Source of the DNA: an uncultured Saprospiraceae bacterium
GTDB taxonomy: Bacteria; Bacteroidota; Bacteroidia; Chitinophagales; Saprospiraceae
NCBI GenBank assembly: GCA_937921555.1
Contig: CAKZUV010000108.1
Span: 1-35,309, forward strand
Reading direction: 5' to 3'
DNA: 35,309 nt
Under the pieces are notes generated by a model. That model worked only from the letters and a program-made list of their open reading frames with translations. It was not told the DNA's origin and did no database searches. A program made the position numbers and the translations under genes. Of the stretch, positions 1-35,309 are shown one piece after another; the first letter of the stretch is position 1; each line of letters opens with the position of its first letter.

Positions 1-416
1 TTGGGAGAAACACAAATCCAGTCGATTATTTCAGGTGCGGCGAGCGTTCCGTTTGTTTCAATGGCTACCTCTAATCCTGCTTCCTGAAACGCACGAACCA
101 TCGGTTCATCCAATTGTAACAATGGTTCTCCGCCCGTACATACGACATAAGGCTTCCCGGTTTTATTCCCTTTCGGCCAAAGCGACATAACCTTTTTAGC
201 CAATTGCTTTGCCGTATATTTTCCACCATTGTCTCCATCCGTTCCCCAAAAGTCGGTATCACAAAATTTACAGATAGCTTTGTGCCGGTCTTCCTCTCGC
301 CCACTCCACAGGTTACACCCCGTAAAGCGACAAAACACCGCCGGACGTCCCGTGTGTGCTCCCTCTCCCTGGAGCGTGTAATAAATTTCCTTGACTTTGT
401 AATATTGAACTGCCAC
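1..416 (-). CDS. queE: 7-carboxy-7-deazaguanine synthase QueE, 5' part only
   Basis: Radical SAM enzyme that contracts 6-carboxy-tetrahydropterin to 7-carboxy-7-deazaguanine in queuosine/preQ0 biosynthesis. The visible 138 codons read from a GTG at 416-414, giving VAVQYYKVKEIYYTLQGEG, the usual QueE start; no ATG fits this frame. The cluster-binding cysteines are spaced C-x14-C-x2-C (from CNLW to CKFC), the QueE variant of the radical SAM motif, and CTGGEPLLQ and AIETNGT follow in the expected order. The 3' end lies beyond position 1, so roughly the last third is missing. It starts 13 bp after the methyltransferase stop, so the two are probably co-transcribed. Family assignment is secure; the GTG start is inferred from protein alignment knowledge. 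Confidence 0.92.
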   Translation of the reverse strand, partial: MAVQYYKVKEIYYTLQGEGAHTGRPAVFCRFTGCNLWSGREEDRHKAICKFCDTDFWGTDGDNGGKYTAKQLAKKVMSLWPKGNKTGKPYVVCTGGEPLLQLDEPMVRAFQEAGLEVAIETNGTLAAPEIIDWICVSP

Positions 417-429
417 TGATTTATTTTCG

Positions 430-1074
430 CTAATTGGCTGCCTTTTGGGCGACCAGAACATAATAATTAAAAATAGTTTCTCTCTTATATAAAACCGAAC
501 TTAACATTTTGCAGTTTCGGTTTGTAAGCATCTTGCGATATTCCGGCAGGTCGTACTGATGCGGATGAAGAATATCTCCCGGAATCATTCGGAACAAGGA
601 TTTAAGCATCCCGTGATTGTGTGCATCAATAGACAAAATAATCGTTCCACCTGGCTCCGTAATTCCGACCAGTTTATCCATACAGGCGGAGAGATCTGCT
701 ACGTGATTGATGGCATTTATACAAAAAACATAATCAAAATTTTCCGTTTTTTGATAATTCTCAAACGCCTTATCGTGAAAAGTAACGTACGGATAATCCG
801 CCTCCCGGAAATGATCCAGCTTCTCCCGGTAATCTGACAGCAATGGATCCAGCGCGTCAATCCTCAACTGGTCCAGTACCATGTAAATTCCAGCCGGTCC
901 GCAACCAATATCAATGGCCCGGCTATTGGCTTCTGGTGTCACCTTGATGTCGCGCAAAAACGTCTGCCAGTAGTCTCGCTTCCACTCCAGATAGTTCTTT
1001 TTCGGCTTGTTTCGCAGATAATGTTGCCACCATCTGATCTCAAAAGCCTGCGCTATTTTCCAGCGTAATGACAT
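430..1074 (-). CDS. class I SAM-dependent methyltransferase
   Basis: A 214-residue protein with a Rossmann-type methyltransferase fold. Motif I is AIDIGCGPAG at about residues 53-62. A later acidic motif (FDYVFCINAINHV) and the post-motif PGGTIILSID fit the Methyltransf_11/25 families. The N-terminus is basic and aromatic (about residues 10-40), without a signal peptide, so the protein is cytoplasmic or membrane-associated. The substrate cannot be told from sequence. It lies directly upstream of queE with 13 bp between them and is divergent from paaE. The ATG at 1074 is the only sensible start. Nothing in the sequence links it functionally to queuosine synthesis beyond proximity. Confidence 0.8.
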   Translation of the reverse strand: MSLRWKIAQAFEIRWWQHYLRNKPKKNYLEWKRDYWQTFLRDIKVTPEANSRAIDIGCGPAGIYMVLDQLRIDALDPLLSDYREKLDHFREADYPYVTFHDKAFENYQKTENFDYVFCINAINHVADLSACMDKLVGITEPGGTIILSIDAHNHGMLKSLFRMIPGDILHPHQYDLPEYRKMLTNRNCKMLSSVLYKRETIFNYYVLVAQKAAN

Positions 1075-1214
1075 GCGTAATGTATTCTTTATGCGAATTA
1101 TAAATTAAAACAAAACGTGAAGTTACACAAGTTTTAGTAAGACGACGTTCAAATACCATGATTTTTGCGGATTCCTTCCCACGTTAAAGAATATTTTTTT
1201 TACTAAAAAAACAC

Positions 1215-1245
1215 TTGCAAATTAAACTATCAATCGTTAGTTTTG
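1215..1245 (+). promoter_or_regulatory. Bacteroidota-type promoter of the paa genes
   Basis: TTG at 1215-1217 and TAGTTTTG at 1238-1245 match the -33 and TAnnTTTG -7 elements of the Bacteroidota housekeeping sigma factor, separated by 20 bp. The expected start is near 1251, giving a leader of about 50 nt to the paaE ATG. Of the promoters seen in this window it is the only one with both boxes at good spacing. Confidence 0.7.
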
Positions 1246-1301
1246 TTGTAATAAGTGTAGATAACCAGGGTTAAGACCTACACAGATGAGTAAAATTTGT
1301 T

Positions 1302-2372
1302 ATGACTAAAAAAACTTTCCAACTATCCGTAGCTGCCGTTGAAAAAACGACCGAAGATTGTACCATTGTGACTTTCGATGTTCCGGAAGAAATACGATCC
1401 GAGTTTGCGTATCAACAAGGGCAATACCTGACGTTGATTGCGGAGATTAACGGAGAATCTGTCCGGCGATCTTACTCGCTTTGTTCGAGTCCGATGGATA
1501 ACGCCTGGCAAGTCGGTATTAAGCAAATTCCGGATGGTAAATTTTCTACTTATGCCAATCAGCAGTTGAAAGCGGGAGACAGCCTGGAGGTGTTGCCACC
1601 AAATGGTACCTTCTTCGTTTCCGTCGCACCGGATCAGGCCCGCAACTACGTGGCCTTTGCGGCCGGAAGTGGTATTACGCCGATTTTATCTATTATAAAA
1701 ACCCATTTACAGGCCGAGCCAAAATCTACGTTCAAGCTTTTCTACGTCAATCAAACCGTTAATTCTATTATTTTAAAAGAGGAACTGGAAGGACTGAAAA
1801 ACCGGTTTATGGAACGGTTGGAAATTTTTTATTTTCTAACCCGTGAGCGACGTAGCGTCCCGCTTTTTAATGGTCGCCCCGATGCCGAAAAACTGGAAAT
1901 AATTTTTAAAACGATTTGTGATACAGATCGTATTGATCACTATTTTTCCTGTGGTCCGGAACCGATGGTTTTACTGATCCGGGATTTTTTATTAGAAAAA
2001 AAGGTACCCAAAGAGCGTATTCACTTTGAACTGTTCAACACGGGTGGCGCCCCCGTAAAACGAAAAGAAATTGCAGAAAAATTTAGTGGTAAGGTTTCTG
2101 ATGTAACGATCATAGAAGGTGGCATGACGACTAACTTTAAAATTGCGCAGGGTTCTGATAATTTACTGGATGCGGCTATGAGAAATAACGCAGATCTTCC
2201 GTATGCTTGTAAAGGAGGTGTTTGTTGCACCTGTCGGGCAAAGTTAATCGAAGGACAAGTCGAAACGCTGGTCAACTATGGACTGGAGGAAGAAGAAATC
2301 GAAGCGGGGTACATTCTGACCTGCCAGGCATTGCCGGTTTCGGATAAGGTGGTGGTGGATTTTGATGTTTGA
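1302..2372 (+). CDS. paaE: phenylacetyl-CoA epoxidase reductase subunit PaaE
   Basis: Electron-transfer subunit that passes electrons from NAD(P)H through FAD and a [2Fe-2S] cluster to the PaaA di-iron centre. The 356 residues follow the family order. The FAD-binding beta-barrel carries RSYS at 56-59, the NAD(P)-binding domain carries GSGITP at 122-127, and a C-terminal plant-type ferredoxin domain has cysteines 303, 308, 311 and 341 (C-x4-C-x2-C...C). Cys309 is an additional neighbouring cysteine. Length agrees with PaaE. It is first in the cluster, whereas in E. coli it is last; placing it behind the only good promoter suggests it heads the transcript. A related oxygenase reductase would have the same domains, but the following paaA-D settle the name. 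Confidence 0.92.
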   Translation: MTKKTFQLSVAAVEKTTEDCTIVTFDVPEEIRSEFAYQQGQYLTLIAEINGESVRRSYSLCSSPMDNAWQVGIKQIPDGKFSTYANQQLKAGDSLEVLPPNGTFFVSVAPDQARNYVAFAAGSGITPILSIIKTHLQAEPKSTFKLFYVNQTVNSIILKEELEGLKNRFMERLEIFYFLTRERRSVPLFNGRPDAEKLEIIFKTICDTDRIDHYFSCGPEPMVLLIRDFLLEKKVPKERIHFELFNTGGAPVKRKEIAEKFSGKVSDVTIIEGGMTTNFKIAQGSDNLLDAAMRNNADLPYACKGGVCCTCRAKLIEGQVETLVNYGLEEEEIEAGYILTCQALPVSDKVVVDFDV

Positions 2373-2475
2373 CTTGAGTCAATTAATAATTTTTTAGTGA
2401 ATAATTAATAATGCGCTTTAACGTTTTTTTACTAATGACAAGATTAAGGGAAGCAAATAGCAAATAAAGAATATT

Positions 2476-3429
2476 ATGAAAAATATAACAAGTAAAGACG
2501 AAGCTTTTCAGGCGAGAATTGACGCCGGGGAAAAAATCGAACCGAAAGACTGGATGCCCGAAAAATACCGAAAAACGCATATTCGGCAAATTTCTCAACA
2601 TGCACATTCAGAAATTGTAGGTATGCTACCGGAAGGAAACTGGATCACGCGTACCCCTACCCTACGCCGTAAAGTGGGATTACTCGCAAAGGTTCAGGAC
2701 GAAGCGGGCCATGGACTTTACCTCTACAGTGCCGCCGAAACTTTGGGTATCAGCCGCGACGAATTATTTCATCAACTACATACGGGTAAAGCAAAATATT
2801 CGAGCATTTTCAATTATCCGACAATGACCTGGGCGGATATCGGAGCAATCGGATGGCTGGTAGATGGCGCGGCCATTATCAATCAGGTAATGCTGACCCG
2901 GACTTCTTTTGGTCCTTACGCGCGGGCGATGGTACGGATTTGTAAAGAGGAAAGTTTTCACCAGCGACAAGGATACGAAATCATGCTGACGCTTTGCGAA
3001 GGCACTCCCGAACAAAAAGCAATGGCACAGGATGCCCTCAACCGTTGGTGGTGGCCGTCACTGATGATGTTTGGCCCGCGCGACGAAGAATCTCCGAATA
3101 CGGAGCAATCCGTCAAGTGGAAAATAAAACGTAAAACCAACGATGAGTTGCGCCAGCAATTTGTAGATATTACGGTTCCTCAGGCGAAAGTACTTGGCAT
3201 CACGATTCCTGATCCGGATCTGAAATGGAACGAAGAACGACAGCATTATGATTTTGGAGAGATCGACTGGGACGAGTTCTGGCAGGTCGTAAAAGGAAAT
3301 GGTCCTTGTAACAAGGAACGGTTACAGGCCCGAAATGATGCGTGGAACAACGGAGCGTGGGTACGGAATGCGGCGAGAGCGCACGCGGAGAAACGGGCAG
3401 CACAAGCGGAGGTTTCTGAGGCTGGCTGA
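2476..3429 (+). CDS. paaA: phenylacetyl-CoA epoxidase catalytic subunit PaaA
   Basis: Ferritin-like di-iron oxygenase that forms the ring 1,2-epoxide of phenylacetyl-CoA, the committed step of aerobic hybrid phenylacetate degradation. The 317 residues contain DEAGHG (about 75-80) and EESFHQRQG (about 158-166), the two E...ExxH half-sites that bind iron; both are intact. The [16 protein letters not shown] stretch is typical of PaaA. The start ATG at 2476 follows a 103-bp AT-rich spacer after paaE, containing two copies of AATTAATAAT (2381-2390, 2403-2412). The C-terminus is an Ala/Glu-rich tail. An octamer repeat array begins right at its stop codon. Confidence 0.95.
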
Positions 3430-3465
3430 TTGTTGAATTGTTTATTTGTTGAATCGTTTAATTAG
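3428..3465 (+). repeat. 8-bp phased tandem repeat array after paaA
   Basis: Starting inside the paaA stop codon (TGA 3427-3429), units GAATTGTT (3435), TATTTGTT (3443), GAATCGTT (3451) and TAATTAGC (3459) follow each other at exactly 8 bp. The same units recur after btuB and the nucleoside transporter. The remainder of the spacer to 3679 has no gene. At about 3611-3645 it holds a second degenerate repeat made of CTCAGCGTT, CTCTGCTCC and TCTGCGCGA, a sort of motif that recurs in intergenic DNA of this phylum. Confidence 0.75.
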
Positions 3466-3679
3466 CTTGTTTTAGATGAGAGCTTAATGATTTTTAAAAT
3501 AAGACTTAACCACAAATGAGCTTGCTCTAAAAACTAGAAAAACGAAAACCTAGAAACGCATTTAATAAAATTAATTATAGACCATCTTCGCGATAAAAGA
3601 TATACACGATCGCTCAGCGTTCTCTGCTCCTCTGCGCGAAAATCACTTTTAGAGTAGGCTCACTAATTAACTAAAAAAT

Positions 3680-3961
3680 ATGAAAGGTAATCCAATCTGG
3701 GAAGTATTTATCCGTAGTAAAAATGGTTTAGAACACCGGCACGTAGGCAGTCTCCACGCGGAAGATGCTAAAATGGCGATGGAAAATGCGCGTGATGTCT
3801 ATACGCGGCGACAGGAGGGAGTAAGTATTTGGGTGGTAGAAAGCAAAAATATTACGGCTTCGAATCCAAGTGAAAACGGAGAGATGTTTGATCCGGCGAA
3901 AGATAAAGCGTACAGACATCCGACTTTTTATGATTTACCGGATGAACTGGAACATATTTAG
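3680..3961 (+). CDS. paaB: phenylacetyl-CoA epoxidase subunit PaaB
   Basis: Small structural subunit of the PaaABCE complex, thought to join PaaAC heterodimers. The 93-residue protein opens NPIWEVFIRSKNGLEHRHVGS, the conserved PaaB signature, and keeps HAEDAKMAMENARDVYTRR and WVVESKNI; length is normal for the family. It has no membrane segment or signal peptide. The ATG at 3680 is the family start. It is unusual in being separated from paaA by 250 bp and from paaC by 221 bp of repeat-rich DNA, whereas paa genes normally overlap or nearly abut. Separate transcription cannot be excluded, though no convincing internal promoter was found. Confidence 0.95.
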   Translation: MKGNPIWEVFIRSKNGLEHRHVGSLHAEDAKMAMENARDVYTRRQEGVSIWVVESKNITASNPSENGEMFDPAKDKAYRHPTFYDLPDELEHI

Positions 3962-3963
3962 TC

Positions 3964-4075
3964 GATTTTTTGATTTGCAGATTTTTTGATTTGCAGATGT
4001 GCTGATTTTCTGATGTGCGGATTTTCTGATGTGCGGATGTTCAGATTATTAGATGTGTGGATTTATTGATTTTCA
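3964..4075 (+). repeat. 14-unit octamer array (GATnnnnn) between paaB and paaC
   Basis: GAT occurs at 3964, 3972, 3980 and every 8 bp up to 4068, fourteen steps without a slip. The first units alternate GATTTTTT and GATTTGCA, then GATTTTCT and GATGTGCG, then more degenerate forms. Higher-order 16-bp duplication is therefore visible inside the 8-bp period. It begins 2 bp after the paaB stop codon. There are no spacers or unique segments, so it is a satellite-like array and not a CRISPR. Confidence 0.9.
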
Positions 4076-4097
4076 GTGGATCACGTTAGATATCTAT

Positions 4098-4128
4098 AAA
4101 CGATTAAACAGTTAAACGATTAAACATT
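4098..4128 (+). repeat. short octamer array, opposite composition
   Basis: AAAC ends at 4101, 4109, 4117 and 4125, again exactly 8 bp apart (units of type GATTAAAC and AGTTAAAC). Read on the minus strand the units are GTTTAATC and GTTTAACT, resembling those seen after paaA. It lies 20 bp beyond the main array in the same spacer, 55 bp before paaC. Confidence 0.7.
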
Positions 4129-4182
4129 TTGATATGCAAATTCAGCAAAACCATTGTTCTCACTTTTTTATAATAAATTTTT

Positions 4183-4944
4183 ATGGAAAATAAGCATAAA
4201 AGTCTGATAGATTATTTGTTGATTTTAGGTGACAACTCTTTGATTTTAGGTCATCGGTTGTCGGAGCTTTGCGGGCACGGACCGAGCCTGGAGACGGATA
4301 TTGCCCTGACAAATATTTCGCTGGATTTGTTTGGTCAGGTGCGAAGCTATTTTCAATACGCGGCAGAACTAACGGGTGGAGAAGCTACCGAAGATACCAT
4401 TGCGATGAAAAGAGTGGACCGGGAATATCGCCACACCTGGCTGGTCGAGCAATCCAATAAAGATTTTGCCTACGTCATTGGTCGTCAGTTTTTATTTGAT
4501 GCATTTCATTTACCTTTGCTGGAACAGCTGGTAAATAGTAAAGATGAAATGATCGCCGCCATTGCCGCAAAATCTATCAAAGAATCCAGATATCATTTGC
4601 GTTTTTCTTCATCCTGGATGGAACGTCTCGGAGACGGCACGCAGGAAAGCCACCAGCGAATGCAGAACGCCGTTAATGATTTATATCCTTTTACGTACGA
4701 GTTTTTCGAAGAAACAGCAACGGAAAAAATGATGTTGGAAGCGGGTATCGGAGCCGATTTAAAATCCATTGAAACCATCTACCGGCAAACCATCAAAGAT
4801 GTTTTTGCGAAAGCAAACCTGGAAATACCTGATACTCCAGCCCGAAAAACCGATGGTAAAAAAGGAATCCATTCGGAGCAACTGGGCTTTATACTCGCCG
4901 AACTCCAATACATGCAACGCGCTTATCCCAACATGTCATGGTAG
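4183..4944 (+). CDS. paaC: phenylacetyl-CoA epoxidase structural subunit PaaC
   Basis: Ferritin-like partner of PaaA; it forms the AC heterodimer but does not bind the catalytic iron. The 253-residue sequence shows the family features LILGDNSLILGHRLSELCG near the start, then DIALTNISLDLFGQ and ESRYHLRFSSSWMERLGDGT. Length is typical. Its last codons overlap the start of paaD by 7 nt (4938-4944), which indicates translational coupling. The start ATG at 4183 follows an AT-rich stretch; an earlier in-frame start is not available. Confidence 0.93.
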   Translation: MENKHKSLIDYLLILGDNSLILGHRLSELCGHGPSLETDIALTNISLDLFGQVRSYFQYAAELTGGEATEDTIAMKRVDREYRHTWLVEQSNKDFAYVIGRQFLFDAFHLPLLEQLVNSKDEMIAAIAAKSIKESRYHLRFSSSWMERLGDGTQESHQRMQNAVNDLYPFTYEFFEETATEKMMLEAGIGADLKSIETIYRQTIKDVFAKANLEIPDTPARKTDGKKGIHSEQLGFILAELQYMQRAYPNMSW

Positions 4945-5441
4945 CAGCAGATCTTCAAAATCTCCCCGTTCCCGTACAAGAGGCACTACTGGAAATTACC
5001 GATCCGGAAATTCCGGTGTTGTCGATTATGGATATGGGTGTTGTACGGGAGGTGACACTCGATGAAAAACACGTTCACATCAAACTAACGCCCACTTATT
5101 CCGGCTGTCCGGCGATGGACACGATGGCCGTTGATATTAAACGGGCACTAGAAAAAAGAGGATATGACGCTACCGTCAAACTGGTCCTTGCCCCGGCCTG
5201 GACAACCGACTGGATTACGCCTGCCGGTCGTGCCGCACTGGAAGCGTATGGTATCGCAGCGCCCCTCGACGCGCAGTCGGATAAATATGCTTTGATCGAC
5301 GGAGAGCGAATTGTTAAGTGCACCAACTGTGGCTCCGCAAATACAAAAATGGTAAGTCAGTTTGGTTCTACCGCTTGCAAAGCACTTTTTCAATGTGAAG
5401 AATGTCTGGAGCCTTTTGATTATTTTAAGTGTTTGAAATAG
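4938..5441 (+). CDS. paaD: phenylacetate degradation protein PaaD (DUF59 plus Zn/Fe-S type C-terminus)
   Basis: Maturation or repair factor required for active phenylacetyl-CoA epoxidase, probably acting on its metal centres. The N-terminal half (about residues 10-95) is a MIP18/DUF59 domain with DPEIPVLSIMDMGVV and the cysteine of SGCPAMD (Cys57). The C-terminal part is cysteine-rich, with Cys128, 131, 147, 153, 156 and 165, as expected for PaaD. Total length 167 fits the family. The ATG at 4938 lies inside the 3' end of paaC, so translation is likely coupled. No membrane or export signal is present. Confidence 0.93.
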   Translation: MVAADLQNLPVPVQEALLEITDPEIPVLSIMDMGVVREVTLDEKHVHIKLTPTYSGCPAMDTMAVDIKRALEKRGYDATVKLVLAPAWTTDWITPAGRAALEAYGIAAPLDAQSDKYALIDGERIVKCTNCGSANTKMVSQFGSTACKALFQCEECLEPFDYFKCLK

Positions 5442-5446
5442 ATCAG

Positions 5447-5478
5447 CTGGTTGACCTGGTTTCTGGTTAGCTAATTAG
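5447..5478 (+). repeat. octamer array after paaD, different unit
   Basis: CTGGTTGA (5447), CCTGGTTT (5455), CTGGTTAG (5463) and CTAATTAG (5471) are four consecutive 8-bp units. The unit sequence differs from the GATTTGTT type, but the 8-bp spacing is the same and it too begins just after a stop codon (paaD ends at 5441). Confidence 0.6.
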
Positions 5479-5542
5479 ATTATCTTTAACGTTTTTCACG
5501 ATTGAGGAAAGCCAAACAGCCAACTGGCAAAAAATCAAAATC

Positions 5543-5959
5543 ATGTCTCACCCTACCGACCCTGCCTCCGTTTATCAAAAAATGATGGAAAAAGATCATT
5601 GCAGCCAATGGATGGGAATTGAACCCGTTATTCTGGAAGTTGGTCGCTGCATAATCAAGATGACCGTTAAACGCGAGATGCTGAATGGGTTTGGAATTTT
5701 ACACGGGGGAATTGCTTTTGCTTTCGCAGACAGCGCCTTCGCATTTGCCGCCAATGGACTAGGCCGGATGGCGGTTTCTATCAGTGGTCAAATCAATTAT
5801 CACCAACCAGCCAAAGAGGGAGAAGTCCTGATCGCAGAAGCCACTGAAGTGGCTACCTCAAAAAAAATGGTTACGCTAGACGTTGCTATTCGCCGAGAAA
5901 GTGACCAGGTTTTGATTGCTTCGTTTCGGGGAATGGGATACCGGCGCGGCGAAAAATAA
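5543..5959 (+). CDS. paaI: hydroxyphenylacetyl-CoA thioesterase PaaI
   Basis: Hotdog-fold acyl-CoA thioesterase that frees CoA from dead-end aromatic CoA esters produced by the phenylacetate pathway. The 138 residues carry the PaaI motif NGFGILHGGIAFAFADSAFA, with HGG at 54-56 and the catalytic-type aspartate at 63. Length matches the family. It is 101 bp after paaD on the same strand, with an octamer array between. No paaG, paaZ, paaJ, paaH or paaK is present in the window, so the downstream pathway genes must be elsewhere if they exist. Confidence 0.9.
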   Translation: MSHPTDPASVYQKMMEKDHCSQWMGIEPVILEVGRCIIKMTVKREMLNGFGILHGGIAFAFADSAFAFAANGLGRMAVSISGQINYHQPAKEGEVLIAEATEVATSKKMVTLDVAIRRESDQVLIASFRGMGYRRGEK

Positions 5960-5999
5960 TCTTTCTTATTCTTTCTAATCCACCTTCCCAAAAAAGAAC

Positions 6000-6007
6000 T
6001 ACCTTTG
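6000..6007 (+). promoter_or_regulatory. -7 box in front of the cobalamin riboswitch
   Basis: TACCTTTG fits TAnnTTTG exactly. Transcription would begin at about 6013, precisely where the riboswitch starts. The -33 region is poor (TTTC at 5972-5975), so the call rests on the -7 box and its position. Confidence 0.5.
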
Positions 6008-6177
6008 CATATTCGTTGGTTCCAGATTCGTTCTGGATTAAAAGGGAATTTCGTGTAACTCGAAAACTGTTCCCGCAGCTGTAAGTTGTCATTCAACCCG
6101 ATTTTATAAATCCACTGTCCTGCCACGGCAAGATGGGAAGGAAAAGTCAGGGGACAATAAGTCAGAAGACCTGCCAG
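6008..6177 (+). promoter_or_regulatory. cobalamin (adenosylcobalamin-class) riboswitch
   Basis: The conserved blocks of the cobalamin riboswitch appear in order. AAAAGGGAATTTCGTG is at about 6040-6055, then CTGTTCCCGCAGCTGTAA (6067-6084), CCACTG (6112-6117), GGGAAGG (6135-6141), and the terminal AGTCAGAAGACCTGCC (6160-6175, the B12 box region). The upstream CCAG...CTGG pair (6022-6035) forms a peripheral stem. It reads on the plus strand into the BtuB-type receptor, so cobalamin should repress B12 uptake. Confidence 0.93.
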
Positions 6178-6436
6178 CAGAATATATTTTCATTTTTCTA
6201 TCGGGATAATAGTAAGAATGGATATCGGAAATGATCGGCTGTTTAATTAAAGTTTGTCATGTCTCAGCGTGTATCGTGTATTCTCAAAAGAAGATATATC
6301 CGCTGATACTATTTACTGAACAGTCCCGAAATCATCGGCCCTAATTGTCGATTAACGGTGGTGTAGTTTTCATCCTGAAACTACCTGCGCTCGCTCCCCT
6401 ATCCGCTCTTTTCTCTTTTCCCACTATTATTTTTTC
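6178..6436 (+). other. leader between riboswitch and btuB (expression platform)
   Basis: A 259-nt untranslated stretch without a supportable gene. One hairpin is visible, GTAGTTTTCA (6363-6372) with TGAAACTAC (6376-6384), one base bulged, followed by a pyrimidine-rich run to the start codon. There is no clear U-tract terminator, so control may be at translation or through another mechanism. The pyrimidine-rich region just before the ATG has no Shine-Dalgarno sequence. Confidence 0.5.
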
Positions 6437-8332
6437 ATGCATCGCGCAATTGTTAAAGCTTGTCTTTTTATCTCTCTGCTTTTCCTTACGGGAGCAGTAA
6501 CCGGGCTGTATGCACAAGAAGATACGCTGGCGTTGCCAACCATTACCATCACTGAAAAACCAGTTTTTAGTGGCGAACAAACGGATCGTCCCGACGAAGC
6601 ATTGCTAGCCCGGCAGCCTGCTATCCACGTCGGAGAACTACTCAGTCAGTCTACCGGCGTTTTCGTTAAATCTTTTGGCGGTGGCAGTTCCGCTACAACT
6701 TCTATCCGGGGGGGCAGCGCGGAACATACCCGGGTGCTCTGGAACGGTTTGCCGATTGAAAACCCCATGTTGGGACAGCTCGATTTTTCGTTGTTGCCTG
6801 CCATTTTCGTGGACGAAGTTGCGGTGCATTATGGTGGAAATACCGCAACGTGGGGCAACGGCGCCATCGGCGGTACGGTCCAGCTGGATAATAAAATCGA
6901 CTGGAAAAAGAAAGGTCTGATTGCCCAATATACGGCAACAAGCGGTGCGTTTGGTTTGGCACAGCAGGGCTTAAAGGTTGGTTTTGGTAACGAGAAATTT
7001 CAGATCATAAACCGAATATTTTATCAGCAAGCGGAAAACGATTTCACCTATTTTATCAGTGAAAATTTGCCACGCAGAAAGCAGACCAACGCGGCTACAA
7101 AACAATGGGGAACGCTACAGGAACTGCATTTTCGAATCACCCCCCGCCAAACCCTTAACGCTTATTTTTGGTATCAAAACGTAGACCGGCAGCTTCCGCC
7201 CCACGCCGCGCAAACCCGCTCCGAAGCCCGGCAATCCGACGAAACCAAAAGACTCACCGTTGACTGGCAGTACGCTGGCAATAGTTGGCTACTGAAAGCG
7301 CAGGCAGCCTGGTACGAAGAAGATTTATGGTACGTTGATCCTTTGAGTGGCATCGATGATTTAAGTGGTTTTAATACTTTACTGGGACAAATAACGGGCA
7401 CTAAAAACATTGGCCGCATACACCGGTTGACGGTTGGAATTCAGGAAGCATTTTATCAGGCAGATACAGATTTATACCAAAACAGTATTACCCAAAACCG
7501 GCTGGCAACCTGGTCGGACTGGAAAACGGAATGGCAGAAATTATCCCTTCAGTTAAGTATTCGACAGGAATGGCAGGACGGAAAAGCACTTCCGGTCGTA
7601 CCAAGTTTTGGAGCGGTTTATCATCCTTTCGACTGGATCAGTTTACGTGGCAGAGTAAGTAGAAATTACCGTTCTCCCAACTTAAATGCCCTTTATTATT
7701 TTCCAACGGGCAATCCGGATTTACTGCCGGAGCGTGGCTGGAGCCGGGAGCTGGGACTGGATATCAATTTTATAAAATTCAATAATTGGACGGGAGGTTA
7801 CGGAATAACCGGATTTCGAAGAGAGATAAAAAACTGGATCCGATGGATTTTGCCGGAAGGCAGCTTTTCGTTCGCACCTACCAACGTAGCCGAGGTCCTG
7901 AGCGAAGGAATAGAACACCGGCTAAACTTGAACGGAAAATACAAACACACTGTTTTTAAATTATCCATTGGCTATAATCAATTGCGTTCTGTTCATAAAA
8001 AAGGGATCGTACGTCCTCAAATCGCAGCGGGCAGTCAGCTGGTTTATACACCGAAACAACAGTTTTTTTCTACCCTAAAATTCAATTACCGGGACGCGCT
8101 CTTTATTTTTCAACACCGGTACACGGGAGAGGTTACGTCGCTTAATAACAATATACTGCCAGGATATCATTTGAGTGATTTAACGCTCGGTTATACTTTA
8201 AAAACAAAGCGCTGGCAACATCGACTCAGTTTGCGGATCAATAATTTATGGGACAAAGATTATCGGGTGCTGGAACGACGCGGGATGCCGGGGAGATATT
8301 TGAGTTTTGGTATTAATACGGGGGTTCGGTGA
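6437..8332 (+). CDS. btuB: TonB-dependent vitamin B12 receptor, BtuB type
   Basis: Outer-membrane gated barrel that imports cobalamin using TonB energy. The 631 residues start with a signal peptide (hydrophobic to about residue 24, cleavage near LYA-Q). A TonB-box-like TITITEKP follows at about 35-42, then a plug domain (SQSTGVFVKSFGGG, TSIRGGSAEHTRVLWNGLPI, GNGAIGGTVQL), and a barrel that ends with aromatic strands. It lacks the CarboxypepD-like N-terminal extension found in SusC-type receptors. Substrate assignment comes from the cobalamin riboswitch immediately upstream and the DUF4465 gene downstream; the protein alone would only say TonB receptor. An octamer array starts inside its stop codon. 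Confidence 0.88.
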   Translation: MHRAIVKACLFISLLFLTGAVTGLYAQEDTLALPTITITEKPVFSGEQTDRPDEALLARQPAIHVGELLSQSTGVFVKSFGGGSSATTSIRGGSAEHTRVLWNGLPIENPMLGQLDFSLLPAIFVDEVAVHYGGNTATWGNGAIGGTVQLDNKIDWKKKGLIAQYTATSGAFGLAQQGLKVGFGNEKFQIINRIFYQQAENDFTYFISENLPRRKQTNAATKQWGTLQELHFRITPRQTLNAYFWYQNVDRQLPPHAAQTRSEARQSDETKRLTVDWQYAGNSWLLKAQAAWYEEDLWYVDPLSGIDDLSGFNTLLGQITGTKNIGRIHRLTVGIQEAFYQADTDLYQNSITQNRLATWSDWKTEWQKLSLQLSIRQEWQDGKALPVVPSFGAVYHPFDWISLRGRVSRNYRSPNLNALYYFPTGNPDLLPERGWSRELGLDINFIKFNNWTGGYGITGFRREIKNWIRWILPEGSFSFAPTNVAEVLSEGIEHRLNLNGKYKHTVFKLSIGYNQLRSVHKKGIVRPQIAAGSQLVYTPKQQFFSTLKFNYRDALFIFQHRYTGEVTSLNNNILPGYHLSDLTLGYTLKTKRWQHRLSLRINNLWDKDYRVLERRGMPGRYLSFGINTGVR

Positions 8333-8370
8333 ATTGTTGATTTGTTGATTTGTTGATTTGTTGATTTGTT
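8331..8370 (+). repeat. octamer array A of composite element, copy 1
   Basis: GAATTGTT followed by four GATTTGTT units at 8331, 8339, 8347, 8355 and 8363, exact 8-bp period. The first base pair of the array is the second base of the btuB stop codon (TGA 8330-8332). It leads directly into the GC-rich hairpin at 8372. Confidence 0.9.
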
Positions 8371-8371
8371 T

Positions 8372-8404
8372 AACCTGCCTTCCTGCGTCGGCAGGCAGGT
8401 CGTT
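8372..8404 (+). repeat. 33-bp GC-rich hairpin, copy 1
   Basis: This 33-bp segment is identical to 12958-12990. It folds as ACCTG, four bulged bases, CCTGC, loop GTCG, GCAGG, CAGGT, a ten-pair stem. In both places it sits between an octamer array and the 58-nt hairpin. Confidence 0.88.
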
Positions 8405-8436
8405 TAAAATTATGATACTTTTAGCGGAAACAGTGA

Positions 8437-8494
8437 GGTAAAAAATCAGGGAATCTCCCTTCAGGGCTGGGGTAAAATTCCATGATTTTTTACC
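8437..8494 (+). repeat. 58-nt covarying hairpin, copy 1
   Basis: Outer stem GGTAAAAAATCA (8437-8448) with TGATTTTTTACC (8483-8494), one mismatch, then GGAAT with ATTCC, then a small hairpin CCCT-TC-AGGG and an unpaired CTGGGGTAAA on the 3' side. Copy 2 at 13002-13059 has the same length and fold with compensatory base changes. A short array of two GAATCGTT units (8507-8522) follows, closing the composite element 38 bp before the next gene. Confidence 0.85.
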
Positions 8495-8559
8495 GACGTT
8501 ACCTGTGAATCGTTGAATCGTTTATTTAAAAAATTTAATTTAAAATTTAAAATAGTAAC

Positions 8560-9513
8560 ATGAAAAGATTATTTACACTTTTATTGCTGACTTTTTGCCT
8601 GGGACTGAATGCACAGGTTTATTTTGAGGATGTTGTTGAGTCGGGAGAATTTATTAATGATAGTTCGCCGGAAGCTGGCTTTACTTTTGATAATTTATTT
8701 TTTCCAAATACGTACGATGCGGATTTTGATTTCTGGACGGGATGGGCAATCTCTGCTACCACGGATGTGACGACACCTGGTTTTATGAATCAGTATAGTG
8801 CCATCGTCGGAGAAGGAGCGGATGGGTCTGGTGCGTACGCAGTCAGCTTTGCGTCGCCCGAATCTTACGTGACACTGGATACCGAGCAGACTACGGGGAT
8901 GCTTACAATTCCTTCCGTGCACGTAACCAACAGTACTTACGCGTTTTTGAGTATGCGTGACGGGGACAGCTTTGCCAAAAAATTTGGTGGGGAAACAGGA
9001 AATGATCCGGATTTTTTCCTGTTGACCATTAAAACCTATTCGGAAAATCAGTTACAGGATTCAATTCTGTTCTATCTGGCAGATTTCCGTTTTGAAGACA
9101 ATAGTCAGGATTATATTCTGAATGAATGGGAAGAAATTACTTTTTCTAACGAAGCAGTTGACAGTATAACATTCGGATTGTCTTCTTCCGACAATGGTAT
9201 GTTTGGAATGAATACGCCGGCTTATTTTTGTGCCGATGTTTTTGGAAATCCACTGGTACTTAGTGTCAAAGAGAATGACCTTACGGGTATTTCACTGCTC
9301 AATACGCTGGCCGCTTCGGAGTTAATTATTAATTCTGAATTAGCTAAAGAAGCGGATTATCAAATTTTTGGATTGAGCGGACAGGTGATTCAGAATGGAA
9401 AAATAACAATCGGTGAGCAATACCTTTCGGTAGATAATCTGACAACGGGTAAGTACTGGATCCGGGTAGAACAGGATGGACAACAGTGGGTTCAGGGATT
9501 TGTGGTGAATTAA
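8560..9513 (+). CDS. DUF4465 secreted protein with T9SS sorting domain
   Basis: A 317-residue exported protein. Residues 1-19 form a signal peptide (cleavage near NAQ-V). The middle matches DUF4465, with FWTGWAISATTDVTTPGF, NQYSAIVGEG and GAYAVSF corresponding to that family's conserved W.G.a.S...d.t.pG..NQYSA pattern. The last 75 residues are a type A T9SS C-terminal domain (ENGKITIGEQ-like strands, TTGKYWIRVEQDGQQWVQGFVVN). It therefore should be moved to the cell surface by the type IX system. It follows btuB under a cobalamin riboswitch. DUF4465-like proteins recur in Bacteroidota cobalamin loci, so a role as a surface B12-binding accessory protein is a reasonable inference. Function is not shown by the sequence alone. 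Confidence 0.8.
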   Translation: MKRLFTLLLLTFCLGLNAQVYFEDVVESGEFINDSSPEAGFTFDNLFFPNTYDADFDFWTGWAISATTDVTTPGFMNQYSAIVGEGADGSGAYAVSFASPESYVTLDTEQTTGMLTIPSVHVTNSTYAFLSMRDGDSFAKKFGGETGNDPDFFLLTIKTYSENQLQDSILFYLADFRFEDNSQDYILNEWEEITFSNEAVDSITFGLSSSDNGMFGMNTPAYFCADVFGNPLVLSVKENDLTGISLLNTLAASELIINSELAKEADYQIFGLSGQVIQNGKITIGEQYLSVDNLTTGKYWIRVEQDGQQWVQGFVVN

Positions 9514-9515
9514 AA

Positions 9516-9553
9516 GATTATTGGATTTTTGGATGTGTGGATTTTTTGATTGA
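9516..9553 (+). repeat. octamer array after the DUF4465 gene
   Basis: GAT at 9516, 9524, 9532, 9540 and 9548, five steps of 8 bp, beginning 3 bp after the stop codon. The units (GATTATTG, GATTTTTG, GATGTGTG, GATTTTTT, GATTGAAA) resemble those in the paaB-paaC spacer. A small perfect hairpin ATTGAAA-AAA-TTTCAAT (9549-9565) overlaps its end and may help terminate the convergent transcripts. Confidence 0.75.
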
Positions 9554-9625
9554 AAAAATTTCAATAGTTTTGAGCGGGCTTTTTTCGTTTTAAAATGATG
9601 ACAACAAATCCGCACATCCTCCAAT

Positions 9626-10705
9626 CTATTTTCTCAACAATCCGCTAACAATCAAGCCCATCGAAAACACCTTTAGTGTTCTTGATGATCCATTCCACTG
9701 GTAGGAATTTTGATGCTTCCGGGCAACAAAAAAATCGAGACTGAAGTTTGGGGAGATAAGATTTGACCAGCCGATTACTCCTTCCAAAGAAAGGGTACGG
9801 AAATCCGTCGTCCACCGTTCTTCGTCGGTTTGAAAACCTCTGATTCTGACATAACTACCGGAGATACCAGCGCCAGCCTGCAACCATAGTTTTCCTTTTT
9901 TTTCCGGACGAAAATATTTACGAACCAACGTAGTTCCTCCAACTCCACCACGATTAACACCTGACAAACTTAAATCCAGGTCCAATCGTAATCCGGTAGT
10001 CCATCCACTACCCCAAAACCGGTGTACCTCTGGTTTGATAAAATCAGTCCTGTCTCCCATCTCAAAATTTCCACCTAACAACCAATCACCCGGATAAAAA
10101 CGATAATCAGTTTTTCCCGTTAAATTTTGTTTATTTTTATGAATAAAAAATTGTAATCGTCCTTCCAGAATTATGGGACCACTATCATAGTCTGAAAAAT
10201 CACCAAATTGACCTCTAACAGTCCGGGAAGTAATCACTTCATAATTAAATAAGAATTCCAGAGCAATCGAACTTTGTAAAAAAACTTGCAGCCCGCCCTG
10301 TAAATTTGCCGAACGATTATTAGTGATTCTGTTACCTCCTCCAGTAAACATGTCTGTTACTTTTTCAAAAAATAATTCCCCACCATAAAACAAATGATAA
10401 TTATCCAGTTGCTTAAAATAATGTCGAACCAGCAAAGTTTGAGATACCGGAACTACTCGCCGCCGTTCACCTCCACTCAAACCAATACTCAATTTCCCAC
10501 CCAGCATCAAATGATCGGTGACCATATAAGCCAGTTCAGGAGCAAGTAATAAATTAAATGCAGACGAAATCCGGGCGTCCGGAAAAGTAAAATTTTCCTG
10601 CTGTAAAACTCCGTTGACCATCCAGCTCCCTTTTTGTAATTGCGCCTGCGCAACCAACGTGGTTCCCAGGATTATCAAACTACAAAGCAGGAAACGAAAT
10701 ATCAT
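9626..10705 (-). CDS. outer-membrane beta-barrel protein, unknown function
   Basis: A 359-residue protein with an N-terminal signal peptide (IFRFLLCSLIILGTTLVAQA, cleavage near AQA-Q). It has alternating hydrophobic/polar strands with aromatic girdles (for example FNLLLAPELAYMVTDHLMLGGKLSIGL) and ends in a strand SMGLIVSGLLRK. This pattern suggests an outer-membrane barrel; no catalytic motif was recognised. Its ATG overlaps the uridine kinase stop by 4 nt (10702-10705), so the two are translated from one message. What a barrel does next to a cytoplasmic kinase is unclear. The link may be only transcriptional, or it may help nucleosides enter, given the transporter across the divergent promoter. 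Confidence 0.65.
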   Translation of the reverse strand: MIFRFLLCSLIILGTTLVAQAQLQKGSWMVNGVLQQENFTFPDARISSAFNLLLAPELAYMVTDHLMLGGKLSIGLSGGERRRVVPVSQTLLVRHYFKQLDNYHLFYGGELFFEKVTDMFTGGGNRITNNRSANLQGGLQVFLQSSIALEFLFNYEVITSRTVRGQFGDFSDYDSGPIILEGRLQFFIHKNKQNLTGKTDYRFYPGDWLLGGNFEMGDRTDFIKPEVHRFWGSGWTTGLRLDLDLSLSGVNRGGVGGTTLVRKYFRPEKKGKLWLQAGAGISGSYVRIRGFQTDEERWTTDFRTLSLEGVIGWSNLISPNFSLDFFVARKHQNSYQWNGSSRTLKVFSMGLIVSGLLRK

Positions 10706-11319
10706 ATTTTACTTTTAATAAAAACTTCTAACAATTTAAGTGCTTCGTTATAATTTTTATGGTTATTAACTACCAGATCGGCAGCATCACGGTACGGTTC
10801 AATGTATTTTTCGAAGCTCGGCAATACGTGGTGTTCGTAGCGGTAGAGCACATCTTCGAGTGGATAATTTCGTTCCGTTTTGTCCCGTGTTATCCGCCGG
10901 ATCAATTTTACATTTGCTTTGGCGTGGACAAAAACCCGGAGATCCAGCAAGGCATTTATTTTTTTATAATGAAAAATATACAATCCTTCCACGATGATAA
11001 CAGGTGCGGGACGCAAGGTAATTTTCTTCGGCTTTGCCTTTTCGTTGTTGAACGTATATTCCGTTCTTTTAAAAGATTTTCCGGCGATTAATAATTTCAG
11101 ATCCGCCAGAAAAGCTTTCTTGTTAATGGCTCCGGGTAAATCAAAATTGGTAACGCCTTCTGAGTCTACTTTCTGATCTTCCCTCGGATAATAATAATCA
11201 TCCAGAGAAATTACACAGACTTCTTTCTTAGAAAAAACTTTTTCCAGTTCGCGGATCAACGTCGTTTTACCAGAACCGGAGCCACCGGTAATTCCAATCA
11301 AATAAGGTTTTTCTTTCAT
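10702..11319 (-). CDS. udk: uridine kinase (uridine-cytidine kinase)
   Basis: Phosphorylates uridine and cytidine to UMP and CMP in pyrimidine salvage. The 205-residue product has the P-loop GGSGSGKT at 12-19, VISLDDYYYPRE, the nucleoside-binding FDLPGAI region, and IIVEGLYIF with the LID-like RRITRDKTERNYP. The open frame extends 17 codons further upstream to 11370, but the ATG at 11319 gives the normal family N-terminus (MKEKPYLIGITGG), so it is preferred. It overlaps the barrel gene downstream by 4 nt and is divergent from the nucleoside transporter, 223 bp away. Confidence 0.9.
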   Translation of the reverse strand: MKEKPYLIGITGGSGSGKTTLIRELEKVFSKKEVCVISLDDYYYPREDQKVDSEGVTNFDLPGAINKKAFLADLKLLIAGKSFKRTEYTFNNEKAKPKKITLRPAPVIIVEGLYIFHYKKINALLDLRVFVHAKANVKLIRRITRDKTERNYPLEDVLYRYEHHVLPSFEKYIEPYRDAADLVVNNHKNYNEALKLLEVFIKSKI

Positions 11320-11430
11320 TTTTTTGGAGCCTTCGCTCTTTGGAACCGTTAGAAGCTGTATCTTCACCAATACAATAACCTAAACGATCAATTATCAAAA
11401 TCGGGTATTTCTTAACACTTTTAAAGATCA

Positions 11431-11438
11431 CAAAGCTA
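11431..11438 (-). promoter_or_regulatory. possible -7 box for udk
   Basis: On the minus strand TAGCTTTG (11438 down to 11431) fits TAnnTTTG. A start near 11425 would give a leader of roughly 105 nt. No good -33 element is present at the usual distance, so this is a weak call. No clear box was found for the divergent transporter gene; TACTTTAC at about 11494-11501 on the plus strand is the nearest match. Confidence 0.35.
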
Positions 11439-11542
11439 AAAATATTTGGCCATTAGTTTTAGGATTAATTCAAAGACATTCCTTACTTTACACTTTTCTT
11501 TCTGAAAAACTCATGATAAACAATTTATAACCAAACATAACT

Positions 11543-12916
11543 ATGGATTTACTGATAGATATTGTCCGCGGACTGATTGGAATCGTTTCCATGCTGGCTA
11601 TTTGTTACGCCCTCAGCGCCAATCGAAAAGCGATTGACTGGAAGCTGGTATTATCCGGGATTGCCCTGCAAATTGTACTGGCACTACTGATTTTAAAGGT
11701 GGATTTCATCTACGAAGGCTTCAGAATCGTATCAGACGGGTTTGTAGCCTTACTTGGTTTCGCCGATGCAGGGGCAGCTTTTTTATTCGGCGCCTGGCCG
11801 GAAACCATGGTTTGGCTTCCGACAAATATTGAGGGGGTGGCTCCTGATGCGACCCAAGTTGCGGTTACTCCCGACACTAAAATGCAGATTTTCAAAATGG
11901 GCTATATGTTCGCATTTAAGGTATTGCCCACCATTGTTTTCTTTGCCGCATTTACCTCTATCCTCTATTATCTCGGTATTCTGCAAAAGATTATTTATGT
12001 TTTCGCCAAGGGAATGAGTAAAGTCATGCGGCTCTCCGGAGCGGAAAGTCTGGCGGCGGCGGCCAACGTTTTTATCGGACAAACCGAAGCGCCACTGGTC
12101 ATCAAACCCTACCTGGACAAGATGACCAAATCTGAAATCATGTGTCTCATGACGGGTGGAATGGCAACGATTGCCGGAGGAATTTTTGCACTCTGTGTCT
12201 CACTGCTCGGTCCCGAATACGCACTGCACTTTCTGACGGCTTCCATCATTTCGGCACCCGCTGCAATTGTGGCCGCTAAAATGCTGTATCCCGAAACGGT
12301 AGAGGTAGATCGCTCGGTCACCGTCCCTAAAGAAAAACTTGGAAATAACTTGCTGGATGCCATCTCCATCGGTACCACCGACGGTGTAAAACTGGCGGTC
12401 AACGTCGGCGCCATGCTGCTCGTTTTTATTTCGCTGGTCGCCCTGGTCAATGCCGTTTTAGGATGGTTCGGAGACCTGACCGGACTGAATGGATTGGTCA
12501 ATAATTTTACCGATGGCCGATTTGCTACTTTTAATCTCGAATCCATCCTGGGACTTATTTTTTCTCCCATTGCCTGGTTATTGGGAACACCTACCGAAGA
12601 TTTAATTTTAGTAGGCTCTTTGTTAGGAAAAAAGACGGCGGTCAACGAAGTGGTTGCCTACGTGGATTTGAGTATTATGGTCGCCGATGCCAAACTACAA
12701 TTATCAGATAAATCTATCGTGATTGCGACGTATGCACTTTGTGGATTTTCCAATTTCAGTTCTATTGGAATTCAAATTGGCGGGATCAGCGCGATCAGCC
12801 CGGATCAGCGGCCTACCCTCACGGAACTTGGTCTGAAGGCACTGATCGGTGGAACTATTGCGTGCTTTCTGACGGCAGCGGTTGCGGGGATGGTACTTGA
12901 TGAGATTATGGTTTGA
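11543..12916 (+). CDS. nupC: concentrative nucleoside transporter (NupC/CNT family)
   Basis: Inner-membrane symporter that takes up nucleosides with H+ or Na+. The 457-residue sequence has many hydrophobic segments and the CNT signature GQTEAPLVIKPYL at about 179-191, followed by CLMTGGMATIAGGIFAL, and a late CGFSNFSSIGIQIGG that matches the family's second substrate/ion site region. An N-terminal helix plus a polar loop (residues 85-115) precede the conserved core. It is divergent from udk; together they would import and phosphorylate nucleosides. The symbol is by family; the exact nucleoside preference cannot be read. A composite repeat follows shortly after its stop. Confidence 0.9.
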   Translation: MDLLIDIVRGLIGIVSMLAICYALSANRKAIDWKLVLSGIALQIVLALLILKVDFIYEGFRIVSDGFVALLGFADAGAAFLFGAWPETMVWLPTNIEGVAPDATQVAVTPDTKMQIFKMGYMFAFKVLPTIVFFAAFTSILYYLGILQKIIYVFAKGMSKVMRLSGAESLAAAANVFIGQTEAPLVIKPYLDKMTKSEIMCLMTGGMATIAGGIFALCVSLLGPEYALHFLTASIISAPAAIVAAKMLYPETVEVDRSVTVPKEKLGNNLLDAISIGTTDGVKLAVNVGAMLLVFISLVALVNAVLGWFGDLTGLNGLVNNFTDGRFATFNLESILGLIFSPIAWLLGTPTEDLILVGSLLGKKTAVNEVVAYVDLSIMVADAKLQLSDKSIVIATYALCGFSNFSSIGIQIGGISAISPDQRPTLTELGLKALIGGTIACFLTAAVAGMVLDEIMV

Positions 12917-12932
12917 GTGCGCTGCGCGCGTT

Positions 12933-12957
12933 GAATTGTTGAATTGTTGAATTGTTG
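12933..12957 (+). repeat. octamer array A of composite element, copy 2
   Basis: GAATTGTT at 12933, 12941 and 12949, then GAACCTGC at 12957, keeps the 8-bp phase into the GC-rich hairpin. The array starts 16 bp after the transporter stop codon; a small GC palindrome (GCGCTGCGCGCG, about 12919-12930) lies between. Confidence 0.88.
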
Positions 12958-12990
12958 AACCTGCCTTCCTGCGTCGGCAGGCAGGTCGTT
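12958..12990 (+). repeat. 33-bp GC-rich hairpin, copy 2
   Basis: Identical over 33 bp to 8372-8404, with the same ten-pair stem around a GTCG loop. Identity is complete here, while the neighbouring 58-nt hairpin has diverged. Confidence 0.88.
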
Positions 12991-13001
12991 GATATTCATA
13001 A

Positions 13002-13059
13002 AGTAAAAAGTCTTAAAATCTCCCCTCGGGGTTGGGGTAAAATTTTCAGATTTTTTACT
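13002..13059 (+). repeat. 58-nt covarying hairpin, copy 2
   Basis: AGTAAAAAGTCT (13002-13013) pairs with AGATTTTTTACT (13048-13059) with one G-T wobble, then AAAAT with ATTTT, then CCCC-TC-GGGG, with TTGGGGTAAA unpaired. Compared with copy 1 every base change in the stem is compensated or becomes G-U on the plus strand, and the mismatch at the same internal position is kept. Confidence 0.85.
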
Positions 13060-13088
13060 GGTCATCTTTTGAAGCATTTCGCTTAATT

Positions 13089-13128
13089 TAATCGTTGAAT
13101 CGTTGCGCGGTTTAAGGGTTTATTTGTT
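13089..13128 (+). repeat. octamer array B of composite element, copy 2
   Basis: TAATCGTT, GAATCGTT, GCGCGGTT, TAAGGGTT and TATTTGTT follow at 13089, 13097, 13105, 13113 and 13121. All end in GTT or GGTT at 8-bp intervals. It corresponds to the GAATCGTT pair at 8507-8522 in copy 1 and ends 31 bp before the next start codon. Confidence 0.7.
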
Positions 13129-13159
13129 TAGAATACTTTTTTAGTGAAAAATTTTTAAA

Positions 13160-13591
13160 ATGAAAGATCAGGAAAAAACGCCTACATGGTTTAAGGTGGT
13201 AGCTATTTTGGCAATTGTTTGGAATTTTATGGGGCTGGTTGCTTTTTTTATGCAAATAAAAATGTCGGAAGCTACGCTGGCAGCGATGTCTGCTACGGAT
13301 CGGACGATCTACGAAAATACGCCCGTCTGGGCAACGATTGCTTTCGCGGTAGCCGTCTTTGCGGGGACTTTTGGTTCGGTCGGTTTGCTGCTTCGCAAAA
13401 AATGGGCTTATCCTGTTTTTCTGGTTAGTCTGATTGGAATTATCGTTCAACAATCTTATTTTTTCTTTGGTAGTGAGATTATGAAAGACGCGAAAATTTC
13501 CTCGATGATTATGCCCGGAATGGTTTTATTGATTGGAATTTTATTATTGTTTTTTTCAAAGAAAATGATTCGTCAGGGCTGGCTGAGATAA
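13160..13591 (+). CDS. small integral membrane protein, four helices
   Basis: A 143-residue protein with four hydrophobic segments at about residues 12-32, 56-76, 85-105 and 115-133. Short polar loops and a basic C-terminus (FFSKKMIRQGWLR) point to an inner-membrane protein. There is no signal peptide and no motif I recognise. Similar small four-helix proteins are common in Bacteroidota, usually annotated as hypothetical. It stands alone on the plus strand, convergent with the viaA-like gene (58 bp between stops), so its context gives no hint of function. Confidence 0.7.
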   Translation: MKDQEKTPTWFKVVAILAIVWNFMGLVAFFMQIKMSEATLAAMSATDRTIYENTPVWATIAFAVAVFAGTFGSVGLLLRKKWAYPVFLVSLIGIIVQQSYFFFGSEIMKDAKISSMIMPGMVLLIGILLLFFSKKMIRQGWLR

Positions 13592-13649
13592 TGTATGTGC
13601 AAAAAATAATCCAGCGTTATTATTCCATAAATCGTAGTGTAGCAAAATG

Positions 13650-15275
13650 TTACCGGTCCAGCCCGATTGTTGCCAGTCCACGCGTCAGTTCCCGGACGAT
13701 TCCTTTTTGTTTAGGATCATAAATCCAGTTCGTATCAAAACGGGCTAAGATTTCGCTGTTGGGTTCATCACTCAAAGTGAGGCTGTGGAATTCCGTGTTT
13801 TTATTTTGTTGGTGAAAACGAATATCTGCCAGTACATCGTCATCAATTTTATACATCACAAAATCTGAAATCATCAGCACGTCGGCATCTTCGTAATTCT
13901 CATTTTTAAGTTGCCGTAACGCCTCGTACAACGCCAGCGAAGCATCGGTACCTCCGTAAAAAGACATCTGTAAAAACTTGGCGATGTCATCAATCGAATT
14001 GGCAATATCATATAAATCGAGGGTTTGAATTCCCACGGAAAAATTAATCAGATATGCTCTTCTGTTTTCGCGGATCGCCATTTTCAAAATACCAAGACAG
14101 ATCGCTTTGGCCAGTTGTTCGGGCCGGCCTTTCATCGATTCACTGGTATCGACACAAATGATAAACGGTCCTTTTTCTTTCTGCCGTACTTTTTGAAAAA
14201 CTTCCATTTCCTGATCGTTGCTCGTTACCAATTTGCGATCTTCGTACCGGAAAGTGAGAAGATTTTTATCCGCATATTTTTTTAAAAATAAATCTTCCGT
14301 CGCACCATCACTCAGCAACCCAACTTCTGAACTCACCAGATTACTCAAATCCTGACTTTCGTGGATACCCACAATCTCTGCTTTGGCCGTTTCATCTACT
14401 TTCCATTCCTGGCGAATAATCGTTTTTTCAAAAGTCTCCTCTTCGATCTCAATTTCGGCGGCGCGCATATTTCCGAGAATATCGGCCAGTTCCTGAATAG
14501 AAGATTCCTCTTTGAGAAATTCATTGTATTTTTTCAACACATCAAAACTCGTATCCTGCCAGAGATCACGCGATAAATCCCATCCCAGATAATCCGTAAA
14601 AGGCTCGACCATCGAAAGTAGTTGTTTGTATTCAGTGACCTTAGCTTCAATCAGTTCGGTAAACTGCTCGCCTTCTTCCTGTAATTTTTTTAATTGGTAA
14701 GTAAGAATTTTTCCCTGTAACAAAGCATCCCATTGTGATAATAAATCGGTGACCACCAATTCAAATTTCTCCTTTTCTGCTTCGGTATGCTGCCCGTCTT
14801 CCTTCTGAAAATAAGTATTGAACTGCGCTTCGTAAAAATCAATATCCAGTTGTTCTCGCGGATAAGTCTCCCGAATAAATGCAATCAGGTGTGCCCGCCG
14901 GATTCTGAAAATTTTGAGCGGGGTTACCGACCAGCCAGATAAGCGATCTACTTCCGAATCGTAAGGATGCTTCGTCGCCAGTTTTTTAAAGGTTTTACGA
15001 ATCCAGTAGAGCGTGTCCAGAACTACCTGTTTGGTAATCAATTCGTTTTTTTCGCAAAGCAACAACAAATCATCAATTCCAAAGATATCGTCCAGTGCCG
15101 AAATAAAATATTCAAAATACTGATCGTTGATTTTAGGATTATCATAGGCGTAACCTTCCAGCTTGTGCTTGAAATAAGCCACCAGATATTTACGGGTTTT
15201 CCGGTCGAGCAGATTCCCAAACTCAATAAACCGATCGTATTCTTCTTCGAGGATCGCAGCGGTATCTTTTTGCAT
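13650..15275 (-). CDS. viaA: ViaA-like VWA-domain protein
   Basis: Partner of the MoxR-type ATPase encoded just upstream. The 541-residue protein is mostly helical and charged up to about residue 360. A C-terminal von Willebrand A domain follows with a complete MIDAS: DTSES at 376-380, Thr443 in GGTDAS, and Asp471 in MISDF. E. coli ViaA has the same layout (helical N-part, C-terminal VWA) and is of similar size. There is no signal peptide, so it is cytosolic or peripheral. It begins one base after the ravA-like stop codon (TAA-ATG), so the two are surely co-expressed. Symbol given by analogy with the E. coli pair; orthology needs a tree. Confidence 0.78.
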   Translation of the reverse strand: MQKDTAAILEEEYDRFIEFGNLLDRKTRKYLVAYFKHKLEGYAYDNPKINDQYFEYFISALDDIFGIDDLLLLCEKNELITKQVVLDTLYWIRKTFKKLATKHPYDSEVDRLSGWSVTPLKIFRIRRAHLIAFIRETYPREQLDIDFYEAQFNTYFQKEDGQHTEAEKEKFELVVTDLLSQWDALLQGKILTYQLKKLQEEGEQFTELIEAKVTEYKQLLSMVEPFTDYLGWDLSRDLWQDTSFDVLKKYNEFLKEESSIQELADILGNMRAAEIEIEEETFEKTIIRQEWKVDETAKAEIVGIHESQDLSNLVSSEVGLLSDGATEDLFLKKYADKNLLTFRYEDRKLVTSNDQEMEVFQKVRQKEKGPFIICVDTSESMKGRPEQLAKAICLGILKMAIRENRRAYLINFSVGIQTLDLYDIANSIDDIAKFLQMSFYGGTDASLALYEALRQLKNENYEDADVLMISDFVMYKIDDDVLADIRFHQQNKNTEFHSLTLSDEPNSEILARFDTNWIYDPKQKGIVRELTRGLATIGLDR

Positions 15276-16847
15276 TTAATTTTCCTTTTGATACGAAAAA
15301 GCCAACTTCTCCAGTCGTAAAGAAAGATTTTCCAGCGCGGCCTTTACCTCTTCCAGATTACTTTTTACAATTTCTGCGCGATCTTTGTTTATAAATAAAT
15401 TTCCCGTCAGGTGATTCATTTCTGCGGGTGCGTTCTGGCTGATTTTGTCCTGCTGCGCCGCAATGTATTTAGTTAAGCGTTCGAGTCGTTCGTCCCAGAA
15501 TTTTGTTATTACCTGATGGGGTTGTTTAAAAATAATTTCGGTGGCCTCCCGCTGCTGGGTTAACAGAGGAAACGTATAAATCGTATCGTTGTAGGATACA
15601 TCAATGGTGTTTTCGGAGAGTCCCCGTTTGGCCTTTATTCTGTTGATCAGATTTTCGGCTTCATCGTAAAAATTGGTGACCTGATATTCGTCGAGCGACA
15701 GTTTCCGGAACTGCTCAATGGTCATCATGTTACCTTTAAACTGATTTACTTTTTTATCAATTTGATAATAATTTTCTTTGATCGGCATCAGTTGTGCAGT
15801 CGTGGAAACGTACGGCACCTGCGTCTCATTTTTAACGTCCGCCTCAAAATCTGCTACTTCTTTTTTAAGGTTTTGCAAATTTACCACCATCGTATACCCG
15901 TGCTTGCGAATGGCATCAATCAACATTTCACGGATCACTTCGCGGTGCACAGGATAATTCCACAGACAGTGTTCCATTAAAAAACAATCCATCAAATCTA
16001 CTTGCTTGCGTCCGTTGAGAAACGCAGCAGTCCGCAGCAGCCGGATAATTTTTTTCCAGCGGCGATCATAAATTTTTATCGGATTGTCCGCATGATTGGG
16101 ATGACTGTTGTATTCGTCAATTTTTGCGGTCATTAACTGCACCGTGTTCAGTACTTCGGCGGGAACTTCAATTCCGTCAATCACCCCAGACCATTCGTCC
16201 AGTTCGGCGTTAGTCAGTTTTATTGCTTCGGGAATCTCATCCTTGTATACGTCGCGCGTATCGACGATCATCTGGACAAACTGGTTCCGTTTTTTAATAT
16301 TTCCAATTTCCAACCGGAGCAGAAAACGATCCCAGATCGGTTCGAGGCTTTGGTTACGGGGAGGAAGTTCATTGGACGCAGTAATGATTCCACGGATATT
16401 TACGTTGATATCTTCGGCACCGTTCCGGTAAATTTTTTCGTTCAGAATGGTCAGCAAAGCATTCTGAATGGCCGGCCCCGCTTTCCAGATTTCATCCAGA
16501 AAAACAATATTGGCACCCGGCAGATAGCGTTCGGTAAGTCGCTCGTACTGATCTTCTTCTTTTAGTTTTTTAATAGAAATAGGACCAAATATTTCGTCCG
16601 GCGTACTGAATTTACTCATCAGATATTCAAAAGAAATACCATCCCGAAAAGCAAACTTTAACCTTCTGGCAATCAAACTTTTCCCTACTCCCGGAGGTCC
16701 CAGCAGGAAGATACTCTCTCCGGCTACTGCGGTCAGAAAGGCCAGATTCATCGGTTGTTCCCGTTCGTAAAGTCCTTCCGAGAGTCCTTCCAATAATTTT
16801 TTTACCCGACCACGCAAGGTCACATCTATCTCCTGTTGTACTTCCAT
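15276..16847 (-). CDS. ravA: RavA-like MoxR AAA+ ATPase
   Basis: AAA+ ATPase of the MoxR group, here 523 residues. Walker A is GPPGVGKS at 50-57, Walker B IVFLDEIW at 114-121, sensor 1 ITASNE at about 155-160, and an arginine-finger region follows in PIWDRFLLRLE. A long C-terminal helical and coiled part (about 300-523) takes the place of the RavA triple-helical/LARA region. In E. coli, RavA with ViaA modulates respiratory complexes and aminoglycoside sensitivity; whether this pair does the same is inference. The gene is first of the two; its start ATG at 16847 is preceded by AT-rich DNA without a good -7 box. Confidence 0.8.
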   Translation of the reverse strand: MEVQQEIDVTLRGRVKKLLEGLSEGLYEREQPMNLAFLTAVAGESIFLLGPPGVGKSLIARRLKFAFRDGISFEYLMSKFSTPDEIFGPISIKKLKEEDQYERLTERYLPGANIVFLDEIWKAGPAIQNALLTILNEKIYRNGAEDINVNIRGIITASNELPPRNQSLEPIWDRFLLRLEIGNIKKRNQFVQMIVDTRDVYKDEIPEAIKLTNAELDEWSGVIDGIEVPAEVLNTVQLMTAKIDEYNSHPNHADNPIKIYDRRWKKIIRLLRTAAFLNGRKQVDLMDCFLMEHCLWNYPVHREVIREMLIDAIRKHGYTMVVNLQNLKKEVADFEADVKNETQVPYVSTTAQLMPIKENYYQIDKKVNQFKGNMMTIEQFRKLSLDEYQVTNFYDEAENLINRIKAKRGLSENTIDVSYNDTIYTFPLLTQQREATEIIFKQPHQVITKFWDERLERLTKYIAAQQDKISQNAPAEMNHLTGNLFINKDRAEIVKSNLEEVKAALENLSLRLEKLAFSYQKEN

Positions 16848-16913
16848 TTATTAGTTAGATTTTAAAATAATCACCATTTCCAAATAATAAACATCATTCG
16901 GGAGATTTTGTTA

Positions 16914-17074
16914 AGAGCTTGTCCAAATTTTCATGATTGTGCGAAATTGAGAAAATTTTGTTCTGAATGAGGCAAAAAACGTAGACAATGCCTTAGCATT
17001 GGCGAGGCTTTTTAACGAAATACAGACCATAATTTGCCAATTGTAGCCAATTAATGGAAGTTTAGACAAGTTCT
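16914..17074. mobile_element. 161-bp element with terminal inverted repeats (MITE-like)
   Basis: The left end AGAGCTTGTCCAAATTTTCA (16914-16933) and the inverted right end (17074-17055, read AGAACTTGTCTAAACTTCCA) agree at 16 of 20 positions. The inside is AT-rich, has no complete gene and carries a short internal palindrome GCCTTAGCATTGGCGAGGC (about 16990-17008). Read on the minus strand, the interior gives about 45 codons interrupted by a single TAA. A sequence like one end (AGAGCTTGTCTAAG) occurs alone at about 23014-23027. No target duplication could be established. It may be a non-autonomous element or a large transcript hairpin. Confidence 0.4.
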
Positions 17075-17084
17075 AAGGACTTGC

Positions 17085-18890
17085 CTAAAATCTAACCATC
17101 TTTTCTACTCTTCGGTCGGTCGCCGTTGTCATTTCTATTAAATAAACACCACTTTGCCAGTCTCCAGTAGTCAAATTTATTTGAGGATTACCGGGCAGCC
17201 ACTCTTTTTCCAATACATTTTGTCCTATTCCGTTATAAATCCGAATGGTCATCTTTTTTGATAAATCCGGATAGCGAATGATCAGATTATTTTTAAAAGG
17301 ATTGGGATATATCGTCAATTCGGCGAAAGCCAATGCTGAAATATCCGTCGTTAAACAGGGCACCGCCGGATCGTAAGGCACATTCAACGTAAAACTATTG
17401 GTACATCCCGTCGCTTCATCCACCAGTGACAAGGTGTAATTTCCGGATTCAAAAATACAAAGCGACGTTCCAAATTCGCCCGGCAGAATCTCCCCGTTGA
17501 GCAACCAGGCAATCGTGTAATCTTCCGGTAAATTATTTTGATTAAAAAGCGTCAGCAGGTTTTCTTCGTTAACGTAGGCGGGCGTAGCAGGAGGAGTTAA
17601 AAGCGTGACGGTCAGGATTTCGGAACTGGCCGGGCAACCTACCTCGCTCTCATACTGCACGTAATATTCACCCGCCTCACGCACTTCCAGTTGTGATTCC
17701 GTAGCATCCGGAATCAATACACCATCCTGAAACCACTGTATACGCTCGACGTAATTCGTTTCTAAAATAACCGACTGGCCACTGCACACTTCCGTGCTCG
17801 CCAGGGCTATAATTTCTGGATCGGCGGGAACCGCATAAACCACCACAGAATCCAAAGCAGTGACCGTGTCCACCGGATGAATAATGGTCAACCGGACCGT
17901 CAAATCGTCAATCACCAAATCACCGGTAGTAAAGCGATTAAAAGAAACCACTCCGCATTCGTCGTCTCCCAGATTTAGTCCACCGTCATCATCAATCACT
18001 TCTACCCGGTAGGTTTGCGTTCCCAGATCAAGATTGGTGCTGGCTTCGATCGGTGCAAAAGTATTGTCATAATTTGGCGTTAAAAACAAGATACTATCAT
18101 TGGCATCCAACACTTTGATGTTCATATCTGGTGCCGTACTGAAATTGGGAAAACTGGGCAGATCGCGACAACCGGATTCCAGCACTTCGATACTGGTCAG
18201 CAGATAACCTACCGTATCAATGATCGCCTGGTACTGAATTGGATAGACACCCGGTTCGGTATAGGTTTGCGGATTGGGTTGTTCGTTGATGGTAGAATTT
18301 CCATTACCAAAATCCCAGAAATAACTGATTCCATCCTGACCACCGGAAGGAATGTTATTAACAATGCTCACTTCTGTTGGTCCGCAACTAATGTTATTCG
18401 TCAAACTAAACCCCGCCGTATTGCTGGACGCCGGGTTGATGACCATTCTGAACCGGAAAGAAGCCGTCTGGGTAATCACAGATACCTGCGCTGCGATGGT
18501 TATCTCTACTACGAAGGTATCTGCCAGCAGCGGCGTTCCGCAAAACTGGATACAACCATCCGTTTCTTCGTCTGGATTATATTCGGTTTGAGCAGTTTCC
18601 CAGGTCATTCCCGGAGGTAAATTATTGATGGAAATAAGGGTGATATTCTGAATATCCAATCCTGCCGGAGTCCCCGGATCAATCGCGTTGACGGGCGTCG
18701 TCGTTTTGGGCATTCTGAAATTCAGGGCCTCCGAATAACTGGCACCTACCGTTCCGTCGGGCATGGTGCTGAGGAAAAGCGTGTCTTCCGGCAGCGTAGG
18801 TAAATCAACGATACATTCACCGCAATTTTGTGCACTGATATTTCCAAAAAAAGCGGAAAAAATAAAAAGTACGAGTCCAATTTTTTTCAT
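17085..18890 (-). CDS. secreted PKD-domain protein with T9SS sorting domain
   Basis: A 601-residue surface or secreted protein. A signal peptide covers residues 1-20 (cleavage at NISA-Q). A Cys-containing module follows (about 85-130: NLPPGMTWE, then GCIQFCGTPLLADTF). A PKD-like domain comes next (about 180-225: FWDFGNGNST and TYTEPGVYPIQYQA), then Ig-like segments with repeated Gly/Val patterns. A type A T9SS C-terminal domain ends the protein (YPNPFKNNLIIRY ... SGVYLIEMTTATDRR, about the last 80 residues). No enzyme motif was seen; adhesin or structural roles are possible. It ends next to the inverted-repeat element and lies downstream of a similar but shorter cargo gene. Confidence 0.8.
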   Translation of the reverse strand: MKKIGLVLFIFSAFFGNISAQNCGECIVDLPTLPEDTLFLSTMPDGTVGASYSEALNFRMPKTTTPVNAIDPGTPAGLDIQNITLISINNLPPGMTWETAQTEYNPDEETDGCIQFCGTPLLADTFVVEITIAAQVSVITQTASFRFRMVINPASSNTAGFSLTNNISCGPTEVSIVNNIPSGGQDGISYFWDFGNGNSTINEQPNPQTYTEPGVYPIQYQAIIDTVGYLLTSIEVLESGCRDLPSFPNFSTAPDMNIKVLDANDSILFLTPNYDNTFAPIEASTNLDLGTQTYRVEVIDDDGGLNLGDDECGVVSFNRFTTGDLVIDDLTVRLTIIHPVDTVTALDSVVVYAVPADPEIIALASTEVCSGQSVILETNYVERIQWFQDGVLIPDATESQLEVREAGEYYVQYESEVGCPASSEILTVTLLTPPATPAYVNEENLLTLFNQNNLPEDYTIAWLLNGEILPGEFGTSLCIFESGNYTLSLVDEATGCTNSFTLNVPYDPAVPCLTTDISALAFAELTIYPNPFKNNLIIRYPDLSKKMTIRIYNGIGQNVLEKEWLPGNPQINLTTGDWQSGVYLIEMTTATDRRVEKMVRF

Positions 18891-19025
18891 GATTTTTTAA
18901 TTTAGGAATGTATTTTAATAAAATAATCAACAGGCCGTGCCTCACCGTGACGGCAAGCCGGAAATTCTGATACTGGGAAAATAACTGGATGTAGTGTGGG
19001 AATGGGAAAAGAGAAAAAAGTTTAA

Positions 19026-19073
19026 AAATTGCCGGAACGCCCTTTATTTACTTGGGATAAATTCCGGCAATTT
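19026..19073 (-). terminator. hairpin terminator downstream of the 284-codon cargo gene
   Basis: AAATTGCCGGAA (19026-19037) and TTCCGGCAATTT (19062-19073) are perfectly complementary over 12 bp with a 24-nt loop. On the minus strand a T-rich stretch follows (complement of 19010-19025), as in an intrinsic terminator for the gene ending at 19155. The long loop is unusual. Another small stem, GCCGT...ACGGC, is at about 18932-18952. Confidence 0.5.
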
Positions 19074-19154
19074 CTAACGTGTTGTATTTAGTATTAGCTA
19101 TGATAAAACAATAATTTTCCAATTTATGACTGGAACTCATTATTTGATCATTAC

Positions 19155-19973
19155 TTATTTTAAAATGACCATTTTACTGGAAACTCTGGATTGACCGTTG
19201 GAGAAACTATAATTGTAAATACCATTTTGAAGTTGACTTCCGTCGAATGGAATACGGTTGGTACCTGCCAGAATATTTACTTTTTCTGTGTGGACCCGTT
19301 TTCCAACCAGATCAAAAACTTCAAAGGTTAATACTTCCTGTGAAAGAGAAGTCACTTCAATCGTCGTCTCATAACCAAACGGATTCGGTGTATTGACCAG
19401 CGAAAGCTGCTCTTTTAAATAGTCGCGGGTGCTGGTCGTCATACAGGCACCTTCTTCGCGGACTTCCAGAAAATAATTTCCGTCGGCGCCGGGAATCGCT
19501 CCGGAATTATCTGGTAACGTGACGGGTTGAGAAATAATATTGGTATGCACCACCGCATTCACCATTATATCCTTTATACCTACATCATTAGGATTAGTGG
19601 GCGTTCCAAAAAGAACAATACAAGAAAGTGTATCTTGCGGGACCAGGACACAGGTAGGCGGATTACACGCATAGCTCATACCATCCGGCAGATTATTAAC
19701 GGCTCCGGTGGTAGCTACCGTTACAGAGTCAATCTCCAACTGAATACCGGAAAAATTCAAATTAGGCGGTACCTTTACGGTAATCACAAATTCGTAAGAT
19801 TCGTTGATACACGCTGGCACGTCAATTCCACCGTCGGGACGATCCTCTCTGAAAGGCGAAGGATAAACACCAATAGCAGAATCCCGAAATAATTCATCCG
19901 GCACACAGGATTGTGCGCTGATCAGCGTTACAAAAAAGGAGGCAAATAAGAAAAGTACAATTTTTTTCATCAT
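19155..19973 (-). CDS. secreted protein with T9SS sorting domain, paralogous module
   Basis: A 272-residue exported protein. The frame is open back to a TTG at 20009, but the ATG at 19973 (or the next one at 19970) puts the signal peptide MKKIVLFLFASFFVTLISA at the N-terminus and is preferred. After cleavage near SAQ-S comes a domain with NLPDGMSYACNPPTCV and LFGTPTNPNDVG. This is the same arrangement as NLPPGMTW...GTPLLAD in the neighbouring 601-residue protein. The C-terminus is a type A T9SS domain (NPFGYETTIEV, FEVFDLVGKRVHTE, NGIYNYSFSNGQSR). It is probably co-regulated with the next gene; the hairpin between them suggests separate or attenuated transcription. Confidence 0.75.
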   Translation of the reverse strand: MMKKIVLFLFASFFVTLISAQSCVPDELFRDSAIGVYPSPFREDRPDGGIDVPACINESYEFVITVKVPPNLNFSGIQLEIDSVTVATTGAVNNLPDGMSYACNPPTCVLVPQDTLSCIVLFGTPTNPNDVGIKDIMVNAVVHTNIISQPVTLPDNSGAIPGADGNYFLEVREEGACMTTSTRDYLKEQLSLVNTPNPFGYETTIEVTSLSQEVLTFEVFDLVGKRVHTEKVNILAGTNRIPFDGSQLQNGIYNYSFSNGQSRVSSKMVILK

Positions 19974-20286
19974 ATTATTTTTAAGTAAAAAGGCAGATTT
20001 ATATTGCAAGTTATCTCTTTTTCGACGGTAAAAATGACGGCAAACGCTAATTTAAGATTTTTTTAATACCCTTTACCTGATATTTATCCCTTTGATTTTA
20101 CTAATTTTGCCCTTACTGTTTCTCCACACTACGTTGAATTTTACCTGATTTATTAATTCGATTCCATTCCTTATCAATTGCTGCGATAAGAGAACTTACG
20201 TGTTTATTATAAATACACCTGGTTATTTCTTATCTTTTGGCAGTCTTACGGAAGTTAGTAATGGTTAAACCGAACAATTGAGTATT
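19974..20286. other. divergent regulatory region, no gene
   Basis: This 313-bp spacer separates two divergent genes and must contain both promoters. On the plus strand TAATTTTG (20102-20109) fits the -7 consensus, giving a start near 20115 and a leader of about 170 nt before the TonB receptor; its -33 region is poor. On the minus strand TTAGCGTTTG (20050-20041) is one base too long between TA and TTTG. No riboswitch motif was recognised in the leader. Confidence 0.35.
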
Positions 20287-22635
20287 ATGAAAAAATCTAT
20301 CCTCCTGAGTGTCCTGGCATTCTTCCTTCTTAACTGTTTTAGTACAAATTTGTTGGCCCAGAAAGTAGAGATAGTGGGACAAATACTAGATCAGCTATCC
20401 GGTGACCCGCTAATTTCGGCTACTGTAAGGGCGGGTGATACGGGTACCACCACCGACCTGGATGGTAACTTTGTGCTAAATTTAAATCCCGGCGATTATA
20501 CCCTTTCTTATTCTTACATTGGCTACGAAACGGGCAAAATAGATATTCGCGTAGAAGAAAACAGACCACTCCAACTGTCACTCCAACTTTCCGAAACAAC
20601 CAATATTTTGCAAACGGCCACCGTCACCAGTGGTCGCTACGAAAAACCGCTGGGCGAAGTAACCGTCTCGCTGGAAGTCATCAAACCAGCCTTGATTGAT
20701 AATACCAATGCCACTTCCGTCGATCAGGTACTCGACAAAGTTCCGGGGGTCAACATCATCGACGGACAACCTAATATCCGGGGTGGATCGGGCTGGTCTT
20801 ACGGTGCGGGTAGCAGAGTCCTGGTACTGGTAGATGATATTCCGATTTTGCAGGCGGACGCAGGCAACACCAACTGGGGAGATATTCCGGTTGAAAATAT
20901 TGAGCAGGTCGAAGTCGTAAAAGGTGCCGCCTCTGCCCTTTACGGTTCGTCGGCCATGAACGGAATTATTAATATTCGTACTGCTTACGCAAAATCCAAG
21001 CCTGTCACTAAATTTTCAACTTACTACACCGGTTACATGAATCCGGCCGACGAAGAAAAAATCTGGTGGGACGGAGATCCGGAGGAACCGGTCGTTCCGA
21101 CTTTGTGCGAAGGTCCCATTTCTGATACCTGCCGGATGCGCACCAACTATCGTCCTTACGCCGTGGGCATCAGTGCTTCGCACCGGCAAAAATTTGGAAA
21201 ATTTGATTTGGTCCTGAGTAGTTTTGTTCGGAAAAATGAGGGATACCGCGAAAATAATTACGGCGATCATCAACGATTTAATTTTGGGACGCGCTACCGT
21301 TTGAGTGACCGGCTGAGTTTTGGTTTGAATGGAAATTTCAATACCAGCCGGAACATCAGCTATTTTTACTGGCTCGACGGAGGTGCCGGAGCGTACCGGG
21401 CCAATGCGACCGAACAGACGGGAGAACCGTCCCGAAGACTACGCTACACGCTTGATCCTTTTATCACTTATTTTGACAAATCCGGTAACCGGCATAAGGT
21501 ACAGGGGCGTTTTTATAATATTGACAATAAAAATACAGAAAATCAATCCAACGCTTCCAAACTTTATTACGGTGAATATCAGTTCCAGAAAAAATTCGAT
21601 AAACTCGGGCTGGTAACTACCGCCGGAATTGTCGGAACCAGAACCAATGTACGTGCAGAACTTTATGGTGACACGACTTTTACCTCCAACAACGTTGCCG
21701 GTTTTTTACAATTAGAAAAGAAGATCGGTACCCGGCTTAATATTTCCGGTGGTGTCCGATACGAACGCAACACCCAGTTACGACCCGAAGTTTTTCAGCA
21801 GGATACTTTGCCGGGTGGAAAAGTAACCGAGTCCCGTCCCATCTTCCGGCTGGGAACCAGTTATCAGGTGGGGGCCGCGACGTTTCTTCGTGCCTCCTTT
21901 GGACAAGGCTACCGCTACCCTACCATCGCCGAACGATTTATTACCACCCAGGCGGCCGGATTGAATATTGCCGCCAATCCCAGCCTGAATTCCGAGACCG
22001 GATGGAGCGGAGAATTCGGGATCAAACAAGGATTTAAGATAGGTGGTTTCAGTGGTTTTGTGGATGCTTCCGCTTTCTGGACGGAATACCAGGACATGAT
22101 CGAATTCAATCTTTTTAACGTAGGCTTTCTGATTGCCTTTCAGGCCCGTAACATTGGTGATACACGAATCAGAGGACTTGAGTTAAACATGGGTGGACAG
22201 GGAGATCTCTGGGGAATGCCGACGACGCTGCTGGCCGGGTATACGTTTACCGATCCAAGGTTTAAAGTCTTTGACGAAGAGGCCAACCGAACGTCAAGCG
22301 CAGATTATAATGTTTTGAAATACCGTTATCGTCACAATGTAAAATTTGACGTGGAAACGCAGATGAAAGCTTTTTCTGTCGGTGTCGCCGCTAATTACAC
22401 GAGCCGGATGGAAGCGATTGATAATGTACTGACATTGCTGGCCGGAATCGGGGAATTTCGGGAAACGCACGATACGGGCGTTTTGCTGGTTGGTGTACGG
22501 GCAGCGTACCGTCCTTTTGACGGCGCCAAGGTTTCTTTACTGGTTAATAATTTATTGAACAAAGAATATTCGCAGCGACCGGGATTGCTGGAAGCGCCAA
22601 GGAATGTGACGGTTAGGTTGGATTATAGTTTTTAA
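20287..22635 (+). CDS. TonB-dependent receptor with CarboxypepD-like N-terminal domain
   Basis: A 782-residue outer-membrane importer. The ATG at 20287 is chosen over a TTG three codons upstream because it starts the signal peptide (MKKSILLSVLAFFLLN..., cleavage near LLA-Q). A carboxypeptidase-regulatory-like beta-sandwich spans about 28-105 (VGQILDQLSGDPLISATV, DLDGNFVLNL, YTLSYSYIGY). The plug follows (VDQVLDKVPGVNIIDG, NIRGGSGWSYG, EQVEVVKGAASALYGSSAMNGIINI) and then a long barrel ending in aromatic YSF. There is no SusD partner beside it, so a carbohydrate system is less likely than a metal-chelate, peptide or other ligand. Substrate unknown. Confidence 0.85.
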   Translation: MKKSILLSVLAFFLLNCFSTNLLAQKVEIVGQILDQLSGDPLISATVRAGDTGTTTDLDGNFVLNLNPGDYTLSYSYIGYETGKIDIRVEENRPLQLSLQLSETTNILQTATVTSGRYEKPLGEVTVSLEVIKPALIDNTNATSVDQVLDKVPGVNIIDGQPNIRGGSGWSYGAGSRVLVLVDDIPILQADAGNTNWGDIPVENIEQVEVVKGAASALYGSSAMNGIINIRTAYAKSKPVTKFSTYYTGYMNPADEEKIWWDGDPEEPVVPTLCEGPISDTCRMRTNYRPYAVGISASHRQKFGKFDLVLSSFVRKNEGYRENNYGDHQRFNFGTRYRLSDRLSFGLNGNFNTSRNISYFYWLDGGAGAYRANATEQTGEPSRRLRYTLDPFITYFDKSGNRHKVQGRFYNIDNKNTENQSNASKLYYGEYQFQKKFDKLGLVTTAGIVGTRTNVRAELYGDTTFTSNNVAGFLQLEKKIGTRLNISGGVRYERNTQLRPEVFQQDTLPGGKVTESRPIFRLGTSYQVGAATFLRASFGQGYRYPTIAERFITTQAAGLNIAANPSLNSETGWSGEFGIKQGFKIGGFSGFVDASAFWTEYQDMIEFNLFNVGFLIAFQARNIGDTRIRGLELNMGGQGDLWGMPTTLLAGYTFTDPRFKVFDEEANRTSSADYNVLKYRYRHNVKFDVETQMKAFSVGVAANYTSRMEAIDNVLTLLAGIGEFRETHDTGVLLVGVRAAYRPFDGAKVSLLVNNLLNKEYSQRPGLLEAPRNVTVRLDYSF

Positions 22636-22764
22636 GGAAAAATGAATATCGAATATTGGATATTGATTCGGTGAATATTGAATTATCAAAAACTGAAAAG
22701 CTCCGTTTTATCAATGATAAGTTTCAATCAATATTCCTGATTGGATATTGAATATTCGATATTT
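22636..22764. repeat. inverted AT-rich repeat after the TonB receptor
   Basis: The spacer 22636-23063 (428 bp) begins with a region built from GAATATTG and GATATTGA words. AATATCGAATATT (about 22648-22660) recurs inverted in AATATTCGATATT (about 22751-22763), 13 bp complementary, over a loop of about 90 nt that itself contains further copies. It can form a large cruciform or a transcript terminator-like stem. The words are not in an 8-bp phase, unlike the arrays elsewhere. Confidence 0.5.
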
Positions 22765-22842
22765 CTAAAACCCTAACATCGCCCGCACTTCCACCGCATA
22801 CGTACTACCCGTCGTAATCGAGGTCTGTGCCTTATCTTTCAG
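22765..22842 (-). pseudogene. possible C-terminal gene remnant
   Basis: On the minus strand 25 codons before a TAG at 22767-22765 read like genuine protein: KDKAQTSITTGSTYAVEVR, then AMLGF, then stop. A TGA lies just upstream in the same frame, so only this tail remains. I could not assign a family. The balanced composition, unlike the AT-rich surroundings, is the reason for flagging it; chance cannot be ruled out. Confidence 0.3.
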
Positions 22843-22920
22843 AATTCATAAAATAAGGGATGTGCGAATCTGCAATTTTCATCTCAACCTACCCCATCTA
22901 TCCATCTCCTCAAAAAAGCC

Positions 22921-22961
22921 TGACAAAATGTCACCTTTCCCTCCGTTTTCTTGTATATTTG
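22921..22961 (+). promoter_or_regulatory. miaB promoter region with palindromic operator-like site
   Basis: TATATTTG at 22954-22961 is a perfect TAnnTTTG -7 box. The -33 region is not a good match, but the perfect palindrome TGACA-AAA-TGTCA (22921-22933) lies exactly there, where a regulator would block or replace -33 contacts. The leader to the miaB ATG is about 95 nt and contains a lone copy of the inverted-repeat end AGAGCTTGTCTAAG. Confidence 0.45.
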
Positions 22962-23063
22962 CAAACAGAATTCAATAAAAAAGGGTAAAATCTTTAAAGT
23001 AAGTCTATAGACTAAGAGCTTGTCTAAGAATTTACCTGAAATCAAGTGTTTTAACATCGCTTT

Positions 23064-24500
23064 ATGTACGACAATAATCCAACCTTAGATCCACACAAAC
23101 CGCTCGACGAGTCGCAGCAGGGATCGGTATATTTTAAGAACGCAGAGGTAGCCGGTGATCCCGAAAAAGGAATACGCCACTTCTACATCGAAAGCTACGG
23201 CTGCGCCATGAATTTCAGCGACAGCGAAATCGTCGCTTCGATCCTGGGCGACGTAGGTTTTCAGCCAACCCGGGATATGGAAATCGCAGATTTGATTCTT
23301 ATCAATACGTGCTCCATCCGGGAGAAAGCTGAACAAAATGTCCGCCAGCGTCTCCGGATTTTTGATCAGGTAAAGAAACGCAGAAAAGGAACCCTCGTGG
23401 GAGTCCTCGGTTGTATGGCCGAACGACTCAAAGCCAAACTGATGGAGGAAGAAAAACTCGTCGATATGGTCCTCGGACCGGATGCCTACCGGGATCTGCC
23501 CAAATTGGTCGCCGAAGCTTCACAAGGTGAAAAAGGGATCAACGTTTTGTTGTCCCGCGAAGAGACCTACGCGGACATCAGTCCTATGCGTCTGGACAGC
23601 AACGGCGTGGTTGCTTTTATTTCGATTATGCGGGGTTGTGACAATATGTGTTCATTTTGTGTAGTACCGTTTACGAGAGGTCGGGAGCGGAGTCGGAATG
23701 CCTTTAGTATCATCGCCGAAGCGACGGATTTGTATCAGCGTGGTTACCGGGAGGTTACGTTGCTGGGACAAAACGTAGATTCTTACAAATGGGAAAATCC
23801 GGACTCCAAAGAAGTTGTCAACTTTGCCAACCTGCTGGAAATGGTGGCGCTGGTGCACCCGGATTTAAGAATTCGTTTCTCCACTTCGCATCCGAAAGAT
23901 ATCACCGATGAGGTTTTATATACGATCAAAAAATACGAAAACATCTGTAATTATATTCACCTGCCGGTACAGTCCGGAAACAGCCGCGTCCTGAAATTAA
24001 TGAACCGGACGTACGACCGTGAATGGTACCTTGAACGGGTCAAAGCAATTTACCGTATTATACCTGACTGCGCTATTTCGGCGGATATCATCACCGGATT
24101 TTGCAGTGAAACAGAGGAGGAACATCAGGATACGCTCAGCATTATGCGGGAGTCCGACTATACCATGTCTTACATGTTTTATTATTCGGAAAGACCCGGC
24201 ACGCTCGCCGCAAGAAAGTACCCGGATGATATTCCACTGGACGTAAAAAAACGCAGATTACAGGAGGTCGTTGATTTACAAATGGAAATGTCACACGCCA
24301 ATAACCAAAGAGATATTGGAAAAACATTTAGAGTGTTAATCGAAGGAGATTCCAAAAAATCTGACCAGCAATTTAAAGGCCGCAGCGGACAAAACAAGAT
24401 GGTTATTTTTAATAAAAAAGAAAATCTGAAAGCAGGTGATTACGTGAATGTAAAAATTAATTCCGTGACACGTGCAACGCTGCTGGGTGAGATCGTTTGA
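23064..24500 (+). CDS. miaB: tRNA-2-methylthio-N6-dimethylallyladenosine synthase MiaB
   Basis: Radical SAM methylthiotransferase that adds the 2-methylthio group to i6A37 of tRNAs reading UNN codons. The 478 residues contain all six cysteines. Cys47 (SYGCAMN), Cys83 (NTCSIREKA) and Cys117 (GCMAER) bind the auxiliary cluster, and Cys192, 196 and 199 in [20 protein letters not shown] bind the SAM cluster. A TRAM domain forms the last 65 or so residues. The N-terminal 35 residues are an extension typical of Bacteroidota MiaB. It heads the conserved run of housekeeping genes to groEL. Confidence 0.96.
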
Positions 24501-25011
24501 TTGAGAGATAGATTTCTTTTGTTACTTGTCGTTTGCTATGACGTTAAATCTACCAAATAGAAATGAAAATCCTCATTAATAACCGAAACTGCTCCCGCTT
24601 TAGGAATTTTCCGACCTTGAGCTTTTTTCCATTCGGTGTATTAATAAAATGTCTTAAGACAAATACTGTGTGAGCTAACCGACAGTTAAGTAAAAAGTTA
24701 ACAATCAATAACCAACGATTTAAAATTTATAGCAAAACTTTAAAGCGAGTTTATTCGGCTTGACATTTTATTAGAAATGCCGAATTCGAAAAATGCGACA
24801 GGCGGCAGATTTTTTTGTTTCGTTTTTTTTTCTGCCAAAAAAAATGAACAGAAGAAAAAAGATAAGCTAAAATTTCTGAAAAACTTAAATGAAAAAATTG
24901 TAGTCATGTTTTCTTTTTACTTGAAACCCTTAGCTATTTTCTACTTGTCTCCATCTAATTCATAAGTAAACACAATAAAAGTAAGCGAGTAGTTAGCAAA
25001 AGCAAAGATCT
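24501..25011. other. 511-bp spacer between miaB and the sigma54 activator
   Basis: No intact gene is supportable. The spacer contains a possible coding remnant (24536-24640, minus), a perfect 12-bp palindrome TGTCTTAAGACA (24650-24661), and an imperfect hairpin ATTCGGC (24753-24759) with GCCGAAT (24779-24785). A T-rich stem GGCAGA...TCTGCC lies around 24804-24837 and could act as a terminator. No TAnnTTTG box was found before the activator gene, so its promoter is unidentified. Confidence 0.4.
24536..24640 (-). pseudogene. possible gene remnant, C-terminal fragment
   Basis: Read on the minus strand, 34 codons between a TAA and a TAG encode YTEWKKAQGRKIPKAGAVSV followed by INEDFHFYLVDLTS. The sequence has normal residue balance and no low-complexity bias, which looks like the tail of a former protein. 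A neighbouring frame over the same DNA is also open for about 50 codons, so a frameshifted relic is possible. Family not recognised. Confidence 0.3.
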
Positions 25012-26313
25012 ATGAGTAACAACAATTTACAGGCCGTAAAAAGAAGGTTTGAAATCATCGGCAACGCACCCGCGCTGGACAACGCCTTGTCCACCGCCGT
25101 CCGCGTTGCCAATACCGACCTGACCGTTTTGATTACCGGCGAAAGCGGAGTCGGAAAAGAAGTTTTTTCAAAAATAATCCACTCCCTCAGCGCCCGTAAA
25201 CACAGTAAGTTTATTGCTATCAACTGCGGTGCCATTCCCGAAGGAACGATCAACTCAGAATTGTTTGGTCACGAAAAAGGCGCCTTTACCGGAGCTTCCG
25301 CCGAACGGAAAGGATATTTTGAAACCGTCAATGGAGGAACTATTTTTCTGGATGAAATTGGCGAAATGCCCGCCGATACCCAGGCCTATCTTTTACGGGT
25401 TTTGGAAAACGGAGAATTTATCCGGGTCGGTTCGTCGGTGACCCAATCGACCAACGTCCGGGTGGTAGCCGCTACCAACGTCGATTTACTCGAACGGATT
25501 CGCAAAGGAAAATTCCGGGAGGACCTTTATTACCGGCTCAACACCGTGCCGATTCACGTGCCTTCGCTCAAAGAAAGACGCAACGATATTCCGCTTTTAT
25601 TCCGGAAATTTACGGTAGATTTTGCCGAAAAGTACCGGACTACGCCCATCAAACTGGACGAGCGGGCCGAACTGGTTTTTGAAAATTATTCCTGGCCGGG
25701 AAATATCCGGGAATTGAAAAACGTGGCCGAACAACTTTCGGTGCTCAGCGAAGATAAAATTATTACCGCCGAAACGCTGGTAGAAAAATTACCCCATCTG
25801 CTCAAACGTAATTTGCCCGCAGCCCTTTCACCGGAAGGAGAATCTTCTAATTTTCAGGAACGGGAAATTTTGTATAAACTGTTGTTTGACATGAAAAATG
25901 ACCTGAATGATCTAAAGTCGCTGGTCTTTGAGTTGATTAACAACAACGACTTGAACATTTCCAATCAACAACTCAAACAACTGACCAGTCCAAGTTATTC
26001 CGAAAGCTATCCGGTCTACCGTCAGGAAAACCGCCCTCGTCCCAACTTTGACGACGCAGAACACAATCCACCTACTAATGGCAGCGTTTCATTAGAAGAC
26101 AACCGACCCATTTTATTAGATTCTCAGTCCAGCCAGGAATACGAAAACAGCGAGATTATCGAGGAGAGCCTGAAACTGGCGGACATGGAAAAAGATATGA
26201 TTTTAAAGGCCCTTAAAAAACACAACGGAAAACGAAAAGAGGCCGCGAAAGATCTGGATATTTCAGAACGGACGTTGTACCGGAAAATTAAAGGGTATGA
26301 TATTCAGATTTAA
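25012..26313 (+). CDS. sigma54-dependent transcriptional activator without sensor domain
   Basis: A 433-residue AAA+ activator of RpoN-containing polymerase. The central domain begins almost at once (residue 14): Walker A GESGVGKE at 43-50, the sigma54-contacting GAFTGA at 90-95, and Walker B GGTIFLDE at 108-115; all are intact. About residues 265-385 form a Ser/Asn/Glu-rich linker. A Fis-type helix-turn-helix closes the protein (KKHNGKRKEAAKDLDISERTL). There is no N-terminal receiver, GAF or PAS domain, so activity must be controlled in trans, by amount, or constitutively. This gene between miaB and lptE is a recurrent Bacteroidota arrangement. Confidence 0.92.
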   Translation: MSNNNLQAVKRRFEIIGNAPALDNALSTAVRVANTDLTVLITGESGVGKEVFSKIIHSLSARKHSKFIAINCGAIPEGTINSELFGHEKGAFTGASAERKGYFETVNGGTIFLDEIGEMPADTQAYLLRVLENGEFIRVGSSVTQSTNVRVVAATNVDLLERIRKGKFREDLYYRLNTVPIHVPSLKERRNDIPLLFRKFTVDFAEKYRTTPIKLDERAELVFENYSWPGNIRELKNVAEQLSVLSEDKIITAETLVEKLPHLLKRNLPAALSPEGESSNFQEREILYKLLFDMKNDLNDLKSLVFELINNNDLNISNQQLKQLTSPSYSESYPVYRQENRPRPNFDDAEHNPPTNGSVSLEDNRPILLDSQSSQEYENSEIIEESLKLADMEKDMILKALKKHNGKRKEAAKDLDISERTLYRKIKGYDIQI

Positions 26314-26352
26314 CGAATGTTGAACACTCGATATTATGAAACATCTTAAAAA

Positions 26353-26874
26353 ATGGCTATACCAAAAATAAAATTTAAATCAATCATCTCTTTATTTTTT
26401 CTGACGCTTTTGCTCGTCGGCCAGCCCTCCTGTTATTCCTTCAAAGGAATTTCGATCGATCCTTCCATTGGCACCTTCTACGTTTCTATTTTTGATAATC
26501 TCTCCAACGATTCGCCCCCTACCCTCGGGCAGGATTTTACGGAAGTACTGCGGGATAAAATTAGAAACGAATCCCGGCTTAATTTAAAAGATACCGATCC
26601 TGATATTGACTTTACGGGTGCCATTTCATCTTTTCGTGTCAGCGCCGAAGCACCGGAACCGGGCGAAACCACTTCTTTTAACCGACTCACTATTACGGTA
26701 TCCGTCGATTATGTCAACAACCGGAACGAAGACAATAAGTGGAAGCGCAGTTTCAGCTATTTTGCTAATTTCGATGCCAATCAAAACCTGCTGGACGTTC
26801 AGGATGCTCTCATCACCACCATCAGTGATCAGATTGTAGAAGATATTTTCAACTATGCTTTTACCGACTGGTAG
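26353..26874 (+). CDS. lptE: LptE-family LPS-assembly lipoprotein
   Basis: A 173-residue protein of the LptE group, which plugs the LptD barrel and helps place lipopolysaccharide in the outer leaflet. It has an N-terminal hydrophobic signal and Cys27 in VGQPSCYSFKG, a weak lipobox. The family pattern CYSFKGISID, IFDNLSNDSPP and FTEVLRDKI follows. The small alpha/beta fold and length fit. It starts 39 bp after the activator gene on the same strand and is probably in its operon. Confidence 0.82.
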   Translation: MAIPKIKFKSIISLFFLTLLLVGQPSCYSFKGISIDPSIGTFYVSIFDNLSNDSPPTLGQDFTEVLRDKIRNESRLNLKDTDPDIDFTGAISSFRVSAEAPEPGETTSFNRLTITVSVDYVNNRNEDNKWKRSFSYFANFDANQNLLDVQDALITTISDQIVEDIFNYAFTDW

Positions 26875-27065
26875 ATTTTTTGTCAGTTGGCTGATTGTAC
26901 CAGATTTATGCTCTGAACTATTGAGAATCAAGTTCGTTTTCGTATTTTCACGTTTTTTGGAAATCAGCTGTAGAAGATATTGATTTTTATTTTATGAAGT
27001 TGTTTAAAAACGCTTACATTCGACTACATTTCCATCATAATCTTGAAACACTATTAATCAAAATT

Positions 27066-28520
27066 ATGAATCAAGAAGATATCCTGAATTACATCCTGAA
27101 TCCGGACCGGCTCAAAGAGATCAGCTTTGACCGACTCAAACAGGCTTTAACCGATTATCCTTATAGTCAGAATCTGCATTTTTTGCTCGCTCAGAAAAGC
27201 CTGCAGGAAGAACATCCCGATTTTGAGCGGCATCTGAAAACCGCCGCGACCTACATGAGTAACCGGTCTTTTTTGCGTAAACAACTTCAGGGATCAGACC
27301 GACCCTCTCAGCCCATTGTAGAACCAGAACCGGAAGCCGAGCCCGCCCAGGGAAATTTCACCCCGACCGTAGCTCCGGAAAATCCGCTGACCAATCTTCC
27401 GGATCAGGAACTTCCGCCGGTAACTTTTATTCCCGATACGCCAGCCGAGGAGGTGGTCCCTAACCGGGTAGCTGATATTGTTACCGATACACCACCGGCA
27501 GATCAGCCGCCTCCGAGTGAAACTTCCGAAAATCCGGAAAATTCAGACCCAATTCCACCCGTTGTACCTGATATTTCAGTTGCCGGCAACAAAACCGACG
27601 ACCCGGAAATTGCTCCGATAGAAAAAAAGATCATCGTAACGCATGAACCAATTGCAGACCAGTCCCGTATAATTAACGAACCGATTGCTAAAGTGAAACA
27701 CGAAGAACCAGTGATTCCCGGCAGTAACATTCCGGATTTGTCCACACCGGAAATGGAAGAAATTAGCGGCATGGATTTGGAGGAAGAGGATTTAGCAGAA
27801 GAGGATCTGGAAGAGGACACGATGGAAATAATTTCCGTTCCTGAAACCGAAATGCCGGAAATAATAGAATTTCCCGAACAATTTGATTTCGATGACGAAA
27901 TGGACGATTTGCTGAGTGAACCTTTAATTGAGGTGGTCCCGGAAAATTTTGCTAAGAAAAATAAAGATACAGACCTGGAATTAGAGGAAGAAGAGGAACT
28001 ACTCGGGGGACTTGAAGAGATAACGATCATGGAGGAATTAAATACAGAAATAGAGGAACCGCTAACTATTCAGCCCGGACTGGAAAAATGGATGAAAAAA
28101 TACCAGTCTGCCGAAGAAGAGGAACCGGAAAAGAAAAAAGACAAAAAACGTTCTAAGAATAAATCAAAAGCGGCGAAAACCAAAAAGAAGGGAAAAAAGA
28201 AAAAAGCGGTTTCAAAAGCAGAAAAAAAGGGAAAAAAGACCGAAAAAGTGGTTAAACCCAAAGCTGATTCATCCCAGAAGGTAAAGAAAAAGAAGAAAAA
28301 GACCGCAGAAGAGAAATTAAGCAAGAAAAAAGCGATTCGTAAGTTTGCCAGTCGCAGTATCGTAGAGGATGGAGAGACCATTTCTATGACCCTGGCGGAC
28401 CTTTACGTCAAGCAGGGAAAAATAGAAAAAGCAATTGTCGCTTACGAACGATTGAGTTTGATTATTCCAGAAAAAAAGGCGTTCTTTGCATCGCTAATTA
28501 AAAAACTTAAAAAGAAATAG
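27066..28520 (+). CDS. acidic/basic low-complexity protein with C-terminal TPR-like segment
   Basis: A 485-residue protein in the position where Bacteroidota often encode a tetratricopeptide-type protein. The frame is open from an ATG at 26994, but the ATG at 27066 (MNQEDILNYILNPDRL) gives the usual start of this group and is chosen. Residues 1-80 are helical. About 85-210 are Pro/Glu-rich, about 225-360 very acidic, about 365-440 a lysine block. The last 45 (ISMTLADLYVKQGKIEKAIV...YERLS) resemble one TPR. No signal peptide or membrane segment is seen. Function unknown; charge-segregated, probably largely disordered. Confidence 0.7.
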   Translation: MNQEDILNYILNPDRLKEISFDRLKQALTDYPYSQNLHFLLAQKSLQEEHPDFERHLKTAATYMSNRSFLRKQLQGSDRPSQPIVEPEPEAEPAQGNFTPTVAPENPLTNLPDQELPPVTFIPDTPAEEVVPNRVADIVTDTPPADQPPPSETSENPENSDPIPPVVPDISVAGNKTDDPEIAPIEKKIIVTHEPIADQSRIINEPIAKVKHEEPVIPGSNIPDLSTPEMEEISGMDLEEEDLAEEDLEEDTMEIISVPETEMPEIIEFPEQFDFDDEMDDLLSEPLIEVVPENFAKKNKDTDLELEEEEELLGGLEEITIMEELNTEIEEPLTIQPGLEKWMKKYQSAEEEEPEKKKDKKRSKNKSKAAKTKKKGKKKKAVSKAEKKGKKTEKVVKPKADSSQKVKKKKKKTAEEKLSKKKAIRKFASRSIVEDGETISMTLADLYVKQGKIEKAIVAYERLSLIIPEKKAFFASLIKKLKKK

Positions 28521-28523
28521 CTC

Positions 28524-28787
28524 ATGTTAACAGCAATGACCATTTTAATTGCCATGATTTGTATCCTATTAATGGGTGCCATTTTAGTTCAGAACCCCAA
28601 AGGTGGCGGAGTTGATGCCAGCCTTGGTGGTACCGCAACTACCCAGATGTTCGGAGCGGCAAAATCTACGGATTTTATCGAAAAGGCAACCTGGTACCTG
28701 GCCATCGCCTTGTTTGTTTTATGCATCATTACCAGCCTGATGATTACTGGTACCGGCGCTGAAGGTCCTGCACTGTTATCCGAATAA
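28524..28787 (+). CDS. secG: preprotein translocase subunit SecG
   Basis: Small helper of the SecYEG channel that assists SecA-driven export. The 87 residues have two transmembrane helices (about 5-22 and 53-75). The conserved loop between them reads VQNPKGGGVDASLGG, the SecG signature. It starts 3 bp after the preceding gene, indicating co-transcription. The C-terminal tail is short, as usual in this phylum. It is followed by a hairpin at 28868-28907. Confidence 0.93.
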   Translation: MLTAMTILIAMICILLMGAILVQNPKGGGVDASLGGTATTQMFGAAKSTDFIEKATWYLAIALFVLCIITSLMITGTGAEGPALLSE

Positions 28788-28867
28788 CAATAGTTTACCA
28801 TAAGTATTCGCCCTCAAATTACGTGGATAAGTTAAATAATAATTTTGTCCGGATAATTTAGGAACAA

Positions 28868-28907
28868 AGAAGCTATTTTACCTGTCATTTCTGGTAAAAT
28901 AGCTTCT
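28868..28907 (+). terminator. 15-bp perfect stem-loop after secG
   Basis: AGAAGCTATTTTACC (28868-28882) and GGTAAAATAGCTTCT (28893-28907) are fully complementary around a 10-nt loop. No T-tract follows on the plus strand, so it is either a terminator of a non-classical kind or an mRNA 3'-end stabiliser for the miaB-secG transcript. Confidence 0.55.
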
Positions 28908-29002
28908 CGCTTATTGGCCAATTCAGACAAGTTATTAATATCTGTATTTCAGAACAACCAGCAGAAAACAAGACCATCAACCGAAAACATATTATGGGTT
29001 AT

Positions 29003-29017
29003 TTGCCAATTTGGCAA
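29003..29017. promoter_or_regulatory. 15-bp perfect palindrome upstream of groES
   Basis: TTGCCAA-T-TTGGCAA is a perfect odd-length palindrome about 250 bp before groES. Its form suits a dimeric DNA-binding protein. TTTGGCA half-sites can look like a sigma54 -24 element, but no GC lies 12 bp further on, so that reading is not supported. Confidence 0.35.
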
Positions 29018-29261
29018 TTCCATTCTGATATCTACTTTTTATTCTGACAAAATTTCGCTGTTTTTTATAGCAACTGTGCCCGATTCGGTAAATATGTCAC
29101 CGTTATCGGTTTGGCACAATGCGTGATGCATTAGAATAGTAGCATAATTCTTCTGCGGTTGATTTACAATATCCGTAGAATTTTAATAGATATATTTTTT
29201 AAATTTTTCGACTCCCCTCCCACATTAACGAGGCTTTGTCGAAACCAAAACTTACTTAAAC

Positions 29262-29525
29262 ATGAAGCCAATCAATGACCGTGTGGTCGTGAAACCAGCT
29301 CCAGCTGAGGAGAAAACCAAAGGTGGCATTATCATTCCTGATACTGCCAAAGAAAAGCCGCAACGTGGTAAAGTCGTAGCGGTAGGTCCCGGAAAAGACG
29401 GTGTCAAAATGACCGTAAAAAAAGGAGATGTCGTGCTCTACGGCAAGTACTCCGGTACCGAACTTTCGCACGAAGGAAATGATTACCTCATCATGCGCGA
29501 AGACGATATTTTAGTGGTGCTGTAA
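29262..29525 (+). CDS. groES: co-chaperonin GroES
   Basis: Seven-subunit lid of the GroEL folding chamber. The 87-residue sequence has the family start [20 protein letters not shown], the mobile loop [16 protein letters not shown] and the closing EDDILVVL. Length is slightly below E. coli's 97 and normal for Bacteroidota. It is 54 bp upstream of groEL on the same strand, so they form the usual operon. Confidence 0.97.
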
Positions 29526-29552
29526 ACCAGATCACTTTTATCACTTTTCTAA

Positions 29553-31223
<1,671 letters not shown>

Positions 31224-31277
31224 GCAGATCTGGTGATCTGTCAGTTATCTATTTGCCTTTGGCTACTGGCTCCACTC

Positions 31278-31394
31278 AATCGCACTTGTTAAGAACGGGT
31301 ACGTTTGATGTTCAGTCGGCAGTTCTAAACCAGGCAAATTTCTAACGGAAATAAGATTAAGTGCGATTCTCGGAAGAGGGTCGCACTTTTTTTT
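31278..31394 (+). terminator. groEL terminator with competing antiterminator segment
   Basis: The terminator is AAGTGCGA (31359-31366) with TCGCACTT (31381-31388), a 14-nt loop and a run of T to 31394. Upstream, AATCGCACTT (31278-31287) is perfectly complementary over 10 bp to AAGTGCGATT (31359-31368), the same left arm. The two pairings exclude each other, the layout of an attenuator. A further small stem CAGATC-TGGT-GATCTG is at 31226-31241, just after the stop codon. Confidence 0.7.
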
Positions 31395-31505
31395 GTAAAA
31401 TAATAAAAGGTAAATCGTATTAACAAAGACAGTTTGTGATGATTCTGCGGGAAATAGCGCAGAAATCGATATTTTTTTCGTTTAATTGGCATTCAATTTT
31501 CCGTG

Positions 31506-32474
31506 ATGCGATTGATTTTTTCCATTGTACTGTTCTTCTATTGCTGGCAGCTTTCAGGTCAAACCTGTTGTACTGCCGGAGCGCCGGTCAGTAGTTTTTA
31601 TGGTATTCAGACCGGAGAAAAAAACACCTGGATCATAAATCTGAACTACGAATTTAAAAGTATCAACCTGCTGATTGATCAGAATGAAAGACTGGTAAAT
31701 GACCCAAGAAGAAGGTCCGGACAAAGTTTGTCAGCCAAGATAGATTATATCGTCAGTAATAAATGGTCTTTTTCAGCAGTGCTTCCTGTTATTCAGCAGT
31801 CCCGGAAGACTATTTCGGCGGAAGAATCCAGTTTGGGAATTGGGGATATATTACTGGTTTCACAATATCAGTTTCTACGAAAAAATGATTTCACCTTCGG
31901 TGTATCCGGTGGTTTAAAAATTCCGGTTGGACAACGGGACCACCGGAGCGATGCCTTCATTTTCCTTTCACCAGATATGCAAAGTGGCAGTGGTAGTTTT
32001 GACTGGATAGCAAGACTCAATCTGATCAAAGAACACACAGGGATTCCGTTCCTGACTTCCGCTTTTGAAGTCTCTTACCGGGACAATGGAATTAATAATT
32101 CCTTTGGCAGTACCTCAACGTTCAATGGTCGCAGATTTGGTTTTGGGGACGAATGGGTTTCAATGCTTTCCTTCAATTATCAGTGGATTACGGGTCAGGG
32201 TACTTTTATTCCCGACCTCAGTCTGAGATACCGGCACCAGGAAAGAAACGTGGAGCAAAGCAGTCTTGCACCTAACAGCGGTGGTCACTGGTTGAGTCTG
32301 CCTTTCGGAATTTCTTACCAGCCAGACCCGCAAAAATCGTTGAGAATTTACACAGAAATACCTTTATACCAACAACTCAACGGTCTTCAGATAACCACCA
32401 GTTTTACTGCCGGTATTCAATTCCGGTATAACTTAATAAATAAAAACAAACCATCAGTAAATTTAAAAATTTAG
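31506..32474 (+). CDS. outer-membrane barrel protein (MetA-pathway/transporter-like)
   Basis: A 322-residue exported protein. The ATG at 31506 is preferred over an adjacent GTG at 31503. The signal peptide (RLIFSIVLFFYCWQLSG) is followed at once by TCCTAGAPVSS, a Cys-Cys motif, and then by barrel-like strands (WIINLNYEF, WSFSAVLPVI, FTFGVSGGLKIPVG, FEVSYRDNG, TAGIQFRYNL). It resembles the outer-membrane family called MetA-pathway-of-phenol-degradation, a name that says little about function. It sits 5 bp before a DUF3179 lipoprotein gene and is clearly co-transcribed with it. Confidence 0.72.
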   Translation: MRLIFSIVLFFYCWQLSGQTCCTAGAPVSSFYGIQTGEKNTWIINLNYEFKSINLLIDQNERLVNDPRRRSGQSLSAKIDYIVSNKWSFSAVLPVIQQSRKTISAEESSLGIGDILLVSQYQFLRKNDFTFGVSGGLKIPVGQRDHRSDAFIFLSPDMQSGSGSFDWIARLNLIKEHTGIPFLTSAFEVSYRDNGINNSFGSTSTFNGRRFGFGDEWVSMLSFNYQWITGQGTFIPDLSLRYRHQERNVEQSSLAPNSGGHWLSLPFGISYQPDPQKSLRIYTEIPLYQQLNGLQITTSFTAGIQFRYNLINKNKPSVNLKI

Positions 32475-32479
32475 TACTC

Positions 32480-33523
32480 ATGAAAAATTGTTTATTTTTT
32501 TTAATCATTCTCCTCGGAGGATTAATTTCTTGTTCTAAAGATTCAGATGACCTGAGAAATTCCGGAAACAGCGATTGGTTAATTCCCGCCGGCGAAGTAT
32601 TTGATGGCGGGCCGGGTAAAGATGGTATTCCTTCGGTGGATAATCCAAAATTTGAAGCAGCCGCAGAAAGTTCTTTTTTAAATTCTGATAATCTGGTTGT
32701 CGGAATTGTGCACAATGGCGTCGCAAAAGCCTATGCTCACCGAATTCTGGACTGGCACGAGATTGTCAACGATCAGGTGGGAGATATCAACGTGGCGCTG
32801 ACCTATTGTCCGCTGACCGGAACGGCCGTTGCCTGGAACCGTGAGGTAAACGGACAGGTAACCACTTTCGGCGTTAGTGGCAAATTATACAATACCAATC
32901 TGATTCCTTATGACCGGGCAACGGATAGTTACTGGTCACAGATGAGACTTGATTGTGTAAACGGAGATTTGATTCGTACGCGAATTGAAACTTTTCCGGT
33001 TATTGAAACCACCTGGGAGACCTGGAATCAGCTGTATCCCAATAGCATGGTCATGACGACCGAAACGGGTTTCAGCCGAAATTACAGCCAGTATCCTTAT
33101 GGAGATTACCGAACCAATAACAATAATATTATTTTTCCCGTCAGTAACAATGACAGTCGTTTGCCCGCAAAAGACAGAACCCTGGCGGTGCTAACAGATG
33201 CTAAAAATAAAGTATATCCGGTCGAAGCTTTTGGAGACGGTATGGTCGTAACCGAAGATTATCCCGACGGAGAAGTCTTGATTTTTGGTTCAAATACGAG
33301 AAACTTCATGACCGCTTTTTACAATGATGGTCTCGAGAATGTCACTTATACGGAAGGAGCCGGTCCCGTGGTCGCAGAAGACAGCAATGGCAATAAAATA
33401 TCCGTTTCCGGTTTGATCGTAGAAGGTCCGCTGGCCGGAACGCAACTGGAAGCAGCTGAATCCATACTCGGTTATTATTTTTCACTGGCTGCTTTCTATC
33501 CCAATATCGAAATTTTTGAATAG
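32480..33523 (+). CDS. DUF3179 domain lipoprotein
   Basis: A 347-residue lipoprotein. The N-terminus ends in a good lipobox, GGLISC, with Cys18. From about residue 60 the protein matches DUF3179: VGIVHNGVAKAYAHRIL, then VALTYCPLTGTAVAWNRE, FGVSGKLYNTNLIPYDRATD and SYWSQMRLDCVNGDLI, all hallmarks of the family. No biochemical activity is established for DUF3179 as far as I know. The single Cys in TYCPLTG and conserved His/Asp residues could bind metal, which is inference. It is 5 bp after the barrel gene and is followed by a strong terminator. Confidence 0.85.
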   Translation: MKNCLFFLIILLGGLISCSKDSDDLRNSGNSDWLIPAGEVFDGGPGKDGIPSVDNPKFEAAAESSFLNSDNLVVGIVHNGVAKAYAHRILDWHEIVNDQVGDINVALTYCPLTGTAVAWNREVNGQVTTFGVSGKLYNTNLIPYDRATDSYWSQMRLDCVNGDLIRTRIETFPVIETTWETWNQLYPNSMVMTTETGFSRNYSQYPYGDYRTNNNNIIFPVSNNDSRLPAKDRTLAVLTDAKNKVYPVEAFGDGMVVTEDYPDGEVLIFGSNTRNFMTAFYNDGLENVTYTEGAGPVVAEDSNGNKISVSGLIVEGPLAGTQLEAAESILGYYFSLAAFYPNIEIFE

Positions 33524-33631
33524 TAGAAACCTTATAAAATGACTGTTATTCGTTTAGCAATTTTCAGTATTTAAACGAATTACTAAAAAAGTCATCTCGC
33601 ACCGTTAGCAAATTTGTTGTTTGTTGCTTAT

Positions 33632-33674
33632 AATCTGCATTTATACTTTCTGGTGTAAATGCAGATTTTTTTTT
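33632..33674 (+). terminator. intrinsic terminator after the DUF3179 gene
   Basis: AATCTGCATTTA (33632-33643) and TAAATGCAGATT (33656-33667) form a perfect 12-bp stem with a 12-nt loop, followed by T to 33674. It is the clearest intrinsic terminator in the window and closes the barrel-DUF3179 unit, 27 bp before the convergent DUF2199 gene's stop. Confidence 0.85.
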
Positions 33675-33701
33675 CAATTCACATCGCAAGGAAGGAGTTG
33701 A

Positions 33702-34214
33702 TTATCTGTTTAGGATTTTTTCAATTCTTAACAAAGCCTCTTCCTCTGAAATCCCATTATGATAATCCGCTACCAGTCTTGAAGACATATATTCATTTTT
33801 CTGAATTTCTATCAATGGCCTTTTTCCTTTTCCCTGGGTAATAACTTTCGTTTTTATGTTTTCCATTTCTTCGAAATCATAATCCGGCAACAAAGAATTC
33901 AACCAGCCGAAATAGGTGGCCTGATAACCATCCTCATTCGCATTCAAAATATAATCATTAAAACTTTGTTCGCTTAGCGAAACCCAAACTCCGTATTCCA
34001 AATCCTGACATCCATCCGTAACTTTTTGTACCAATACCCCTCTGACAAATCTGAAGGTCATCTCCGCTTCTTTTACAATACAGGTATCCGAATCAATTTC
34101 TGCGATACTTTCTTTTTCCTCTTCTGACAAATTAGCGTAATACAAAGGCACTTTATATGCAATGGCAGGATACTGATCCTGCTCTTCTCCACAACAAGTA
34201 CAAACAAATTTCAT
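33702..34214 (-). CDS. DUF2199 domain protein
   Basis: A 170-residue cytoplasmic protein. It begins with FVCTCCGEEQDQYPAIAY, the cysteine-containing start of DUF2199. The acidic stretch LSEEEKESIAEIDSDTCIV, the FVRGVLVQ and WVSLSEQSFNDY segments, and a central aromatic FGWLNSLLPDY follow, all in family order. Function unknown. Cys5, Cys7 and Cys8 at the N-terminus could bind zinc with Cys residues further on. A possible -7 box TAATTTTG lies on the minus strand at 34283-34276, just after the xdhC stop. The gene may thus be transcribed separately from xdhC, 69 bp upstream. Confidence 0.82.
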   Translation of the reverse strand: MKFVCTCCGEEQDQYPAIAYKVPLYYANLSEEEKESIAEIDSDTCIVKEAEMTFRFVRGVLVQKVTDGCQDLEYGVWVSLSEQSFNDYILNANEDGYQATYFGWLNSLLPDYDFEEMENIKTKVITQGKGKRPLIEIQKNEYMSSRLVADYHNGISEEEALLRIEKILNR

Positions 34215-34283
34215 AGCGTATATTTTTCATTTATTTTTGAATATGAATCACCACATAAAGATATTTGGTTTACACCAAAATTA

Positions 34284-35309
34284 CTAATCCCGCTCGTGAA
34301 TCGGTCCTTCCCGTTCCCGTAAATTACCACCGTCCCGTTCCCGGAATACACCGATAATTTCCGCCGTAATCGCCAGCGCAATCTCCTCCGGACTTTCCGC
34401 TCCGATGTCCAGTCCGACCGGAGCGTAGAGATTGGAAAGCGTCGACAAGTTAAGCGCTACACCCTCTCCGTCCAGTTCCGCTTGCATTTTTTCCATTCGC
34501 TTCTTAGGCCCCAGTAATCCAATGTACGGAACTTCCTGCGCCGCAAATACTTTTAACAACGTGTAGTCAATCTGATAATCATGCGACATCAGAATAATCG
34601 CCGTGTACGCATCCACCGAAATATCCGCTACCGTCTCGTACGTGTACACCCGGGCAGCCTTCTCAAAAACGGAACGATCCAGTTTTCGTCGCTTACCCGC
34701 CACGTGAATCTCCCAGCCGAGTGCCTCCGCAATGCCCGCAAAAGCGTTGACATCATAATTATCACCAACCAGGACGACCCGAATATTGGGACGGATTCGT
34801 TCCACCAAAATCCGGGTAACATCATCCGGACTGAATACCAGCGACTTCTTTTTATTTTTCACTTCCCGGATAGCTTTTGGTAAAAAATCAGTCGCCAGGT
34901 TTAAGCGTTTTGTCAATTGACCGGCCTCCGTTTCCTTCACCGTCCAACCTAATATATCCGACTCATCCGTCGCAATTACCTGCAACAAATACGCATCTGT
35001 ACGGGTATTTCTGATCTCTTTTAACAATTCAACCGTATTACTTGCATCTTTTGATTCAATCGGCATAAACAGTACTTCAATCCTGCCGTTACAGCCCAGA
35101 CCTACTCCGATTTGGTGCGCATCATCCTCCATGGTATCGTATACAACCACCGAAGGACAATCTTTATGAATAGCAATTTTTGCCTGCTTCAAAGCATCGC
35201 CTTCCAGACATCCCCCGCTAATCCCTCCAATCCATTGTCCGGTACTGCTCACGTACATCCGCGCACCGATCCGCCGGTAAGCAGACGCCTCCACCCGCAC
35301 CACGGTCGC
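34284..35309 (-). CDS. xdhC: XdhC/CoxI-family molybdoenzyme maturation factor, 5' end missing
   Basis: Proteins of this family bind molybdenum cofactor and help insert its sulfurated form into xanthine dehydrogenase-type enzymes. The visible 341 codons start at the window edge inside ATVVRVEASAYRRIGARM; probably about 20-25 N-terminal residues are missing. GGISGGCLEGDALKQA, then the C-terminal Rossmann domain with MSHDYQIDYTLLKV, YIGLLGPKKR and APVGLDIGAESPEEIALAITAEI identify the family. The usual glycine-rich GAG of the Rossmann strand is replaced: the sequence reads VVLVGDNYDVNAFAG. No molybdoenzyme gene is seen in the window. Confidence 0.87.
   Translation of the reverse strand, partial: ATVVRVEASAYRRIGARMYVSSTGQWIGGISGGCLEGDALKQAKIAIHKDCPSVVVYDTMEDDAHQIGVGLGCNGRIEVLFMPIESKDASNTVELLKEIRNTRTDAYLLQVIATDESDILGWTVKETEAGQLTKRLNLATDFLPKAIREVKNKKKSLVFSPDDVTRILVERIRPNIRVVLVGDNYDVNAFAGIAEALGWEIHVAGKRRKLDRSVFEKAARVYTYETVADISVDAYTAIILMSHDYQIDYTLLKVFAAQEVPYIGLLGPKKRMEKMQAELDGEGVALNLSTLSNLYAPVGLDIGAESPEEIALAITAEIIGVFRERDGGNLREREGPIHERD

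Follow-up and report, generated by a model that had tools for sequence, protein, structure and literature searches.

Described cobalamin-capture proteins and the locus under study

In the parts of the literature drawn on here, the B12-capture proteins worked out so far are lipid-anchored proteins of gut Bacteroides. Closest to the protein described below are BtuJ1 and BtuJ2 of Bacteroides thetaiotaomicron (DUF4465, IPR027828), which have the same domain, fold and cobalamin-bonding residues and, according to the accessible parts of PMC13398666 and PMC12751083, are likewise encoded in riboswitch-controlled B12 loci with btuB. In the portion of PMC13398666 available, B12 binding is reported for eight DUF4465 proteins with identities down to 16%, and Fluviicola taffensis F2I9N3 (DUF4465) is given as a B12 binder. 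The BtuG-BtuB pair of B. thetaiotaomicron, as described in the part of PMC10404256 covered, likewise has the gene of a surface B12 binder next to that of a BtuB-type receptor. BtuG has a propeller fold, in contrast to the jelly roll of DUF4465, and the export tag in the host clade also differs. HmuY and HusA, hemophore-like proteins of Porphyromonas, are surface or secreted binders feeding a TonB receptor. They work alike but do not belong to the same system: in the descriptions partly covered here their ligand is heme, and neither DUF4465 nor a cobalamin riboswitch is involved.

The locus lies in a window of 35,309 nucleotides, i.e. the whole stretch of DNA analyzed, from an uncultured bacterium of the Saprospiraceae (the host family). 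BtuJ proteins are lipoproteins, whereas the window protein has an ordinary signal peptide and a type IX secretion system (T9SS) C-terminal sorting domain (CTD) and lacks a lipobox. It is of the same kind as those DUF4465 proteins, 229 of 824 in the accessible part of Juodeikis et al. 2025 (PMC12751083), that carry IPR026444, a C-terminal extracellular targeting motif. The terms T9SS and type IX are absent from the main text of that article. Because these proteins had already been counted there, novelty is limited; what is added to the counts, as far as that source was accessible, is the riboswitch-btuB-DUF4465-CTD operons, their lineage and the exchange with BtuG. Among the titles and abstract openings covered, none dealt with a T9SS-exported B12 binder. 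The reading that we favor, and hold with good confidence, is that the locus serves a B12-scavenging Saprospiria bacterium as an uptake unit under riboswitch control, in which a T9SS-exported DUF4465 B12 binder is the partner of BtuB.

The riboswitch-controlled unit

A sequence-only reading of this DNA had claimed a B12-regulated unit in which promoter box, cobalamin riboswitch, BtuB-type receptor gene and DUF4465 gene are consecutive. The order was confirmed at 6000-9513 (forward strand, as for all parts of the unit), and the genes are best described as one unit behind a cobalamin riboswitch, the layout of which recurs in the host family. The box TACCTTTG at 6000-6007 matches TAnnTTTG, the Bacteroidota sigma-A consensus according to the part of PMC9723704 consulted, and when 27 riboswitches including the one in the window are aligned, the majority consensus at their 5' end reads TACCTTTGCA. 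TAnnTTTGC occurred 13 times in the window, with 6.9 expected and 13 reached in 4 of 100 shuffles; by count alone, the box could be a chance occurrence in the window, and its position and conservation carry the weight. The aptamer (RF00174, 6001-6192) was matched over its full length (1-189) with 106.3 bits by the covariance model (gathering score 31.5, E 7.4e-26) and was the sole RF00174 match found in the 5.44-Mb host genome. The expression platform may act through a terminator or through RBS sequestration; in folding, the 428-nt riboswitch leader had no clear advantage over shuffles (z -1.67, 5 of 100 folding at least equally well).

The receptor gene (6437-8332) encodes 631 residues with Plug and TonB barrel domains. 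TIGR01779 was its best NCBIfam match, yet with 83.9 bits the equivalog cut-off of 599.7 was missed, and the receptor is therefore named BtuB-type rather than BtuB. A search for solved relatives returned four sequences in all at E up to 0.001, namely 8p97 (E 3.4e-54), 8p98 (E 4.1e-54; record name Vitamin B12 transporter BtuB), 8bmx_C (E 7.4e-53) and 8blw_A (E 1.3e-8). As judged from these matches, the closest solved relatives of the receptor are B12 receptors, and by position its gene is presumably riboswitch-controlled.

The composite repeat with two hairpins noted earlier between the two genes (8333-8559) is real. In it, the octamer tandem TTGTTGAT is followed by hairpin 1 (8374-8399) and hairpin 2 (8437-8494). 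The idea that it acts as a regulator setting the btuB:DUF4465 ratio was not supported and is rejected as very unlikely. Although the spacer folded better than all of 200 shuffles (z -2.97), the repeat is dispersed: at E up to 10 the genome holds 56 matches, itself counted, and 40 of these reach E 1.2e-12 or better. The window contains one further copy at 12930-13058, behind a different ORF. By eye, both hairpins are missing in two of three genus relatives fetched (L128 and L126), while L133 keeps hairpin 2 only. The distance between receptor and DUF4465 gene had a median of 9 (n = 94, starts approximated) as against 228 in the window by the same measure, and 102 of 112 host-family gaps are 100 or less, six exceeding 200. 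Given this unusually long spacer, the second gene could be less well expressed than in relatives. A separate canonical promoter for the DUF4465 gene, which would have spoken against a B12-dependent unit in the sequence-only reading, was also rejected, a pattern search having found no TAnnTTTG box in 8333-8559.

The DUF4465 gene (8560-9513) encodes a protein of 317 residues, identified by PF14717 and TIGR04183. Its jelly roll (residues 30-226, 8647-9237) was matched by PF14717 at residues 55-226 with 164.5 bits (gathering score 25). In the AlphaFold model (mean pLDDT 93.6), this part adopted the augmented jelly-roll fold of B12-bound DUF4465 structures, matching 9hmu_B over 199 residues at an rmsd of 2.2 (Z 25.1), B12-bound BtuJ1 (9qpm, Z 24.2) and BtuJ2 (9i2l_B, Z 19.5). 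All four hydrogen-bonding residues common to BtuJ1 and BtuJ2, the DE-loop Tyr and those of the HI-loop NTPxY, are present, Tyr127, Asn218, Thr219 and Tyr222 corresponding to Tyr146, Asn241, Thr242 and Tyr245 of BtuJ1. Across 120 host-family proteins including that of the window, these positions are occupied by the same residue in 109, 119, 120 and 95 cases, respectively. The window DUF4465 protein is a likely B12 binder.

Export signals and fate of the DUF4465 protein

In the T9SS route, passage across the outer membrane is guided by the CTD, which is then removed by PorU. IPR026444 is the T9SS sorting domain. The window protein begins with a signal peptide (residues 1-19, 8560-8616), the boundary of which, after NAQ, was set by eye; a helix is modeled within it at residues 2-14. 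As had been proposed from the sequence, the protein combines a T9SS CTD with the absence of a lipobox (SPII), as is borne out by TIGR04183, the fold match and a regular-expression test. The lipobox test was negative in 123 of 124 host-family DUF4465 proteins, L139 being without its N terminus, and a lipobox was present at five of six fetched DUF4465 loci outside the family. The type A CTD (residues 244-317, 9289-9510) was recognized by TIGR04183 at residues 254-316 with 25.4 bits (cut-off 23), whereas PF18962, which represents the same domain in a second library, gave 24.4 bits, below its gathering score of 27. Residues 243-317 of the model matched the CTDs of the T9SS substrates NucA (8glk_D, Z 11.4, rmsd 1.9 over 74 residues) and 8qb1_A (Z 11.3, rmsd 1.6 over 75 residues). 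DUF3244 domains came next in the ranking with Z about 10, showing that the CTD fold is not unique to T9SS. Among the 120 host-family proteins scanned, 119 had a CTD by TIGR04183 and 117 by PF18962 (both E up to 0.01), which supports the earlier proposal that the putative B12 binder bears a T9SS tag instead of a lipid anchor.

The host genome encodes PorU (1239.6 bits) and SprA (2318.2 bits). At least 150 CTD matches over the cut-off were found in it, with scoring limited to 150 of its 338 candidates; the matches listed do not include the CTD of the window protein. B12 users are represented by methionine synthase and methylmalonyl-CoA mutase, along with a piece that combines a B12-binding domain with a MeaB-type GTPase domain. 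The corrin-ring families CbiC and CbiG_C were not found in the 403-contig assembly. A putative B12 auxotrophy of the host rests on these two missing families in that assembly. Elsewhere in the genome there are weak matches to PF16819 (BtuG-type), the best with 28.4 versus 27.2 bits. Together with BtuG-type genes near 13 of 124 host-family DUF4465 loci, they indicate that there may be partners besides DUF4465.

Under cobalamin scarcity, the riboswitch would allow both downstream genes, btuB and that of the DUF4465 protein, to be expressed together; B12 would repress both. The DUF4465 protein would be taken across the inner membrane by its ordinary signal peptide. Guided by the CTD, it would cross the outer membrane by way of the T9SS pore, whereupon PorU would remove the CTD. 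At the surface or after release, the mature jelly roll would bind B12, raise the local supply and hand the vitamin over to BtuB. A DUF4465-CTD protein would thus fill the role of lipid-anchored BtuG or BtuJ in gut Bacteroides.

Three other readings concern the fate and the ligand of the protein. In B. thetaiotaomicron, BtuJ proteins are active on extracellular vesicles according to the part of PMC12751083 consulted, and the window protein could likewise be vesicle cargo or be released completely as a diffusible, hemophore-like "cobalophore" rather than being fixed beside BtuB. The type A CTD, the missing lipobox and the pair of DUF4465 domains preceding a single CTD at 10 of 124 host-family loci are compatible with this, but tight coupling to btuB (the short median distance) equally suits a local partner. 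In addition, PorU cleavage is followed in many type A cargos by re-anchoring to A-LPS. We regard full release as possible, though doubtful.

A vestigial CTD on a periplasmic B12-binding protein would explain the weak Pfam score, and non-lipoprotein DUF4465 proteins with periplasmic targeting signals are described in the available part of PMC13398666. Such a location is nevertheless quite unlikely in view of the near-universal CTD in the host family, its fold match to T9SS substrates and the presence of PorU and SprA. The dN/dS values of the CTD point the same way, though they were obtained for two of six genus pairs only (0.04 and 0.09, one with a saturated dS of 4.5), the other four giving no value. 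That the ligand is something other than B12 would be in line with replacement of Tyr222 by Phe in 22 of 120 host-family proteins. Against this stand the otherwise conserved pocket, the B12 binding reported for the eight DUF4465 proteins in PMC13398666 (as far as accessible) and riboswitch control, including nine of 124 loci in which the riboswitch directly precedes the DUF4465 gene without btuB in between; a different ligand is accordingly extremely unlikely.

Distribution in the host family

The survey of the Saprospiraceae covered 298 genomes, of which 125 contained DUF4465, and 124 loci. A riboswitch was located upstream in 103 of these loci and in 95 of the 104 with at least 3.3 kb of upstream DNA; in the other nine it was found neither with our own model nor at the Rfam gathering score. 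The search for DUF4465-CTD proteins beside btuB in relatives, suggested in the sequence-only reading, showed that the layout recurs, with receptor relatives in the same slot just upstream of the DUF4465 gene in 112 of 124 loci. Lewinella cohaerens DSM 23179 (L200) is an example, with a riboswitch at 2777-2971 and a receptor gene lying upstream of its DUF4465-CTD gene (4986-5954) at a distance of 16. Among 40 fetched loci lacking DUF4465, the riboswitch unit was filled by a BtuG-type lipoprotein in 19 and by a BtuG-like propeller with CTD in three. The model of the propeller-CTD protein is of low confidence (mean pLDDT 62.3), its fold match being suggestive only.

More tentatively, T9SS may be a general route of B12 capture in Saprospiria and neighboring Bacteroidota. 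At least three unrelated folds (DUF4465 jelly roll, BtuG-type propeller and BtuH domain) would each be joined to a CTD behind cobalamin riboswitches, often taking over from lipid-anchored BtuG the role of BtuB partner; some would be released for distant harvest. We consider this possible rather than probable. If the T9SS-tagged form functions as suggested above for the window protein, B12 capture in a large group of environmental Bacteroidota relies on a surface protein that is processed, or on a released one, and this changes the cells that profit from the captured vitamin. Because one riboswitch precedes both receptor and partner, a clean test is possible. Related genomes, which have either a BtuG lipoprotein or a DUF4465-CTD protein in one and the same operon slot, offer a natural comparison of two anchoring modes.

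For the CTD class, a tree built from 38 DUF4465 domains chosen by hand (31 CTD, five lipoprotein, two other) is compatible with a single origin as well as with several. The labels cluster in this tree, and the CTD protein L169 sits among long-branched lipoproteins.

The riboswitch-receptor-DUF4465 unit and its host

A promoter box (TACCTTTG, 6000-6007), a full-length cobalamin riboswitch (6001-6192; RF00174, 106.3 bits), a 631-aa TonB-dependent receptor (6437-8332; ORF with domain match), and a 317-aa DUF4465 protein (8560-9513; domain match) were each located and stand consecutively on the plus strand (6000-9513), as the sequence-only reading had stated. The riboswitch was the one RF00174 match found in the whole 5.44-Mb genome. 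The top NCBIfam match of the receptor was the vitamin B12 receptor model TIGR01779, at 83.9 bits far under the equivalog cut-off of 599.7 bits. Its four solved relatives at E ≤ 0.001 (8p97, 8p98, 8bmx, and 8blw) are TonB receptors from B12-uptake structures, according to the entries as described in PMC10404256.

The DUF4465 domain (164.5 bits) follows an N-terminal signal peptide, the end of which was set by eye at NAQ. The protein C terminus matched the type IX secretion system (T9SS) sorting domain model TIGR04183 (25.4 bits, cut-off 23), stayed under the cut-off for PF18962 (24.4 versus 27 bits), and a pattern test detected no lipobox in the protein, upholding its description as a protein with a T9SS C-terminal domain (CTD) and without a lipobox. 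An AlphaFold model calculated with 120 aligned family proteins was confident (mean pLDDT 93.6). Residues 19-233 resembled B12-bound DUF4465 structures (9hmu, Z 25.1; BtuJ1 of Bacteroides thetaiotaomicron, 9qpm, Z 24.2), and residues 243-317 resembled CTDs of T9SS substrates (NucA, 8glk_D, Z 11.4; mirolase, 8qb1, Z 11.3); DUF3244 domains, whose fold is similar, ranked just behind (Z about 10). Four conserved hydrogen-bonding residues are named for BtuJ1 and BtuJ2 in PMC12751083; their counterparts in the window protein are Tyr127, Asn218, Thr219, and Tyr222, and the identical residue is present in 109, 119, 120, and 95, respectively, of the 120 family proteins, counting that of the window.

Genes for PorU (1239.6 bits) and SprA (2318.2 bits) are present in the same genome. 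A CTD family search scored 150 of 338 candidates and gave at least 150 matches, all above cut-off; the CTD of the DUF4465 protein itself was not among the 150 listed. Two minus-strand ORFs of the window (17085-18890 and 19155-20009) also carry C-terminal sorting domain matches (17094-17312 and 19164-19391). A B12-binding domain was found in methionine synthase, methylmalonyl-CoA mutase, and a piece that also bears a MeaB-type GTPase domain, and neither CbiC nor CbiG_C was found in the 403-contig assembly. The simplest reading is a host that uses B12 and does not make the corrin ring, a reading qualified by that contig number.

The most likely working mode is as follows. At low B12, the riboswitch would be permissive, and receptor and DUF4465 protein would be made together; the latter would cross the outer membrane via the T9SS, and its jelly roll would bind B12 and supply BtuB. 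All four steps, from the sense of regulation through export and binding to hand-over, are inferred for this clade.

Conservation of the unit and the intergenic repeat

DUF4465 was present in 125 of 298 Saprospiraceae genomes and above cut-off in 9 of 395 genomes of a phylum sample, 3 of the 9 coming from the same family. One locus per genome was fetched, giving 124 loci from the 125 genomes with the window counted in; a fragment (G446) and short second matches in genomes G407 and G430 were left out. After removal of L046 (truncated within the CTD) and L099, L164, and L165 (running off the contig), 120 proteins were aligned and scanned. TIGR04183 matched 119 of these (E ≤ 0.01) and PF18962 matched 117. 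Among the 124 family proteins, the lipobox pattern occurred in one (L161); of the 6 DUF4465 loci fetched from outside the family, 5 showed it. The order riboswitch-receptor-DUF4465 was seen at 94 of the 124 loci, so that the pairing of DUF4465-CTD and receptor genes, suggested for a search in relatives, recurs there. At 18 loci the receptor preceded DUF4465 with no riboswitch seen, at 3 neither element preceded it, and at 9 the riboswitch stood directly before DUF4465. These nine loci are the cleanest sign of B12 control over the DUF4465 gene itself. Tandem DUF4465 domains, i.e. two potential B12 sites in one protein, were noted at 10 of 124 loci (L078, L109, L138, L141, L145, L146, L148, L153, L159, and L160).

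For the riboswitch model R1, 27 sequences from family loci served as input, the window among them; these therefore match it by construction. With Rfam's own model, 221 of the 298 family genomes scored above cut-off. Among 104 family loci with at least 3.3 kb of upstream DNA, a riboswitch was found at 95; the other 9 had none by Rfam gathering score either.

A wider scan of genome contigs covered the best 80 of 567 confirmed relatives, some of them places already among the family loci. Of the 80, 77 were matched by a CTD profile derived from C termini of the family itself, the exceptions being L202 (truncated), L238 (a planctomycete), and L240 (a cyanobacterium), and a riboswitch was found at 68 (L256 weakly). 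Record titles named Saprospiraceae, Prolixibacteraceae, Salinivirgaceae, other Bacteroidales, Flavobacteriales, Schleiferiaceae, and Chitinophagaceae. The named strain Lewinella cohaerens DSM 23179 (L200) possesses the whole layout.

The composite repeat with two hairpins between the two genes (8333-8559) had been proposed to set their ratio. The comparisons did not support this proposal. The spacer gave 56 matches in its own genome at E ≤ 10, itself included, many covering part of it, and a second copy of the repeat lies at 12930-13058, after an ORF at 11543-12916. Of three genus relatives, L128 and L126 lacked both hairpins and L133 had the second one only. The median receptor-to-DUF4465 distance was 9 over 94 loci (with approximated starts for over-long ORFs); the 228 of the window by the same measure is therefore an outlier. 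The spacer is read from these comparisons as an inserted dispersed repeat that may still permit co-transcription, rather than as a conserved regulator. No TAnnTTTG box occurred within 8333-8559, so that a separate DUF4465 promoter of this canonical type, which would have counted against the B12-regulated unit, is not seen.

Published background and candidate alternative surface partners

IPR026444 is taken here as the T9SS sorting domain. DUF4465 is already published as a B12-binding domain (PMC13398666, PMC12751083), and one sentence of PMC12751083 (section 8) reports IPR026444 in 229 of 824 family members; the present find is therefore a clade-wide version of a published type, with strong operon context. 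The later paper, PMC13398666, ascribes periplasmic targeting signals to the non-lipoprotein remainder of DUF4465 proteins (Discussion), and T9SS goes unmentioned there. A literature search by title and abstract start returned no account of the riboswitch-btuB-DUF4465-CTD operon, of exchange with BtuG, the propeller-type surface B12 binder, or of a CTD-bearing BtuG; these additions were not found in print.

Forty riboswitch loci were fetched from genomes of the family in which the DUF4465 scan had no match. They were drawn, non-randomly, from the upper part of the Rfam riboswitch list, several loci with little downstream contig having been passed over. A BtuG-type protein lay within the riboswitch unit at 19 of the 40, and 18 of these 19 showed a lipobox under a laxer pattern; at 3, the riboswitch was directly followed by a propeller-like protein that bears a T9SS CTD, and at 18 neither was seen, one of these (L265) ending inside the receptor gene. 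A BtuG-type gene was also near 13 of 124 DUF4465 loci, and the exchange is therefore a tendency, not a rule. At least one PF16819 (BtuG-type) match above cut-off was present in 139 of the 298 genomes of the family; in the window's own genome the match was weak (28.4 versus 27.2 bits) and lay on another contig, within a 367-aa frame (G000:C296:525-1103).

The three propeller-CTD proteins (L274:511-1824, L275:521-1834, and L287:535-1836) come from three genomes of one related genus. Profile comparison with BtuG-type proteins gave a probability score of 98.3 over 311 columns, versus 1.0 for DUF4465 and 3.8 for receptors as controls. In a low-confidence model of one of them (mean pLDDT 62.3), BtuG-type structures, most containing bound cobalamin, took ranks 2-11 behind a designed propeller. 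Neither Pfam nor a direct PDB sequence search recognized the propeller as BtuG. Possibly, these proteins are T9SS-exported BtuG, a BtuG-like propeller joined to a CTD.

At L248, a Bacteroidales locus, one protein (4437-7268) directly downstream of a cobalamin riboswitch combines DUF4465 (213-385), a BtuH-like domain (492-759; 7biz, E 9.1e-39), and a T9SS CTD; 7BIZ is given in PMC8941943 as BtuH2 with bound B12. At 14 loci (L263, L264, L266, L270, L273, L276, L278, L282, L284, L285, L289, L290, L292, and L297), the riboswitch-controlled receptor was less similar to the BtuB of the window and no DUF4465 or BtuG was seen in the unit, possibly reflecting another receptor subfamily that works without a surface partner.
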